Of a stretch of 64,000 nt of DNA, positions 1 to 64,000 are shown piece after piece. Origin of the DNA: Myxococcota bacterium (lineage in GTDB: Bacteria; Myxococcota; UBA727; JAHDBA01). The stretch lies in NCBI GenBank assembly GCA_020630615.1, contig JAHDBA010000007.1, forward strand, positions 1 to 64,000, read 5' to 3'. Position 1 is the first letter of the stretch. Every line of letters starts with the position of its first letter. The position numbers were made by a program, and so were the translations under genes. Under the pieces are notes generated by a model, which ran no database searches, had not been told where the DNA came from, and was given only the letters and a program-made list of their open reading frames with translations.

Positions 1-410
1 TGGGACGCTATCGTGTCGTTCTTCATCACCAAAATGTAGGGCATGATTTTCTGGACGCATGCCATAATACACGCACGTTCGATCAATCCGACCCGTGGGG
101 GTGGCTCACCCGCCACCGCAATGACGAGAGAATCAACGTTCGATGCAATCATTTGCTCCGAGCGATACCCGGCTCCTCGTCGTGATAACACACCTTCTCG
201 TCGCGTGATGATCCACTCTTGATTCACTTCTTCCACATAATCACCAACACAGTATTGATGTTTGTGATCCACGGGTATTCGAAAACGATCGCCACGAATT
301 GATCGAAGAGCAACCTCAACCCCATAATGTGCGCAAACACGAAAGGTCCTTGAGGAGTCCAGAGACCCTTGTGGTTCGATGCGATTTTCTTTTTTGATCG
401 CAGGCTCCAT
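1..410 (-). CDS. rsgA: Ribosome small-subunit-dependent GTPase RsgA, N-terminal part (runs off left edge)
   Basis: The reverse strand encodes about 136 residues from an ATG at 410 and stays open to the window edge. The N-terminal part fits the OB-fold of RsgA. The segment with LSRRGAGYRSEQMIASNVDS matches the family linker (usually SRKxAGxxxxEQVIAANVDT) that leads into the circularly permuted GTPase domain. It continues to PYILVMKND, where the G4 box (N/T-K-x-D) is expected; here Met stands where Asn or Thr is usual, while Lys and Asp remain. RsgA is a late 30S assembly factor that hydrolyses GTP on the small subunit. The G1 and G3 motifs and the zinc finger would lie outside the window. No clear SD precedes the ATG. 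The frame stays open upstream for a short distance without another ATG. Family call from recalled motifs, fairly sure. Confidence 0.75.
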   Translation of the reverse strand, partial: MEPAIKKENRIEPQGSLDSSRTFRVCAHYGVEVALRSIRGDRFRIPVDHKHQYCVGDYVEEVNQEWIITRREGVLSRRGAGYRSEQMIASNVDSLVIAVAGEPPPRVGLIERACIMACVQKIMPYILVMKNDTIAS

Positions 411-659
411 CGGCGTCAAGGACGCACTTGCATTTCGTGTATTCGTCGAGAGATTTCTACCTACACTTCTTCTGTCAAGTCCAAAAGTATGGTTTCGAGT
501 GTTTTTTTTTCACGCAAGAACTCGGCAAAAGTGCATTTTTCTGGGCTTTCGTGCGTTTTTTCTCAAACAATGATTGACGCATTAGAAAAAAACGAGGAAA
601 ACGCTCAAGCGGCTTTTGGTCGCACTCTTGTGGCATTCGTCACAGAAACCTACTCGGAT

Positions 660-665
660 AAGGAG
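660..665 (+). promoter_or_regulatory. Strong Shine-Dalgarno of the HU-like gene
   Basis: AAGGAG lies 6 nt before the ATG at 672. It decides the start of the HU-like gene against the much longer in-frame open stretch that begins near 369, whose other ATGs have no SD. Confidence 0.75.
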
Positions 666-671
666 AATCCA

Positions 672-944
672 ATGACTAAAGCAGAACTCATCGAGCTCGT
701 ACAAAAGCATAATGACAACCTCACCAAGAAAGCTAGTGGTGAAATCGTTGACTCTATCTTCAGTGCAATTTCAAAAAGCATTAAAAAAGAAGAGCGTTTC
801 GCATATCCAGGTTTCGGAACATTCACAGTACGTAAGCGTAAAGCACGTACAGGTATCAACCCTCAAACTGGCGAAAGCATCAAAATCAAAGCAAGTAAAA
901 CTGTGGGTTTCAAGCCTGCAAAAGCTTTCAAAGAAAGCCTCTAA
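672..944 (+). CDS. HU-family nucleoid DNA-binding protein
   Basis: This 90-residue protein has the full HU/IHF fold length. It begins MTKAELIELV, has the PGFGTF turn in the middle and the arm motif RKARTGINPQTGE with the intercalating proline, followed by a Lys-rich C-terminus. HU dimers bend and package DNA with little sequence preference. The start at 672 follows an AAGGAG SD. A clean terminator sits 40 nt after the stop, so it is probably monocistronic. A second HU/IHF-family gene (45931-46368) has a different tail. Whether this one is closer to HU or IHF cannot be settled by eye. Confidence 0.93.
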   Translation: MTKAELIELVQKHNDNLTKKASGEIVDSIFSAISKSIKKEERFAYPGFGTFTVRKRKARTGINPQTGESIKIKASKTVGFKPAKAFKESL

Positions 945-983
945 GCTTTAATCTCCGTACCCAATACCGGTATGGAATACGTG

Positions 984-1007
984 CCAGCCTTCGGGCTGGT
1001 TTTTTTT
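984..1007 (+). terminator. Rho-independent terminator after the HU-like gene
   Basis: A 6-bp GC-rich stem CCAGCC/GGCTGG closed by a TTCG tetraloop is followed directly by eight T residues. This is a textbook intrinsic terminator in the plus direction. Confidence 0.93.
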
Positions 1008-1043
1008 GTCGTATCAACGCACTTTCTTTAAGGTGACACGCAG

Positions 1044-1057
1044 GGTCAAGGTTGACC
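1044..1057. promoter_or_regulatory. Inverted repeat, candidate operator upstream of the EF-hand pair
   Basis: GGTCAA-GG-TTGACC is a perfect 6+6 bp inverted repeat in the 221-bp gap between the HU terminator and the gene at 1166. Its right half also reads as a TTGACC -35-like hexamer, but no convincing -10 follows at normal spacing. Candidate only. Confidence 0.3.
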
Positions 1058-1165
1058 TTAAAAGAAGGGTGTGATGTTTACCCACAGACTTTTTCCCTAT
1101 GTTTTAGTGTGATTCACTCTTTGGGATCGTTTGAGTTCAAGGTTTTAATCTTGCTAAGCTTGAGT

Positions 1166-2077
1166 ATGATTAACATCAACAAACATGTCTCCAATATTGT
1201 TAATGCCAACACAATTACTGATGCTCAGGTTCAGAGCGAAGGGCGAGTACAAAATTTTAGTGAAAGTGAACTCGCTGAATTTAAAGTGCTTGCACAAAAA
1301 ATCGACAGTGGTGATTTTGACGATCTCGACCTCGAAGACTTCCTAAACGCGATCGAAAAGGCCTATTCTGGCGAACACGCTGAGGCCTACACGCAAAGTG
1401 GGCTGCACTCGAAAGAACGTGAGGAGCTGAATGAAGTAATTCGACTCTTACGCGATGTGAAGTCCAAAATACAACACTACGAAGAAAAGGATGTTCTTGG
1501 CAACGGCGAAAGCTTAAGCTTTGACCATGCAAAAACTCGACTCCAAGAACTTATTCAAAGTACAAGAGCACTCAAACGTTCGCCGTCGTATGATCCGAAC
1601 GTCAACAAAGATGTCTTAATTGAGACCGATAAACCTCTTTACTTTCAACGTGCAAAGCTCAGCGTCGGTTCTGATGAAGACTTTCAGGCACAGTTTGAGA
1701 CCTTGGTCGCATCGTGGTTTGTTGAACGCTTTGATATTGACGGAGTGAAAGGCCTCAACAAAGCAGAGTCTGAGGCATTGGTTGAATCGCTACGCCTTTT
1801 ACCAAGCGACTCGGAAGTCTTTACGTCAAGCATGCAAGTCACCTATGAAGGTGATAAAACTGTTGCGCAGGTCCGAGTCGGCAATGACGGAAGTTACAGT
1901 GGTATCATCAAAAATAAAGAGAAAGACTACGCACTCGGGATCGGCCAGAACGCTGTCGGTGGTGCTCAAGTCAAGGTCACAAGTGAGACGATTGACTTTC
2001 AATACGAAGAACTCAACCAAGGCGGCTCGGATGCAGCGGATGAAGCGAACCCTCTCGATGACTTTTTTGATTTTTAA
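1166..2077 (+). CDS. Unknown protein with degenerate EF-hand-like loop, short relative of its downstream neighbour
   Basis: This 303-residue protein has no signal peptide or membrane segment and I do not recognise its family. The first 160 residues look helical and charged. Residues about 165-280 resemble residues about 58-170 of the next gene: an FDID-type loop (Asp190 to Glu201, with KGLNKAE) followed by a helix (ALVESLR) and then beta-rich sequence. In canonical EF-hand numbering only positions 1, 3 and 12 keep acidic residues, so calcium binding is doubtful. The C-terminus is acidic and ends DDFFDF. The ATG at 1166 was chosen over an in-frame TTG at 1052; neither has a good SD. The next gene starts 11 nt after the stop, so the two are probably co-transcribed. 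Confidence 0.7.
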   Translation: MININKHVSNIVNANTITDAQVQSEGRVQNFSESELAEFKVLAQKIDSGDFDDLDLEDFLNAIEKAYSGEHAEAYTQSGLHSKEREELNEVIRLLRDVKSKIQHYEEKDVLGNGESLSFDHAKTRLQELIQSTRALKRSPSYDPNVNKDVLIETDKPLYFQRAKLSVGSDEDFQAQFETLVASWFVERFDIDGVKGLNKAESEALVESLRLLPSDSEVFTSSMQVTYEGDKTVAQVRVGNDGSYSGIIKNKEKDYALGIGQNAVGGAQVKVTSETIDFQYEELNQGGSDAADEANPLDDFFDF

Positions 2078-2088
2078 ATTATGAGCTA

Positions 2089-4869
2089 ATGATGGAGCCC
2101 CTTAAAGGTGTACGCGCACACTTCATCGCGAAGAACGCTCCAGAGAGCAACAAGGACTCGACATCCGTCGCTCTAGAGCACAATCCTAACGAGGATGGAC
2201 TTCGTCTCAATGAAAACTTTCCTCTAATTTACGAAGAGATTATTGCTCGTGCGGAACTGCGCCCAACACGCGATACAGGCTCTCTTCGCATGGGTATGGG
2301 TTCTCGTATACACCCAGAATTTGCAGCAGCTTTTGATATCGATGACGATGGAGAGCTTGGAAAAACCGAGGCTAAAGTTCTTTTAGAGACCTTACGCGCA
2401 TTCAATGTCAATTCCGAGCATACCACACACTATGAATATGAATTTGAAAGTGGAACCCTTTCAATTGATATTGACGCCAACAACAATATTTTGAGCCGTC
2501 AAGGGGACATCGGAATTCGCCAGGGGAACGCTGCGGCGCGTTTGTCTGTCAACGGAGATGGCAGCACAGCAATAGGCGCACAGGTCTCGACAAAGACCGG
2601 TCAGGCAGAAGTTAAGCTTGCGACTGCACCCAACTCTTCAGCAACAGTCGCGTATTCTCTTCAACACACATCGCAGCATTCGAGCTCGACGGTGACCGGC
2701 CGTCATTCTGAAGATGAGCATGAGTTATCTGTACGTGCCGGCGTCAATACGAAGGGCGTAGAGGTGGCATCTACTGTGAGGCATCGTCAAGGCGCAAGCC
2801 ACTCACAAATTTCAGGTTCCCTTGAAGTTGATGTTGTGCAAAACGATATTCACGGCACCGCAAGTGCAAGAATGGCGACTGCTTCCGAGAAGGGTCGACA
2901 GGTCACGACATTCTATTCAGAGTCGAGTCTAAAGATTCAACGTCGTCCTACCACTACCCATACATTGAAAACGAATGCTGCAAGTGCTCACAATCGTTTG
3001 GGTTCGTACAGGGAGGTCGGTCTCAAATATAGCGCGAAGGGTCGAACAAAGGCTTTCGGTTGGACGGCATCTCTAGCCGCAAAACTTGAGAAACAAGAGG
3101 GTAAGCTCGACCTGCAGCATTTTTCAGAGCTCCTCATGGACGATCCGACATTCCAAAAAGCATTTGAAGCGGGCCTACCCGATGGTGTCTCTTTTTCACT
3201 CGATGCTTTGGGCCAAATTAAGTTTGGCGACAAGGGTCCACTCTTGCAGGTTGGAAAGGTCGAGTTCCCCTTACGAGAGGTATGGGGCGGACTTTCAATT
3301 GCATCTGGCGCCACTTCGTGGAACGCCGGCGTTGAGGTTGGCCTCACACAAGTAGTGAATATGCGCGCATCGGTCGAGAGTGCCCATCGAGGACGCGAGG
3401 GCGACTTTGATGCAAAGCTTTTCCAAGCCAATCTTCAGAAAGGAATGGTCTCGCTCGGCTTTACCTTGAACCTTGGCGGTCTCAATAAAAAGGCCAAGGA
3501 TGCTCTTCGCGACGTAATGGACATGGCGCCGGATGCACAACTTGAGATTCACGAGATCCGTATTGGTCGTGTACTCGGCGATGAATCCACCCTTGGTTTC
3601 GGCGACGCGCTGAAAGAGATTCGCCAGATTCATGGGACACCCAAGGTCTACCTGGAAACAGTGCAGGCAAAAGATATCGATGCGATGACTATCGATGAAC
3701 TTATTACCACGGCACGAATCGCCTTTTACTATGAGTTGCATGGTGTTGATCACCCACCCGAAGACTCTGCGCTTTCGAATCGGGTGCGATCTTTGATCGA
3801 AAATCGAGCAGACGAAGTTCATGATAGAGATGTGAAAAAATGGATCCAAGGTGCAAATGCAGAACTGAGTCTCCATAATATTGAATGGACATACGAGCTC
3901 TTTCAAGAGCATGTTTCAAGGCTGAGTCATGATTCAATTGAGGAACCCGAATTCTGGTCAAACCTAAAAGGGCAGGGTCGACGTAACCTTGAAATGATTG
4001 CGAGCTATGCCGCTTCACGCACCTGGGATGCTCAGGCGCTTGAGAGTGCCAAGAACCTCCATGCGAGTCTGGGCATGGATGGCGACCCGTTGTCTTCGAC
4101 CCTTCGAATGCAGAATGCGCTCGACCAAGACCCCAAGTGGCTTCAAACATCGGCAGGTGAAGACTTCATCGATACTGTTGTTCGACCTTCTCTCGAACGT
4201 GCGAATTCACGTCAAGAGGTTGATCTCGCCATACAACTCTTCTCTACGATGGAAATGAAACCCGGAGACATTGAAAGTATTGGTAAAGCACTTGGGAAAT
4301 TCATATTGAACGATGCGCACCTTTTCAAAAGTGACATCGAAGTGAACTACAGTCCAATAGCGCTCTTGATCCCTAAAAAGATGTACAACGCTCTGGCGCT
4401 TTTTCTTCACAACGAGGGTGTCTCTTGGCGTGACATCGATGCAAATCTCAACACACCACAGTCGGCACTCATCGCCGAATACGATACGCAGCGTTTTACG
4501 ACGGATGAAAGTCAATCCATGCTGATAGAGGCCAAAGAACGACTCGCGAAGCTACTTGAGAACACTCCAAAGAGTGATGCAGATGAGTTTTCGAAGGTCG
4601 ACAAAGAGATCTTCTTAACACGGCTTCTCTACGACCCGGATTTTTCAAAGCAGGCTTTTTACATCACTGACAAAAACGCTGGGTATCGCGTGAAACGGTT
4701 TGCACAAAGACTTGAAGTCTTGTTTGAAGGTTCTCACAATCCTGAAGGGCGAGAGAAGATTGAAGCAATTTTCAAGGCACACCCAATACTCTCTAACCAG
4801 GCGGCGTACGGGTATGAAGACCTCTTCAACTATGTACAAGAACTACGAAACAAGGCTCTAAAAGATTAA
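2089..4869 (+). CDS. Large unknown protein with canonical EF-hand loop and long beta-rich region
   Basis: This is a 926-residue protein of unknown family. An EF-hand loop at residues 83-94 (DIDDDGELGKTE) has acidic residues at positions 1, 3, 5 and 12 and Gly at 6, flanked by helices, so calcium binding is likely. Residues about 110-460 are Ser/Thr/Gly-rich with alternating polar and apolar residues, as in beta-barrel or beta-helix proteins. The last about 450 residues look helical. No Sec or Tat signal or lipobox is visible, so location is unknown; a beta-rich protein without a signal could leave by a non-Sec route. The N-terminal EF-hand module is shared with the upstream gene. Start is one of two adjacent ATGs (2089 or 2092) with a weak GAG SD. 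Confidence 0.8.
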   Translation: MMEPLKGVRAHFIAKNAPESNKDSTSVALEHNPNEDGLRLNENFPLIYEEIIARAELRPTRDTGSLRMGMGSRIHPEFAAAFDIDDDGELGKTEAKVLLETLRAFNVNSEHTTHYEYEFESGTLSIDIDANNNILSRQGDIGIRQGNAAARLSVNGDGSTAIGAQVSTKTGQAEVKLATAPNSSATVAYSLQHTSQHSSSTVTGRHSEDEHELSVRAGVNTKGVEVASTVRHRQGASHSQISGSLEVDVVQNDIHGTASARMATASEKGRQVTTFYSESSLKIQRRPTTTHTLKTNAASAHNRLGSYREVGLKYSAKGRTKAFGWTASLAAKLEKQEGKLDLQHFSELLMDDPTFQKAFEAGLPDGVSFSLDALGQIKFGDKGPLLQVGKVEFPLREVWGGLSIASGATSWNAGVEVGLTQVVNMRASVESAHRGREGDFDAKLFQANLQKGMVSLGFTLNLGGLNKKAKDALRDVMDMAPDAQLEIHEIRIGRVLGDESTLGFGDALKEIRQIHGTPKVYLETVQAKDIDAMTIDELITTARIAFYYELHGVDHPPEDSALSNRVRSLIENRADEVHDRDVKKWIQGANAELSLHNIEWTYELFQEHVSRLSHDSIEEPEFWSNLKGQGRRNLEMIASYAASRTWDAQALESAKNLHASLGMDGDPLSSTLRMQNALDQDPKWLQTSAGEDFIDTVVRPSLERANSRQEVDLAIQLFSTMEMKPGDIESIGKALGKFILNDAHLFKSDIEVNYSPIALLIPKKMYNALALFLHNEGVSWRDIDANLNTPQSALIAEYDTQRFTTDESQSMLIEAKERLAKLLENTPKSDADEFSKVDKEIFLTRLLYDPDFSKQAFYITDKNAGYRVKRFAQRLEVLFEGSHNPEGREKIEAIFKAHPILSNQAAYGYEDLFNYVQELRNKALKD

Positions 4870-4897
4870 CCGAGTCGGTCAAGTCTTTGAAAAAGCG

Positions 4898-4922
4898 AAA
4901 CGAGGCACCCTTTGCTCGTTTT
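4898..4922. terminator. Bidirectional terminator between convergent genes
   Basis: AAACGAG(G)CA pairs with TGCTCGTTT around a short loop, with one bulged G. The A/T ends on both sides can give U-runs in either direction. It lies between two convergent genes and overlaps the stop codon of the minus-strand gene. Confidence 0.65.
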
Positions 4923-5634
4923 AGCGCGTCATCCAAGGTTTCAAACCACCACCCGCAGGTTCATTCTTTTTCTTGGGCTCGGGCTTTTTACGCTTGAGAC
5001 TCGTCATTTTACGATCCCATTTTCCAGCGTCGTCTTTTCCAAGCATCTCTGCAACCTTCGTTAACGTTCGTTCATGAATCGCGGCCCGCTGGTCATCACT
5101 CAGCGTTCCTTTATAGACACTTTTCGATTTTAAAACACGCGATGGGTCTTCACCTTGTAGTTCGGTGATAAAGGCTTTTGCTTCATCCCCCCCCATATAA
5201 CCCAACGCGTAGATGGCACTGTCGAGAACCCAAAAACTTTGGTCATTGGTCACAAAGGTGTTTTGCAATCGAAAAATGACATGTGGCGTAGCAGGTGCCG
5301 CACTTCGACCAAAGGCAGCCAATGCTTTTGTGAAGTGCACGAAAGCAGCGTCAGTCGGAGCTCCGCCAGCCAAGTGCGCAAGCACGGGTATAAGATCATC
5401 CGGGAGCTTGCCCTCCCTCGCCTGCTGGCGCAACGCCAAGGCCGGTAACGCCACCTTCTCGGGAGCATCGTTGAGGAGCTCCTTGATCACGTAAAGGTTC
5501 ACCTTAAAATCAGCGTTAATGCAACGTTCGAGAAGATCTTCTCCTTGACCTTCACTTTTTCCAGCCGCTTGGGCTGAACCGGTATTGGTTTCACTGGTCG
5601 TTGGTTTCGCAGCTGCTTCAGCACTCAATGTCAT
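4921..5634 (-). CDS. HEAT/helical-repeat-like protein, unknown role
   Basis: This 237-residue protein has a low-complexity Ala/Thr/Ser-rich N-terminus, then helical pairs such as KVNLYVIKELLND, VIFRLQNTF and SAIYALGYMG that resemble HEAT-type repeats, and a Lys/Pro-rich basic tail ending in GGLKPWMTR. There is no signal peptide, so it is probably cytoplasmic, and the tail could bind nucleic acid. I recognise no enzyme motif. ATG at 5634 was chosen over an in-frame TTG at 5655; a GGGG stretch lies about 7 nt upstream. It is separated from recJ by 183 nt and is probably transcribed on its own. Confidence 0.7.
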   Translation of the reverse strand: MTLSAEAAAKPTTSETNTGSAQAAGKSEGQGEDLLERCINADFKVNLYVIKELLNDAPEKVALPALALRQQAREGKLPDDLIPVLAHLAGGAPTDAAFVHFTKALAAFGRSAAPATPHVIFRLQNTFVTNDQSFWVLDSAIYALGYMGGDEAKAFITELQGEDPSRVLKSKSVYKGTLSDDQRAAIHERTLTKVAEMLGKDDAGKWDRKMTSLKRKKPEPKKKNEPAGGGLKPWMTR

Positions 5635-5817
5635 CGAACTACCCCGATCGTACAAATACCTTTCGACACTACCAAAATTGTCCCAAGGAAAGACAAATCA
5701 AAAGCCCAAAAAAGCACATGTCAGCGCGAGTGCCCCATGAAGTGATATCATCAAAGAAGCAAAACCAACTCTGAAAGTTCAAATTGAGAGCTTTGTTCGC
5801 GGCTTCCAATAGCGCGC

Positions 5818-7524
5818 TCATTGACTTCGGCGAAAATCCTTAACAACAAGCTGAGGCGTCTCTCGCCCTTGCCATCGGTTAAGCCCGAGTGTGCCAAGCA
5901 TATCGATCGTACCTGAGAACTCACGCTCTCGCTCTTCGGCGCCAAACATAATCACCTCAAAGTTTTGCGAACCCATCAGAGAGGCTTTGAGATGACCACC
6001 TCGCAGTAACTTCACAGAGCGTGTTTCTGCTCCTCGAATGACCCATGTCGGCTCTGGGTTTCCCCTGCCGTAAGGTGCTGCTTGATTCAGTACCGATACA
6101 AGGTCGCTTTTCAAGCTTGCCAGTTTGAGCTCTCCATCAAAATAATAGTCTTTTCGCGGCTCTATTTTGCGAAGCTTCAAAACTTCGTGATGCATGGACT
6201 CACGGAATGCATTCAACTTCCCAACCTCAATTTGAATCCCCGCCGCGTGCGCGTGACCGCCGAAGCCCAAAAGGTGTTCGCTTGAAGCTCGAATTGCCTG
6301 ATAGAGGTCAACCCCTGGCACACTTCGCCCCGAACCTCGACCGCCAGCGCCAATTACGAGCACAGGGAGCGCATAGCGCTCTGCCAAACGACTCGCAACA
6401 ATACCGACAACGCCCGGGTGCCAATCCGGTGAATATAAAACATGACATGCTCTCGATGCGGCATCAAGGTCTGCATCGATCATCTCACATGCCTCAAGGA
6501 CGGTTGCGTGCTCAATCTCACGCCTCGAGTTATTCATTTTGTCGAGACGCATGGCCATTTGCATCGCCGTTTTACGATGGGGTGTCTTCAAGAGTGCGAC
6601 CGCATCGTCGGCCAACCCTAAACGACCTGCCGCATTGATTCGAGGCCCCAGCTGAAAACCCAAATGCCCTGAACGTAAACGTGATTGTTCAACCTTCGCC
6701 ACGTCCAAAAGAGCATTCAGACCCAAGCGGCCTCCTGCCCGAATTGCATCCAAGCCTCGAGCAACAAAGACGCGGTTATCGTGGGTGAGTGGCATGACGT
6801 CCGCGACTGTTCCAAGTGCAACCACATCGAGCATTGCCCGAAGGTCGGGCTCCGGGTTTGAATGCGTTGAAAATGCCCCCTGAACACGCATCGCCCGTCG
6901 AAGAGATGCACAAAGATAAAAAGTCAAACCCACTGCACATAAATGATGGGCACCTGAAGGGCAATCCGGTCGGTGCGGATTCACAACAGCATCGGCACGC
7001 GGCAGTTTAGCGGGCACCTGATGATGATCGATGACAACCACCTTCAGCCCTTTCGATTTTGCGTAGGCAATGGATTCATCGTCGGTGATACCACAATCAA
7101 CAGTGACAAGAAGTTTTGCCCCCTGCTCGGCCAAACGATCGACGCCTGCATGACTTAGCCCATAGCCCTCGCGAAGCCGATCCGGAATGGTATAGACAAC
7201 ACGCGAGCCAAGCATGTGAAGCATATCGCTTAAAAGCGTCGTCGAGGTCACACCGTCAACGTCGTAGTCGCCAAAGATTCCGATTGTCCGTTCACGCTTG
7301 AGCGCATCGATCAAGAGTTCAACCGCAACTTCCATATCAATGAAACGATCGGGGTCTCCGAGTTGACCGAGGCTTGGATTCAGAAAGCCTCCCGCGCCTT
7401 CTGGCGAAATATCGCGATTTGAAAGTACCTGCCGCAAGAGCGCGTTTTCAACCCCTTCATAATCATCCGGGTGGTACGCCGCATTGCTTCGTCTATCGAT
7501 CCATCGGTGTTCAAGGTCTTGCAC
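5818..7524 (-). CDS. recJ: Single-stranded-DNA-specific 5'-3' exonuclease RecJ
   Basis: A full-length 568-residue RecJ. DHH-superfamily motifs are in order: DYDVDG (86-91), TVDCGIT (about 141-147) and DHH (166-168), with the DHHA1-side motifs GSGRSVPGVDL and FGGHAHAAG later. These carry the Mn/Mg-binding residues of the 5'-3' ssDNA exonuclease that acts in recombination, base excision and mismatch repair. The GTG start is well supported by AAGGAG 5 nt upstream. It lies 19 nt after mutS, so mutS and recJ are probably one operon and could act together in the excision step of mismatch repair (inference). Confidence 0.96.
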   Translation of the reverse strand: MQDLEHRWIDRRSNAAYHPDDYEGVENALLRQVLSNRDISPEGAGGFLNPSLGQLGDPDRFIDMEVAVELLIDALKRERTIGIFGDYDVDGVTSTTLLSDMLHMLGSRVVYTIPDRLREGYGLSHAGVDRLAEQGAKLLVTVDCGITDDESIAYAKSKGLKVVVIDHHQVPAKLPRADAVVNPHRPDCPSGAHHLCAVGLTFYLCASLRRAMRVQGAFSTHSNPEPDLRAMLDVVALGTVADVMPLTHDNRVFVARGLDAIRAGGRLGLNALLDVAKVEQSRLRSGHLGFQLGPRINAAGRLGLADDAVALLKTPHRKTAMQMAMRLDKMNNSRREIEHATVLEACEMIDADLDAASRACHVLYSPDWHPGVVGIVASRLAERYALPVLVIGAGGRGSGRSVPGVDLYQAIRASSEHLLGFGGHAHAAGIQIEVGKLNAFRESMHHEVLKLRKIEPRKDYYFDGELKLASLKSDLVSVLNQAAPYGRGNPEPTWVIRGAETRSVKLLRGGHLKASLMGSQNFEVIMFGAEEREREFSGTIDMLGTLGLNRWQGRETPQLVVKDFRRSQ

Positions 7525-7543
7525 GCAAACTCCTTAAACGCGA

Positions 7544-10423
7544 TCAGTCACAAAAGTTCGACTGCAGTGTATCCAAGACGTGAAGCGCATCGATAGGCCT
7601 CAGTTCGTTCAGTCGTAGGTCGAGAATTTCTTTTCGTAACCTTGAATAGTCCTCACGTAATTTGCGATATTCAGCATTCAATTTTCCATGGCTCGTATTG
7701 TCGTGTTTTTGTGTTGTACACAAAAACCCATCTCGTGAAGGGCTCTTCGTACCCTCCGCATTAACGGAACGAGACTCTAAATGCGACAATCTCTCTTCGG
7801 CGGACGCGAGGAGAGATTCTGGCAAGCCCGCAAGACGGGCCACATGTAAACCATAAGAGCGCCCCGCTGCTCCGAGCTCGAGAACCCGGGTGAAGAGAAG
7901 TTGCCCTTCATATTCGCGAACACCAATATGCCAGTTCACGACGCGTTCTGACCTCTCGGCCAGATCACAAAGCTCGTGATAATGTGTCGCAAACATCGTC
8001 AGTGCACCCACCTCTTCCGCAAGATGTTCTGCGACCGCCCAAGCAATCGACAGTCCATCAAAGGTGCTCGTACCTCGACCAATCTCGTCAAGTAAAACAA
8101 GAGAGCGCGAGCTCACGTGTCGAACAATATGTGCGCATTCTGACATTTCGACCATAAAGGTTGAGCGCCCCCCCACCAAATCGTCTGCAGCGCCAACGCG
8201 CGTAAAGATACGGTCAACAATTGGTAACGTTGCAGACTCCGCGGGCACAAAAGAGCCGCATTGGGCAAGCAACTGTACGATTGCCGTCATTCGCATGATC
8301 GTACTTTTACCGGCCATATTGGGGCCTGTGATCAGGGCCAAAGGTTCATGGTTCTTGGGCTCCGTCTCTTGGCCTCCAAGTCTCACATCGCAGGCAATAT
8401 AGTGCTCCCCACGTTGCATCAGAGCCTCTTCAACCACAGGGTGACGCCCCGCCACAATGGTTAAATGTGGGTTTGCACTCCCCTCGTTATCACCGAAGGG
8501 GCCCGAGCCCTCGACCAATTGTGGGCACACCCAATTCTTTTCGCGCGTCAACGTTGCAAACGATTGCGTACAGTCCAGTTCGGCAATCACCGTCGCCAGT
8601 GCTGCCAGCGCATTCGAGGCTTGCTGAAAATACTCCACAATCGAGGTAAAAAGAGCATTCTCAAGACCCCGAAATGCGCGCTCTTCACGTTCCAAGTCTT
8701 GTTGGATCGCGTCGAGTTCGTCCAAAGTATAGCGTTCACCATTCGCGACAGTTTGTTTGCGTTTAAAATCTTCAGGGACTTTATCCAAATGCCCTTTGCG
8801 CACCTCGACGTAATATCCGAATACGCGAGTATATTTAATTTTCAGAGTTGAAATTCCACTTTCTTCACGCAGTCGTAACTCAAGGGCCTCAAGTCGTTTT
8901 TCACATTCATTGTGGGCTTTTTTCGAGGCATCCAAATCGCTATTGTAGCCTCTTTGAAAACAATCGCTTTGCCCCAATGCATAGGGCATCGATTCGTGAA
9001 GCATGGCGTCAAGATTGGCGCCGTAATCAATGACATCTCGATGATTCTTTAGACTTTCGAGAGAACTCGCGTCGCAATAATCATTCAAGGATTCCCTTCT
9101 GTCACTGAGCGTTTTTAAGGCAGCGAAGGTGCGTGAGAGCATTTGAATATCGCGCGGGCCCGCACGACCCGACGCGACACGCGCTCTCAAACGTTCGAGG
9201 TCATAGGTGTTCTCAAGGGTCTTACGTAAATCGGTACACACGCTGGGCGCTTGACGAAGTGCATCAACGCGAGAGAGTCTTTCCTCGATGACACCTTTTG
9301 AAGTTGAGGGCTCTAATATTCGACGAATGAGCCGTCGTGCCCCCAACACAGTCACGCTACGGTCGATGGTACGCAACAACGTGCCCTCTTGACGTCGGGC
9401 TCCTACAGGGCCCATCAGCTCCAAATGACGTACGCTAATATCATCAACAATCATACGCGCATCAAGTTCTCGCAGCTCCGGTGCACCAAGATGAGGCGGT
9501 ATGCCTTGCTGCGTTTCCTCAACATAGGCCATGACGAGGTCCACGGCACGATCCGCAGGACCTTGCTGTAAACTTGGCCACCCCAAGACATTCAATGTTC
9601 GACGTACACCTAACGCGCGCTGCCAGGTACGACGCTCCAAACGAAATCCCTGCCCACCGCGTTGCGTAAGTTCTTGGTGAATACCTTCAAGTTCGTGGCG
9701 CAATGACTTTTCTGAAAAAAGAAGCTCGCGTGGTCCCCAACGACGTAATGTATCTGAAACTTCCGTCCATGAATGGGTTACATGGGCCCAAAAGGCACCT
9801 GTGGATACATCCAGAAAACTTAAGCCAAAGGTCCCCTTGTCTTTCGTTACTGAGGCAAGAAAATTGTATTCTTGGGCGACAAGGCTTTCGTCTTCGAACA
9901 CGGTTCCGGGGGTTAAGATTCGAGTGATCGAACGCTTTACAATTCCTTTCGCCAGAGCGGGGTCTTCAAGTTGATCGCAGAGCGCAACTTTTAAGCCTGC
10001 ATCCAAGATCTTCTTCACATAAGGGGAGAGTGCATGATGTGGAAAGCCCGCCATCGGAATAGCAGCTTCAGGGCCTTTGTTCTTATCGCGACTTGTCAAC
10101 GCAAGCCCCAAGAGTGGTGCGCCGATGACAGCATCATCGCCAAAAAGCTCATAGAAATCACCCATGCGAAAAAAGAGGAGTGCATCCGGCGCCTTATGTT
10201 TGGACTCCAACCATTGCTTCAACATTGGTGTAATCTTGGCTTTTGCCGGTAAGAAGTTTCGCGCTTTTATCGTACGTTGCTGGCTCGTACTTAGCTGAGC
10301 TGTACCTCCACTCTTACTTTTGATGCCATCCTTGTCCTCTCTGCGGATACCCAGGTCACCCTCTTGCTGCGCTGGGTCTTCTGCGGGCAATCCAATTGGC
10401 AAACTGCGTTGTTGTTCAGGCAT
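7544..10423 (-). CDS. mutS: DNA mismatch repair protein MutS
   Basis: A 959-residue MutS. The mismatch-recognition motif F-Y-E is at residues 90-92 (RMGDFYELFGDD), followed by connector, lever and clamp regions. The ATPase domain has Walker A GPNMAGKS, the signature STF..EM region and Walker B LVLLDEIGRGTSTFDG. MutS dimers bind mismatches and small loops and recruit MutL. Compared with E. coli, where the equivalent Phe is residue 36, there is an N-terminal extension of about 54 Gln/Lys/Asp-rich residues, probably disordered. The ATG at 10423 has AGGA about 7 nt upstream. recJ follows after 19 nt and yhbY diverges upstream. No mutL is in the window. Confidence 0.97.
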   Translation of the reverse strand: MPEQQRSLPIGLPAEDPAQQEGDLGIRREDKDGIKSKSGGTAQLSTSQQRTIKARNFLPAKAKITPMLKQWLESKHKAPDALLFFRMGDFYELFGDDAVIGAPLLGLALTSRDKNKGPEAAIPMAGFPHHALSPYVKKILDAGLKVALCDQLEDPALAKGIVKRSITRILTPGTVFEDESLVAQEYNFLASVTKDKGTFGLSFLDVSTGAFWAHVTHSWTEVSDTLRRWGPRELLFSEKSLRHELEGIHQELTQRGGQGFRLERRTWQRALGVRRTLNVLGWPSLQQGPADRAVDLVMAYVEETQQGIPPHLGAPELRELDARMIVDDISVRHLELMGPVGARRQEGTLLRTIDRSVTVLGARRLIRRILEPSTSKGVIEERLSRVDALRQAPSVCTDLRKTLENTYDLERLRARVASGRAGPRDIQMLSRTFAALKTLSDRRESLNDYCDASSLESLKNHRDVIDYGANLDAMLHESMPYALGQSDCFQRGYNSDLDASKKAHNECEKRLEALELRLREESGISTLKIKYTRVFGYYVEVRKGHLDKVPEDFKRKQTVANGERYTLDELDAIQQDLEREERAFRGLENALFTSIVEYFQQASNALAALATVIAELDCTQSFATLTREKNWVCPQLVEGSGPFGDNEGSANPHLTIVAGRHPVVEEALMQRGEHYIACDVRLGGQETEPKNHEPLALITGPNMAGKSTIMRMTAIVQLLAQCGSFVPAESATLPIVDRIFTRVGAADDLVGGRSTFMVEMSECAHIVRHVSSRSLVLLDEIGRGTSTFDGLSIAWAVAEHLAEEVGALTMFATHYHELCDLAERSERVVNWHIGVREYEGQLLFTRVLELGAAGRSYGLHVARLAGLPESLLASAEERLSHLESRSVNAEGTKSPSRDGFLCTTQKHDNTSHGKLNAEYRKLREDYSRLRKEILDLRLNELRPIDALHVLDTLQSNFCD

Positions 10424-10523
10424 TCTTGTTCCTAACCTATTCCGTGCAATAAATCTCCCTCTTTAGTGCAGTGAAGATTCATGCTGACCTTGTGCTTTGA
10501 GAACGATTCTTTATGCTCATGTC

Positions 10524-10808
10524 ATGTTGAGTTCTGATCATAAGCGAAACCTGAAAAAGCAAGCGCACAGCCTCAAACCCGTTGTTCAAGTGGGGCAAAA
10601 AGGTGTCACTGAAGGGCTTCATCGTGAAATTGATCGAGCACTCTTAGCCCATGAACTCATCAAAGTGAGAATGATGGAGCAAGAATCCCCAAAAGAACTT
10701 GCTGCGCACCTCGCCGATGAAAACGGGGCGGAAGTCGTTGCTATCGTTGGGCACACGGTGATGCTATTTCGCCGAAATCCGGATGCACCGAAGATTAAGA
10801 TCTCGTAA
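10524..10808 (+). CDS. yhbY: YhbY/CRM-domain RNA-binding protein
   Basis: A 94-residue single CRM domain. The N-terminus MLSSDHKRNLKKQAHSLKPV is followed by VQVGQKGVT, containing the GxxG-type RNA-binding loop of the family, and the C-terminus ends IVGHTVMLFRR. YhbY associates with pre-50S particles and CRM domains bind rRNA, so a role in ribosome assembly is expected. ATG 10524 gives the normal family length. There is no strong SD, and a TATGCT -10-like box only about 7 nt upstream suggests a very short leader. It is divergent from mutS and ends 8 nt before the convergent hydrolase remnant. Confidence 0.88.
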   Translation: MLSSDHKRNLKKQAHSLKPVVQVGQKGVTEGLHREIDRALLAHELIKVRMMEQESPKELAAHLADENGAEVVAIVGHTVMLFRRNPDAPKIKIS

Positions 10809-10816
10809 ATTCATAA

Positions 10817-11815
10817 TTAAAAATCATCAATAATACATTCTGAGGGATACTCTTTGGCTACGAGTTCGAAACGAAAAGCCGCACTGAGTATTTTAGTGGC
10901 GAGAGGCTTGCCCATCTCGTCACCCAAACTATGGTTCAGTCTCGGGCACTTTATGAAAGTGCTCTCCCTATGCTTCTCGTTAAGAAGATTGTGAAGTTTT
11001 TGCGCTGACGCGATAGGGACCATTTCATCCCGCCCACCATGAACCAGCAATACATTCGCGTTGGTATTCAATATTGTATTAACAAGATGTTTATCAAGCA
11101 TCGTACGCCACCACAGCCATGTATTTGTATCCCCATCATAGTTGCTATAAGGATACCCAAAACGAGTAACTACCTTAAGCATCGCCTCTATTTTCACAAC
11201 TTCTTCACGCACGGTATTCTCAGGTATATTCTGCTTTCGCAAAATAGAAGCTTTTGCCAAGGGCCATGTTTCACGCATTGACATCCCGCCACCATATGAA
11301 ACCAGCGCGACTTCCTCCACATCAGGTGAATATGAAGCAAGCAAGCCCGCTATCAGTCCACCTTCAGACACTCCAACAACTCGTATTTTGTGATTCCAAC
11401 GTCACAAATGCTTGCGCAGAAACATAAAAACCTGCAAATGATCAAACACTTTTCGTTCTACAGTATTAAAAGCCTGTGTCATATCGTTAACCCCATTTCC
11501 ATCATCGCCGATTTGCACCCCTGGCTTTTCCAAAGTGATAATATGATGCAAGTTCACAGCCTTGCTTGCAAGTAGTGCTAAGTTCGAATCAGATTGTGCA
11601 CCGGAACCTTGTACAACCACGAGCAAGGGAAATGACCCCTTATTCGCACTCTGCTTGATATGAAAGTTTATTGGGTAACCATCGGAGCTTAGAATGGACT
11701 CTGTATCAAAACCTACGAGAGTCTTGGTCTGCGTTCCTTGTGCAAAAGAAGTTTGAGAGTCTAGCAACAATAGGATTGTAACGTATTGAATCACCCTAAG
11801 CATATGGTCGCTCAT
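10817..11815 (-). pseudogene. Secreted alpha/beta hydrolase interrupted by an in-frame TGA
   Basis: One reading frame of 333 codons is broken only by a TGA at 11404-11402, codon 138. Upstream: an ATG overlapping the preceding stop (ATGA), a GGTGAG SD, a signal peptide (MLRVIQYVTILLLL...SFA) and the oxyanion-side motif VVVQGSGAQ. Downstream in the same frame: KIRVVGVSEGG, the nucleophile elbow G-x-S-x-G, then VLLVHGGRDEMVP with the Asp region and NHSLGD with the probable catalytic His. Truncation at the TGA leaves no active site. Options are a recent nonsense mutation, a sequencing error (for example TGG Trp), or readthrough, since TGA is followed by C, a leaky context. Selenocysteine is unlikely because the site lies before the active site and no SECIS was seen. 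Confidence 0.75.
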
Positions 11816-13146
11816 TTTTTTCTCACCTTCAACAAACGTTTGGCCTGCAAAGCGACTTGGCTTGGTACCTGCTTACTTTTCGCGAGCCCTTTCAGATCAT
11901 TGACACGTAAGAGTGGTAACCAGCGTACTGCTATCGTTTGTGGCGTCTTTGGGTTTTGCACCAGCGCCAGCTTCACCGCATAGGCTTTCGTCCAATCGCC
12001 GTTGTTGCAGATGTATCGAATGACATCATCGTGCAATGATTTATCGCGCGCAAACTTTGGGATATCGGTATCGCGAATCTTTGGGTTTCGTATTGCCGCA
12101 CTCGCGACAAGGCGAACTTTTGATGCGACACCTTCAACGGCTAAGGCATGGTCACCCGTCATCGCCAGTTTCACCTGAACGGGGATCGAAAAACGTGTGA
12201 GGGATTGTCTACGCCCTGGGCTACTTTCTTCCTCTCCTGCTTGGACTTTTTCACTCTTTTCCTCGTGATGAGCGCTGTCACCGGACACATCGCCTATGCT
12301 TTTTTCAAGAAGCTTATCCGCAGCCTCTTGTTCTTTCGGGTCAATTGGTATTCGAGATGCAACATCGAACATTTCACGTTTTGAAAGCCGGGCGAAGGCA
12401 TCACTAAACTCTTTCACATCATCAAGAATGATTCCCTCGCGCACCAGAAAGTCGCACGATCGATCGAGGTCTGAACGCATCACAACAGGGTTCTCTGCCA
12501 AACTACGAACAATCTCGGGGCAGCGTTTCAAACGTGTGCCGTTTTGTACAATCAATTCGATCACACTTTGGTGTTCGACCACAAGCGCAATATCGACAAA
12601 TGCAATGTCTGGGATTGAAGACTGCGCAAGAAGTGTAAGAAGCCGCTGCTCCTTTTTAATGGACACCCGCGTCAGAAGATAGCTTAGACTCTCGGGTCTT
12701 TCACTTTGCAACAAGGACTCAAAAAGAAGGTCATCGAGCTTGGCGAAGGATCGCTTTGCAAATTTCACCACCTCTGCATCTTCATCAAAGAGCAACTGGT
12801 AGGCAAGCAATGCAGAGTCCATCGGTGACATCGGGACAAGCATTCGAGCAGCCATAACCCTAGCGCCCCGAGGAACATCCCCAACGTGCTTCTCGGCAAC
12901 GCTTGGTAAACGCGACCTATCGAGAGGTCGAATCCGCGAGAAGAGTTCAGGCATTTTGACGCGAACAACCGTTGCCTCGCTCCCCTTCGCTTCGGGCGCT
13001 AAACCCTTGTGGGTCCCACCGTCAATCTGGGCTTTGAGCGTCAATAGAGAGTTGTTGAGTCGTTGCGGGGCCGGCTTCAATGCAAATGAGGGCTTCAAAA
13101 GAGAAGCATCAAGCCTTTTTAAATCTTTCCTTTTCGTATCCGACAT
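11812..13146 (-). CDS. Repeat-containing protein (HEAT / leucine-rich-variant type), unknown function
   Basis: A 444-residue cytoplasmic protein with no signal or membrane segment. Much of it is repeated short helices: VVKFAKRSFAKLDDLLFESL, then units around PDIAFVDIAL, SVIELIVQNGTRL and CPEIVRSLAENP. The C-terminal half has units such as VRLVASAAIRNPKI, DDVIRYICNNGDWT and AYAVKLALVQNPKTP, the leucine-rich-variant / HEAT-like pattern often seen in myxobacterial proteins. A charged linker (about residues 290-330) separates the halves. ATG 13146 was preferred to a TTG two codons upstream. It lies 37 nt after the kinase gene and overlaps the hydrolase start by 4 nt, so the three may form an operon; it might be a scaffold or kinase substrate (inference only). 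Confidence 0.75.
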   Translation of the reverse strand: MSDTKRKDLKRLDASLLKPSFALKPAPQRLNNSLLTLKAQIDGGTHKGLAPEAKGSEATVVRVKMPELFSRIRPLDRSRLPSVAEKHVGDVPRGARVMAARMLVPMSPMDSALLAYQLLFDEDAEVVKFAKRSFAKLDDLLFESLLQSERPESLSYLLTRVSIKKEQRLLTLLAQSSIPDIAFVDIALVVEHQSVIELIVQNGTRLKRCPEIVRSLAENPVVMRSDLDRSCDFLVREGIILDDVKEFSDAFARLSKREMFDVASRIPIDPKEQEAADKLLEKSIGDVSGDSAHHEEKSEKVQAGEEESSPGRRQSLTRFSIPVQVKLAMTGDHALAVEGVASKVRLVASAAIRNPKIRDTDIPKFARDKSLHDDVIRYICNNGDWTKAYAVKLALVQNPKTPQTIAVRWLPLLRVNDLKGLAKSKQVPSQVALQAKRLLKVRKK

Positions 13147-13183
13147 CTTCAAGCACTAGCATAGGCCAGTACAAGCTTGACCT

Positions 13184-14464
13184 TCAACCCAACCATCGCA
13201 CTTGATTTTGAATAATTTCCATCGCGATGTCACGAACGCTCTTACCTTTACGCTGCGCAAGCTCACCCAACACTTTCATTTCATTTTCAGAAAGTGTCAA
13301 ACTCAGTAACGATGCATCGGCATCGTCCGACACTAAAGATGCGATAAGTTCTTCTTCGGATTCTTCTGTCCCCGGGTTCGGCATTGAAAGTTCTGCAAAG
13401 TCTGCGCTGTCCAAATTGAGCGCCTCTGTCATCTCACCTTCATGAGCACTCATCCCTTTCTTCGCGATAGGACCCGTTTGTGTCATCTCAACATCCATCT
13501 CACGCGTATCGCGCAACATCACTTTCTCCTGCTCGATTTCCGTATCGAAGAGCTGCTTCATGAAGTTTGAAAGATGAATACTTGAAGGGTTGAACTCAGA
13601 TTTTGATAAGTACTTGTCGATGTCATGCTTCATGTCGGACGCAGACTGGTACCTCTTTTCTCTGTCTTTTTCTAAGGCCTTCATCAGAATCGTGCTGATT
13701 TCTTCGGGTAAGTCTTTCTTAAAATATCCAGGCGGATAAATTTTACCTTTGATGATAGCGTTGAGAATCGCCATTTCATTTTCACCAGTGAAAAGCTTTG
13801 TACCGGTAATCCATTCGTAGAGGATTGAACCCAAAGAAAAGAGGTCGGAGCGCGAATCAAGTTGGTGACCCATCGCCTGTTCAGGACTCATATACGAGAG
13901 CTTCCCTTTGATTTCTCCTGCCTTCGTTTCAACCAGTTGCGTATTCGCCTTTGCAATCCCGAAATCTGCAAGCTTGACGGTGCCGTTAAATGCAACAATA
14001 ATATTCTCGGGCGTCACATCACGATGAACAATCCCAAGAGGGTTACCGAAAGAATCTGTTTTTTCGTGCGCATGATAGAGCCCCTCAAGTGCCATTGAAG
14101 CAATCTTCAACGCGTACACCATCGGGAACTGAATCTCCTTACGGTTGGCGTGTGGGATAATACGACTCATATCGCGACCCGAAACATACTCCATCGCGAT
14201 AAAATATGCGTCGCTTACTTTGCCCAAGTCGTGAATCTGAACAATATTGGGATGCGTCAACTGCGCCGCAAGCTTCGCCTCATTGAGAAACATACGCACA
14301 AAGTTCGGCTGGCTTGATAGGTGGGTCCGAATACGTTTGATGGAAATAAGCTTCTCAAATCCCTCGAGACCTTTTTGGCGGGCCAGAAATATTTCCGCCA
14401 TACCCCCGACCGCAATGCGATGCAGGAGAACATACTTACCAAATCGTTTCGCGCGCTTTGCCAT
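13184..14464 (-). CDS. Hanks-type Ser/Thr protein kinase, soluble
   Basis: A 426-residue protein. The kinase domain is at about residues 8-275: Gly-rich loop IAVGGMAEIF, catalytic Lys43 (ISIKRI), alpha-C Glu62, HRDVTPEN with HRD at 147-149, DFG at 167-169 and SPEQ. All catalytic residues are present and the V-T-P-E-N form is typical of Myxococcota. No transmembrane helix follows. The 150-residue C-terminal part is acidic and Met/Ser/Thr-rich, and ends in a short helical region (MKVLGELAQRKGKSVRDIAM) that could be a docking or small DNA-binding-like module. ATG at 14464. Probably transcribed with the repeat protein and hydrolase downstream. Confidence 0.93.
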   Translation of the reverse strand: MAKRAKRFGKYVLLHRIAVGGMAEIFLARQKGLEGFEKLISIKRIRTHLSSQPNFVRMFLNEAKLAAQLTHPNIVQIHDLGKVSDAYFIAMEYVSGRDMSRIIPHANRKEIQFPMVYALKIASMALEGLYHAHEKTDSFGNPLGIVHRDVTPENIIVAFNGTVKLADFGIAKANTQLVETKAGEIKGKLSYMSPEQAMGHQLDSRSDLFSLGSILYEWITGTKLFTGENEMAILNAIIKGKIYPPGYFKKDLPEEISTILMKALEKDREKRYQSASDMKHDIDKYLSKSEFNPSSIHLSNFMKQLFDTEIEQEKVMLRDTREMDVEMTQTGPIAKKGMSAHEGEMTEALNLDSADFAELSMPNPGTEESEEELIASLVSDDADASLLSLTLSENEMKVLGELAQRKGKSVRDIAMEIIQNQVRWLG

Positions 14465-14838
14465 ACGATAACCTACACCATTCCAACTTTATTGCATATT
14501 TTTCGCGCACATTCGACGTATTTTCTGCGTTTCGATTCTGCGTTTCGTTTTCCGATTCATATAAATCCATATTACAACTCAAACCGACACAAAGCACACT
14601 CCGCAATCTTTCAAAACCCGACACGCCATCCTTCTGAAGTTCAAGGCACTTTTGCTCATTGGCAAACCTTCTCAGAAGCAAAGTGCGGACCTTGAAGTTC
14701 TTGCAAAACGCTTTGGCGTTGACGAAACGATGGACTCGATTTTTCAAGTTGACGTTGCTTGAGAACGAACGCTGTCTTTATGAAACGACAAACGCCAGGC
14801 GATGACCCAGCGTTTTATTTCACTTCAATTTTTTTCGA
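14465..14838. other. Intergenic region without a convincing gene
   Basis: These 374 nt lie between the kinase start and the end of the Arg/Lys-repeat gene. Open frames here lack an SD and familiar features. It holds a short tandem duplication (CTGCGTTTCGATT then CTGCGTTTCGTTT, about 14526-14551), AT-rich sequence probably containing the kinase promoter, and a hairpin at 14790-14815. Confidence 0.5.
14790..14815 (-). terminator. Probable terminator hairpin after the Arg/Lys-repeat gene
   Basis: Read on the minus strand, AAACGCTGGG and CCTGGCGTTT form a 10-bp stem with two G-U pairs around a 6-nt loop, ending in a T-rich stretch (GTTTGTCGTTTC). The U-run is interrupted, so efficiency is uncertain. 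Confidence 0.5.
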
Positions 14839-15417
14839 TTATTCAGCGGAAGCTTTTCTTTCGCTTCTTCGTTCTTGACGTGCTTCTTTACGTTCACCAC
14901 GTTTTTGCTGACGCACTTCTTTTCGAGCTCCGCGTCTTTCTTGTCGTGCTTCTTTGCGCTCACCACGTTTTCCTTTTCGCATTTCTCGTTTTTCGCCGCG
15001 TCGGCCTTGACGCATTTCTTTGCGCTCGCTCCTGGCGTCCTTCCGAAAGTCTTTGCGTCCTTCTCGCTTTGCTTTTTTCAAGGCTTTCACAGAAGAGCGA
15101 TATTCCTTCTTCGCTGCCTTCAGTTGAACTTTTTTATCTGCTTTCGACAGCGTTGCGTCCGCTTTGATCGCTTGCCTTTGCGCCTTAAACTCTTCTTTGA
15201 GACTCTGCTTTGCTGTCTTAAAGTCGACTCGACGCGTCTCCCGCGCGCTCGCTCTTTCTGCTTTACGAAGCTCACGACGACTTGATTCACCTTCAATTTC
15301 GTCAACCGTGTCGAGAGTGACTTCTTCGCTGGAACCAGCGTCTTGCGCGAGTACGGGCAATGCAAGTGTCGCTGAGATAAGTGCCGTAAACATACTTCTT
15401 GTGATCAAGCCTTTCAT
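14839..15417 (-). CDS. Exported highly basic Arg/Lys-repeat protein
   Basis: A 192-residue precursor with a Sec signal peptide, MKGLITRSMFTALISATLAL followed by PVLAQ. A short acidic segment (EEVTLDTVDEIEGE) comes next, then a long helical, extremely basic region. The C-terminal part is built of 11-residue units of the type R-x-x-(R/K)-R-G-E-R-K-E-(A/M). Start at 15417 is set by GGAGG about 5 nt upstream and by the signal peptide, not by the longer open frame. The mature protein should be strongly cationic and could bind nucleic acid, LPS or teichoic-like polymers, or be a structural coiled coil; there is no evidence for any one of these. A terminator-like hairpin follows. Confidence 0.8.
   Translation of the reverse strand: MKGLITRSMFTALISATLALPVLAQDAGSSEEVTLDTVDEIEGESSRRELRKAERASARETRRVDFKTAKQSLKEEFKAQRQAIKADATLSKADKKVQLKAAKKEYRSSVKALKKAKREGRKDFRKDARSERKEMRQGRRGEKREMRKGKRGERKEARQERRGARKEVRQQKRGERKEARQERRSERKASAE
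14842..15078 (-). repeat. Six to seven tandem 33-bp repeats coding for an 11-residue basic unit
   Basis: The units read, from the C-terminus backwards, RQERRSERKAS, RQQKRGERKEA, RQERRGARKEV, RKGKRGERKEA, RQGRRGEKREM and RKDARSERKEM, with a weaker one (KKAKREGRKDF) before. The DNA units are similar but not identical. The array lies inside the exported basic protein gene. Confidence 0.8.
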
Positions 15418-15594
15418 GTTTCCTCCATTCATGAACGTTATCTTCATAAAGTTTCGACGCTCTCGCAACTTTCAATATTCACTGACTCAAGGTGAAGCAG
15501 ATCCAAGAGCGCTAAACTGCCATAACTAAACTTACATACATCAACGCAGATTTAGGGACATCCCTGGAAGAACGCATCTCCAACAAGCAAAGAC

Positions 15595-16014
15595 TCAAGA
15601 CTCTTGTTGCCCTGTTTTGAGTTCTTCAACACTAAAGCTCATGGGTAAAAGTGCGTTGATATTCGTCCTACGCTCTTCGCCTTTATCATTGAAAAGTAGA
15701 ATCTCCAGGTCACCATAAAATTCACTTAAGACTTGCCGACACATTCCACAGGGTGCGCTTGGTGGACTGGCCTCGGTGTAAATAGCGAGACGCTGAACTT
15801 GCGCTATCGTTCCATCCGCACGAAGGCGCCCAACAAGATTTCGCTCGGCACAGACCGAAAGACCATAACTTACATTCTCCACATTGCACGCTGAGACAAT
15901 CTCACCCGATTTAAGCTCGACGCTCGCCCCAACATAAAAACGCGAATAGGGAGCATAGGCTCGTTTTGCAACGCCGTGAGCAGCTTCACGCAAGGATTCC
16001 CAAGAATTGTTCAA
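15595..16014 (-). CDS. cdd: Cytidine deaminase
   Basis: A 139-residue homotetramer-type (small) cytidine deaminase. The substrate-binding segment YAPYSRFYVGA is at 20-30. The zinc site has Cys55 with Glu57 (VCAERN) and Cys89/Cys92 (APCGMC). It converts cytidine and deoxycytidine to uridine and deoxyuridine in pyrimidine salvage. The start is TTG, supported by an AGGAGG SD about 6 nt upstream and by family length. No neighbour is obviously linked; it stands alone between the basic-repeat gene and the divergent SNF2 gene. Confidence 0.96.
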   Translation of the reverse strand: MNNSWESLREAAHGVAKRAYAPYSRFYVGASVELKSGEIVSACNVENVSYGLSVCAERNLVGRLRADGTIAQVQRLAIYTEASPPSAPCGMCRQVLSEFYGDLEILLFNDKGEERRTNINALLPMSFSVEELKTGQQES

Positions 16015-16019
16015 AAAAG

Positions 16020-16025
16020 CCTCCT
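16020..16025 (-). promoter_or_regulatory. AGGAGG Shine-Dalgarno that supports the TTG start of cdd
   Basis: A full anti-16S complement lies about 6 nt before TTG at 16014-16012. No in-frame ATG near the expected N-terminus exists, so this SD decides the start. Confidence 0.75.
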
Positions 16026-16179
16026 GAAACCCAAATTGAGAGTTGGAGTATTAGAATAGCGGGAACTTGAGCAGACAATCAAATCCACAAACATGCTTCT
16101 TGCGGGCTTTTGCGACTTTTTCGCTTAAACACAGGCCACCTCGTTGCCGAAAGCATCGTAATGTGCCTTGATCTCGGCC

Positions 16180-19050
16180 ATGAAGTACGCACCACTCCCT
16201 TGGGTTCATCTCGCCGACGCATTACGCGCGTCATCACGTCGACTGCGAATCATCTTAGAACAACCCGCGTTCAGCTCTGAACGTACATTTGTTCTTCTCT
16301 ACGACGGTCCACGTGGCGAGCACATCACGGATGCTCGAGAATTCCTTGAGGGCAATACTCCATTGTCTGCGCGTGAACGGGCAGCGGTTGCGATACTTCG
16401 TGAAGCAGGCCCTTCGCATGCAAAGAAAGGTCGCTTTGCTTTAACACGTGCGCAAGTAGGTCGGCTTTTGGCATTTGCAACCGATGTCGCACTTGAGATT
16501 GAGGGCAAAGGTGGCATTGCAGTGATTGCACAGCCCGGTCGCATTATCGGTCGAATCCAAGAAGTTGAAGAGCTTGGCTCATGCCTCGTTTTTGAGGCCG
16601 TCGATCATGAAGACAATGTTATCGACGATCCAACTGTTCTGGGTGAACGTGAGGCGTACCTCCTTGGTGACCTTCAACAGCTCTATCGCTTAAGCCCTCC
16701 CCTACTCCCCGGTGAAGCACGTGCTCTTCTTGAAGCTGAGCCTTTGGCCGTCGAGGGTCTAACGACAGAAGAGGGCAAAGCCGGTTTCGAGTCTGTTGTT
16801 GGCCTTGGCGTTGACCTTGCAGACTTCATCGATATTGCTGAAACACCGAAGCAAGAGGCGAAGATTATCCTTCGAGCACTGCTCAACCCTGGCGATGACC
16901 CGAGAGATGTTGCCTTGCGCGTCCATCTTGTGAGCGAGATTTATGCCGGTAATTTTGATGATGAGATTGAGATTCCGGCGCGCGGGGCTCTTGCACCTAT
17001 CGAGGCTCTTGGTGGTGAAAAAGATGACGAGCCACCCGTACTCGTGACCCGCAACAATCTCAAAGAAGAAGAGGCGCGACGAGCCCTCTTTGATTTGGGG
17101 CTTCGAGCGGCCGGTCGTCATCGTGGGTTCTCGATTCAAGGTGAGCAAGCGCTTGATATTCTTGTGGCCTTGGATCGTCGCGAAGGATTACCCGACTTCG
17201 TCGAGCTCGATCCGGACACCTTGCCTCAGATTGTTCGTATTCCGGACGCACCGATCTTAAATGCAAAAGAAACCAAAGACGGTGAAGGTCTTCTCTCCGT
17301 GTCGCTTGATATTGGTGAAGAAGCAAAGGCAATGGCAATTCACTTTGACCAGATTGTTCAAGCAGCAATGCGGAACCGACGGTCACTTTTGGTTGACGAA
17401 GATACGGTTGTGGGCTTTACGAAAGAAACCGGTAAGGCGCTTGATCTAATTTCTGAAGCATTGGACTTGAAGCGTTCCGATCAAGATGTTCGCATCGGCC
17501 AAGGTGAGCTTGCACTTTTGATTGCAGCGCTCGGCGACCGAGTACAACTCAAATGTTCGGCAAAAGTTCGAAAGCAAATCGAAGCATTCTTTCAAGATAC
17601 AACAGAGCTCGACCGCAAGATTCCCAAGAAGGTTACTGCAACCTTGCGCCCCTATCAGGTGGACGGCGTCGCGTGGATGGCTCGTCTGCATCGTCTGAAT
17701 CTTGGTCGTATTCTTGCCGACGACATGGGTCTTGGTAAAACCCTTCAAGCCATTACACTCTTGTGTAAAGCAAAAGAGCTCGATGGCACACAGCCTTCAT
17801 TAATTGTAGCACCGACCTCTGTTTTGGACGTTTGGGTGAATGAAGCTAAAAAGCATGCCCCACATTTACAATCGATTAAATGGCATGGGCGCGACCGGTC
17901 CAACCTTGAGGAAGACTGTGTTGATGTCGACTTGGTTGTCACGAGCTACGCGTTGCTGCGTCGAGATATTGAAATGCTCTCAGGCATTAAGTTTCGGTAC
18001 ATGATGCTCGATGAGGCTCAACATGTGAAGAACCCAGGGACCGAAGCCTGGAAGTCCGCGCGTCAAATCGATTGTGAACAACGACTTGCGCTCACGGGTA
18101 CCCCGATTGAAAATCGCGTTGAAGAACTCTGGAGCATCATGGAGATTGTGGCCCCGGGTCTTCTCGGTAGTGCTCGTAGTTTTGAGAAGCGTTATGCCAA
18201 GCCTATCTCGAAAGGTTCAGGTGAACGGCTCGATGAGCTGCGTCGTCGAACGAAGCCGATTATTCTCCGTCGTAAGAAAGAAGATGTCGCGAAAGATCTA
18301 CCGCCGAAGATCACAACCGTGCTTCGTGCAGAAATGAACGACGAGCAACGTGGCCTTTACCTCCGTGTCCTGGCTGAAGTGCGAAATGATGTGGAGAAAG
18401 CGCTCTCAGTGAATACGAAAGGTCGGGCGCGTGCGCCGATCCTTGCTGCATTGATGAAGTTACGACAAGTATGTTGTCACCCGCGTCTTGTTCTTGGGGA
18501 GGATGGCGATGCGATTCAGTCCGCGAAACTCGAGCTCTTTAAGAGCACGATGCGTGAGATTCTTGAGTCCGGTCGTCGCGTAATTGTCTTCTCGCAGTTC
18601 GTTGAAATGCAGAAGCTTCTGCATAAAGCGTTGAAAGAACTTGGTGTCGACAACGCCCTTTGGCTGCATGGGGCAACACGCAACCGTGGTAAAGTTGTGG
18701 AAGACTTCCAGAAGCCAGATGGCCCACCTGTTATCGTCGTGTCGCTCAAGGCGGGTGGTACAGGTGTAACGCTAACAGCAGCCGATACGGTCGTGCACTA
18801 TGATCCGTGGTGGAACCCTGCTGTCGAAGACCAGGCAACCGACCGTGCCCATCGTATCGGTCAGAAGAAAACTGTTCATGTCTTCAAATTGGCGTGCGTC
18901 GATTCCATCGAAGAGCGTATGTTATCCTTGTCGAATGAAAAACGTGCCGCAGCAGAGGCAGTGCTTGGTAAAGATGGTGCTGGGCCGAAGAGTCTTTCTG
19001 TTGAAGAGATTCGTGGCATTCTTAATGATGAAGCCGCCCGTGGCTACTAG
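16180..19050 (+). CDS. SNF2/SWI2-family DNA helicase-like ATPase
   Basis: A 956-residue protein. The N-terminal about 480 residues carry no motif I recognise. The SNF2 core follows: Q-type LRPYQVDGVAWM, Walker A DDMGLGKT (514-521), DEAQ box in MLDEAQHVKN, motif III LTGTPIENR, and the C-terminal helicase lobe with VFSQFVEM, SLKAGGTGVTLTAADTV, the WWNPAVEDQATDRAHRIGQ block and a final KLACVDSIEERM. Such proteins are dsDNA translocases that remodel protein-DNA complexes; in bacteria RapA is an RNA-polymerase recycler, but this one has the bacterial SNF2 layout, not clear RapA domains. ATG 16180 preferred to a TTG at 16168; neither has an SD. A lipoprotein gene follows after 9 nt. Confidence 0.9.
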   Translation: MKYAPLPWVHLADALRASSRRLRIILEQPAFSSERTFVLLYDGPRGEHITDAREFLEGNTPLSARERAAVAILREAGPSHAKKGRFALTRAQVGRLLAFATDVALEIEGKGGIAVIAQPGRIIGRIQEVEELGSCLVFEAVDHEDNVIDDPTVLGEREAYLLGDLQQLYRLSPPLLPGEARALLEAEPLAVEGLTTEEGKAGFESVVGLGVDLADFIDIAETPKQEAKIILRALLNPGDDPRDVALRVHLVSEIYAGNFDDEIEIPARGALAPIEALGGEKDDEPPVLVTRNNLKEEEARRALFDLGLRAAGRHRGFSIQGEQALDILVALDRREGLPDFVELDPDTLPQIVRIPDAPILNAKETKDGEGLLSVSLDIGEEAKAMAIHFDQIVQAAMRNRRSLLVDEDTVVGFTKETGKALDLISEALDLKRSDQDVRIGQGELALLIAALGDRVQLKCSAKVRKQIEAFFQDTTELDRKIPKKVTATLRPYQVDGVAWMARLHRLNLGRILADDMGLGKTLQAITLLCKAKELDGTQPSLIVAPTSVLDVWVNEAKKHAPHLQSIKWHGRDRSNLEEDCVDVDLVVTSYALLRRDIEMLSGIKFRYMMLDEAQHVKNPGTEAWKSARQIDCEQRLALTGTPIENRVEELWSIMEIVAPGLLGSARSFEKRYAKPISKGSGERLDELRRRTKPIILRRKKEDVAKDLPPKITTVLRAEMNDEQRGLYLRVLAEVRNDVEKALSVNTKGRARAPILAALMKLRQVCCHPRLVLGEDGDAIQSAKLELFKSTMREILESGRRVIVFSQFVEMQKLLHKALKELGVDNALWLHGATRNRGKVVEDFQKPDGPPVIVVSLKAGGTGVTLTAADTVVHYDPWWNPAVEDQATDRAHRIGQKKTVHVFKLACVDSIEERMLSLSNEKRAAAEAVLGKDGAGPKSLSVEEIRGILNDEAARGY

Positions 19051-19059
19051 GAGTTCACA

Positions 19060-19623
19060 ATGAGACAATCGCATTCAACTTTAACATCCCTCGTGAGTTT
19101 CCTTCTCGGGGCTCTATTCATGACCTCGGTAGCATGCAACGAGAGCACGCAACCCGCCCCCCCCCCTGTGGGACCTGCCGGAGTCAAGCAAGAGGCCTAC
19201 GCTCCAAAGTCGCATGGTCATCCGGCCCATACAAACTTTGGACACGGCGTGGCCGAGGGCGCTTCTGAAGCAGGTGCAGCAATGCCCAATCTTGGTGCCC
19301 TTCCATCGGCACAGGGTGCTCCACAAGGCCTTCCATCTGGGCACCCACCTGTTGGGGCTGCTGGCCAGAACGCAAGTGCAAAACCTGCTGCCAATGTTAC
19401 GATCTTTACAGGGCCCGTCCTTGAGAAGATCGATACCCAAGAATACTCGTACCTTAAGGTTAAAAGTGCAGAGGCGGGTGAGCTGTGGGCTGCGGTGCTC
19501 AAGACACCCAGCAAAGTCGGCACCGAAGTTCGCATCCAAGAGAACGTGACGATGGCAGATTTTCACTCAAAGAGCTTGAATCGTACCTTTAAGAAACTCG
19601 TGATGGGGAACCTGCTGCAATAG
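19060..19623 (+). CDS. Lipoprotein with NrfJ-like C-terminal domain
   Basis: A 187-residue lipoprotein precursor: hydrophobic LVSFLLGALFMTSVAC with lipobox Cys26, then a Pro/Gly/Ala/His-rich disordered linker (about 27-118). The C-terminal about 65 residues read GPVLEKIDTQEYSYLKVKSA ... ELWAAVLKTP ... VTMADFHSKSLNRTFKKLVM. The pattern Y-S/T-Y-L/I-x-V ... W-x-A-V ... M-x-x-F-x-S-K-x-L-N-R-T-F recalls the NrfJ-like small beta domain of cytochrome c nitrite reductase clusters, though no nrf gene is near. AGGAG 6 nt before ATG 19060. Translational proximity to the SNF2 gene is probably incidental. Confidence 0.8.
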   Translation: MRQSHSTLTSLVSFLLGALFMTSVACNESTQPAPPPVGPAGVKQEAYAPKSHGHPAHTNFGHGVAEGASEAGAAMPNLGALPSAQGAPQGLPSGHPPVGAAGQNASAKPAANVTIFTGPVLEKIDTQEYSYLKVKSAEAGELWAAVLKTPSKVGTEVRIQENVTMADFHSKSLNRTFKKLVMGNLLQ

Positions 19624-19630
19624 CGAAGGT

Positions 19631-19858
19631 TCACTTCCCCGGTCGCCATTGCCGGTAGCACCAGTACAAAACACCCGTAAAAAAAGCTTCATCAAGGTTT
19701 CCAATGAAGGGTAAGTTATCAGGGATTGCTTCAATAATTCCAGCACTCGGGTTGACCACGGCAAGTACCGCAATTACCGCAGCTGGAATAGATAAAGCAC
19801 GCTTCCAACCAGGAACCGTGCTTTGTGTTTCTTGCTTCGGATTATGTTCTTCCGTCAT
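19631..19858 (-). CDS. Small DUF1232-like membrane protein
   Basis: A 75-residue protein with one clear hydrophobic segment (LSIPAAVIAVLAVVNPSAGI) and the short motif IPDNLPFIGNLDEAFF, which resembles the DUF1232 signature IPD-x-x-P-x-x-G-x-x-D-D/E. Members are small membrane proteins of unknown function. ATG 19858 is four codons inside the longest frame; the SD is poor. It starts 14 nt after lon and so is probably co-transcribed with it. It is convergent with the lipoprotein gene, 7 nt apart, with no obvious terminator between. Confidence 0.75.
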   Translation of the reverse strand: MTEEHNPKQETQSTVPGWKRALSIPAAVIAVLAVVNPSAGIIEAIPDNLPFIGNLDEAFFTGVLYWCYRQWRPGK

Positions 19859-19872
19859 GCTATTATTCAACT

Positions 19873-22290
19873 CTATGCTTGCGCTCTCGGTTGAGTAATC
19901 ACGTTACGTCCAGCGGGGTGCCCACCCTCAAGTGCGTTCTCCAAAACGTCGTCGAGTGTTGTTGCAAAAATGAACTCAAGGTCGTCCTTCACGGACTGTG
20001 GAACATCTCGAAGATCTTTCTCACACTTTGCTGGCATGATGATACGCTTGATACCCCCACGGTGCGCGGCGATAACCTTCTCTTTGATACCACCGACAGG
20101 AAGAACATGACCACGAAGTGTCACCTCGCCCGTCATCGCCGTGTCCGCACGACAGCACTTCCCGGTAAATAGAGAAATCAACGCAGATGTTATCGTGATA
20201 CCAGCAGAAGGACCATCCTTCGGAATCGCGCCGGCAGGAAAGTGAATATGGAGATCAACTTTCTCAAGGAAGTTTTCCTCAAGCGAAGTCGACAAGCCCA
20301 AAGCTTTCGCATTCGAGCGCATCCACGACAAAGCAGCCTGTGCAGATTCCTTCATCACGTCACCAAGTTGGCCGGTTAGGATCAATGAACCTTTACCCCC
20401 CATCTTTGTAATCTCAATAAAGAGTAAATCACCACCCACAGCCGTCCATGCAAGGCCTGTTGAAACCCCAGGCACCGCCGTTCGCTCTGCCACTTCATTG
20501 AAGTATTTCGCAGGCCCCATGATATCTTCAAGCTTCGCTGCATCGACAGTGACAGTTTCAAAGCTTTCACCTTCCGGAGTGCTCGCAACTTCAACCGCGA
20601 TTGAACGACATACAGAAGCAATCTCGCGCCCCAGAGTACGAACTCCCGCTTCGCGCGTATACGATGTAATCAACGACATTAAAGTCTCATCCGGAACAAC
20701 AATATGCTCTTCGCTAATACCGTGCGCATCACGCTGCTTTGGTAAGAGGTAGTTCTTGGCAATATTTAACTTCTCTTCGGATGTATAGGAAGGAACCTCG
20801 ATGATTTCCATACGGTCACGCAAGGGCGCTGGAATCGTATCCAACTGATTTGCGGTCGCGATGAATAAAATACTCGAAAGATCGAACTCCACATCGATAT
20901 AGTGGTCACTGAAAGCTTTGTTTTGCTCTGGGTCCAAAACTTCAAGCAAAGCTGAGCTTGGATCCCCGCGAAAATCTGAACCAAGCTTGTCGATTTCATC
21001 CAACAAAAAGAGAGGATTCTTTGTGCCCGTTTTCTTTAACCCTTGAATAAAGCGACCCGGCATTGCACCAATATAGGTTCTGCGATGACCACGAATCTCA
21101 GCTTCATCTCGAACACCGCCCAAAGCAATTCGATGAAAGTCTCTTCCAAGTGCATCAGCAATTGAACGCCCAAGAGACGTCTTACCGACACCCGGTGGCC
21201 CAACAAAACATAGTATCGGCCCTTTCATATCGTCTTTCAACTTACGTACGGCCAAGTACTCAATTACACGCTTCTTAATTTTGTCCAAACCGTAATGGTC
21301 TTCATCAAGTTGGTCTTGTGCATTCTTCAAATCGAGGTTGTCGACCGTTGTCTTCTCCCAGGGAAGATCCGCAAGCCACTCAAGATAGGTTCGGGCAACC
21401 GTATATTCTGCTTGCGAAGGTTGCATATTTCTCATGCGTTTGAGCTCACGCTGTGCAGCTTTCATCGCATCTTCAGAAAGCCCCACTTCAGACAAACGTT
21501 TTTCGAGTTCTTCCACACCCGCTTCGTCATCGTCTTTATCACCCAGCTCATCTTTAATCGCTTTAAGTTGTTGGCGAAGATAATATTCGCGTTGGGTTTT
21601 TGACATCTCCCCCCGAACTTGATTGTTGATCTTATTCGAAAGTTTCATCACTTCAAACTGACGAGAAAGAAGCTCAAGAACGACATTGAGTCGATCTTTC
21701 AGTGTCACTGCTTCAAGCACACGCTGCTTTTCTTCAATCGTTGCGTCAATGTTTGCTGTAATAAGGTCTGCAAGGTGTCCCGGAGACTCAATGCTTTCAA
21801 GAAGCTGTTTCGCCATGACCGGAATCTCTGGCAACATGTCAATAACTTCGCGTGCTGTCGTCTTTAAGTTGAGAGACAAAGCATCAATTTCAACGTCATT
21901 CACACCTTGGTCATGCAGCGTTTCAATTTCAGCGGTAAAAAATGGGTCGTCTTGTGTAAAGTCTTTGATACGAAAACGCGACACCCCTTCAACGACAATG
22001 TTGAATCCATCTCGGCCTGTTCGCGCAAGTTTGATGATACGTGCCGCTGTACCAATCGTGTAAAGTTCGCCTTGCTCAGGGTCGTCGATCTCAGGTGCCT
22101 TTTGAGTCACAATACCAAGCAAACTGTTGTCACGCGTTGCTTCCTCAATAAGACGTATCGTTTTTGCACGGCCAATCGTTAGTGGCATCACCGCACCGGG
22201 AAAGAAGACACTATTCCGTAGCGGCAAGATCGCCAGCTCATTCGGTAAGTCTCGTTTAATATCGTTGTTGTCGCTTCCACTTTCACTCAT
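19873..22290 (-). CDS. lon: ATP-dependent protease Lon
   Basis: An 805-residue LonA. The N-terminal substrate domain starts LAILPLRNSVFFPGAVMPL, then a coiled-coil region, the AAA+ module with Walker A GPPGVGKT (364-371) and Walker B FLLDEIDK, and the protease domain with the Ser695/Lys738 dyad (PKDGPSAG and GGIKEKVIAAHRGG, 43 residues apart as in E. coli). Lon degrades misfolded and regulatory proteins in the cytoplasm. The ATG at 22290 has AGGAG about 7 nt upstream. A sigma-70-like promoter lies just upstream (22319-22346). No CIRCE element was seen, and a sigma-32 promoter cannot be ruled out. A DUF1232-like gene follows. Confidence 0.98.
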   Translation of the reverse strand: MSESGSDNNDIKRDLPNELAILPLRNSVFFPGAVMPLTIGRAKTIRLIEEATRDNSLLGIVTQKAPEIDDPEQGELYTIGTAARIIKLARTGRDGFNIVVEGVSRFRIKDFTQDDPFFTAEIETLHDQGVNDVEIDALSLNLKTTAREVIDMLPEIPVMAKQLLESIESPGHLADLITANIDATIEEKQRVLEAVTLKDRLNVVLELLSRQFEVMKLSNKINNQVRGEMSKTQREYYLRQQLKAIKDELGDKDDDEAGVEELEKRLSEVGLSEDAMKAAQRELKRMRNMQPSQAEYTVARTYLEWLADLPWEKTTVDNLDLKNAQDQLDEDHYGLDKIKKRVIEYLAVRKLKDDMKGPILCFVGPPGVGKTSLGRSIADALGRDFHRIALGGVRDEAEIRGHRRTYIGAMPGRFIQGLKKTGTKNPLFLLDEIDKLGSDFRGDPSSALLEVLDPEQNKAFSDHYIDVEFDLSSILFIATANQLDTIPAPLRDRMEIIEVPSYTSEEKLNIAKNYLLPKQRDAHGISEEHIVVPDETLMSLITSYTREAGVRTLGREIASVCRSIAVEVASTPEGESFETVTVDAAKLEDIMGPAKYFNEVAERTAVPGVSTGLAWTAVGGDLLFIEITKMGGKGSLILTGQLGDVMKESAQAALSWMRSNAKALGLSTSLEENFLEKVDLHIHFPAGAIPKDGPSAGITITSALISLFTGKCCRADTAMTGEVTLRGHVLPVGGIKEKVIAAHRGGIKRIIMPAKCEKDLRDVPQSVKDDLEFIFATTLDDVLENALEGGHPAGRNVITQPRAQA

Positions 22291-22318
22291 GGCTTACTCC
22301 TATCGATCACTTCTCAAG

Positions 22319-22346
22319 ACTATAGGCGCGACCCTTAGTGCGACAA
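22319..22346 (-). promoter_or_regulatory. Predicted lon promoter
   Basis: On the minus strand TTGTCG, 16 nt, then TATAGT (5/6 match to TATAAT), giving a start of transcription about 20 nt before the lon ATG with the SD in between. Confidence 0.5.
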
Positions 22347-22550
22347 GTTTTGCACTTAAGAAAGAGAGAACGAGACAATCTCAAGAGACACATACATCAA
22401 ACCACACCACATCATCTTGTGGTTGGTTTCGTAAAAGTGAAATCTGACCGACTGCAAATATTCAAGTCACTTCGTACATCAAGCAAAGATCGTCAGACAA
22501 AGTTCATCGCGATAGGTTCGATACAAAGAAGCACGCCTAGAAAACGTGGT

Positions 22551-24287
22551 TCAAAGTGCATTCGATAAATCGGGAAGCGTTATTGCAACATTTCCGAGTT
22601 CATTGCTCACACCTTCACCCAACAACACTAAGTTTTGTCCTCGACTTCGGTATACACGCACAGTGTATCCGGCCAGAGCTTCAGCATCTTCATTGGTCAG
22701 GTTTGTCTGCAAACTCCTCGCCTCGGGTACATTGATAGCAACTTCGCCCTGCTCGACGTCTGCATCCACGTAAAGACCCAGCTCAAAACGTGGTAGCTGA
22801 CTCTCAAAAGGTGTGACCAAGAGAGAATAATGACCGGGGTCTAAATACGCCTGAGTGCTTTCACTCCCAACTTGAAAGCCAATTTCATCGTAGAAAGGAT
22901 TTTGGTTTTCGCTATTTTCACTCGCAACATTGGTGACAGCATCTCGAATCTGAAGTGATGCCTCAATACGATGTCCTTGGTTGTCGACGATGGTCAAAGA
23001 GCGTTGCACACGTTGTCCAAGATAAAGATCGAGCTCAATCGGAGTTGAGCCAATACGAATTTCTTCATAATGAAGTCCCTGGTTTTCAGAGTTCATTTCG
23101 CCTCGCCCCCAGACCCGATAGTCACCTTGAGGTAAATCAAAGCGAAGTGAACCCTGTTCCATGCTTTGCCCCATTTGTGTCCACTCTTCTTGAACACTGG
23201 CTGAGCTTTCCTCTTCAATCCGTTCCACAAAGGTTCGAGTCTGAACGAGCGCGCCCCCCTCAGCATCAAATATATCCAACCAGAGAACACCTGCGTCCTG
23301 CCACACTCCCATATGAAAGTCTGTACTCTCCGGACTCTCAACGTTTCCATCGAAATTTGTATCGAAACTCAAGTTCGGAAAATCACTCTGTGTGTCGTCG
23401 CTACCTTTTTGCGAAAGAACTTTGAGGGATGCAAATCGATCTTCGCTTTGATAATACACATCAAGATTAAAGTTCCCGTAATCATCCGTAGACGCGATCG
23501 AAGAGATGCGACGTCCACTTCTTTCAAGATACACTTCTCGATCGGGTACACCCAGTTCAACACTTTCACCGCTGAGCTCTCGTGTTGCCCACAATCTTCC
23601 GTTGAACGAAAAAACCTCTTCACTTGGAGCCTCCAAGAACGAAAATGCCTCGCCCGAACCGGCAACTGTGTTGGCTCGCAAAAGTGATATACAATTTTCC
23701 GCTAGCCATGGCGCTCCCGACTGCTCGAGTGGCGCAATGCGACATGTTCCAGTCAGATGTCGTGGTACGCGTAAAAGAGTTCGCTGACCTTGCTCTGAAC
23801 GATGCGCCTTAAAGGCGTATCCCAAACCTGGTACCCGTTCATCCGGCGTAAAGCGGATATCCATATCGCCTTGGTTGTCTTCAACATCGACAACATCAAT
23901 CAAAAAGCTCTCGACATCGTGCATTTCAATTGTGAAGGCTTCTCCAGCAGACAAATCCACATTGGGAAAATGCTCCTCAAGATGGTCCGAACCTTCCGGT
24001 GGCACAACAACAATGTGAACCTCGGACTCGAAAGGAATCTCGGGAGCAACACATTCTCCAAGCTGACAAATTCGATTTCCGGTGCATGGTGCATCACTCG
24101 AACACGGGAGCACATCAAGGTCCGCATCGGTGTTCGAAAAATCTGAGCACGCAAGGTTCATCAAAAAGAAGAGCGAGCATCGAAGTGAAGGTGAGCCCAA
24201 GAGTCGCTTGCGTAGGGGTTCTGATACCCCCAAAGCGTAGCGCTCCCGCCCTAAATTCCGATGAGACAATATAAACTTTAAGGACAT
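22551..24287 (-). CDS. Large secreted lipoprotein, unknown function
   Basis: A 578-residue precursor. A lipobox (FFLMNLAC, Cys47) ends a short hydrophobic stretch after an unusually long n-region. The mature protein begins with a Cys pattern (PCSSDAPCTGNRICQLGECV) typical of myxobacterial surface lipoproteins (C-x-x-D-x-x-C-x-G-x-x-C). The rest is predicted beta-rich; repeated patterns like SLRFDLPQGDYRVWGRG and STQAYLDPGHYSLLVTPFE resemble PEGA- or carboxypeptidase-regulatory-like beta sandwiches, without catalytic motifs. ATG 24287 has a GGAGG SD 5 nt upstream and overlaps the preceding gene by 10 nt, so the two lipoproteins are translationally coupled and may form a pair on the cell surface. 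Confidence 0.8.
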   Translation of the reverse strand: MSLKFILSHRNLGRERYALGVSEPLRKRLLGSPSLRCSLFFLMNLACSDFSNTDADLDVLPCSSDAPCTGNRICQLGECVAPEIPFESEVHIVVVPPEGSDHLEEHFPNVDLSAGEAFTIEMHDVESFLIDVVDVEDNQGDMDIRFTPDERVPGLGYAFKAHRSEQGQRTLLRVPRHLTGTCRIAPLEQSGAPWLAENCISLLRANTVAGSGEAFSFLEAPSEEVFSFNGRLWATRELSGESVELGVPDREVYLERSGRRISSIASTDDYGNFNLDVYYQSEDRFASLKVLSQKGSDDTQSDFPNLSFDTNFDGNVESPESTDFHMGVWQDAGVLWLDIFDAEGGALVQTRTFVERIEEESSASVQEEWTQMGQSMEQGSLRFDLPQGDYRVWGRGEMNSENQGLHYEEIRIGSTPIELDLYLGQRVQRSLTIVDNQGHRIEASLQIRDAVTNVASENSENQNPFYDEIGFQVGSESTQAYLDPGHYSLLVTPFESQLPRFELGLYVDADVEQGEVAINVPEARSLQTNLTNEDAEALAGYTVRVYRSRGQNLVLLGEGVSNELGNVAITLPDLSNAL

Positions 24288-25006
24288 TGGTCCTCCAATG
24301 TGAAATGCCAACGTGCTTTTGCGACACCTGCGCCTTCTGCTTCTTGATAACTGTTAAATGTCACTTCTCGGAAAGGTCGGTCACTCACCACAAGTTCGAT
24401 GCGTTGCCGAAGCCCCTCGTTCACAAAGACGGAGCGATCAGCCCACATCGCCGCAAGAACACTTTCGGCTCGAAGAGTATAGCTTGGTAAGGATGCCCCC
24501 GAGGCTCTCTCCAAATATAGTAATGCATTCGAGTTTTCAAAGGGTGCACTCGAAAGAACGCGTGTGCGAACTTCTATCCCATCGTAGAGGTGCAACAACC
24601 AAAGCGAGTTAAAGCGTGATTCACCATCGAGATCTTCGAGCTCGTTCAAACTCAATGTCACTTCACCAAGACAACTATCGCCAAGCGCAAGGCGGATATC
24701 AAGGTCATCGACATTCGGAGACGTTCCGTCCTCTGTAATATAGGGCCGCCGATTCTCCGTCTCTTCAACCTCAGGGCGGACCTCAATTGCTAAGAAAGGG
24801 TCCAAACACGCGGATGCCACGAGTACATTCACGAAATACAATGGTGTAAAAAGAAGTCTCGGGACGGAACAAACTCGAAGCATACTCTTTTGAGTGCAAG
24901 AGTTGGACCAGCGTTGGGCCCGATATCTTTGAATTGCATCCCCTACTTGCACCCATAGATCCAGGTACTTAACACCACTCTTTAGCCAGCGGTACTCAAT
25001 CTTCAT
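24278..25006 (-). CDS. Lipoprotein, unknown function, coupled to the downstream large lipoprotein
   Basis: A 242-residue precursor. The hydrophobic segment LLFTPLYFVNVLVASAC holds a lipobox with Cys67. The mature part is acidic at first (VRPEVEETENRRPYITEDG) and then beta-rich (GEVTLSLNELEDL; RIELVVSDRPFREVTFNSY). I do not recognise a family. The ATG at 25006 has an excellent GGAGG SD 4 nt upstream, though it leaves about 48 residues before the hydrophobic stretch; a Met at residue 42 would give a classic signal peptide but has no such SD. A 14-bp inverted repeat lies about 30 nt upstream. Confidence 0.75.
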   Translation of the reverse strand: MKIEYRWLKSGVKYLDLWVQVGDAIQRYRAQRWSNSCTQKSMLRVCSVPRLLFTPLYFVNVLVASACLDPFLAIEVRPEVEETENRRPYITEDGTSPNVDDLDIRLALGDSCLGEVTLSLNELEDLDGESRFNSLWLLHLYDGIEVRTRVLSSAPFENSNALLYLERASGASLPSYTLRAESVLAAMWADRSVFVNEGLRQRIELVVSDRPFREVTFNSYQEAEGAGVAKARWHFTLEDQCP

Positions 25007-25035
25007 TGAGCCTCCAATGACAAAGTTGCGCCGCC

Positions 25036-25053
25036 TCGGACAATTTTGTCCAA
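25036..25053. promoter_or_regulatory. Palindromic candidate operator upstream of the lipoprotein pair
   Basis: GGACAA-TT-TTGTCC forms a perfect 6+6 inverted repeat with outer bases nearly symmetric (TC...AA). It sits 30 to 47 nt before the ATG at 25006, where a promoter or operator would be. The same 11-mer core CAAAATTGTCC occurs at 5673-5683 upstream of another minus-strand gene, which could be chance. Confidence 0.35.
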
Positions 25054-25135
25054 AAATAGAGCTTCACACCTTCCGCCGTGTGGCTCAACTTTGCCTGCTC
25101 TTCCCAAATCGGTGCGCTGGAAAAAACTCTAAAAC

Positions 25136-27064
25136 TCATGTGCTTTTTTCCCCATCGAGATAGCGATAGATTGTCCGGGGATCGATTTCGAGACTTCGGG
25201 CTGCTTGAGTCCGATTCCCGCCAAAACGATCCAGTGTGGTGAGAATATGTTGGCGTTTGAACGCGTCGGTGGCGTCTGCCAAACTTTGAACCTCTTTCTG
25301 CTCTTCAGGAAGCGCTAAATCGTCCAAGCCAATGTCATCGCCGACTCCCAAAATCATCGCGCGCTTGAGACGATTCTCAAGTTCCCGTACATTCCCAGGA
25401 AAGGAATATTCCAAAAGTGCAGACAATGCTTCTTTTGAAATTCTTTTTTGGGGTAACCCCAAGTCTCTCTCAAAATGTTGCATGAGAAAACGTGTAATCA
25501 AGTGAACGTCTTTTCCACGTTCTCGAAGAGGCGGCACTTCAATCGTAATCACATTGAGTCTGTAAAAAAGGTCTTCTCGAAAAGTCCCTTCATCAACCAT
25601 TTGCTTGAGGTCTCGATGCGTTGCCCCGACAACTCGAATATCAACCTTTTGACCTTCATTTGCTCCAACAGGCGTAACAACTCGCTCTTGCAATACACGC
25701 AGAAGCTTTACCTGCACAGACAATGGCATCTCGCCAATCTCGTCGAGAAAAAGCGTGCCTCCGTCGGCATGAACCAAATGCCCTACTCGGTCTTCTGCCG
25801 CATCTGTGAATGCACCTTTAACATGCCCAAAGAGCTCCGATTCCAAAAGATTTTCAGGGATCGCCCCACAATTCAGAATAACCAATTGTCCCTTGTTGCG
25901 ATCCGAGCGCTGGTGAATCTCTCGAGCAACGAGTTCTTTACCTGTCCCTGTTTCACCATGAATTAAAACGCTGACGCCTGTTTTTGCGACACGCTCGATG
26001 CGGTCATAAACGATTTGCATCGAAGATGAAGCACCCAACATTGCTCCATAGCGATTCGAATTTTGCGCTTCTTTCAAAAGGCGGTTTTCATCATTCAGCT
26101 GCCCAAGATTGCGAGCCTGCGCAATGATAAGAGCGACGAAACTTGCAAGCGTTTCTGCTTGCACCAACCAATGTGCGGAGATCGCATCTCGAAGTCCCTT
26201 ATTACCCGTGTAAAGTACACCAATAACCTTTTGATCAACCTTCAGTGCAACACAAAGCACGCTTGAAAGTTTTAAGGCAAGCACTGAATCTGCTTCTGCA
26301 AATCGTTCATGGTGCGCAATCTGGTCGATAAAGAGGGTCTGCCCCGAGGATAAAACATGTGAGACGACAGTATCCGAGGCCAACGCACTAAGTTTTGAGT
26401 TTGCCCCGGTCGAATCCGTTGATTCGATAACGTTCGTGTGCGCAAAAATATCCTGATAGTCATGTGCCCCGTCTGGATGATCACTCAACAACAAGAAAGC
26501 ATGTTCTGCACCGGTGACTTCAATCCAAGACTCAAGGACCGACTGGCATATCGTACGCACATCATCTTGCGCATTCATTCGATTGGACATGAGCTCAAGA
26601 ATTCTGAGCACTCGAGTCCCCTCATCGACCTCTTTTGGGTCTACACCATGTATCAAATGATCAGTATTCGAAGGCAGAATCGACTTATGTTCACTTCGCT
26701 TAGGGTTCGTCTCCGAGTGCAAAGCATGCTGCCTGACCCTATCATCATGACGTACTCGTGCGGCCTGTACATTGTGATGTTCAAGCTTGAACACAATCCC
26801 AGCAAGCGCAAAGTGCTCAAGGTCACCAATAAGTCTTTGATTCTCAATCGAATTCCCAGAACACAAAACGAAGGGCCCCTCGTGTTCAACGATATGAGCG
26901 CCCTGTTCACGCCCTTTCAATACGAAGTATGAATCCGCAGCGGCCTGATCTTCGAGCCTAAAATCCGCGTGCTCACTACCACCAACAAGGACTTCTTCAA
27001 GACCGAAGGGTATACACTCCCCGCAATGGCGTCCACTCAGAATTCGGATTTGCCAATCACTCAT
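25136..27064 (-). CDS. Sigma-54-dependent transcriptional activator with FHA-like and GAF modules
   Basis: A 642-residue enhancer-binding protein. Residues 1-95 resemble a degenerate FHA beta-sandwich. Residues about 148-318 are a GAF domain (FLLLSDHPD ... VIGVLYTGNKG). The AAA+ domain has GETGTGKE (370-377), the sigma-54-contacting GAFTDA loop (417-422), Walker B GGTLFLDEIG and the sensor region FREDLFYRLNVI. The C-terminal Fis-type helix-turn-helix reads GGNRTQAARSLEIDPRTIYRYL. It should activate RpoN promoters in response to phospho-Thr binding or a small ligand. The ATG at 27064 has a GGGAG SD and overlaps the upstream stop by 8 nt, so it is translated with the membrane protein and kinase before it. 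The kinase is a likely upstream signal (inference). Confidence 0.92.
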   Translation of the reverse strand: MSDWQIRILSGRHCGECIPFGLEEVLVGGSEHADFRLEDQAAADSYFVLKGREQGAHIVEHEGPFVLCSGNSIENQRLIGDLEHFALAGIVFKLEHHNVQAARVRHDDRVRQHALHSETNPKRSEHKSILPSNTDHLIHGVDPKEVDEGTRVLRILELMSNRMNAQDDVRTICQSVLESWIEVTGAEHAFLLLSDHPDGAHDYQDIFAHTNVIESTDSTGANSKLSALASDTVVSHVLSSGQTLFIDQIAHHERFAEADSVLALKLSSVLCVALKVDQKVIGVLYTGNKGLRDAISAHWLVQAETLASFVALIIAQARNLGQLNDENRLLKEAQNSNRYGAMLGASSSMQIVYDRIERVAKTGVSVLIHGETGTGKELVAREIHQRSDRNKGQLVILNCGAIPENLLESELFGHVKGAFTDAAEDRVGHLVHADGGTLFLDEIGEMPLSVQVKLLRVLQERVVTPVGANEGQKVDIRVVGATHRDLKQMVDEGTFREDLFYRLNVITIEVPPLRERGKDVHLITRFLMQHFERDLGLPQKRISKEALSALLEYSFPGNVRELENRLKRAMILGVGDDIGLDDLALPEEQKEVQSLADATDAFKRQHILTTLDRFGGNRTQAARSLEIDPRTIYRYLDGEKST

Positions 27065-27926
27065 CGAGTGCTCCCTTTCCAGATAACCCGAAGAGCACAC
27101 TTCCGGCCTCGGCCTCAACGCCATCAATCTTCTTTTCGATGCGGCGGACATTATAGGTGTCAGCGACAGAGATAAGATACGAGAGGCCAAAGACGCCCAA
27201 ACTTGCAACCTGTGTCCACCACACGCTTTGGTACAAACGTGCATCGTCTACAGAATCGACATACCCATCGCGACCACGAAGAAATTGTAGTCGCCAATAC
27301 GTACCAATATTAACTCCGAGCGCTACGCTTTGTAAGCTCCCGTGAATTAGGCCGCGGACTTTTCGCCCATGCAACATTAGGTTCCCTCCAAACGGAGTCA
27401 GGTCACTAACCCAATGGTGTTCCAATTCGGATGTCTGACCATCTCCTCTTGCTGGTGTCGTGTTCTCATCACGCAAGAGGACTTTGTCTAACCCAGGTGA
27501 TTGAAGTCCCGGATTCCCCTCGGCAGCACGCCTACGCGCTTGGAGATCAAGCTTCATTTCGCCAAATCGAAAAAGTAGATCATGGTCATGATGAAGGGGG
27601 TCGAGTTCAACATCTTCATCAAGAATCAATATTTTTTCTAAGGCTTTATCACGAAGAGCAAAGTCTTGCTCACGATGCGCACACGCAGCACGCAAAGTGT
27701 GCCACTCAATTGCCCAAATTTGTCTTCGCTCGCCCAAGAGGCCAGGTCCCGCTAGATGCTCATCGTTGCTCGCAAGTGCTAATGTTTGAGCACAATTGTT
27801 TTGCGCTTTTTCATTCTTCATCTCTTGAAGACTTTGCTGAAGGGTTCGACCCTCGAAACTTGGAGACTCTTGTGTTTGTGCGTGTGCAGAGACTCCAAAG
27901 GCGAATGTTGTCAAAAAGAGCCGCAA
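27057..27926 (-). CDS. Exported protein with helical domain and C-terminal membrane segments
   Basis: About 289 residues from a TTG start that gives an ideal signal peptide (MRLFLTTFAFGVSAHAQ). A periplasmic helical, Cys-containing region follows (CAQTLALASNDEHL ... LRAACAHREQDFALRDKALEKI), reading like the N-terminal TPR-type part of myxobacterial DUF5683-like proteins. Then TPFGGNLMLHGRKVRGLIHG and two membrane segments ending LGVFGLSYLISVAD, matching the P-x-G-x-G-x-x-x-x-G small membrane motif. TTG at 27926 lies 17 nt after the kinase stop, with AAGG 11 nt upstream; GTG at 28001 would instead overlap the kinase gene and add 25 residues. It overlaps the next gene by 8 nt. Confidence 0.72.
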   Translation of the reverse strand: MRLFLTTFAFGVSAHAQTQESPSFEGRTLQQSLQEMKNEKAQNNCAQTLALASNDEHLAGPGLLGERRQIWAIEWHTLRAACAHREQDFALRDKALEKILILDEDVELDPLHHDHDLLFRFGEMKLDLQARRRAAEGNPGLQSPGLDKVLLRDENTTPARGDGQTSELEHHWVSDLTPFGGNLMLHGRKVRGLIHGSLQSVALGVNIGTYWRLQFLRGRDGYVDSVDDARLYQSVWWTQVASLGVFGLSYLISVADTYNVRRIEKKIDGVEAEAGSVLFGLSGKGALDE

Positions 27927-27943
27927 CCCGTATTTAACCTTGC

Positions 27944-29998
27944 TCAGCGAAGTGCTTCTAAGGTCACGTCGATATTCTTTGTTTTGCCTGCACTCAACCA
28001 CACTCTCTTTCTAAGAGGTTGGTAACCCTTTTTCGAGAAAATAATCTCGAAATTTTCAACGCTACGCCCTGATTCAATCGCAACTACGATCGGGCGCGCA
28101 ACACTGGCCATGCTGGTCCCCAATAATTTTGGTTTTCTGGCGGTCTCCCCGCGAAGTGAGCTGACCCACAAATCACAGTCAATATTCGAGCGAACTCGTA
28201 AAAGCGCAGGCTTTGTTCGCAACTCGGGCTTAAGCTTAAATACCTCGTCGGCCTCAGTCAGCGATATCGTTTTGTTCCAGCCCTGCATCAGTGGATGCAT
28301 CACTCGAACCTGATGCGTGCCCACCCTAAGATCCCCAGACCATTTCTTTGCCCGCTTGGCGACGAGCGTATCGTCTATCCACATTTCTGCAGGATGAGCA
28401 AGCTCAATGCTTACGCTTCGAATTCGCTCATTGGATTCCTCTCTTTTTTTGTTTTGCCGACTCTTCTTGATCGTGGCTCGCTCGGGCAGCATGTTCTTGG
28501 TTTGAACGCGTGGCGCATTCGGCCTCTTATTCTTCTTTGCTAAGTTCTCCTTCATCTTCACTTTTTGTATTTCTTCGTGCGTTACCACCGGGTTTTTTGC
28601 CCACGTTGTATTTAAAAACCCGCGTACTTGCTCCTCTTTGCCCTCTTCATTGAGATCGCTTTTCGAGCCAGAGTTACCTTCGATCTTGGCTTTGAACACC
28701 GGCGCATCACTTTCAAGATTTTTGGACTTCAAGCTTTGGGATTCACTCCCCTCACTCCTTTCCTGCACATTAAGTTTAAGAAAAGAGGGCAGTCCAATGG
28801 TACCGAGTGAAAACAAACTCACAACACTCATAGCGACGACGGCTATGAAGGCGAGTCTAAATTTTTTGTTCGTTGCTCCCTTTATCGAAAGTGTATCTTT
28901 GGGCGTCTGTTGGTGCGCATCGTCGACTTCCACATGTTCTGCAACGAAACTTTGGCCCGCTGCGAGTTTCTCAAGACCTTCCTCTCCCCACTGTGTTTTA
29001 TATCGCTTCAATAAAACACGCTGCAGCAGTGTGTCTTCCCTGCTCTTTCGATCTTTTAGGCGTTCGAGATAGTGTTTCCGTAGCCAAGATATCGACCATC
29101 CACCTGAGGAATCTAAGGTTCGCGTTATGATCTCAGCTGTAGGTAATGCTAAGAAAGAAAGACAGGATTCAATCTCCACGCGAAGATCTTCAGCACTGGC
29201 GTAGCGTGTATCTGCTTCATGCCGAAGACAGCGGTCAACAACGCGCCTTAACGAAGCGAGTAAAAAAGGCGAGTTTTTTTGTAAATCCGTACGTTGGCCA
29301 CGTGAAATTTTGTGAAGGAGAGCAGCAATACTATTGCCCTCAAAAGGCCGTTCGCCACTCACCAGATAGGCGAATACGCCACCAAGAGCAAAGATGTCAC
29401 TTTGCACACTTGCAAGGTCGGCGTCCAAGAGCTCAGGGGCCAAATACGCAGGTGAACCGACCAGAGCACCGGTCGCAGTGATTGAAGTCGCCTTCTCCCC
29501 CAGCGCAATTCCAAAGTCCATGAGCTTCACGCACCCGTCTCGGGCAATCATGATATTCTCAGGCTTAATATCACGATGGATGAGTCCTGCGGCGTGAACA
29601 ACTTGTAATGTCTTTGCAACTTGAGCGATGCAGGCCGCACCGAATTCTGGTGCATGATGCGTAGGGTGTGTCTCAATCAATTGTGCAAGAGTTCGGCCCT
29701 CAATGAGCTCCATTGCGAGAATCCATCTTCCCTCCACCTGAGCATAGTCATAGATTCGAACCAAGCCTCGATCGTCAAGCTCCATTAAGGCTTGTGCTTC
29801 ACGTTCGAAGCGCTTCAGTTGTATCGACTCTTTCTGTAAATGAGGATGCAACACTTTGAGTGCGCAAAGACCTTCGCTCTCTCTACTTTCATTCTTCGCA
29901 CGATAAACAATACTGCTCGCCCCTCGACCCAACTCCCCCAATATTCGGTAGGGTCCGATCGTATCCGAGTCCAGATGCAGAGTCTCGTGCTGTGACAC
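27944..29998 (-). CDS. Transmembrane Ser/Thr protein kinase with PEGA-like extracytoplasmic repeats
   Basis: A 684-residue protein. The kinase domain is at about 17-285 with GELGRGASSIVY, Lys48, HRDIKPEN (141-148) and DFG (161-163), all intact. One TM helix is at about 381-404. The outer part has a Lys/Ser-rich linker and then two beta-sandwich units resembling PEGA domains (AEMWIDDTLVAKRAKKWSGD ... LRVGTHQVRVMHP and CDLWVSSLRG ... FEIIFSKKGYQPLRKRVWLS). PEGA modules are thought to bind cell-wall or surface components. Start GTG at 29998 lies 2 nt after the preceding stop and has AAAGG upstream. It is the central signalling gene of the array and may phosphorylate Thr sites recognised by the FHA-like activator (inference). 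Confidence 0.92.
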   Translation of the reverse strand: MSQHETLHLDSDTIGPYRILGELGRGASSIVYRAKNESRESEGLCALKVLHPHLQKESIQLKRFEREAQALMELDDRGLVRIYDYAQVEGRWILAMELIEGRTLAQLIETHPTHHAPEFGAACIAQVAKTLQVVHAAGLIHRDIKPENIMIARDGCVKLMDFGIALGEKATSITATGALVGSPAYLAPELLDADLASVQSDIFALGGVFAYLVSGERPFEGNSIAALLHKISRGQRTDLQKNSPFLLASLRRVVDRCLRHEADTRYASAEDLRVEIESCLSFLALPTAEIITRTLDSSGGWSISWLRKHYLERLKDRKSREDTLLQRVLLKRYKTQWGEEGLEKLAAGQSFVAEHVEVDDAHQQTPKDTLSIKGATNKKFRLAFIAVVAMSVVSLFSLGTIGLPSFLKLNVQERSEGSESQSLKSKNLESDAPVFKAKIEGNSGSKSDLNEEGKEEQVRGFLNTTWAKNPVVTHEEIQKVKMKENLAKKNKRPNAPRVQTKNMLPERATIKKSRQNKKREESNERIRSVSIELAHPAEMWIDDTLVAKRAKKWSGDLRVGTHQVRVMHPLMQGWNKTISLTEADEVFKLKPELRTKPALLRVRSNIDCDLWVSSLRGETARKPKLLGTSMASVARPIVVAIESGRSVENFEIIFSKKGYQPLRKRVWLSAGKTKNIDVTLEALR

Positions 29999-30000
29999 GC

Positions 30001-31308
30001 CTATGCCTTTTGGTAATATGGGTTTGCTCCAGATGCATGATCCGTCGTGTCCACAATGTGCACAATCGAAGGTAGTGCTTCACGAACTCGCGTTTTAATC
30101 CCTTGTTGTAAAGTTACTGAGGCCATGCCGCAACCTTGACACCCGCCACCCATCTCCAAAAAAGCTGTGTCTTCCAGAAGCTCAAGCAAGCGCACATATC
30201 CACCATGCGCAGCTAACCCTGGATTAATCTCGCTACGTATCAAATCATCCAACTCTTCTGCGCGCCCATCCTGCCACCCGTCATCAACATTCGGGTTCGC
30301 AAACTTAAAACCTTCTTGTCCTTCTTGGGTTAAGAAATCGATGCGCGCTTGATCTAAAATTAAGGCACTAAAGCGATCGACCCAAAGCCGCAGCCCTTCA
30401 AAATTCATTTCAAAGGCGTCTTCCGGTTTTTCATTTTCATGAATCACATCAAGTTCATAATTGCATTGCTTGGCTCCCATACGCTTTGCTCGAACTTGGA
30501 TTCCTTTCTCCTTTGCGTTCTCTTCGGAGTCCACTGCACCACGAAATGCATTCTGTGCACTCGGACTCAAGGCAATACGTGGTTCTTTTTGTGCTAAGAG
30601 ATTCGTAAGACGGTCACTCGCGCGTACTTTATTTGGATTGCGAATGACAAAGCCAGGTTTCGCATCTGCTTTATTTTTGTCTTCTCCAGTTGAGCTTTCA
30701 CCGCCGCGAAGGCCGTAGTCAATTTCCAATCCATCGATACGGTGCGCACTGGCAGGATCCACATGCACCTTGAAAAGTTCAGAGCCAAAGCTCAACTCCA
30801 CCTTGATATCGTTTTCACGCACCTTCGAAAACACCAGACCGTGCTCATAGGTTGCGCTTGCTTCGATTCGCAAACTCGTGTGCACTTCAGTCTCGCGCAT
30901 TTTCAGGAGTTCTCTTTGCGCAGGCTCGGCGACAAGAATGTTTGGGATTCCCTCCGGTGCCGGTGGGTAGAGATTCGCACCGGCTTTCTCAAAGATTGAA
31001 ACTCGCTCGTGTGGGTCGAGTGCCAAAAGCTCCTCTTGACGCCCCAAGATGTTTCCACCGACGAAGAGACATCCATCGTCGCCAAGAACCAAATCCGATT
31101 TTGCCATCGCCTCACGAACAAGGTCTTGTGTTCCGCCAAAGAGGTTCAAATCAACAGTCGCGTAGGATTCTAAATAAACATCCAAAAGCTCGACAAAATT
31201 TTCGCTGGCGAGACTCTCCGGTTCTCCGCGTGTTCCAAACATAAAGAGCACTACTGGATCTCTTGAAAGGTATACCTCAAGACCCGAACTGTTTTGATTC
31301 TCAGACAT
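30001..31308 (-). CDS. NfuA-like Fe-S carrier with extra N-terminal domain
   Basis: A 435-residue protein. The N-terminal about 100 residues (VVLFMFGTRGEPESLASENF and on) look like a small alpha/beta, possibly thioredoxin-like fold, but without a CxxC. The middle (about 255-345) matches a degenerate A-type carrier domain: RIALSPSAQNAF ... YELDVIHENEKPEDAFE ... GFKFANPN, with the usual Cys residues missing as in NfuA. The C-terminal Nfu domain has AHGGYVRLLEL and GGGCQGCGM, with Cys390/Cys393 for [4Fe-4S] binding. It should deliver clusters to apo-proteins in the cytoplasm. The longer-than-usual architecture and the 2-nt spacing to a kinase gene are unusual. ATG at 31308; weak SD. Confidence 0.85.
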   Translation of the reverse strand: MSENQNSSGLEVYLSRDPVVLFMFGTRGEPESLASENFVELLDVYLESYATVDLNLFGGTQDLVREAMAKSDLVLGDDGCLFVGGNILGRQEELLALDPHERVSIFEKAGANLYPPAPEGIPNILVAEPAQRELLKMRETEVHTSLRIEASATYEHGLVFSKVRENDIKVELSFGSELFKVHVDPASAHRIDGLEIDYGLRGGESSTGEDKNKADAKPGFVIRNPNKVRASDRLTNLLAQKEPRIALSPSAQNAFRGAVDSEENAKEKGIQVRAKRMGAKQCNYELDVIHENEKPEDAFEMNFEGLRLWVDRFSALILDQARIDFLTQEGQEGFKFANPNVDDGWQDGRAEELDDLIRSEINPGLAAHGGYVRLLELLEDTAFLEMGGGCQGCGMASVTLQQGIKTRVREALPSIVHIVDTTDHASGANPYYQKA

Positions 31309-31438
31309 GCCTTGATTAAAGGACTCTACCCTCCTGGACGCAATACCGAATTGACTCTTTTAAGCTCTTTTTCATCTCACAACTTGCGTATTAAGATTCT
31401 TCTTATACACAAAAACTAAATGTATTGCGCGTCTTATT

Positions 31439-31972
31439 TTAAGGCGCTTTTCGAAATATTCCTGAGGCCCACGCCGGTACACCATCGCGCATCCAAACCA
31501 TTGAATCGACATGGCGATTTGGGATCGTAATGTCCTCAGGTTTTTCGTAGGTGCGAAACACAAGATCCCAAAAATGTGTCGTGACACCATGGTTAACCCA
31601 TGGGTTCTTGAAATGATGATAGAAGTGACAACATCGCATGAAGCGGCTGTACGCAAAACGCGTGTCTTTTTCATGAATGTTTTGGTGGGTTCGCTCGTAA
31701 ATGTACCAACCTGCTACGAAGCCAGTACTTGTAGCTACTGCAAAACCAAGGGCCATCACAATATACATTACGCATGCAACAAGAACCCACACGAGCAGGG
31801 CAAGCGGGATTTTGTTCACCCACCTCTCAAAGTAGTTCAGATCAGCGTGATGTTTCAAATGTTCACGGGAAAAAGCAACGCGTCCCTTGGCGACATGCCC
31901 GGCAAAGCGATGCAAGAGATATTCCGCCAAGGTCCAAAGTACGATGCCGCTACCGAAAGCTAAGAGGATCAT
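31439..31972 (-). CDS. Fatty acid hydroxylase / sterol desaturase superfamily membrane protein
   Basis: A 177-residue integral membrane protein with the His clusters of the di-iron hydroxylase superfamily: HRFAGH near residue 21, HLKHH near 38, HQNIHE near 96 and CHFYHHF...NHGVTTHFWD near 115-137. Hydrophobic helices lie at about 1-20 and 55-90. Members hydroxylate lipids or carotenoids using O2. The exact substrate cannot be told. ATG at 31972 has no visible SD and a very AT-rich upstream region. The gene stands alone between pgeF and the NfuA-like gene. Confidence 0.85.
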   Translation of the reverse strand: MILLAFGSGIVLWTLAEYLLHRFAGHVAKGRVAFSREHLKHHADLNYFERWVNKIPLALLVWVLVACVMYIVMALGFAVATSTGFVAGWYIYERTHQNIHEKDTRFAYSRFMRCCHFYHHFKNPWVNHGVTTHFWDLVFRTYEKPEDITIPNRHVDSMVWMRDGVPAWASGIFRKAP

Positions 31973-32048
31973 AATTTATGATATAAAAATCCTTGAAACT
32001 CTTCAAATCATCATGCACTCGAAAAACAGTTCTCACCACTTAAAACGT

Positions 32049-32870
32049 TCACGAAAAGGTTTCTGGCAAAAGCACTGGCGCCTCAAAGCGCCCGATTACA
32101 CTGAGCTGGCGACCAGTTTTCGGGTTTCTACGATATGAGAAGTATTCAAGATTGTTGGCTTTTGTACAGGAATTAATTCGTGCACATCGATGCACGCCGC
32201 ATCGTTGTAGCTCATCCAAAAGCCATTGCGATAAATCAAAGAAATAGCGTTGCTCGTGCCCCAAGGCATCCTCTCTGCCGAGCTCTTCCTTTTCCGAAAG
32301 TTCAACAAGATCGGAATCCGGTGAGCACTTGAACGCACGGAGTACTTCAACCCCAACTTCAAAGCTCCGCTTTTGAATGCAAGGGCCTACCCCAACACAT
32401 AGTTCATTCGCCAAGACCCCCTGGCTTTTGAATCCTTCCAACATTGAGTGAATTATCCCTGATGATGCGCCTCGCCAACCTGCGTGTGCTGCCCCGACAA
32501 CACGACCATCCCGACTTGACCAAAGCATTGGCGCGCAATCCGCACTACGAATACCAAGACCGATGTTTCCAAGACGCGAAATCATTCCATCCGCTTTAGC
32601 CCCTTGCACTTCATCGACATTCTTCTCGTCGAGTACGATTACATTCGTGCCGTGGACTTGTTCGAGCGTAATGAGTTCTTTCGGTCTTAAACCCAATTGA
32701 AAGCGAACACGAGCTAAGTTCTCCTCAACTCGAGCCGGAGAGTCATCGACATCAAAACTTGTATTCAAACCGCGAAAAGGGTCAGGCGAAGTCCCACCAA
32801 TCCGACCAAAAAAGCGATGGGATACACCCTTAATCTCTTGAAATAAGTCTAGTTCGATACCCAACGTCAT
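32049..32870 (-). CDS. pgeF: PgeF/YfiH-family (laccase-domain) purine nucleoside phosphorylase-like protein
   Basis: A 273-residue protein with the family zinc-site motifs: EQVHGTNV, IRSADCAPML and GAAHAGWRG. The C-terminus has SCTKANNLEYFSYRR, near the usual C-T-x-x-x-x-x-x-Y-S-x-R block. Members act on purine nucleosides and edit peptidoglycan precursors. AAGGAG lies 9 nt before the ATG at 32870, inside the end of ubiB; the gap to ubiB is 3 nt, so they are co-transcribed. Confidence 0.93.
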   Translation of the reverse strand: MTLGIELDLFQEIKGVSHRFFGRIGGTSPDPFRGLNTSFDVDDSPARVEENLARVRFQLGLRPKELITLEQVHGTNVIVLDEKNVDEVQGAKADGMISRLGNIGLGIRSADCAPMLWSSRDGRVVGAAHAGWRGASSGIIHSMLEGFKSQGVLANELCVGVGPCIQKRSFEVGVEVLRAFKCSPDSDLVELSEKEELGREDALGHEQRYFFDLSQWLLDELQRCGVHRCARINSCTKANNLEYFSYRRNPKTGRQLSVIGRFEAPVLLPETFS

Positions 32871-32873
32871 AAC

Positions 32874-34523
32874 TCAGCGCTCCTTGAGTCCACGTAACAA
32901 GAGCGTCATAGTCCATGCAGCTCCCCCCCACAAGAGAAGAGAAAGTAAAGGTAAGCCAAAGGCGAATGTCGTCCCACGATTAATTAGTATGGCACCCGCG
33001 AGCGTCAGCCCCAAGGCAACCAATGCGAGGGCCAAGCGAAAAAAACCTTCTCGAACAAAATGTGCGAGCTCATCGGATGCCTTATGCTGGAGCTGAATTC
33101 GCAACCCATGAGACTCAAGATCGTCCAGCACACGATCGAGACGCAGGGGTAAATCTTGACCCGAGTCCAGCCAACGCTGTGCCTGTCGCAGGGCGTTTTC
33201 TTTCAATGTCTCGGGTGTAAAGCGAGACGCAATCATCGTCTCGATGTAGGGGCGCGCCGCCTCAAGAAGATCGATATCGCCTGCAAGCTGCTTTGCTAAG
33301 CCTTCCGTCGTAACCAAAGCTTTGAACAGCATGGTAAAGTCTGCAGGCACACGAATACCATGTCGCATCGCCCCATTGCTCAGTTCATTCAAAAAAGCCC
33401 CAACCCGAACCTCGCTTAGGGGCTTGCCCACAACATGGCGCTCCAAAATCGAAATGACATCACTTTCGTATGCACGATAATCAAGCGCGCGTGTCGGCCG
33501 ACCCAATTTTAACCAAATACGTGCGACCCCAGCAAGATCTTCATTCATCACTGCAAGCATGACGTCGACAAGCTTCATTCGCATGCTCGGCGATAGCCGC
33601 CCCACCATACCAAAGTCAATAAGACCAAGGCGCCCATTTTCATCAAGAAAGACGTTGCCCGGGTGTAAATCACCATGAAAGAGTCCATCACGAAACAACA
33701 TCTTGAATGCCACATCAAGATATTGATGCGCCAGTTGATTACGGGCGTCTTCTGAAACAACGCTTGTCAGTTTCTGCCCGTGGATTTCTCCCATCGTCAA
33801 AACATTTTTTCGGGATACGCGATCGTATACCGCAGGGATTAGAACTTCAGGGTCATCCTTAAAATTCTCAGCCACACAACGTAAAGAGGCAGCCTCCCGA
33901 TCAAAGTCCAATTCGTTTATCAGGGAGTCACGGAAGTTCTCGAGCGCCCCTTTCAAATCGAAGATTTGGACCTCGGGGTAGATGGACTCAACTCTGCGAA
34001 TTAACCACCGCATTAAGGACAAATCCGCATCTAAGGTTTTACGCAATCCACGCCGACGTACTTTAATAACAACATTTTCACCACTCTTAAGTTTTGCACG
34101 ATGGACTTGAGCGATAGAGGCCGATGCCAAGGGCTGCTCGTCAACCCTTTCAAACTCTTCCGACAACTTTGCGTCCAAAGCATTTTCAATCGTTTCTTTG
34201 ACCTCAACCCACGGCAGCGGTGAAACCTGATCCTGCAGCACACTCAATGTCGTCGTCCAGTGATCTTGTAGAATATCCTCGCGCGTAGAAAGTATCTGGC
34301 CAAATTTGATATAGGTGGGCCCGAGATCTTGTAAAAGTCGACAAACACGTTCCGCGGTTGTCTTGTCGTTCTTAAATATGCTGAGCCGTCGATTTTCAAG
34401 AATATCCTGAAAACCATGCTTGATTAGAAGCGTTAAGACTTGTTGGCCGCGCGCAGCATCCTTCACACCCACCCGAAGTGCTTGCGATCCGTCCCAGATA
34501 CTCCTCACCAAGGATTGTGCCAT
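32874..34523 (-). CDS. ubiB: UbiB/ABC1 family atypical kinase/ATPase
   Basis: A 549-residue protein with the UbiB signatures: KFGQ (73-76), ASASIAQVH (about 133-141), HGDLHPGN (283-290) and DFG (303-305). The last about 60 residues form two membrane helices (FFRLALALVALGLTLAGAIL; AFGLPLLSLLLWGGAAW). UbiB proteins are ATPases that assist ubiquinone or other prenyl-lipid biosynthesis at the membrane. ATG at 34523 has GGAG 7 nt upstream. pgeF follows after 3 nt. No ubi or men gene is nearby. Confidence 0.94.
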   Translation of the reverse strand: MAQSLVRSIWDGSQALRVGVKDAARGQQVLTLLIKHGFQDILENRRLSIFKNDKTTAERVCRLLQDLGPTYIKFGQILSTREDILQDHWTTTLSVLQDQVSPLPWVEVKETIENALDAKLSEEFERVDEQPLASASIAQVHRAKLKSGENVVIKVRRRGLRKTLDADLSLMRWLIRRVESIYPEVQIFDLKGALENFRDSLINELDFDREAASLRCVAENFKDDPEVLIPAVYDRVSRKNVLTMGEIHGQKLTSVVSEDARNQLAHQYLDVAFKMLFRDGLFHGDLHPGNVFLDENGRLGLIDFGMVGRLSPSMRMKLVDVMLAVMNEDLAGVARIWLKLGRPTRALDYRAYESDVISILERHVVGKPLSEVRVGAFLNELSNGAMRHGIRVPADFTMLFKALVTTEGLAKQLAGDIDLLEAARPYIETMIASRFTPETLKENALRQAQRWLDSGQDLPLRLDRVLDDLESHGLRIQLQHKASDELAHFVREGFFRLALALVALGLTLAGAILINRGTTFAFGLPLLSLLLWGGAAWTMTLLLRGLKER

Positions 34524-34607
34524 TTTAATACTCCATCGAAGAATACTCTGAACTCAATCCCCAAATTGCGCCCGTAACATAAACCCAACTCACAACGTTA
34601 TGCTAGT

Positions 34608-35348
34608 ATGAAACACATGAACCATAAAAACAAACTCCGAGCGAACTTGCTTCTAACATTCACCATTATTGCTGCGTATACCATTGGCTCCGATCATGTG
34701 TGGGCGAACGATGTGACTACAAAAGCATCAGCGCCAGAAGGAGCTGCTAACGAGATAAAGACGGCAGCACCACCACCGTTGCCAACCAAGAAAGACTTAA
34801 CTCCTGCGAGAATGCCTATCCTGGTTGACAAGCAATCGAGCAAAATCGAATTTATTGGTGATACCAAGCTCTTTGATGTTCGTGGTCATTTCAAAAAATG
34901 GAGCGTAAAAGGTAGTATTCAAGAAGGTCGGCTGCAAACACTCACGCTGAGTGCTAGTTTTATGACATCGTCACTCAATACGGAGAATAAATCTCGCGAC
35001 GAGCATTTGTGTAAGGATGATTTCTTTAACTGTAATGCTTTCCCGAGTGCACAATTTAGTCTGGTTTCTCTTGTTCCAACAAAAGTGGGTGGGTGGAATG
35101 CAAAAGGCAATCTCACCATTCGCGGCAAAACCCATAAAGTATCTTTTCCGCTAAAGATTAAGAAGACCCGAAGTGGTGACAAACTCAATTTCCAAGTTCA
35201 GGGAGAAGCGCAAATCAACCGATTTGATTTTGATATTTCCTATAAAGCCGGTTTACTAAAACCGTCAATCAACAAGATTGTGAAGATTCCTTTAACCTTC
35301 TCGTTCTCGACCTTTGCGCCAAAGTCCAGGGTCTCAACAGCGCAATAG
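34608..35348 (+). CDS. YceI-like periplasmic lipid-binding protein
   Basis: A 246-residue protein with a Sec signal peptide (hydrophobic NLLLTFTIIAAYTIGS) and a Pro/Ala-rich linker. The C-terminal domain has the YceI pattern: SKIEFIGDTKLFDVRGHFKK, SSLNTENKSRDEHLCKDDFF (the usual N-x-x-R-D-x-H-L-x-x-x-D-F-F block) and LTIRGKTHKVSFPL. YceI lipocalin-like barrels bind polyprenyl lipids in the periplasm. Two in-frame ATGs (34608, 34617) lie close together; neither has an SD. It diverges from ubiB, an isoprenoid-lipid gene, which may be coincidence. Confidence 0.9.
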   Translation: MKHMNHKNKLRANLLLTFTIIAAYTIGSDHVWANDVTTKASAPEGAANEIKTAAPPPLPTKKDLTPARMPILVDKQSSKIEFIGDTKLFDVRGHFKKWSVKGSIQEGRLQTLTLSASFMTSSLNTENKSRDEHLCKDDFFNCNAFPSAQFSLVSLVPTKVGGWNAKGNLTIRGKTHKVSFPLKIKKTRSGDKLNFQVQGEAQINRFDFDISYKAGLLKPSINKIVKIPLTFSFSTFAPKSRVSTAQ

Positions 35349-35362
35349 CGCGTGTGTCAAAA

Positions 35363-36283
35363 TCAGGGGCCATCGAAACAGCCTGCATCGCTTATTGCAA
35401 TCATCATATCGCCTCCGTAATAGGCCCGTAGAATGTCATGATATAATTCTCCCGCTTCGGCTCTGCAAATAGCTCCGTTCTGGGACATGCATCCTCGATT
35501 ATAGATGTTGTTTTCGTCCACCCACCCGAGAACACTTTGCTCGTGGTTTTGGCTCGAGAGTCCATTATTGCTTGTCACGTAGGCTTCGGTATTCGTTGGG
35601 TCAGGGTCATTCTCAGTTGCGACACAGTCACTCTCAGATGGGATAGCCCCTGCAACATAAAAGGGTAGTATAGGTTCTGACTGATAAGTTGGTACTTGTC
35701 CGAATGTGGACTCAACCGCTTGAAAATGGGCAGACGCCGGTTGCCGGTCAGGCCCACAGGAGTACACTTGATCACCCTCACCATCACTTAAGTTTTCTCC
35801 ATCAAGCCATTTTCGCAGCGCATAACCTCGAGCCGCAACCGCTTGTGCTTTTAGTGCCTCCTCAGGTGCTTGGCCCATTTCGCATGCAATCACATGCGGT
35901 AGGTAATCGTTTTCAAAATCGACACTTTCTCCATTCGATAACACAATTGCGCAGGGCAGCTCGGTATGCAATATTTCAATATCAATGGCATCATCGAATG
36001 TCACACTTAACTCTTCTTCTTCAGTATCCGAAATGCCATTGTCTACAATACTGTCATCATCCGATCTTTGCCGTCCGGGTTGTTCGTCAGGGCTCGCGAC
36101 TGAACGGAGTTCAGTGTCTATTACCCCACTCGGAAACTCAACTTCATTGGTACACGAACCGAATGCGAGAATCAAAAGTGCAATAGGGCTGGCCCATACA
36201 TGGCTTGTGGCATGTTGAGTTACATCGGAACGCGAGATCTGTGTCATATCCTCCATAGGACCGATATCGCGAGTTTGGCTCAT
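35363..36283 (-). CDS. Lipoprotein with SpoIID/LytB-type domain
   Basis: About 306 residues. The lipobox is in LLILAFGSC (Cys44). A strongly acidic linker follows. The SpoIID-type core reads YLPHVIACEMGQAPEEALKA then QAVAARGYALRKWL, YSCGPDRQPASAHFQAVEST and FGQVP. The Glu of ACEM corresponds to the lytic-transglycosylase Glu of SpoIID. It should cleave or bind peptidoglycan glycan strands from the outer membrane side. The start is uncertain: the longest frame begins inside the rpoC terminator; ATG 36283 and ATG 36247 (after GGAGG, but only 2 nt away) are the options. It follows rpoC, 20 to 50 nt after its end. Confidence 0.78.
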   Translation of the reverse strand: MSQTRDIGPMEDMTQISRSDVTQHATSHVWASPIALLILAFGSCTNEVEFPSGVIDTELRSVASPDEQPGRQRSDDDSIVDNGISDTEEEELSVTFDDAIDIEILHTELPCAIVLSNGESVDFENDYLPHVIACEMGQAPEEALKAQAVAARGYALRKWLDGENLSDGEGDQVYSCGPDRQPASAHFQAVESTFGQVPTYQSEPILPFYVAGAIPSESDCVATENDPDPTNTEAYVTSNNGLSSQNHEQSVLGWVDENNIYNRGCMSQNGAICRAEAGELYHDILRAYYGGDMMIAISDAGCFDGP

Positions 36284-36314
36284 AAAAAATGACCTCGTTA
36301 GAGAGGTCATTTTT
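36284..36314 (-). terminator. rpoC terminator
   Basis: AAAAATGACCTC pairs with GAGGTCATTTTT over a 6-nt loop, 20 nt after the rpoC stop. The stem is 12 bp with an A/T outer part that supplies the U-run. It overlaps the 5' end of the longest frame of the next gene. Confidence 0.9.
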
Positions 36315-36333
36315 AGATAGAAGTATTCGCTAC

Positions 36334-39300
36334 TTAGGCCAGCTCGAGTAGCTCGTCAGGAAGATCATCCAACAATCCTGAGTCCTCATAAGCACTTGCT
36401 TCATCAACCTTAACACTCATGTACTTGTAGTTTGGAATACCAGTTCCACACGGGACCAAGCGTCCCATGATGACATTCTCTTTCAAACCACGTAGGTGAT
36501 CAACCTTTGATGAAATTGATGCTTGCGTTAGAACCTTTGTTGTCTCTTGGAATGAAGCCCCGGAAATAAAAGATTCAGTAGACAGTGACGCCTTCGTGAT
36601 TCCCAACAAGAGCGGTTCAGCTACTGCAGGCGTTCCTCCCTCTGTCATGACTCGCTCGTTCTCAAGCTCAAATACAGCCTTTTCAACCTGTTCTTCAAGT
36701 AGGAATCCTGTATCACCAACTGTTTTGATTTTCACACGACGTAGCATCTGACGAACAATCACTTCGATGTGCTTGTCATTGATTTTCACACCTTGGAGGC
36801 GATAGACTTCCTGAATCTCTTCAACCAAGTATTTCGCCAGAGCTTTTTCACCCAATACACGCAAGATATCATGTGGGTTTGCAGCGCCATCCATTAGTGG
36901 ATCACCAGCCCGAACGAAATCCTGTTCGTGAACTGACACATGCTTCCCTTTCGGGATTAGATATTCCCTCGGGTCACCAATCTCAGGGCTAACGATGATT
37001 TTGCGCTTACCTTTTGTATCTGGACCATAACTCACCATTCCATCAATTTCTGAAATGATAGCATAATCTTTGGGCTTCCGCGCCTCAAAGAGTTCCGCAA
37101 CACGAGGCAAACCACCTGTAATATCTTTCGTACGTGATGCTTCCCGGTTAACCTTCGCGATAATGTCACCAGGAGCAACTTCATCACCTTCCACTGCAGC
37201 AACAACCGCACCTTGGGGTAACAAATAACGTGCCTCACCACGACCTGAAGGTAATGGAATGGTCACACCATTTGCATCTTTAATGGTAATTCGAGGTCTG
37301 GCCTTCGCGTCTTTTGACTCTGTAACCGTTTTATGAGTTAACCCAGTTGCCTCATCAACAGTTTCCGTTGTTGTGACCCCTTCAATAAGGTCCCCAAATT
37401 TCACTGTACCCGAAACTTCAGTCAGAATTGGAACGGTGAAGGGGTCCCATTCAACCAATGTCGTTCCGGGCTTAACACTCTCTCCGTCACTGACTTTGAG
37501 AGTGGAGCCATAAGCAACCGGGTAGGTCTCACGTTCGCGACCCGAGTCATCAACAATCTTAATCGCGCCTTGGCGGTTCATGGCAACATAAGTACCATCA
37601 CGCCTTTCCACGGTCTGTAAGTTGTCATACACAACTTTACCAGCACCACGATTCTCATGGCTTGACTGTTGAGCAGAACCCGAGGCAATACCACCAATAT
37701 GAAAGGTACGCATCGTCAACTGAGTACCTGGCTCACCAATTGATTGCGCTGCAATAACGCCAACTGCTTCACCAATATTGGCTCGATGTCCGCGAGCCAA
37801 ATCTCGCCCATAACATTTTGCACAAATTCCGCGACGCGTCTGACATGTAAGAACTGAGCGAATCTTAACACGACTCACACCCGCAGCCTCAGTCTTCGCA
37901 ACCAACGCCTCGTCGAATGCATCGCCAGACTCAACTAAAATTTCACCGCTGATTGGGTCGTATACATCTTCGAGGGCAGTTCTACCTAAGATTCGGTCAC
38001 CAATACCTTCGACGATATCATTGTCTTCGATTAGCGGCGTAATTTCGATACCATCAAGTGTGCCGCAATCAATCTCACTAATCACCGCGTCCTGAGCGAC
38101 ATCAACGAGACGACGTGTCAAGTATCCGGAGTTTGCAGTCTTAAGCGCAGTATCCGCTAGGCCCTTACGTGCCCCGTGAGTGGAGATAAAGTATTGAAGT
38201 ACGGTCAAGCCTTCACGGAAGTTCGCAGTAATCGGTGTCTCAATAATTTCACCAGACGGCTTCGCCATCAAACCACGCATCCCAGCAAGCTGTTTCAACT
38301 GTTGAGTTGACCCCCGCGCGCCTGAGTCTGCCATAATATAGATCGGATTAAACGAAGGCATCGTCTTCGTCTCAGAACCATCGGCAGAACTGACTTCTTC
38401 TGTGGAGATGTTATTCATCATCACTTCAGCGATTTGTTCTGCTGCTTTTGACCATGTATCAATGACGCGGTTGTATCGTTCGCCGTTTGTGATCAAACCC
38501 TCGGCATACTGATTTCGAATCTCTTCAACCTCGGTTTCACTGGCCTCAACAATCGTATGCTTCTGCTCCGGAATCTCCATGTTGATCATCGCAATCGAAA
38601 TCCCAGCTCGAGTCGCCTCAGTATATCCGATTGTGCGCAATCGATCTGCCAACATCACAGTCTCTTTCTGGCCACATTGTCGGTAACTGACATCAATCAA
38701 TGCACTCAGTTCTTTCTTGCCAAGCACTTTGTTCACTGTCGAGAAGGCAATAGCATCTGGAATAACTTCATAAAGCAAGACGCGCCCAACGGTGGTTTCA
38801 TACATCTCACCGTTCACCATACAGTGAACTTGAGCATGGAGCTCAACCTCTCCAGCATCATAGGCTGCACGCACTTCTTCTAAGCCAAAAAAGCGCATTC
38901 CTTCGCCTTGCGCAAAAGGTCGGTACCGTGTCAGGTAGTAGCACCCAAGAACAATATCTTGTGTCGGCACAATAATCGGACTGCCAGAGGCAGGAGACAG
39001 AATATTGTTGGTACTCATCATAAGAACACGAGCTTCCAACTGTGCTTCAATGGTGAGTGGCACGTGAACGGCCATTTGGTCGCCATCAAAGTCAGCGTTA
39101 AAGGCTGTGCAAACCAAGGGATGCAATTGAATAGCCTTTCCTTCCACGAGCACAGGTTCAAACGCCTGCATTCCAAGCCTATGAAGTGTCGGAGCCCGAT
39201 TCAGTAGAACCGGATGCTCTCGAATGACTTCATCGAGAATATCCCAAACCTCTGGCAGCTGTTGCTCAACCATCTTCTTGGCTGCCTTGATCGTAGTGAC

Positions 39301-40500
39301 GTAGCCACGCTCTTCTAGACGGTTATATATAAATGGTCGAAAGAGCTCCAAGGCCATTGTTTTCGGGATGCCACATTGCTGGAGTCGGAGCTCTGGGCCA
39401 ACGACGATAACAGAGCGTCCTGAATAGTCCACCCGCTTACCCAAGAGGTTTTGTCGAAACCGACCTTGTTTACCTTTCAACATGTCGCTTAGAGACTTAA
39501 GTGGCCGCTTATTAGGACCCGTGATTAGTTTCCCACGTCGACCATTATCAAAGAGTGCATCGACAGACTCTTGGAGCATGCGACGCTCATTCCGAATGAT
39601 GATTTCAGGCGCACTAAGTTCTTGCAAGCGACGCAGTCGATTGTTTCTATTGATGACACGTCGATAAAGGTCATTCAAATCTGAAGTCGCAAAACGACCA
39701 CCATCGAGCGGAACCAAAGGCCGCAAGTCTGGTGGAATTACAGGAACGACTTCAAGCATCATCCATTCAGGTTTGTTTGTCGAAAAGCGGAAGGACTCAA
39801 CAACCTTGAGTCGTTTGGTAATCTTCTTACGCTTCGCGTCCGACGTTGCTTCCGATAAGTCTGCTCGAAGCTGCTTTGCAAGAAACTCTATTCCCTTACC
39901 GTCATTACCAGGCCCTTGCTCTAAAAGACGCAAGAGCTCGCGGATCGCCTCAGCCCCCATTCCAACAAGAAACGCATCTTCGCCGTAGTCGTCAAGCGCA
40001 GTCTGGTAGTCATCTTCGCTTAACAACTCACCTTGTGTAAAAGGTGTATTGCCTGGATCGATAACGACATAGCTTTCGCAATAAAGAACGCGTTCCAGAT
40101 CTTTCATTGTCATGTCGATCAGGTTACCAATACGACTTGGTAAACTTTTTAAGAACCAAATGTGGGCAACTGGCGTAGCCAACACAATATGACCAAGACG
40201 TTCGCGACGCACTTTCGATTGAATAACTTCAACACCGCACTTTTCACAAACCACACCGCGGTGTTTCATTCGTTTGTATTTTCCACAAAGGCATTCGTAA
40301 TCTTTTACAGGCCCAAAGATCTTTGCACAGAAAAGACCATCACGTTCTGGTTTGAACGTACGGTAGTTAATGGTCTCAGGTTTTTTAACCTCGCCAAAAG
40401 ACCAGTCACGAATTTTTTCAGGACTCGCAAGCTGAATACGGATGGCATTAAAGTTTAAAGGGTCTTTTGGTTTCTCGAAAAAGTTGAAAATATCTTTCAT
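36334..40500 (-). CDS. rpoC: DNA-directed RNA polymerase subunit beta'
   Basis: A 1388-residue RpoC. The N-terminal zinc site has Cys70, Cys72, Cys85 and Cys88 ([10 protein letters not shown] ... [10 protein letters not shown]). The catalytic Mg motif NADFDGDQM lies near residue 470, followed by the bridge helix and trigger loop regions ([25 protein letters not shown]). A second Cys cluster [14 protein letters not shown] is in the middle of the C-terminal half. The C-terminus ends shortly after the Glu/Asp-rich [14 protein letters not shown]. It starts 49 nt after rpoB. The SD is weak (GTGGG). A clear terminator follows. Confidence 0.99.
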
Positions 40501-40549
40501 GTCATACCCACTAGGTCAAAAATTGTAGTTCAAAAACAAAGCTCCGGTA

Positions 40550-43500
40550 CTATGCGGAAGCGTTTGGATCCTCGAGCAACTGCACATCGAGCCCAAGACT
40601 CTGAAGCTCTTTAATCAAAACATTGAAGGACTCTGGAATCCCGGGCTCCAACACATGTTCACCCTTCACAATTGCTTCATACATTCGTGTTCGACCGATC
40701 ACGTCATCTGACTTGACAGTCAAGAACTCCTGAAGAGCATATGCAGCGCCGTAAGCTTCCAGTGCCCAGACTTCCATTTCACCAAGTCTCTGCCCACCGA
40801 ACTGAGCTTTACCACCCAGAGGTTGCTGAGTGACTAAGGAGTAGGGTCCAATCGACCTCGCATGGATCTTGTCATCAACCAAGTGGTGCAACTTAAGCAT
40901 GTACATAATGCCGACAGTCACGTCACGGTCAAAAGCCTCGCCTGTTCGGCCGTCAAATAGAATGCTTTGACCACTACGATCCCGACCGCCCAATTCAAGA
41001 AGGTCACGAATCTGAGTTTCTTTTGCACCGTTAAACACTGGCGACGCCATTGCGACACCCTTATTCAACTTCTTGACCAGACGGTCTAAGTCGTCATCAC
41101 TAAGGCCCTGTATAAAGGATTTGTGATCATCCGTCACAAATGTATCCTCTAAGACCTGTTTGATATCGTTTTTAGCGCCCTTGGTCTCAAGCATCGCATT
41201 GACGCGCTCGCCAATACCTTTCGCGGCCCATCCCAAATGAGTTTCAAGAATCTGCCCGACATTCATACGAGAAGGAACACCCAGAGGATTAAGGACGATA
41301 TCTACTGGTGTACCGTCCGCAAGGTATGGCATATCTGCTTCAGGCAATACGCGGGAAACAACACCCTTGTTCCCGTGACGCCCTGCCATCTTATCGCCAG
41401 GCTGTAATTTCCTTTTCACAGCAATGTAAACCTTGACCATCTTAATCACGCCAGGTGGAAGCTCATCCCCCTGTTTTAGGCGCTCAATCTTCTCAGAAAA
41501 GACAACACGTACCAACTCAGTCTCTTTACGCATCGTTGAAATAATTGAGCGTATACGGTCCGAGATTGCACCATCCGCAAGTGGAATGTCTTCGAGGTAT
41601 TTCCAGTCAATCGACTCAAGAGATTCTGCGTCGAGTTTGATACCTTTCTTAACAAGTACCTTACCTTTATCATCAATGAGTTTATTCGAGCTCTCCTGAC
41701 CAATGAGAAGTTCATGTACTCGAGAGATCGCAGAGTTTCGAATAATACGGATCTCATCATTTTGATCTTTCAACAAGCGTGCTTCATCTTCATCTTCGAT
41801 TGCTTGTGCACGTAGGTCTTTGTCAACACCGCGGCGGGTAAAGACCTTCGCATCAATGACTGTCCCGTACGTCCCAGGGCTCATTCGTAAAGAGGTGTCT
41901 CGCACATCGCCCGCTTTCTCGCCAAAGATAGCACGAAGAAGTTTCTCTTCAGGGCTCAACTGCGTTTCTCCTTTTGGAGTAACCTTACCCACGAGAATAT
42001 CACCCGCTTTTACATCTGCACCAACGCGAATCACACCGGACTCATCAAGATCTTTTAGGGCTTCTTCGCCAGCATTCGGAATATCTCGCGTGATGTCTTC
42101 AGGACCAAGCTTTGTGTCCCGTGCAACACATTCATGCTCCTCAATGTGAATGGAGGTGAACAGGTCGTCCTTAAGAATTCTTTCCGATATAAGGATTGAA
42201 TCCTCAAAGTTATATCCCTGCCAGGGCATGAATGCGACCGTGACGTTTCGTCCTAATGCGAGTTCACCCATTTCTGTAGATGGGCCATCTGCAAGAACAT
42301 CACCGATCTCAATCCGATCTCCCATATTGACGATAGGTTTCTGATTGAAGCATGTGCTTTGATTCGAACGACGATACTTATTCAGCTTGTAAATATCAAT
42401 CTGCGACCCAGTGTCATCGATAGCGTCTTTATCAACCTTGACAACAATGCGAGATGCATCAACGTAATCAATAGTGCCAGGTCGCTTTGCAACACAGCAC
42501 ACGCCTGAATCACGCGCAACAAGCTTTTCAACTCCTGTACCGACGAGAGGAGAATCTCCCTTGAGGAGAGGTACAGCTTGTCGCTGCATATTCGAGCCCA
42601 TCAAAGCACGGTTTGCATCGTCGTTCTCAAGAAAAGGGATTAATGCCGCCGCAACCGATACCAACTGGTTCGGTGAAACGTCCATGAGAGTCACTTCACT
42701 AGGCTCAACAATAAGAGTTTCACCCGATTGTCTTGCCTGAACAACCCGTTCTTCAAAACGACCGTCTGCATCAAGCTTCGCATTGGCCTGCGCGATGACA
42801 TGGTTTTCTTCCTGCAAGGCAGAGTAATACTTCACTTCTTTGGTAACTTGACCATCTTTAACCGTGCAATAAGGCGTTTCAACGAAACCGTACTCATTGA
42901 CACGAGCATGCGTTGACAAGGACGCAATCAAACCAATATTCGGCCCCTCAGGTGTCTCAACAGGACAAATACGACCATAATGCGTCGTATGAACATCCCG
43001 CACTTCAAAGCCGGCTCGCTCACGTGTTAGACCACCTGGCCCAAGCGCAGAAAGACGTCTCTTGTGAGTGACCTCAGATAAAGGATTTGTTTGATCCATA
43101 AACTGAGAGAGTTGTGACGAACCAAAGAACTCCTTAACAACTGCAGCGACAGGTTTCGCATTGACAAGATCGTGCGGCATCAAGGTTTCAATTTCTTGAA
43201 CACTCATACGCTCTTTAATTGCTCTTTCCATTCGTACCAAACCGACTCGGTATTGGTTTTCAAGCAACTCGCCTACAGCACGGACGCGACGATTACCCAA
43301 GTGATCAATGTCGTCCGTTGTTCCTGCATCATTACGCAACTCAACAAGGAACTTGACAACTTCAAGAATGTCACGTTTGGTTAACACTCGGTTCGTCAGT
43401 GCTTCGTCAAGCCCAAACTTGTGATTAAGCTTGATCCGACCCACTTCTGAGAGGTCATAGCGCTCTGGATTAAAGAAGAGATTATCAAAAAGATTTTGAG

Positions 43501-44680
43501 CGATTTCAAGAGTTGGTGGATCGCCTGGTCGCATTCGTCGATATATTTCGAGGATCGCCTCTTCGCGGGTGTTCACCTTGTCCTGCGCAAGTGTATCGCG
43601 TAAGAACCCACCAACATTCAAGCCATCGATATATAGAACGTCAATAGACCGATAACCTGCTTCTCGAAGTGTTTCTAGTTTTTCGACTGTGAGAACTTCA
43701 TTGCATGTTGCGAGCACTTCGCCTGTCGACTCGTTGACAAGATTCTTCGCCAAGATCAAGCCATTTGCCTCATCTTCGGTCAAGGGTAAGCGCTCAAGGC
43801 CTGCTTCCTTCATCTTTTTAATTGCAAGTCGGGTGAACTTTCTATTTTTCTTAACAACGGTTTTCTTGGTATTCGGGTCTTTAATATCACGAGTCGCACG
43901 TTGATTTTGAAGTAGATCAAAATCGATTACTTTTGAGTACTTCTTTTTACCTTCAAGTTCGACGCGTTCCGTTTTATAAAAGAAAGAGAGGAGCTCTTCG
44001 TCATTGTAGTTCAACGCTCTCAACAATGTTGTGACCAAGAACTTTCTTCGTCTGTCAATTCGGCAATAGACGAGATCTTTATGATCAAACTCAAAATCCA
44101 ACCAACTACCGCGATATGGAATCACACGAGCATTATAGAGGATTTTACCACTGGAGTGTGTCTTACCACGATCGCTATCAAAGAACACACCAGGAGACCG
44201 ATGCAACTGGCTCACAACGACACGCTCGGTACCATTGATCACAAAGGTACCAAACTCGGTCATCAATGGTATTTCCCCAAAGTATACTTCTTGCTCTTTG
44301 ACGTCGCGGATAGACTGAGTTCCAGTCACTTCATCCTTATCCCACAACACGAGGCGGATCGTAACCTTCATTGGCGCCGTGAAGCTCATTCCACGGGAAC
44401 GACATTCCCCTACATCATACTTTGGCCGGCCAAGCTCATACTTCACAAACTCAAGCGATGCAGACTCATTGTAGTCTTTAATCGGAAACACACTTGCGAA
44501 AACCGACTGCAGCCCCGTCTCGAGTCTTTCTTCAGGCGCGACTAAATTTTGCAGCAACCCATCATAACTTCTGCGCTGAATATCAATAAGGTTTGGTAAG
44601 TCAACACGAGACTCGATCGTGCCGAAACTGTTTCGAAGTGCAAAATTTTCTTGGATTTGGGTTCGCTGTGCTGTTGCCAT
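40550..44680 (-). CDS. rpoB: DNA-directed RNA polymerase subunit beta
   Basis: A 1376-residue RpoB from ATG 44680, with GAGG 9 nt upstream; an in-frame GTG five codons earlier is the alternative. Family blocks are present: [20 protein letters not shown], the rifampicin region [21 protein letters not shown] then [49 protein letters not shown] and the C-terminal [15 protein letters not shown]-type end. The Gln, Asp, His and Ser positions of the rifampicin region are wild-type in kind, so sensitivity is expected. A long leader with a predicted promoter precedes it; no rplL or rplJ lies directly upstream. Confidence 0.99.
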
Positions 44681-45134
44681 ACTATGAGACCTCACAAAGT
44701 CGAATTAACTGAGAAGTTTGTAGGAAAATTGAATCCTTCACAATCAGATTTTGATGTGGAGAAAAACATTGGATTGGATTGCTGGAATGCCACTGCGTTA
44801 CTTTCGAGATCACAATTGCAACCAGAGCCCAACTAGGAGCTAAGACAAAAACGCTAACTCGTCGATTTAACGACGCTTTTACTCTGGTCATGATCACCGT
44901 GCCGCGCGCTGGAGAACTCCGAAGAGATAGGTATGTATCAAAGCGATGTCAACCACCTAAACCCTGTAAGTTGGGCTAAAACTCAAATTTTTATTAAGTT
45001 GGCGCAATCCTTGCTGAGGGATCTTTCCCTTTGATTTTGATTGTTCAAAAAGCAGGTTGTATGACACGCGTATCGTATGAAATCGTTTGTACGGCTAAAG
45101 AAGAATACCTGAAGGGTTTCATTTGGACAGCAGC
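44681..45134. other. rpoB leader and promoter region, no gene seen
   Basis: 454 nt without a convincing ORF. On the minus strand it holds a promoter (44924-44952), an AT-rich tract just upstream of it (TTAATAAAAATTTG) and an inverted repeat CGTCG-TTAAAT-CGACG near 44861-44876 followed by a T-run about 8 nt later (AGTTAGCGTTTTTG). The predicted transcript would carry about 235 nt before rpoB. In many bacteria rplJL precede rpoB; here an unrelated CinA-like gene on the same strand does. Confidence 0.55.
44924..44952 (-). promoter_or_regulatory. Predicted rpoB promoter
   Basis: On the minus strand, perfect TTGACA followed by 17 nt and TATCTC. The AT-rich tract upstream could act as an UP element. 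The -10 box is only a partial match. Confidence 0.5.
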
Positions 45135-45917
45135 TCAATCAAGAGCACAAAGCATGTCGTTAACTTTATTGGCTACTTGATGTACCAGTTCCGCATCGTC
45201 GCCCTCAATTGTAATTTTAGCTCGATAATCGGCTTCACCTGGCATTTTGGGATATGAACCAATCGAGACAGCTTCAAAATCACCCTGAATTTGAGCGAGT
45301 TGTGCAGCGAAATCTCCTTCAACATGAGGTGTGAAAACCTCCACGAGAGTCAACGGCCTACCTTCGGTTTTGGAAATGAAATTTTCAAACATGGACTCAA
45401 AGAGTTGAGGGATCCCTGGAAATGCATAAACATTCTCAACAACAACAAGAGGTACCCAAAGACCCGGTGTGCGTAAAACTTTAGCCCCAACGGGAAATGT
45501 TGCCATCTTCAAAAGTGGAGATTTATTCCATATTAGGGATTCCAGCGAAAGCTCCCGGCCCTTTTTACGTTGATACTCTATGAAACCCTTCGCATAGTCG
45601 CGGTCAAGCATGAGGTCAACACCAAAGGTGGTAGCAATCGCAAGATACGTTATGTCGTCATGAGTGCTGCCAATTCCACCACTGGTAAACACAAAGTCAT
45701 AATCTGAAATTAAGGATCGTAATGTTGCTACAATTACCTCGTGCTTGTCCGGGATAACTCGAATTTCATCGAGTCGGATGCCGTGTTGAAAACATTTTTT
45801 TGCACTAAAATTACCATTGGAATCGCGCGTTTTTCCACTCAGTATTTCGTCACCAATAAGAACCAGAGCCGCGTTATGAGCCCTTGATCCGGCATTGTTT
45901 TTGGTTTGGCGATTCAT
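45135..45917 (-). CDS. CinA-type molybdopterin-binding-domain (MoCF) protein
   Basis: A 260-residue protein. The MoCF-type fold is indicated by IGDEILSGKTRDSN at about 20-35, VFTSGGIGSTHDDITYLAIA at about 77-95, the region FPGIPQLFESMFE, and an alpha/beta end domain with SIGSYPKMP. It corresponds to the N-terminal half of CinA (related to an ADP-ribose or FAD pyrophosphatase role) and lacks the C-terminal NMN deamidase domain. The ATG at 45917 lies 13 nt after the IHF-like gene, and the GAG SD is weak. Probably the last gene of the operon that starts with the kinase at 51933. Function in that context is unknown. Confidence 0.85.
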   Translation of the reverse strand: MNRQTKNNAGSRAHNAALVLIGDEILSGKTRDSNGNFSAKKCFQHGIRLDEIRVIPDKHEVIVATLRSLISDYDFVFTSGGIGSTHDDITYLAIATTFGVDLMLDRDYAKGFIEYQRKKGRELSLESLIWNKSPLLKMATFPVGAKVLRTPGLWVPLVVVENVYAFPGIPQLFESMFENFISKTEGRPLTLVEVFTPHVEGDFAAQLAQIQGDFEAVSIGSYPKMPGEADYRAKITIEGDDAELVHQVANKVNDMLCALD

Positions 45918-45930
45918 GTACTCAGGCGCT

Positions 45931-46368
45931 TTAGTTGTTCCATTCTTTGAATGCCGAATCTGTTTGAGTCACCGGGTTCTCTTCACTACGAGCCATGGAG
46001 CCCCCACCGTCATTTTGCTCCAATGAAATGTCATCATCTTCGCGCACAAGACTGATCAAATTCTCAACACTTGGTCTCTCACCTGACCATTGTTCGTTAA
46101 CACGCTCACGGAGTTCTTTTCCAACAGTGAAGAAAGGCACCCACTTCTTTGGGACCTGAACCTTCTCTCCTGTTCGAGGGTTGCGACCGATTCGAGCCTT
46201 TCGTTCTTTCGCTACAAAAGACCCAAAACCACGGATTTCAATCCGATCAAGATCCTTCAATGCATCTCCCATCGTATCCAATATAGTATTTAAGATTGCC
46301 TCAACGTCATTCCGGGACAAACGCGGGACCTTACTCGCAACCAACTCTATGAGCTCACTCTTGGTCAT
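45931..46368 (-). CDS. IHF/HU-family DNA-binding protein with long C-terminal tail
   Basis: A 145-residue protein. Residues 1-92 are a full HU/IHF fold: MTKSELIELVASKVPRLS, RGFGSF, and the arm RKARIGRNPRTGEKVQVPKK with the conserved intercalating Pro. Residues 93-145 add an acidic, Ser/Asn/Glu-rich tail (REDDDISLEQNDGGGS and on) not seen in standard IHF. Such a tail could self-inhibit, protect or mediate protein contacts. ATG at 46368 has GGAGA about 6 nt upstream. It sits between a SpoIID gene (91 nt gap) and the CinA-like gene (13 nt gap). Confidence 0.93.
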   Translation of the reverse strand: MTKSELIELVASKVPRLSRNDVEAILNTILDTMGDALKDLDRIEIRGFGSFVAKERKARIGRNPRTGEKVQVPKKWVPFFTVGKELRERVNEQWSGERPSVENLISLVREDDDISLEQNDGGGSMARSEENPVTQTDSAFKEWNN

Positions 46369-46459
46369 CTCATCTCTCCAATGGAAATACCTACACTATT
46401 TTAGGATCTTAACTCATAGAATTTCAATCCTTGAGATAGAAAATCGTATTTCGGATGGT

Positions 46460-48163
46460 TTAATTGGATGGACCTCCCTCCAATCTCGATTCCGGAAAGT
46501 AATGCTCAAGGATTTCATCATAATCTTGGCCGCTCTGAGCCCGCCCAATTGCCCCATGTTGACACATACCCGCACCGTGCCCAAAACCTGCCCCTATCAA
46601 CTTCAATGATTTGAGCTCACCCAATGCATCGTACTTAGAGTCAATGTAAAAAAGAGCAGATTTGGCATCGCCAAGCCAACGTCGAATTGCGAGCTCGCGG
46701 TGGATCTCCAAAGTGCCATTCTCATGAATAACATGAAGCGTCTTCGCTCTTCCGCCCTGTCCACGGGCAACAACCTGAATTTTCTGAATTCGCCCGATTG
46801 AGTGTCGCCGACTAAGCTTGAGAAGAGCCTCGGTATCGTAGTGCTTTGTCCACCGAAAAGATGACTTTGCGCCAGCATACCCGGAGTTTGAACAATAAGC
46901 CCTTTCAGCCTCATCAATAAATTTTCGTACGCTTGCATTCTCTGCCAGCGATACACTTGATCGATGGGTTTCGTTGATCGTATCGATCGCTCCAAGCAGA
47001 CTTGGATGTGGTGGTCTCCCCCACACTTCAGCAGCATTAGCACCGTGCCCACCACATGAGGCGGAATAAAAGGTTGGTACGAGCTGCCCATTCGGATCAA
47101 CCAATATTTGGCCTTGGGTTTCCTCAAGCGCAACTTGCAGCCGCTGCAGACCTTTACTCGAGGCATTCAAGTGCTTTTGATTAAAGTTTTGACAATGGGA
47201 TTTGGAACATAACATATATGGCGCATCCAAATGCCGATGGCCAAGCTTTGCATAGAGCTCCCCACGCGCTGCCACAGCTTGGGCCTTGAGAGCAGCCAAA
47301 GGCGCGTTGATAAATATCTCACTCGGCAGAACGCCAAGAAGCCACTGAGTCTCTGATACAATGTGCGTTTCTTCGATCATGTTCGGACCCGAACTCGAGA
47401 ACGCTGTTGTTGTGACAAAACACTCACCTTTTAAAGAGCAGATCGCACCTCGCTTCGAGGGGACAAGCCAAAGTGCATCATTCCCCTGAATATCCACCTG
47501 GGTTTTTCCCTTCGAATCCAAAATGGTAAGATGTAAAAGGCTGCTCACCTTTTTGGGGGCGAGCCAGTAAAAGTCAGGCTGAGGGTTAGCACTCTTTTGA
47601 GTATGGGCATTGAAAGGTTTGGAAGAAACGAGCCACTCTTGTCGATTATCCACAATATGATTCCCATAAGGACTGACCACTGCGCCCACCTGGATCCACG
47701 AAAGATTCGGCTCGAGCTTTTTATGCCTCCAAAAATCACCTTCTTTTTGCCCAGCGTCACCTCGATGGATCTCCAGTGCCTTGAGGCGCCATAATGGAAG
47801 TGGTGCGTGTCTTGTTTGACGCTTGATGTTCGAGATTCGAATTCGATTTCCAGACGCAAGCAAATAGCTCTTTCCACCGAAAAGGACCCTCCAGTCAGCA
47901 CGCTTGACTCGGTATTCTAGAACAGAGCCTTCATGGCGCGTGCCAACTGAAATTAATGGAAGACCAGCCCTGTTTAGAATAGGCCTTTTTGAATGCAATA
48001 TTTGAAGAGTGGGTAGCGTCTCGAGTTCAGTTGAAAGAGGTAGGGCAAGGGCGAAAAGTGTTGAAGATGAAATGAGATAAGGAAGGCAACACCACAGTAC
48101 ACGTTGAGGCACAGCCCGGCAAAAACCAATCAAAGCCCCCAATTTATTAGACGATTCAACCAC
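46460..48163 (-). CDS. SpoIID/LytB-domain protein, exported
   Basis: A 567-residue protein. An N-terminal membrane/signal segment (VLWCCLPYLISSSTLFALAL) is followed by beta-rich sequence (residues about 60-290) and the SpoIID core: QWLLGVLPSEIFINAPLAAL then KAQAVAARGELYAKLGHRHL, with the catalytic-type Glu in SEIF. Also CSKSHCQNFN, YSASCGGHGANA and FGHGAGMCQHGAIGRAQSG (the second conserved block). It should act as a lytic transglycosylase or amidase enhancer on peptidoglycan. GTG 48163 is 3 nt after the sensor-like gene, so coupled. A second SpoIID protein lies at 35363. Confidence 0.9.
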   Translation of the reverse strand: MVESSNKLGALIGFCRAVPQRVLWCCLPYLISSSTLFALALPLSTELETLPTLQILHSKRPILNRAGLPLISVGTRHEGSVLEYRVKRADWRVLFGGKSYLLASGNRIRISNIKRQTRHAPLPLWRLKALEIHRGDAGQKEGDFWRHKKLEPNLSWIQVGAVVSPYGNHIVDNRQEWLVSSKPFNAHTQKSANPQPDFYWLAPKKVSSLLHLTILDSKGKTQVDIQGNDALWLVPSKRGAICSLKGECFVTTTAFSSSGPNMIEETHIVSETQWLLGVLPSEIFINAPLAALKAQAVAARGELYAKLGHRHLDAPYMLCSKSHCQNFNQKHLNASSKGLQRLQVALEETQGQILVDPNGQLVPTFYSASCGGHGANAAEVWGRPPHPSLLGAIDTINETHRSSVSLAENASVRKFIDEAERAYCSNSGYAGAKSSFRWTKHYDTEALLKLSRRHSIGRIQKIQVVARGQGGRAKTLHVIHENGTLEIHRELAIRRWLGDAKSALFYIDSKYDALGELKSLKLIGAGFGHGAGMCQHGAIGRAQSGQDYDEILEHYFPESRLEGGPSN

Positions 48164-48166
48164 TCA

Positions 48167-49798
48167 TCAACTCTGCGGGATCGCGCGCAATGCCGCTTTC
48201 CCGTTTTTCTGGTAGACTTGAAACTCGATATCACGCGTTTGGTATTCCTCGAAAATTCTGTTCCGAGAACTTTCAACCTTTCTCACAAAACGCTCGTAAC
48301 CAATATTGGCAATGCTTTGTTGACAGCGCAAACGTTCTTCCAAAAAGTTCTGGTACAAGGCGAAATAGGCGCGGTCTTCGCCCAACAATGTTTGTGTACT
48401 GGACGCTTCATCCCAGACAGCCCGTGTGTTGCTGTCGCTCTTTGTTTCACGTTCACGTAGGCGTCCACCTTGCAGCCTTAACGGAAGCTCTTGCGCGACT
48501 TTAGCCGCTTGTCCTTCCATCACGGGTTGACCGGTCAACGAAATATCATGTGTCGCAAAACCATTGAGTTCTGCATTCGTGGGTTTAAGAGTCGTTGCCC
48601 CAGCCTTCGCTTCAAACTCTGCTGGGTTCTTCGGACCGCTCGTGTCCCCTCTGGTCCCCCCCCCTAACAACCGGTCTGAACTTTGAGTCTTTGAGTTGTT
48701 TGTGGCGACAAGCTTCTCGGTCGTCTTTTCAATCGTGTTCTCAGTTGAAGCACGATAGGCAGACTTAAGGTTCTTCACGGACTCGTGCGCGATAGTCTGA
48801 GTGCGTTCTATTTCGCTACCCAATTCACTCGTCAAACGTACTTTCAATCTTGCAACATCTTCCAATCTCGAATGCTCTTTTGAAATTCTGGTCATCGCCC
48901 ATGCAACCCAAGCTGAAAGAAGAGCCATTAGAATCAGAATCAAAAATTGTAGGCGGGCAAGGTGCTGCGTCGTAGCCCGACGGTCGTATTCAACTGTCCA
49001 ATTTTTCTCGCTTCGGAAGTCTACGAATGTCGGCTTTGAAGTTCCCTCCTGAAATACCAACATCCGATTCGCAGCTTTCAGAGGTTCGCGCAGCCATGTT
49101 ACGCCATCGCCCCACAAGGGCCAAAGCGATCGTCCCCCGTTATCCTTTGGGGTGAGTTCCTTCGCATCTCCCCATAAATCTAAAAACCTTAATCCTACGA
49201 TTGAGCCAAACAACCCGCTCTTCGACGGGAAAATTTGGACCGAAAGCTCAGAATCAAAGTTCAGTAGTTTAATAAAGCGAGCTACTGAATAGGCATAATG
49301 TAGATAGCCTCGTCTTTTTTGCCCCATTTCCGTACCCGCATCGATAAGCGTAGCGATGATCACTGCCTCATGCTCGGCAGTCGCGCCGAAGTAGGTTAAC
49401 TGGATGGGCTTTTCTGAGTTTTTACGATCGAGCTTTAAATGGGATTCCAAGCTCTCTAAGCTTTGCACATCAATTGGGAATGTTGGTAAAACCTGCCTCT
49501 CACCCTCCCATATCATCGCGATGGAATTGGGCATCACATGGTCCTTTGAGTCCAACATATCCATCAACATCTGACTGGATCTTGGCTCAGGTCGACTTTT
49601 CAAAAGGGCAAGATTGAAGCGCATCGACGCGTTAATGTTTTGAATATACGTTGTCCAAGTCTTCTCAACATCGGCAACGATGTCTGCTGTGTTCTCCGAT
49701 CTTTCATGCCCTGTACTCGCAAGACGCATGATCAATACGTTTAGAACCACCAAAAGTAGTAGTGTACAGAGCCACACTATCGTGCGTACACGAAACAT
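48167..49798 (-). CDS. Two-TM sensor-like protein, MXAN_5187-type C-terminus (tentative)
   Basis: A 543-residue protein. TM1 is at about 5-25 (TIVWLCTLLLLVVLNVLIM), then a periplasmic domain of about 240 residues that resembles sensor or CHASE/dCache-like modules without a recognisable signature, TM2 at about 285-305 (FLILILMALLSAWVAWAM), then a coiled coil and a Ser/Thr/Lys-rich linker. The last about 70 residues have FLEERLRCQQSIANIGYERF and end FQVYQKNGKAALRAIPQS, a pattern I recall from the small C-terminal domain of the MXAN_5187 family. No kinase, GGDEF or EAL motif is seen. ATG 49798 was chosen because it lies 2 nt after the kinase stop with AGGG upstream. Probably a partner of that kinase. 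Confidence 0.72.
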   Translation of the reverse strand: MFRVRTIVWLCTLLLLVVLNVLIMRLASTGHERSENTADIVADVEKTWTTYIQNINASMRFNLALLKSRPEPRSSQMLMDMLDSKDHVMPNSIAMIWEGERQVLPTFPIDVQSLESLESHLKLDRKNSEKPIQLTYFGATAEHEAVIIATLIDAGTEMGQKRRGYLHYAYSVARFIKLLNFDSELSVQIFPSKSGLFGSIVGLRFLDLWGDAKELTPKDNGGRSLWPLWGDGVTWLREPLKAANRMLVFQEGTSKPTFVDFRSEKNWTVEYDRRATTQHLARLQFLILILMALLSAWVAWAMTRISKEHSRLEDVARLKVRLTSELGSEIERTQTIAHESVKNLKSAYRASTENTIEKTTEKLVATNNSKTQSSDRLLGGGTRGDTSGPKNPAEFEAKAGATTLKPTNAELNGFATHDISLTGQPVMEGQAAKVAQELPLRLQGGRLRERETKSDSNTRAVWDEASSTQTLLGEDRAYFALYQNFLEERLRCQQSIANIGYERFVRKVESSRNRIFEEYQTRDIEFQVYQKNGKAALRAIPQS

Positions 49799-49800
49799 AT

Positions 49801-51933
49801 TTAAAGCCCTGAAACGACGGTGTTTAGCCAATCGGCCTGGAGATCACCAAATACACATGCGCCAGAGTCGCAAGCAAGCCCCAACTTAACACTCTCCTCT
49901 TTCGCCCAGCTTCCGACTCGAGTTTGCTCACCGAAAGCTGTGCACGAAGGTGTTTCCAATGTCAGATCACATTCAAGAGAAAGTTGCTTTGACGCTTCAC
50001 CGGTGCATGCACGAGGGTGAACTTGTGGACCACCTTCAGCGCCAATTTCAACCCAAGCACAACTGCCATTCGATAGTTTGACCCAACCCAAAGCTGAAGA
50101 TTTTCCCATCAGAAAAATTCCACCATACCCAAGTTTGGTGACTTCGCTTCTGTCACCCTTTCTGGTTTTAGAAGTTTCACGCCCTTTAACTTTTTGTAGT
50201 TCAGCGGACAACTTCCATCGTCGCGCCGGTATTGCAGAGTCATGAATAAGCATCGCAACCTCTTGACGTGATTGGCTCACGTCAAGGTACTCAAAAAGTC
50301 CGGTGTCATGTAAGGACCAGCCCGTTGATGTTGCCGTCCAGTCCTCATAGGTACGACCCGGTTGCATCGCCAACAACCCCTTCGGCTCAGAGGCGTCAAG
50401 CGACAGCTGCTCATTCCCGCTGAACGTCTGCTCCTCGGAATCAGGAGAGAATGCAAACCAGCTCGACACGACAATCGACAGTAGGAGTAGTGCTCCCCCA
50501 ATTGATAATATCAAAGGAGCGCTCAGAAAGCGTTTAGCCGTATCAACCAACCCTTCCCAATCTTGCCCTGTAGCGGGGAGCTCATCGACAGAAGTTCCGA
50601 TCTCCGACATCCGTACTTCCTTGATGGGGGTCGGAGGAATGGAGAAATCAGTAATTGGGTCGAGAAAGTCACCCGCATTCCAGTCAGGGTTGCTCCCTTC
50701 CACGAATCCTTCGGCTTTTTGAAGCGTCTTTGATGAAACGACCCCACCCAAGAGACGTTGCTGTCGCGCATCATCATACTTTTTAGCGCTTTTACCTTTT
50801 CGAGTACGGCGCATTAAATCTTTTTCCACTCTTTTCAAGGCTGAATCGAGTTCGTAACAGGTACGAAAGCGTTTGTCCGCCGATTGCGCCAATGCAGTAT
50901 TCAGTGCACGGTCAAGTGACTTTGGTAGATGAGATAAGCCTGGCCTTTCGCTCGGTAAATGAAAACGTCCTAGCGGAAGGTCACCCGTGACCATCTCATA
51001 CAAGATTACACCCAAGGCATATATATCGGCTGCGGGACCCACGCGTTTTGCATCTGTTCGCTGCTCTGGCGCCATATAGTTGGGTGTGCCCATTGTCATA
51101 CGACTTTTCGTAAGATTTGGGTGTGGATCCTCTGTTCCCATACCGGCAAGACCGAAATCAACCAAGATTAAACGTTCGTCATAGTTGCCACGATCGTCAC
51201 AGGTATCTTGAACAAGAATATTTTCAGGTTTGAGATCACGATGAACGACAGATTCACGATGAGCAGCTTCAAGCGCTTGAGCAACCTGACGGGCATAGCG
51301 AACAGCTCGCAAGGGTGGCAACCCTTCTTTTTTCATCAAACGCCTTAAGGAGACGCCTTCCACATAGGGCATGCTCAAAAAGTGCCATTTTTCGAAAACG
51401 CCTCGCTCCAAGATCGAAACAACACCCTGATGGCTGACCGCATCAAGTGCTGCTGCCTCGCGTTCAAAACGTGCAATAAAATCGTCTCGTTCCGCAAGTT
51501 CAAGAGAAAGTACTTTGACAGCGACAAGTCCATCATAATCTCGACGTTTTGCCTTATAGACCTGTCCCATTGCTCCCTTTCCAATTAAAGAAAGCATGGT
51601 GTATCCGGGTAATCGAGGTGTCTCAATGTTTTCGTTTTTTTGACCGTGCTTTTGCTCTACCCGAGAGCTTACCTTTGAGCGTCGACGTTTTGTTGCTGGC
51701 CGACTGAACGGTGTGGCTTCCCTGCTGCCAACCCGAGACTCTACAAAGGTCTCCAGTAGGACATCAAACTCTTCTGGCTCAGAGCCTCTCGGAGCCCCCT
51801 CTCCGGAGCGTGCATCCGAATCACGATAGCGCCGGGCAAGTGCAGGGTGTATCCCGAGCTCTGAAGAAAGGTCAGAAGACAAGTCAGAGGCACGCTCTGT
51901 TGAGGTTCGAGATTCGCTGACGCCGGATTTCAT
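49801..51933 (-). CDS. Transmembrane Ser/Thr protein kinase with C-terminal extracytoplasmic domain
   Basis: About 710 residues. A 110-residue Ser/Glu/Arg-rich N-terminal extension precedes the kinase domain (about 112-375): IGKGAMGQVY, Lys140, HRDLKPEN (231-238), DFG (259-261) and APEQ. Asp and Lys are intact. A TM helix is at about 473-495 (LILSIGGALLLLSIVVSSWF). The outer about 210 residues are beta-rich with two pairs of Cys (SCAWVEIG ... PRACTGEA; LECDLTLETPSC; LACDSGACVF), perhaps a lectin/LamG-like sandwich. ATG 51933 was preferred to a TTG at 51957; AGGGAG lies about 10 nt upstream. It heads a chain of minus-strand genes ending at the CinA-like gene. Confidence 0.9.
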   Translation of the reverse strand: MKSGVSESRTSTERASDLSSDLSSELGIHPALARRYRDSDARSGEGAPRGSEPEEFDVLLETFVESRVGSREATPFSRPATKRRRSKVSSRVEQKHGQKNENIETPRLPGYTMLSLIGKGAMGQVYKAKRRDYDGLVAVKVLSLELAERDDFIARFEREAAALDAVSHQGVVSILERGVFEKWHFLSMPYVEGVSLRRLMKKEGLPPLRAVRYARQVAQALEAAHRESVVHRDLKPENILVQDTCDDRGNYDERLILVDFGLAGMGTEDPHPNLTKSRMTMGTPNYMAPEQRTDAKRVGPAADIYALGVILYEMVTGDLPLGRFHLPSERPGLSHLPKSLDRALNTALAQSADKRFRTCYELDSALKRVEKDLMRRTRKGKSAKKYDDARQQRLLGGVVSSKTLQKAEGFVEGSNPDWNAGDFLDPITDFSIPPTPIKEVRMSEIGTSVDELPATGQDWEGLVDTAKRFLSAPLILSIGGALLLLSIVVSSWFAFSPDSEEQTFSGNEQLSLDASEPKGLLAMQPGRTYEDWTATSTGWSLHDTGLFEYLDVSQSRQEVAMLIHDSAIPARRWKLSAELQKVKGRETSKTRKGDRSEVTKLGYGGIFLMGKSSALGWVKLSNGSCAWVEIGAEGGPQVHPRACTGEASKQLSLECDLTLETPSCTAFGEQTRVGSWAKEESVKLGLACDSGACVFGDLQADWLNTVVSGL

Positions 51934-52087
51934 CAAAGAAAAACTCCCTGCACCCAATCGACATTACCACCCAATCGGAGACAAGAAGATCCTAAATCAT
52001 TTTCACATCAAATGCGAAAATTATTCGAAAAAAATTTCGATCTATAGTATCGCGATCTGAAGCGCATAGAGATCACTTTAGATCGAC

Positions 52088-52807
52088 TTATGCACGATAA
52101 CGCATTCGTCCTCGTTGAGCTTTTTGAAGTGCAGGGTGGGTTTCCAGTTGAAATTGGTACCATGGGTCCCCGTATCCTTTCATTTTCATTTTCTTCCCGT
52201 TCTGCAGTGCGCGAAGGTTCTGTTTGAGATAAGGGTCTTTTTCACCCAGCGTCTCTTCCCCTTGAGCGAGAACTCGAATTGCTTCGTCTTTATTGCCCGC
52301 TTTCCAATTCAAGTACCCCCAAAGTGACCACATTAAGCCTTGCTTGGGCGATGTTTTTGATGTCATCGTCATCGTCTCATTCATGGAGGTAAAGTCCTTG
52401 CGCTTATACTGTAAAATCGCAAGCATCGCCTTTGCTTGCCAGGACTTCGACCATGCTGTGTTCAAATAGGGCTCTGCAGCTTTATACTTTTGTTGCATAA
52501 AGAGAAGAGTCCCTATCTGACCATCCATAATCTTTGCAAAGAGTGGCTGCCACCACTCATATTGAGATTTGAGGTCAATCATTTTGTCCACTGCTGCGCC
52601 AACGTAGCTTGGACCACGTTGAAGATCTTTTTGAATTTGGAGCATTTCAATTTGAATCTTTTTATTGAAAAATCGATTCATTAAGAAGAAGCAAATACCA
52701 AAACCAAGCAATGCAAAGAAAACACCCGTCCAAAGGTTTTCAAGAACAAAAAAGCCGAGTGAAAATCCAAGGATCGAGGCAATCGCAGAACAAAAAATAT
52801 TATACAT
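52088..52807 (-). CDS. Membrane protein with TPR-like helices
   Basis: A 239-residue protein. Two N-terminal membrane helices (about 1-45, FCSAIASILGFSLGFFVLEN and GVFFALLGFGICFFLM) are followed by a soluble helical region of TPR-like pairs (GTLLFMQQKYKAAEPYLNTA; AMLAILQYKRKDFTSMNETM; LMWSLWGYLNWKAGNKDEAI then RVLAQGE). The C-terminus is basic (KKMKMKGYGD ... GRMRYRA). It may be a membrane-anchored scaffold. ATG 52807 follows AAGG at about 8 nt. Unrecognised family. It lies 79 nt downstream of recO. Confidence 0.75.
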   Translation of the reverse strand: MYNIFCSAIASILGFSLGFFVLENLWTGVFFALLGFGICFFLMNRFFNKKIQIEMLQIQKDLQRGPSYVGAAVDKMIDLKSQYEWWQPLFAKIMDGQIGTLLFMQQKYKAAEPYLNTAWSKSWQAKAMLAILQYKRKDFTSMNETMTMTSKTSPKQGLMWSLWGYLNWKAGNKDEAIRVLAQGEETLGEKDPYLKQNLRALQNGKKMKMKGYGDPWYQFQLETHPALQKAQRGRMRYRA

Positions 52808-52886
52808 TAAAAACACCTTCCTTCTCGCATATACCTTCTTTTTATAGACATGATTTTACGAAGTGTACAGACACTAGAAGCATGCT

Positions 52887-53654
52887 TTACAGAGTTTTAC
52901 TCATCTTTTTCAGAAAAGATGCAGCTCGAGGTAAAGGCCAATCTTGTGCAAGCCGAGCATGATTGAAAAACCGACCCAAAACCCGAAGGTCATTTCTATC
53001 AAGCTCATCATGATAACTAGAATATAAATGTGGAGCAGTCGACTGTCTCAGTTCAGTGAGCAGTAGAAGTCCTTGGTAGGATATCTCATATTCATTCCTC
53101 TCAAGACTCAAGCTTGCACAGCGATCCTTCACACAGACACAAGAACCATTCGCACAATTAAAGCGGTATGAAGCTTCTTCAGCAACTGCGCATTGTTTCA
53201 AATCTACACCAGGCAGTATTCCTTGCCCATGGGCCAAGCACAACTCGAAAATACGCATGACAGAGATATCCTGATGGGTACCTTCTATCGTTTTCAACGC
53301 CCAATCCAAAAGCGTGTAAAGGCCAGTGCTTTCGGAGCTATTTTGAGCAACAATCTCAACCCACTCGGCAACATAACTTTTGCGCCCAAAAACCAAAGGA
53401 TCAAGATTTTGAAAACCCAGCGGGTTGTGTGCATCAAAACTCTTAAGCACGCCCAACTCACTTTTTACGTTTTGAGTGATGACCGCTTCACCCTTGGCCA
53501 AATTCTCAATTCGACCACGGCGACGAGCCGATTTACCACCAAAAACTTTAAGGGAAAGCATTCCTTGAGTGTCCGAAAAGAAATTCACAATTCGAAGCTG
53601 GTCATTAACCGGTCTTACCCTAAGAATATAACCTTCATGGGTGGAGGACCTCAT
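52887..53654 (-). CDS. recO: DNA repair protein RecO
   Basis: A 255-residue RecO. N-terminal OB-fold (EGYILRVRPVNDQLRIVNFF ... GMLSLKVFGGKSA), central helices, a Cys-rich zinc-binding segment (CANGSCVCVKDRC) and the helical end SYQGLLLLTELRQ. RecO with RecR loads RecA onto SSB-coated ssDNA. ATG at 53654 has GAGAGG about 7 nt upstream. No recR or era is adjacent; a TPR lipoprotein gene lies 34 nt upstream on the same strand. Confidence 0.92.
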   Translation of the reverse strand: MRSSTHEGYILRVRPVNDQLRIVNFFSDTQGMLSLKVFGGKSARRRGRIENLAKGEAVITQNVKSELGVLKSFDAHNPLGFQNLDPLVFGRKSYVAEWVEIVAQNSSESTGLYTLLDWALKTIEGTHQDISVMRIFELCLAHGQGILPGVDLKQCAVAEEASYRFNCANGSCVCVKDRCASLSLERNEYEISYQGLLLLTELRQSTAPHLYSSYHDELDRNDLRVLGRFFNHARLAQDWPLPRAASFLKKMSKTL

Positions 53655-53688
53655 GATGCACCTCTCAACGTATGAAAAAAATCATGCA

Positions 53689-54498
53689 CTAATCTTTTGG
53701 GTGAGCACTAAGCCGTTCCCCGCACGTTTTTGCACCGATATGCCCCTGAAAACGTCTCTCACACTCAACCCAAGTCTGGAATGCTTCAATTTTTTGGGTG
53801 TTTCCCCAGTATGCATCACCAAGCTGAAGCATCGCTGCACTCAGCAAAGGTTCTCCAACCTTCTCAGACTTCCCATCAACGTCACAACGCGAGAAAAATT
53901 CTTCGGTGTATTGAATCGTCATCTCGTGCTCTTGAAGTGCGGCTGTTGCTTCGCCCAACTTCACATACGCAGCACACATCATGGGTTGCATCTGCAATGC
54001 GTTTTGATAATGGATTTTTGCCCTTTCAAAGTCGTTCTTGACCATATGAGCATCGCCCAAGCTTTTTTCTGCATAATAGGGTGTCATGTAAGTGAGCGAG
54101 CTTCGAACTTCAGTTAAGCGGGCAATCGCCTCATCGACGCGGCCTGCGTCCAAAAGAATAACACCCTCAAGATTAAGCGCATCCGGGAAATCGTCTCGCT
54201 TCTTTTGTGCGTTTTCGACACTCGTCAACGCCTTTTGATGCTCGCCAAAACCAAGAAAATAGACGGTCGCACTCAGGTAATCAATGTCAGCATCATCTGG
54301 GTCCAGCTTTGAGGCTTTTTGCAACTCAATTAACGCTTGGCGATATTTTGCGGATGCATCTGCGCGCTCATTTCGCAATTCACTCTCTTGAGCTTCATGA
54401 ACAAGCGAGAGAGCACCGCGATAGATTGACTTTGCCACTTCGCGCTCTCGAACACTGGGACGATGTGCACAACACAATGAAGTTGCCATCATGCACAC
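53689..54498 (-). CDS. TPR lipoprotein; true start probably upstream at a non-standard ATC codon
   Basis: About 269 residues from GTG 54498. At least four TPR-like pairs: KYRQALIELQKASKLDPDDA, ATVYFLGFGEHQKALTSVEN, NLEGVILLDAGRVDEAIARL, DFERAKIHYQNALQMQPMMC and on. From this GTG the N-terminus is only MCMMATSLCC, which is too short for a signal peptide. Read in frame upstream it continues IVLLSKHYWVHRFLL, giving a full lipoprotein signal with a lipobox near ATSLC. The only upstream codon next to an SD (AAGGGGGG) is ATC at 54543-54541, so an ATC start or a base error there is likely. Function probably a scaffold in the periplasm. Confidence 0.78.
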   Translation of the reverse strand: MCMMATSLCCAHRPSVREREVAKSIYRGALSLVHEAQESELRNERADASAKYRQALIELQKASKLDPDDADIDYLSATVYFLGFGEHQKALTSVENAQKKRDDFPDALNLEGVILLDAGRVDEAIARLTEVRSSLTYMTPYYAEKSLGDAHMVKNDFERAKIHYQNALQMQPMMCAAYVKLGEATAALQEHEMTIQYTEEFFSRCDVDGKSEKVGEPLLSAAMLQLGDAYWGNTQKIEAFQTWVECERRFQGHIGAKTCGERLSAHPKD

Positions 54499-54555
54499 GA
54501 GAAGGAAGCGATGGACCCAATAGTGTTTTGAGAGTAAAACGATGCCCCCCTTCTT

Positions 54556-55176
54556 TTAAAGCGTTCGTCGTACAAGTTCGGCTTTTTGCTCTTGTGCGTC
54601 TAAAACAATCTCTTCTTGTAGATTTTGATTCTCAGATGCATTCCGTGCATATTCATAAAGCACTTTATCGAAGACGACGTTGTCTTTGGTTAAGAGCCCT
54701 TTCCCGATCAAGATGCGAAGCTGATGTTTTGGGGAGTGACTTACATGTCCTTGGCCTCGACGTTTAAGGGCTGAAAAGCGAAGGTCGTTGTGCCCCTCTT
54801 TAACGAACTTGCTGATATCAATAACGCGTTGCTCACGCCGGTCATCAAATCGTTCAACCCATCGACCATTGATGAAAAGATCGACTTCATAATCCACCAA
54901 CCCTGGATGTGTGGCCTCCGCAACCAGGAGTGTCTTTTTAGAATCCGAGTGCTGTGCATTCTTACTTTTTGCTGAAGCCACTTTTTCAACGCGATAACCC
55001 TTTGCAACAATGTTAATGTTTCCGGTAGCGTCAATCTCAACACGAGCATTCTCGATAACTTGGTTCTGCACACCAGCCAAAGAATCCCCATTTAAGGTCA
55101 CCGACTTTGTTGTGTTTGCAGAAACGGCCGATGCGAAAACAAAATTTAGCGCGAAAATCACAAGCAGTTTTTTCAT
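54556..55176 (-). CDS. Exported protein of unknown function
   Basis: A 206-residue precursor with a signal peptide (MKKLLVIFALNFVFASAVSA). The mature part is a beta-rich domain, ARVEIDATGNINIVAKGYRV then LVDYEVDLFINGRWVERFDD and KFVKEGHNDLRFSALKRRGQ, reminiscent of a galactose-binding or C2-like sandwich, with a helical C-terminus (YEYARNASENQNLQEEIVLD). No family recognised. ATG at 55176 has GGAG about 8 nt upstream. Lies 33 nt after the aminotransferase gene and 57 nt before the TPR lipoprotein, so probably in the same transcript. Confidence 0.72.
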   Translation of the reverse strand: MKKLLVIFALNFVFASAVSANTTKSVTLNGDSLAGVQNQVIENARVEIDATGNINIVAKGYRVEKVASAKSKNAQHSDSKKTLLVAEATHPGLVDYEVDLFINGRWVERFDDRREQRVIDISKFVKEGHNDLRFSALKRRGQGHVSHSPKHQLRILIGKGLLTKDNVVFDKVLYEYARNASENQNLQEEIVLDAQEQKAELVRRTL

Positions 55177-55209
55177 TCGATTTGCTCCGTCTTTTTAGAT
55201 CTCAGTAAC

Positions 55210-56418
55210 TTAAGATCGAGCGTTGCAGTATTCAACGATCCGCTCAACACCCTTTCGTAGTGCTTCATCCGAAACTGCAAAGCTAATCCGAAAACTATTG
55301 GGAAGTTCAAAAGCTTCCCCTGGCACAGACCCAACATGCGCCTCCTGCAGTAAGGCAGCTGCAACAGATGGATGCCCATCTTGAATACGCTCAACATAAT
55401 CATCCTTGCAGCATACAAGCGCATAAAATGCGCCTTCGGGGACGATTACTTCGAGAGCATCGCAGGCGTCAAGGGTCGTACAAGCATAATCACGACGCTC
55501 TTGGTATTTGAGGCGCATTGTTTCAATTGCGCTTTTTACAGCTTTCGTCTCTTGAAATGCAAGAACAGCTCCTTTTTGCGCCATTGCAGTTGCGCATGAA
55601 TGGCGTTGTTGCTGGAACTTTAACATTCCTGAAATAACAGCCTCGGGCCCCGCCGCGTAGCCAATTCGGTACCCAGTCATCGCATAAGCTTTGGAGGCCC
55701 CGTTAACCAGTATCGTTCTTTCTTTTAATTCAGGCCATCGGGAAACGATAGATTGCGGCGCTTTGTCGAACCATATTTTGTCGTAAATCTCATCACTAAT
55801 AAGCCAAGTCGAAGGACTCTCAACAAGCGCATCTCGCAATACCTTCAGTTTTGATTCGGGCCATACAACTCCGGTTGGGTTTGCAGGACTGTTCAAAATC
55901 ACCACTTGTGGTTCTTGTGCCACGGCTGCTCGAATCGCTGCGTCGCTTGGCACGTACGCGTCTTTGGCACTTGCATGCACCACATCGACATCTGCTCCCG
56001 CGAGCTGAATCATATCAAAATAACTAACCCAGTAGGGTGCAAAGATGAGAGCACGATCGCCCTCTCCGAGCAGAGCATCAAGAGCCAAAGCCAATGAACT
56101 TTTTGCCCCGGGTGTGACAATTAGCTCTGCTTTTGAATAGGAAATGTCTTGGTCTTCTTTAATACGCTTGGAAATTGCCTCAAGAAGATCGTTGGAACCT
56201 CTTGAGGGTGTATAGCGCGTTGCCCCGACATCAAGGGCATCATGTGTCGCTTGAAGTATGGCTTTCGGTACATCAAAATCAGGTTCGCCGGCACTGAGAT
56301 TGATAACATCCACCCCTTCAGCAATCATCTCTTTTGCCTTTTGAGACGCTTGTAGCGTCGCAGAAGGTCGAACCCGATTGAGCCTTTTGGTGTTGAGTGT
56401 GCCTTGAAACCTGGACAT
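55210..56418 (-). CDS. PLP-dependent class I aminotransferase, aspartate-aminotransferase-like
   Basis: A 402-residue fold-type I aminotransferase. Substrate-entry segment INLSAGEPDFDVP, the PLP-binding region with ILNSPANPTG (Asn180) and SDEIYD (Asp209), the Schiff-base Lys243 in NGASKAYAMTGYRIGY and the carboxylate-binding Arg in NSFRISFA near 379. Length and motifs match the Igamma subgroup of AspC/AspB-type enzymes that use aspartate or aromatic substrates. ATG at 56418 has AGGAG about 6 nt upstream. It is a stand-alone metabolic gene; the exact substrate cannot be told by eye. Confidence 0.93.
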   Translation of the reverse strand: MSRFQGTLNTKRLNRVRPSATLQASQKAKEMIAEGVDVINLSAGEPDFDVPKAILQATHDALDVGATRYTPSRGSNDLLEAISKRIKEDQDISYSKAELIVTPGAKSSLALALDALLGEGDRALIFAPYWVSYFDMIQLAGADVDVVHASAKDAYVPSDAAIRAAVAQEPQVVILNSPANPTGVVWPESKLKVLRDALVESPSTWLISDEIYDKIWFDKAPQSIVSRWPELKERTILVNGASKAYAMTGYRIGYAAGPEAVISGMLKFQQQRHSCATAMAQKGAVLAFQETKAVKSAIETMRLKYQERRDYACTTLDACDALEVIVPEGAFYALVCCKDDYVERIQDGHPSVAAALLQEAHVGSVPGEAFELPNSFRISFAVSDEALRKGVERIVEYCNARS

Positions 56419-56531
56419 GTGCTTCTCCTGAATCGTTGCTCTTGCAGTGTCAAAGGCATGGAAAAGATTGTCAAAGAAATGACCGTGAAAACATTTGAAT
56501 ACCCACGATATCTCAACGCCAGTCTGATGAC

Positions 56532-57032
56532 TTAGACTTTATATTTGTCCTCAAATTTGGCGACCAGCGCTTCGAAAACCGGCTTCGGGACCATAGAGGA
56601 AATATCACCTCCCCAACTTGCAACCTCACGCACAAGTCTTGACGACAAGTAAAAGTGTGTCTCCCCGGTCATTAGAAACATGGTTTCCACTTCCGCCTTT
56701 GCAAGATTACGGTTCATGGTCGCCAACTGAAACTCATACTCAAAATCTGATACGGCTCGAAGGCCTCGTAAAAGGACCTTCACTCCCTGTTCTCTTGCAA
56801 AATCAATCAAAAGACCCTCAAACGAACAGACACTCACATTTTTCAGATGCTCAAGAGATGCCTTTGATAAAGCCACCCGCTCAGCAGCACTAAAGGTAGG
56901 CTTTTTATTGCGGTTGTTCGCAACGGCCAAAATTAGCTCATCGAATAAATCGGCACCACGTTCTAGAATATCCACATGACCATTTGTTAATGGATCAAAA
57001 CTGCCGGCATAAATAGCTCTACGTTTTGTCAT
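56532..57032 (-). CDS. coaD: Phosphopantetheine adenylyltransferase
   Basis: A 166-residue CoaD. Nucleotidyltransferase motif AGSFDPLTNGHVDI, with the T/HxGH signature at TNGH, the RGLRAVSDFEYEFQLATMNR block (substrate and dimer contacts) and the ISSxxVR-equivalent LSSRLVREVASWGGDIS. It catalyses ATP plus 4'-phosphopantetheine to dephospho-CoA. ATG 57032 has AAGGAG 5 nt upstream, while two GTG codons lie before it. It is 13 nt after rsmD, the common rsmD-coaD pair. Confidence 0.97.
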   Translation of the reverse strand: MTKRRAIYAGSFDPLTNGHVDILERGADLFDELILAVANNRNKKPTFSAAERVALSKASLEHLKNVSVCSFEGLLIDFAREQGVKVLLRGLRAVSDFEYEFQLATMNRNLAKAEVETMFLMTGETHFYLSSRLVREVASWGGDISSMVPKPVFEALVAKFEDKYKV

Positions 57033-57045
57033 CACCACTCCTTTT

Positions 57046-57612
57046 CTAATTCTTTTTCTCTATCGTTCGCAGCAGACTTTGTCCGTACCTTTTCTGACGC
57101 GTAAGAACGAGTGATTCGGGTAAAGCAACTGGTGCTTTTGCATCACTTTCATAAAGAATTACACCATTATTTGTAAGAAGATTTTCAAGGGCCTCCCATA
57201 ATGCTGATGAAGGATGCAGCGCATAGGGAGGATCCATAAAAGCGATATCGATGCTCCTCTTTTTAACACGCTGGATATCGATTCCAACATCACTCACGCT
57301 AAAACGCAGTTGCAACCTTTCACCGCGATTGGGCTGTGACCATAACGTCGTGTGGCGACGGATATTTTCAATGCTCTTGGCGTCTTGATCGACCCAGGTT
57401 ATCGATTGTGCGCCGCGAGACCAAGCTTCAAGCCCCAAAACCCCGCTACCGGCATACAGATCGATGACTTTTGCTCCTTGGCAAGCTGAGGGCCCCAAAC
57501 TCGAAAACATCGCACCACGAACTTTCGCGGAGCTAGGTCTAAGACCATCGCGGTCATCAAAAACAACTTTCCGGTTTTTAAAGCGACCTGCGATAATGCG
57601 AACGTCTCCCAT
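57046..57612 (-). CDS. rsmD: 16S rRNA (guanine-966-N2) methyltransferase RsmD
   Basis: A 188-residue SAM-dependent methyltransferase. N-terminal RIIAGRFKNRKV and RPSSAKVRGAMFSSL (family RP-x-x-x-x-VREALFN), SAM-binding DLYAGSG (51-57) and the N2-methylation motif DPPY (127-130). It modifies G966 of 16S rRNA in 30S subunits. ATG at 57612 has a G-rich SD. coaD follows after 13 nt. Confidence 0.96.
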   Translation of the reverse strand: MGDVRIIAGRFKNRKVVFDDRDGLRPSSAKVRGAMFSSLGPSACQGAKVIDLYAGSGVLGLEAWSRGAQSITWVDQDAKSIENIRRHTTLWSQPNRGERLQLRFSVSDVGIDIQRVKKRSIDIAFMDPPYALHPSSALWEALENLLTNNGVILYESDAKAPVALPESLVLTRQKRYGQSLLRTIEKKN

Positions 57613-57666
57613 AACACCCCCGTAAAAAGCGCAATTTTCAATTCATTCACCCCCTCAAAGTAGAGT

Positions 57667-57694
57667 ACACTTAAGTGTGGGTAATATCTATAAT
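57667..57694 (+). promoter_or_regulatory. Palindromic operator overlapping a promoter with perfect TATAAT
   Basis: ACACTTAAGTGT (57667-57678) is a perfect 12-bp palindrome. TATAAT follows at 57689-57694, so the palindrome covers the usual -35 region of that promoter. Transcription would start near 57701, just before a small membrane ORF. A repressor or activator site is suggested. Confidence 0.5.
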
Positions 57695-57709
57695 GTTCAA
57701 GCACTGATC

Positions 57710-57949
57710 ATGACCATGAATGTCCCCAGGGTATCGTTCTCGGTTTTTGTGGGTGTTGTGTTAACTTTACTTGCGGCCTTTTATACTCGAGCGTGGCCCA
57801 AATATGGACGAGGGCAAAGCCGTGTGATTACTCTCATATTGGTATTTACTTTGTGTTCAATACTCACGGGGATATGCCAGTCGTTTTTCAGAGACACATG
57901 TATTCTTGACTGGGAATGGGTACGCGTCTCGAGACAGATCGATTCATAG
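57710..57949 (+). CDS. Small two-helix membrane protein (uncertain)
   Basis: 79 residues from ATG 57710. It has two hydrophobic helices (FSVFVGVVLTLLAAFYTRAW and VITLILVFTLCSILTGIC) and a Trp/Arg-rich soluble end. Support comes from the strong TATAAT just upstream and the palindromic operator. Against it are the lack of an SD and of a recognisable family. It is not a shadow of a minus-strand gene. Treat as likely but not certain. Confidence 0.5.
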   Translation: MTMNVPRVSFSVFVGVVLTLLAAFYTRAWPKYGRGQSRVITLILVFTLCSILTGICQSFFRDTCILDWEWVRVSRQIDS

Positions 57950-58091
57950 AAGACTCCTACAGACTACGCCTGGGGATGCATCGCTCGCGTAATCCGTGAT
58001 ACCGTCACAAAAAACCACATGCTTTCGCAGATGTTATCAAACTCACTTGTACATCTCGTGCAATCTCATAAACTCTCCTCGAGGAGTGATT

Positions 58092-59327
58092 ATGAAAACG
58101 AAGATCGAAAGACTCACCTATTTACTATCGGTTAGTGCAATATTTATGTTTAGCTCAGCCTGCTCAAATGACGAGAATCCGACTCAAGAAAGCGATGTCG
58201 AAAGTTATACGAACACTGACAATATCGACCCAGATTCGAACGGTAGCGGCAACCTTTCGGATGCTCCGAATGATTCAACGAATGACAACACCACGAATGG
58301 TGGCGGCACAACGAACACAGGATGCACCTACCCAGAAGGAACAATCCCTTTTGCGAACACGGGCGACATTATGCCCAACCTTAAGTTTAACCGGGCTATT
58401 TTACGGGATGGGACAGAAGGGCAATTTAGCCTGGATGAGTTTTATTGCTCTCAGGATTATGCAGAGTATCAGTCTGTATTCTTTGTTGTCATCGCTGACT
58501 GGTGTACTGCGTGTCCAATGTATATGGACTCCATCGAGCCGCAAATCGAAGCTCTTGAAGAAGCTGGTACCCTTGTGGTTTGGATCGATGCACAGACAAC
58601 TTCATTTGCACCCGCAACGCTCGATCACGCTGGCACGAAAGTGTTTCAACATGTGTCGCCCTCCCATCGCGATATCATCGTGGGTCTTGGAGATGTTGAC
58701 TATGCAGCAACCAACCCAAGCTTTCTGAATGACTTCTTTGATGCTTTCCCTACAGGTTTCATGGTTCGAAAAAGCGATATGATGGTCGTCGCATCTCAGG
58801 CTCGTACCGATTACGATATTACTCAGACCTTAACAACGGGGGAACAACTCTTGCTTCTGATTGCTCAAAATCTCGATCCAGACTACTGGGACGCACAACT
58901 GGGTACAAGCACAGCGACACCTCCCCCACCCTTTGAAGGCAATTGTGCAGAAGGTGAAGAAGAAGCGTCCGAGCCAAACGACAGTCCCGAACAAGCCGCT
59001 GCGCTCACTGTTGGCATGTATACCGGTGGTATTTGTGCTGAGCCAACTTTTGATTTCTATACGATTGGGGAAGGAACTTGGAGCATCGACATCACTTTCA
59101 GTCATGCTGTTGCGGACATTGACATTCATGCATTTAATGATGTTGCTTACCTTGACTCAATGTACCGAAGTGAAAATCCTCCAGGGCACCTCGCAAGTGG
59201 TCTTTCTGTTGACGACAACGAGTCTATTCAGTTTGAAGGCCCTGCAACCGTGATGATCAATGCCTTTAACCCACAAGGGAATGGCCCGGGTTCAGCGCCC
59301 TACGAAATGAACATCACTGAGCAATAG
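58092..59327 (+). CDS. Thioredoxin-like lipoprotein with C-terminal PPC-like domain
   Basis: A 411-residue lipoprotein precursor: hydrophobic LTYLLSVSAIFMFSSAC with lipobox Cys24, then an Asn/Asp/Thr/Gly-rich linker. A thioredoxin-like domain (about 85-270) has ADWCTACPMY with a Cys138-Thr-Ala-Cys141 redox pair and a later FPTGFMVRK cis-Pro-type loop. The last about 100 residues (EPNDSPEQAAALTVGMYTGG ... DFYTIGEG ... GPATVMINAFNPQG) look like a PPC (bacterial pre-peptidase C-terminal) beta domain. It may reduce disulfides or carry thiols in surface proteins. GAGGAG lies 5 nt before the ATG 58092. A terminator follows. Confidence 0.88.
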   Translation: MKTKIERLTYLLSVSAIFMFSSACSNDENPTQESDVESYTNTDNIDPDSNGSGNLSDAPNDSTNDNTTNGGGTTNTGCTYPEGTIPFANTGDIMPNLKFNRAILRDGTEGQFSLDEFYCSQDYAEYQSVFFVVIADWCTACPMYMDSIEPQIEALEEAGTLVVWIDAQTTSFAPATLDHAGTKVFQHVSPSHRDIIVGLGDVDYAATNPSFLNDFFDAFPTGFMVRKSDMMVVASQARTDYDITQTLTTGEQLLLLIAQNLDPDYWDAQLGTSTATPPPPFEGNCAEGEEEASEPNDSPEQAAALTVGMYTGGICAEPTFDFYTIGEGTWSIDITFSHAVADIDIHAFNDVAYLDSMYRSENPPGHLASGLSVDDNESIQFEGPATVMINAFNPQGNGPGSAPYEMNITEQ

Positions 59328-59365
59328 GTCGTTTTAGGAATAAAAGATGCTGACATAAAATATAA

Positions 59366-59396
59366 AAGGGAGGCCCGCAGCCTCCCTTCTTTTTTT
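59366..59396. terminator. Bidirectional rho-independent terminator
   Basis: AAGGGAGGC pairs with GCCTCCCTT over a CCGCA loop. A T-run follows on the plus strand, and TTTTATATTTT on the minus strand. It separates the convergent thioredoxin-like lipoprotein and LEA-type genes. Confidence 0.93.
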
Positions 59397-59423
59397 GAAC
59401 ATATCCCTTTCACTCTGGAAGAA

Positions 59424-60329
59424 CTAACCCAGCTTTAGACGTCCTGCCTTTTTGAAGGGAAAAGTAAAGCCTGCACTTTTTAACCCTAAGTCGAGGTCCC
59501 AATCAATATTGGGTTTGCTGGCGAGCGAGGCGATACTTAGACCAAGGTCTGAAAGTCCAAGATTCAGATCGATCGGTACGCCAGTTGCCTTGTTCGACTT
59601 CAAAAGTCCGCCTGTTGAGGCTTTGTTCGTCAGCACGGGTCTCCCATTTAACTTTAATGATGTTAAGAACCCGTCAAATGGAAGGTCAAAAGAGTTTTTG
59701 TTCGTGACTTCCGGAACAACGCGTAAACCAACTCCACTCATCGAAACATTGGTGAACTTGATTTGTGGGACACTAAAACTTGGAAGACTCGGTATCGGCA
59801 TTGAGCCTGATTTCTTCGCCGGAACGTCAACATTCCATCCTTTTGTTCCCACATTAAACGATGAATCCAGTGCGTAATTCACACTCTTCTTTGTCAGCAA
59901 TGAGGTTACTGCTTGGACGGTATCCCCCAAAGGAAAGTCAAAACCCAAGGTTGTACGGGACTTCCCTTTCGATTTGAGAGACACTGGCGTTTGAGAAGCG
60001 CCCGATGTTAATTTCTTACCATCGAGAGCAAGACCATATTTGATGCCCTGAAGCGTAAAACCAATCGGATTCGGGTTGTCAATTTCAACATCAAAGGCTG
60101 TTCCCAGGGCGCCCAACCCCCACTTGGTGATGTCCATCCCTACAATTTTTACACCCGGGTTTTGATAGCCTACAGCCCCCAAGATGCTTTGGAGCGTGGA
60201 ACACCCGCCCACACCAAGTGTGACCGCTGCCGCCCCCATTGCACCACCGAATCGTAGCGCGTCGCGTCTTGAAACTTTTTGTTCTCTACACTTTCGATTT
60301 TCTTTTGCTTGCTTGTCATGAATAGGCAT
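59424..60329 (-). CDS. Tat-type lipoprotein with tandem LEA14/WHy-like domains
   Basis: A 301-residue precursor. Twin-arginine signal SRRDALRFGG (Arg21-Arg22), hydrophobic AMGAAAVTLGVGGC and lipobox Cys43. Then two similar beta domains: TAFDVEIDNPNPIGFTLQGI then KYGLALDG, and GVGLRVVPEVTNKNSFDLPF then DGFLTSLKLNGR; the N-P-N-P and N-K-N-S-F-x-L-P-F parts are typical of LEA_2/WHy domains. These are desiccation- and stress-linked in plants, function unclear in bacteria. ATG 60329 has GGGAG about 6 nt upstream. Confidence 0.85.
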   Translation of the reverse strand: MPIHDKQAKENRKCREQKVSRRDALRFGGAMGAAAVTLGVGGCSTLQSILGAVGYQNPGVKIVGMDITKWGLGALGTAFDVEIDNPNPIGFTLQGIKYGLALDGKKLTSGASQTPVSLKSKGKSRTTLGFDFPLGDTVQAVTSLLTKKSVNYALDSSFNVGTKGWNVDVPAKKSGSMPIPSLPSFSVPQIKFTNVSMSGVGLRVVPEVTNKNSFDLPFDGFLTSLKLNGRPVLTNKASTGGLLKSNKATGVPIDLNLGLSDLGLSIASLASKPNIDWDLDLGLKSAGFTFPFKKAGRLKLG

Positions 60330-60498
60330 GCCTGCTCCCGAATGTCCAAATCCTCCCCTACTATAGTGAATTGATTCATTCCCGTGCAAATCTTATCTCA
60401 AACCTTCTTTCGACATGAGCGTGCATTGTCACGCAACCAATTGCATCGAGAACGGTTCTTTTTGTCTGAATGCCACTCTTCCCATGTTAGGATCAACT

Positions 60499-61305
60499 AT
60501 GAGCTTAAATCGAGACTGTATTGGGCGTGAATATACGCAATTTGAAGAACCCGCAATCACGCTTGAGAGTGTTCGAGCGTATGCCGAAGCCATCAATCAA
60601 AAGGAAGACGCGTCCGTCGTTCACCCACTCTACGGATTCTGCCTCTCTTTTGGTGCACTCACCGCAGCCATTCTTGATGGTGACCTTGAAGCGGATTTAT
60701 TGCGCTTGGTACACCGGACACAAAAAGTAATCTCCCATGCGCCACTCCAAATAGGACAAGACGTCAAAGCCACGAGTACGATTTCAAAGATCGTGGAAGA
60801 CGAGAGCGGTTCATCCTTGACTGTCGAGGTTCAACTCCACGAGAAGACGTCAGGGGTCCTCCTCCAAAGCCATGAAAGCGAGCAGTTTATTCGGACGCGA
60901 GCCCGACACAAAAAACGAATCGTTGAAGACACTGCAAACCGTCATGATAACACACTTGCGCTCACGATTGATAAGGATCAAAGTGAACGATACGCGAAAG
61001 CAAGTGGAGACCCCAACCCAATCCATACGGACAAAAGCTTTGCCCAAATGGCGGGCTTTCCCGACCGTATCCTTCACGGCATGTGTACGCTTGCGATGAC
61101 GACTTCCGCTATCGCCCTTGATGCAAACAAGAGCCTAAACGATATCAGAGAAGTGGGTGGTCGCTTTGTGAAACCTGTTTATATGGGTGACAAACTATCA
61201 ATTGCATACGCGCAAGATGCGGAATCTCGTGCGTACCACTTCGCATGCCGGAACCCCAAAGAGATTCCGTGCATCAAAAGTGGCTTTGTTCACTTCATGA
61301 CGTGA
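60499..61305 (+). CDS. MaoC-family double hot-dog hydratase
   Basis: A 268-residue protein of two hot-dog domains. The C-terminal one has the hydratase 2 motif YAKASGDPNPIHTDKSFAQM then FPDRILHGMC (the D-x-x-x-x-H pattern with Asp and His). The N-terminal one (QFEEPAITLESVRAYAEAIN) is degenerate, as in the MaoC dehydratase family. It should hydrate enoyl-CoA or enoyl-ACP. ATG 60499 has AGGA about 7 nt upstream. It is convergent with the dehydrogenase-hydratase fusion, so the two may belong to one fatty acid or polyketide catabolic pathway (inference). Confidence 0.9.
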   Translation: MSLNRDCIGREYTQFEEPAITLESVRAYAEAINQKEDASVVHPLYGFCLSFGALTAAILDGDLEADLLRLVHRTQKVISHAPLQIGQDVKATSTISKIVEDESGSSLTVEVQLHEKTSGVLLQSHESEQFIRTRARHKKRIVEDTANRHDNTLALTIDKDQSERYAKASGDPNPIHTDKSFAQMAGFPDRILHGMCTLAMTTSAIALDANKSLNDIREVGGRFVKPVYMGDKLSIAYAQDAESRAYHFACRNPKEIPCIKSGFVHFMT

Positions 61306-61350
61306 ACCCTGAGCGCTTCGCAACACGTCCACCAGTCAAAGGCCTTGTCG

Positions 61351-63405
61351 CTATCGACCCAAAAATTTAGGGCGGCCTCGACCCAGCGATCGCATGCCTT
61401 CAAGCGCATCCTCTGTTGAAAAGATCGCTTTCATGCCTTTGCTTTCTTCCGAGAGTCCTTCTGCTAACGTCCAGGTCTCAGAACCGCTTACAAGCTTGTC
61501 GGCAAACTCAAGTGCGATCGGAGCTTTTGATTGAAGCTTCGTAATAGCTTTTTCAACACGTTTATCTGAAATACTGTCATCAATGACTGCATTCGTAATT
61601 TCAGAGGCGGACATTGAAAAAATACTTTCAAGTTCTTCATAACCCGAAATTGAATGTTGGGGTACGTTCTCACGAATCACTGGTTTTTCATTCAGCGCAA
61701 ATTCGACGCAACGCACGTCAAGATCTTTGCTTTCGCAGAGCTCATCGAGAAGCCCTAGGCTCAATGCGTGTTTCCCCTTAACGACCTGACCGGTCAGCAC
61801 TAACCAACGCGCAAGTGGCACACCCACGCGTCGTGCACATCGTTGTGTCCCACCGAGACCAGGGTAAATTCCTATACCCGTTTCCGGGAATCCCAAGGTT
61901 GCTCGTGCGTCACCGACAATATAATCGCATGCCAAGGCAAGCTCGCTCCCGCCCCCCAGGCTTAAACCGTCCAGTTTACACACCACTGTCTTTGGTGATG
62001 CATCGATCGTTTTAAAGAGTTCCTGACCGCCCGATGCATATTCTACGATATCATCCACACAGTCTGCTTCGATTTTTGAGACAAAGTAGCGAATATCAGC
62101 ACCTGCAACAAAAGCTTTCCCGCGACCTTGAATCACAATTCCCTTGCATGCATTGTTTTGAGAAAGACTGTGGAAACACTCACCGAGTTGCGCCATGACA
62201 TCTTCAGAAAGCGCATTCATAGCGTCCGGGCGGTTGAAAGTAATCCATCCGACACCTTGCTCATCTACCCTTTGGGTAACCACTTGCAGCCTAAAGTTTT
62301 GATCGTTGTCTGCGTGAGATTTAAAGTCGTTCGAAAGAGGTGGCAAGGATGGCGTTCTATCGTGCAGCAATTGTGCTGCGGCAAAGGCCTGCCTTACACC
62401 GCGAGCATTCATCGACTCGAAAGGTCCTTGTGGCCACCTAAGACCAACACGCGCACCAAGGTCACAGTCTTCGAGTGAACATACCTTCTCCTCAAACACG
62501 ATTTGGGTCGCGATCGAGTCGATAACGCTCCATAGACGTTTGCCTATCGCTTCTATACAGGTCTCATCCACATCGCCATCGAACTGCCAAGTTGACTTCG
62601 CATCAACAACTGGACGTATCAAATCGCAGGGCGCATAGAATTTACCAAGCTCATTCCCCAGCGTCGTTGCCGCATGCAAGGTAATCGGGACTCCTGTCAC
62701 ATTCATCAACTCAAAAGGCCCCATTCCAACGCGAAAAGCCTTTTTCGCAGCAAGCTCTACAGTTGCGATATTCGCAATGCCTTCTTCAACCACTCGCATC
62801 GCCTCATTCAACCAGGGCACAAAAAATCGATTAACAATAAAACCGGGCGCATCTGCAGATTCAATGGCAATCTTCCCACTGGCTTCTTGCAATGCCCATG
62901 CTTTCTTGAAACTTTCATCACTGGTCTTTGTGCCTTTGATGACTTCAACCAGCTTATTCTTTGCTGGGTGATAAAAGTAATGCAGACCCAAGACACGCTC
63001 GGGGAAACGTACGCCATTCGCAACGTCGTCTACGCAAAAGCTTGAAGTGTTTGTCGCCAGAATCGTGTCTTTGCCGCAGAGCTCACCGAGTTCACGAAAA
63101 AGTTTTTGCTTCACATCTTTGTTTTCAAAAATTGCCTCTACAATTAATGCTGCATCTTTCAAACTTGACGTGTCGGTCGTGAAATCAAGACGACCTAGTA
63201 TTTCATTCTTAAGTGCTTCAGTGAAGAGCTTGCGTTCAACACCCTGGTCAAGCGTCGACTCAATGGAGGTTCGCCCTCTCTGCAGACCCTCTTCTGAAAT
63301 ATCAACGACAATTGTTTGAAACCCTGCGCTTGCATATTTCTGCGCAATCCCTGCGCCCATGTTTCCTGCGCCTACAACACCAATCGTCTTTTCATGAACA
63401 TTCAT
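61351..63405 (-). CDS. Fused 3-hydroxyacyl-CoA dehydrogenase / enoyl-CoA hydratase (dehydrogenase first)
   Basis: A 684-residue bifunctional enzyme. Residues about 1-285 are a hydroxyacyl-CoA dehydrogenase: Rossmann GAGNMGAGIAQ (12-22), EAIFENKDVKQ, NTSS and GLHYFYHPA (His of the catalytic pair), then GFIVNR. A second dehydrogenase C-terminal-type helical segment (GLRWPQGPFESMN) covers about 290-360. Residues about 380-600 are a crotonase: WITFNRPDAMNAL, FVAGADIRYF and the GLSLGGGSELALACDY and FPETGIGIYPGLGGTQR blocks with both acid Glu. E. coli FadB and FadJ have the opposite order; this order is known in archaea and some deltaproteobacteria. ATG at 63405; moderate GGGTAGG SD. Confidence 0.94.
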   Translation of the reverse strand: MNVHEKTIGVVGAGNMGAGIAQKYASAGFQTIVVDISEEGLQRGRTSIESTLDQGVERKLFTEALKNEILGRLDFTTDTSSLKDAALIVEAIFENKDVKQKLFRELGELCGKDTILATNTSSFCVDDVANGVRFPERVLGLHYFYHPAKNKLVEVIKGTKTSDESFKKAWALQEASGKIAIESADAPGFIVNRFFVPWLNEAMRVVEEGIANIATVELAAKKAFRVGMGPFELMNVTGVPITLHAATTLGNELGKFYAPCDLIRPVVDAKSTWQFDGDVDETCIEAIGKRLWSVIDSIATQIVFEEKVCSLEDCDLGARVGLRWPQGPFESMNARGVRQAFAAAQLLHDRTPSLPPLSNDFKSHADNDQNFRLQVVTQRVDEQGVGWITFNRPDAMNALSEDVMAQLGECFHSLSQNNACKGIVIQGRGKAFVAGADIRYFVSKIEADCVDDIVEYASGGQELFKTIDASPKTVVCKLDGLSLGGGSELALACDYIVGDARATLGFPETGIGIYPGLGGTQRCARRVGVPLARWLVLTGQVVKGKHALSLGLLDELCESKDLDVRCVEFALNEKPVIRENVPQHSISGYEELESIFSMSASEITNAVIDDSISDKRVEKAITKLQSKAPIALEFADKLVSGSETWTLAEGLSEESKGMKAIFSTEDALEGMRSLGRGRPKFLGR

Positions 63406-63552
63406 TCTAACCTACCCTCGTTGAAGATTGTACCTTCGAGCCATGAGCCAATTTTAAACTGCGTACTTGTGTTCTTGCACAGTGCTTTGATGCACTCAAG
63501 CGTCCGAAGATTCAGATTATAGAAAACTTGATGCGTCTTACGATGATCACCC

Positions 63553-63571
63553 AAAAACGCCCTAAAGGGCG
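63553..63571 (-). terminator. Terminator after the membrane protein at the right edge
   Basis: On the minus strand CGCCCT-TT-AGGGCG is followed by TTTTT, about 40 nt after the stop at 63610. Confidence 0.7.
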
Positions 63572-63609
63572 CCAAGGTCTTGCTCTAGCAAGCGACCACG
63601 TCTCTTTAC

Positions 63610-64000
63610 TTAGCGTGCACTGGTGTAAAAAGGCTTTCTCAGTACAGAAGCACACCATACAATCGGTGCGGTAAAGGGAAAGCAAAAGGCCGTCGCGTAG
63701 GGTAGCATCCAGAATAAAACAGGTTGAAACATGGGTTCGTGCAGTATTCGATTCACCTCTTCTGGGTTTCCAAGTATGCCAACAAGAACAAAAAGACCCG
63801 CAGCAAATACAGATATCGAATACGACACCATAAAAGTATTCACGGACCACTTCGGCATCAGCGAATGCAATGATAGTACCCTTAACATCGCACTTGGAAC
63901 CAACTTGAGTACTAGCATTGCAACGAGACCACCAACACCTGCGCACAGATTCTCATTCAAGTCGAAAGAGTGAGTCCACCATGTAAATCCTATCAATACC
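63610..64000 (-). CDS. Membrane protein, C-terminal part (start lies beyond the right edge)
   Basis: About 130 residues in the window, open to the edge. Three to four hydrophobic helices, for example VGGLVAMLVLKLVPSAML, FMVSYSISVFAAGLFVLVGI and LFWMLPYATAFCFPFTAP. No conserved catalytic or transport motif is seen and I do not recognise the family. The stop TAA is at 63612-63610 and a terminator follows. It could be a multi-helix transporter or enzyme; the missing N-terminal part prevents a call. Confidence 0.65.
   Translation of the reverse strand, partial: VLIGFTWWTHSFDLNENLCAGVGGLVAMLVLKLVPSAMLRVLSLHSLMPKWSVNTFMVSYSISVFAAGLFVLVGILGNPEEVNRILHEPMFQPVLFWMLPYATAFCFPFTAPIVWCASVLRKPFYTSAR

What the first reader, a model, noticed from the sequence alone, without database searches (positions are those of the whole stretch)
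1166..4869. Two adjacent unknown proteins share an EF-hand module, one canonical and one degraded
The 926-residue protein has a canonical EF-hand loop (DIDDDGELGKTE, residues 83-94) followed by beta-rich sequence; its 303-residue neighbour has a matching but degenerate loop (residues 190-201) in a similar context, so they probably arose by duplication. The long beta-rich region has no export signal. Paired with an HU gene and a candidate operator upstream, this could be a two-component adhesin, secretion substrate or calcium-responsive system that I cannot match to a known family.
Basis: partly seen in the sequence, partly recalled or inferred. Interest (0 to 1): 0.6.

Follow-up and report, generated by a model that had tools for sequence, protein, structure and literature searches.

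The report
Private calcium-loop protein family, probably exported
Two neighbouring genes, plus a third copy elsewhere in the same genome, encode a protein family found so far in no other genome, built from a calcium-binding loop in front of a long beta-sheet region; they look like accessory proteins exported without a standard signal, perhaps by the type III secretion machinery that this bacterium carries, but that route is not proven.

Summary
The 926-residue protein (P0002) has a canonical EF-hand loop at residues 83-94. The 303-residue neighbour (P0001) has an aligned, degraded loop at 190-201, but their shared homology is modest (shuffle p about 4e-4). Its canonical loop, DADKDGVLSTQE, sits at the same alignment position.

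The family matches nothing in Pfam, NCBIfam, PHROGs, PDB sequences, 195 genomes of the phylum, or the contig, phage and plasmid collections. The HU link is refuted: a related genome has mutS-recJ-HEAT-[about 60 bp]-HU-rsgA without the pair, so the genes are a lineage-specific insert, and a terminator separates HU from them. The "operator" is unsupported.

P0001 and P0002 have no signal peptide and no cysteine in 1,229 residues; P0002 has amphipathic beta strands. The genome encodes type III secretion components (SctV, SctR, SctQ above curated cut-offs, SctJ, SctT-like, SycD-like chaperones). I favour accessory, calcium-stabilised proteins exported by that system (confidence 0.35); no direct evidence ties them to it. 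Both AlphaFold models failed (pLDDT 36-38), so the fold is unknown.

The parts
1166..2077 (+). P0001, 303 aa, acidic (pI 4.5), no cysteine, no signal peptide; helical N-terminal half and a C-terminal degraded EF-hand module
1733..1768 (+). Degraded EF-hand loop of P0001, residues 190-201 (DIDGVKGLNKAE); position 5 ligand and Gly6 lost
2089..4869 (+). P0002, 926 aa, no cysteine, no signal peptide; starts 11 bases after the P0001 stop, so probably one operon
2335..2370 (+). Canonical EF-hand loop of P0002, residues 83-94 (DIDDDGELGKTE), aligned with DADKDGVLSTQE of the paralogue P0005
2416..3048 (+). Amphipathic beta-strand region of P0002 (residues 110-320); beta-period hydrophobic moment 5 s.d. 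above shuffles
3175..3252 (+). Motif LPDGxxFSxxxxGxxKFGxxGPLxxV (residues 363-388), the part best conserved between P0002 and P0005
3481..4866 (+). C-terminal part of P0002 (residues 465-926), predicted helical, absent from P0005
   Evidence: (low-confidence model)
672..944 (+). HU-family gene: conserved flank of the insertion site, not part of the system
983..1000 (+). Intrinsic terminator after HU that separates it from P0001/P0002
4921..5655 (-). HEAT-repeat-like gene P0003: the other conserved flank of the insertion site (68% identical in G001)

Best explanation
P0001 and P0002, with the paralogue P0005 at G000 contig C35:40792-42735, form a fast-evolving accessory protein family, so far found only in this genome. 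In P0002 and P0005 a single EF-hand precedes a meander of amphipathic beta-strands and the LPDG/KFG motif; P0002 adds a helical tail. P0001 carries a degraded copy of the EF module. Shown: the sequence features, the P0002-P0005 paralogy, the insertion between two conserved genes, the lack of signal peptide and near-absence of cysteine, and type III secretion components in the genome. Inferred: the proteins leave the cell by the type III (or needleless T3SS*-like) export apparatus in an unfolded state. The EF-hand is empty in the calcium-poor cytoplasm and binds calcium outside, which nucleates folding of the beta region. P0001, with its dead calcium site, would be a co-exported partner or a decayed duplicate.
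For: Paralogy and shared EF position. No cysteine in 303 + 926 residues against a median of 1.1% in 102 ORFs of the genome; P0005 has one in the 625 residues from its likely ATG. No hydrophobic N-terminus or transmembrane segment; the N-terminus of P0005 is rich in S/T/N/P/Q (top 1% of 71 proteins), that of P0001 moderately so. Amphipathic beta strands. T3SS genes: SctV above the TIGR01399 cut-off and below the FlhA cut-off, SctR and SctQ above cut-off, SctT-like, SctJ/FliF family, two SycD/LcrH-like chaperones, both below that family's cut-off. Accessory status: empty site in G001 and no relatives in 195 phylum genomes. Precedent: Ca2+-induced folding of a type III-secreted protein (PMC6506597); T3SS* in predatory Myxococcota (PMC12075869, PMC11509652).
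Against: No secretion or translocation signal was demonstrated. The P0002 N-terminus is ordinary in composition. Neither locus lies in a T3SS cluster, and no chaperone gene is adjacent. Completeness of the T3SS (secretin, ATPase, SctU, needle) was not checked. Lack of cysteine can have other causes. P0001 has weak statistical support as a family member. There is no reliable structure.
Confidence: 0.35

Rival explanations
1. The proteins are surface or extracellular proteins (adhesin-like, perhaps membrane-inserting beta structures) exported by another Sec-independent route, such as a type I exporter with a C-terminal signal. Calcium stabilises them outside the cell, as in RTX proteins.
For: No cysteine, beta-rich amphipathic strands, a calcium site, no N-terminal signal. 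Non-significant fold matches of the poor P0005 model include many outer-membrane barrels and pore-forming toxins.
Against: No RTX repeats and no hit to any adhesin or secretion family. No recognisable T1SS genes next to the locus (read by eye). The fold matches are all non-significant and the model is unreliable.
Confidence: 0.25
2. The proteins are cytoplasmic, lineage-specific proteins with a structural or regulatory role; the EF-hand is a folding element or an intracellular calcium sensor.
For: No export signal of any kind was found. The second site is flanked by housekeeping genes (mrp-like and thiG-like) and the first by HU and HEAT/recJ/mutS.
Against: Near-absence of cysteine is unusual for proteins of this size in this genome: P0002 is the only Cys-free ORF above 430 aa of 102 ORFs of at least 250 aa. 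Long amphipathic beta meanders are more typical of exported proteins (general knowledge).
Confidence: 0.25
3. P0001 is not a homologue of P0002. Its loop resembles an EF-hand by chance, and it is an unrelated small acidic protein, possibly a cytoplasmic partner or chaperone of P0002 encoded in the same operon.
For: A P0002+P0005 profile does not retrieve P0001; BLASTP shows no significant match in that region. It is acidic (pI 4.5) and encoded just upstream, like some secretion chaperones.
Confidence: 0.2

Closest known systems
Type III-secreted calcium-binding proteins (NopE/VIC_001052 MIIA domain; XopAW EF-hand effectors)
   Same: Exported proteins with EF-hand-like calcium sites. For VIC_001052, Ca2+ induces secondary structure and activity (PMC6506597).
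   Different: No sequence match of P0001, P0002 or P0005 to NCBIfam XopAW or any other family; secretion not shown; no autocleavage motif identified.
Substrates of the needleless T3SS* of Myxococcus xanthus and Bradymonabacteria
   Same: The genome encodes a non-flagellar export apparatus (SctV, SctR, SctQ, SctT-like, SctJ), as reported for predatory Myxococcota (PMC12075869, PMC11509652).
   Different: I found no sequence family of T3SS* effectors to compare with. That this genome belongs to Myxococcota is inferred, not shown. SycD-like chaperones are present here, whereas the M. xanthus T3SS* lacks a translocon.
RTX / type I secreted calcium-folding proteins
   Same: Proposed principle: unfolded inside, folded by calcium outside.
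   Different: No RTX nonapeptide repeats; a single EF-hand instead.
Pfam EF-hand_5 (PF13202)
   Same: P0005 scores 13-18 bits, and the loop is canonical in P0002 and P0005.
   Different: Below the 25.9-bit family cut-off; a single hand, not a pair.

Membership tests
EF-hand (single hand, EF-hand_5-like) | 12-residue loop D-x-[DNS]-x-[DNS]-G-x-[ILV]-x-x-x-E between two helices | tested here: met
   P0002 83-94 and P0005 272-283; expected 0.015 by shuffling, 2 seen, aligned. Not met in P0001 (positions 5 and 6).
EF-hand (single hand, EF-hand_5-like) | Score above Pfam cut-off PF13202 (25.9 bits) | tested here: not met
   Best 17.6 bits in the genome, at P0005; P0002 has no EF-hand model hit.
Type III secretion substrate | Genome encodes a non-flagellar T3SS export apparatus | tested here: met
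   SctV, SctR, SctQ above NCBIfam cut-offs; SctJ by Pfam. Secretin, ATPase, SctU and needle not searched.
Type III secretion substrate | N-terminal uncleaved signal: no Sec signal, disordered and S/T/N/P-rich | tested here: inconclusive
   No Sec signal in any of the three; enrichment strong in P0005, moderate in P0001, absent in P0002.
Type III secretion substrate | Encoded with a chaperone or in the T3SS cluster | tested here: not met
   No chaperone next to either locus. SycD-like chaperones are at C35:106-108 kb, about 63 kb from P0005.
Type III secretion substrate | T3SS-dependent secretion | not testable with these tools
   Needs an sctV-deletion experiment.
XopAW calcium-binding effectors | NCBIfam NF041410 above cut-off | tested here: not met
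   No match for P0001, P0002 or P0005; only P0006 gives a weak, non-significant hit (E = 0.14).
RTX / T1SS substrates | GGxGxDxUx nonapeptide repeats | tested here: not met
   No Pfam or NCBIfam RTX hit.
Surface adhesin / outer-membrane barrel | Recognisable fold | tested here: inconclusive
   AF2 pLDDT 36-38; Foldseek finds nothing at E <= 0.001.

The most novel reading that the evidence does not exclude
A new family of type III (T3SS*-type) exported proteins of a bacterial predator or host-associated bacterium, in which one EF-hand acts as a calcium switch that lets a long amphipathic beta meander fold, and perhaps insert into a membrane, only after export. The family diversifies by duplication and loss of the calcium site.
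Probability: 0.2. Interest if true: 0.6.

Novelty: new variant of a known kind. Interest (0 to 1): 0.35.

Why it matters
Substrates of the needleless T3SS* of predatory Myxococcota are poorly known. If these proteins are exported by such a system, they would give a concrete, testable set of candidates and a calcium-folding principle to examine. If they are not, the family is a private orphan family of modest interest.

Tried and rejected
HU link: rejected, because the conserved synteny exists without the pair and a terminator lies between. Operator at 1048-1061: not supported; near-matches elsewhere include a coding site, and none lies in the 84 bases read upstream of the apparent start of P0005. 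Weak hits in other genomes from the P0002 search: L003 and L004 inspected and judged chance; L005 has a similar E-value (0.1) and an in-frame stop and was not followed. Homologue searches that found nothing: genome contigs twice, viral contigs, plasmids, phages, order and phylum. Structure prediction of full P0002 and of the P0005 core, two-sequence alignments: pLDDT 37.6 and 36.1, unusable; Foldseek against PDB gave only E > 0.4. Attempt to find an empty site for P0005 with a thiG query: thiG was not found in G001 (70% complete) and flanks in the other genomes were not followed. Other EF-hand-like hits of the genome: L010 is a probable lipoprotein or secreted protein with a hydrophobic N-terminus and not a relative; the rest were not inspected. 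Comparison of P0001, P0002, P0005 and P0006 with 179 ORFs from four contigs, which included the annexin protein, showed no further family member.

Full report
What is there. The window holds two adjacent co-directional genes, 1166-2077 (P0001, 303 aa) and 2089-4869 (P0002, 926 aa), separated by 11 bases. P0002 has the canonical EF-hand loop DIDDDGELGKTE at residues 83-94. P0001 has DIDGVKGLNKAE at residues 190-201, which keeps positions 1, 3, 8 and 12 but not 5 and 6.

Is it more than chance? The strict EF pattern is expected 0.015 times in shuffled P0002 plus P0005 and is seen twice, in the same alignment column. Searching the window's own genome (G000, 2.83 Mb, 48 contigs) with P0002 gave one weak hit (E = 0.047). 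It turned out to be a 648-aa ORF, P0005, with DADKDGVLSTQE in the same place, the same beta-rich region, and the shared motif LPDGxxFSxxxxGxxKFG. BLASTP of the two gives E = 1e-7 over about 360 columns. The Smith-Waterman score of 148 stands far above the next best ORF at 66 or 61. P0002 and P0005 are therefore paralogues.

P0001 is less certain. The match of its C-terminal half to P0002 77-166 scores 66 against 33 for shuffles, p about 4e-4, and is its best among 178 ORFs. phmmer gives 2.6e-4 for the whole protein but 0.028 for the best domain. A P0002+P0005 profile ranks P0001 first among non-members only at E = 0.48. I treat the homology as probable.

A private family. No Pfam, NCBIfam or PHROG family and no PDB sequence matches significantly (the PDB search was run for P0002 and P0005 only). 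A profile of the three (A2) finds nothing else in the 16 genomes of the order at a convincing level or in 195 genomes of the phylum at E <= 0.001. Genome contigs, viral contigs, plasmids and phages are also empty. These searches have limited reach for proteins that diverge this fast.

The site is an insert. In G001, a genome of the same family, contig C45 carries mutS, recJ, the HEAT-like gene (68% identical), about 60 bases, HU (74% identical) and rsgA, in the same arrangement but without P0001 and P0002 (intergenic sequence). HU is thus a long-standing neighbour, and in the window it ends in its own terminator at 983-1000. One empty site does not by itself prove gain rather than loss; the absence from the other genomes searched favours gain. 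The candidate operator palindrome at 1048-1059 has look-alikes elsewhere, including inside a gene, and none lies in the 84 bases read upstream of the apparent start of P0005.

Properties that bear on function. P0001 and P0002 have no cysteine (0 of 1,229 residues), while the median ORF of this genome has 1.1%. P0005 has one in the 625 residues from its likely ATG. None has a hydrophobic N-terminus or a transmembrane segment. The beta-period hydrophobic moment of P0002 110-320 is 5 s.d. above shuffles, and that of P0005 290-545 is 3.3. The P0002 C-terminal part is helical by the same measure (z = 3.1). AlphaFold with two-sequence alignments gave pLDDT 37.6 and 36.1. I draw no fold from these; the Foldseek search of the second found nothing at E <= 0.001.

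Export route. The genome has one FHIPEP-family protein, and it scores above the cut-off for SctV and below that for FlhA. SctR and SctQ are also above cut-off, in a cluster with FliO-like and SctT/FliR-like genes. There is one SctJ/FliF-family gene next to a weak FliG-like gene. Two SycD/LcrH-like chaperone genes (below that family's cut-off) flank a 246-aa cysteine-free ORF. T3SS-like export apparatus is known from predatory Myxococcota as the needleless T3SS* (PMC12075869, PMC11509652). Calcium-induced folding of a type III-secreted protein has been shown for VIC_001052 (PMC6506597). On this basis I rank type III-type export with calcium-assisted folding first, at 0.35. Other Sec-independent export and a cytoplasmic role remain open. 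Secretion itself is not shown, and neither locus lies next to T3SS genes or a chaperone gene.

What remains unknown. A Myxococcota-like affiliation is my inference from the kinase-rich gene content and T3SS*-type genes. The fold, calcium binding, export and target are all untested.

Noticed in passing
L040:12467-18256 (G000 C39:89467-95256): A 1,929-aa protein without an evident signal peptide carries an annexin domain near its N-terminus (Pfam PF00191, E = 7e-16); the rest has no Pfam match at E <= 0.01. It may be another exported calcium-binding protein of this genome.
   Followed up: partly
L036:5973-8266 (G000 C35:105973-108266): Two SycD/LcrH-like TPR chaperone genes flank a 246-aa cysteine-free ORF (P0006), a candidate type III substrate operon; P0006 has a non-significant XopAW hit (E = 0.14).
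   Followed up: partly
G000 contigs C8, C35, C39: Type III secretion genes are scattered over three contigs (SctV; SctQ-FliO-like-SctR-SctT; SctJ with a FliG-like gene), with a FliO-like gene in the non-flagellar cluster.
   Followed up: partly
genomes G005, G007, G009, G011-G015 (same order, one family): One family of the same order has genomes of only 0.3-1.8 Mb while its relatives reach 7.7 Mb, which suggests a host-associated reduced lineage.
   Followed up: no
window 5494-5507 and 13173-13186: Near-copies of the palindrome AAGGTTGACCTTAA upstream of P0001: 3 in the window with up to 2 mismatches against 0.42 expected; one lies within the HEAT-like gene.
   Followed up: no
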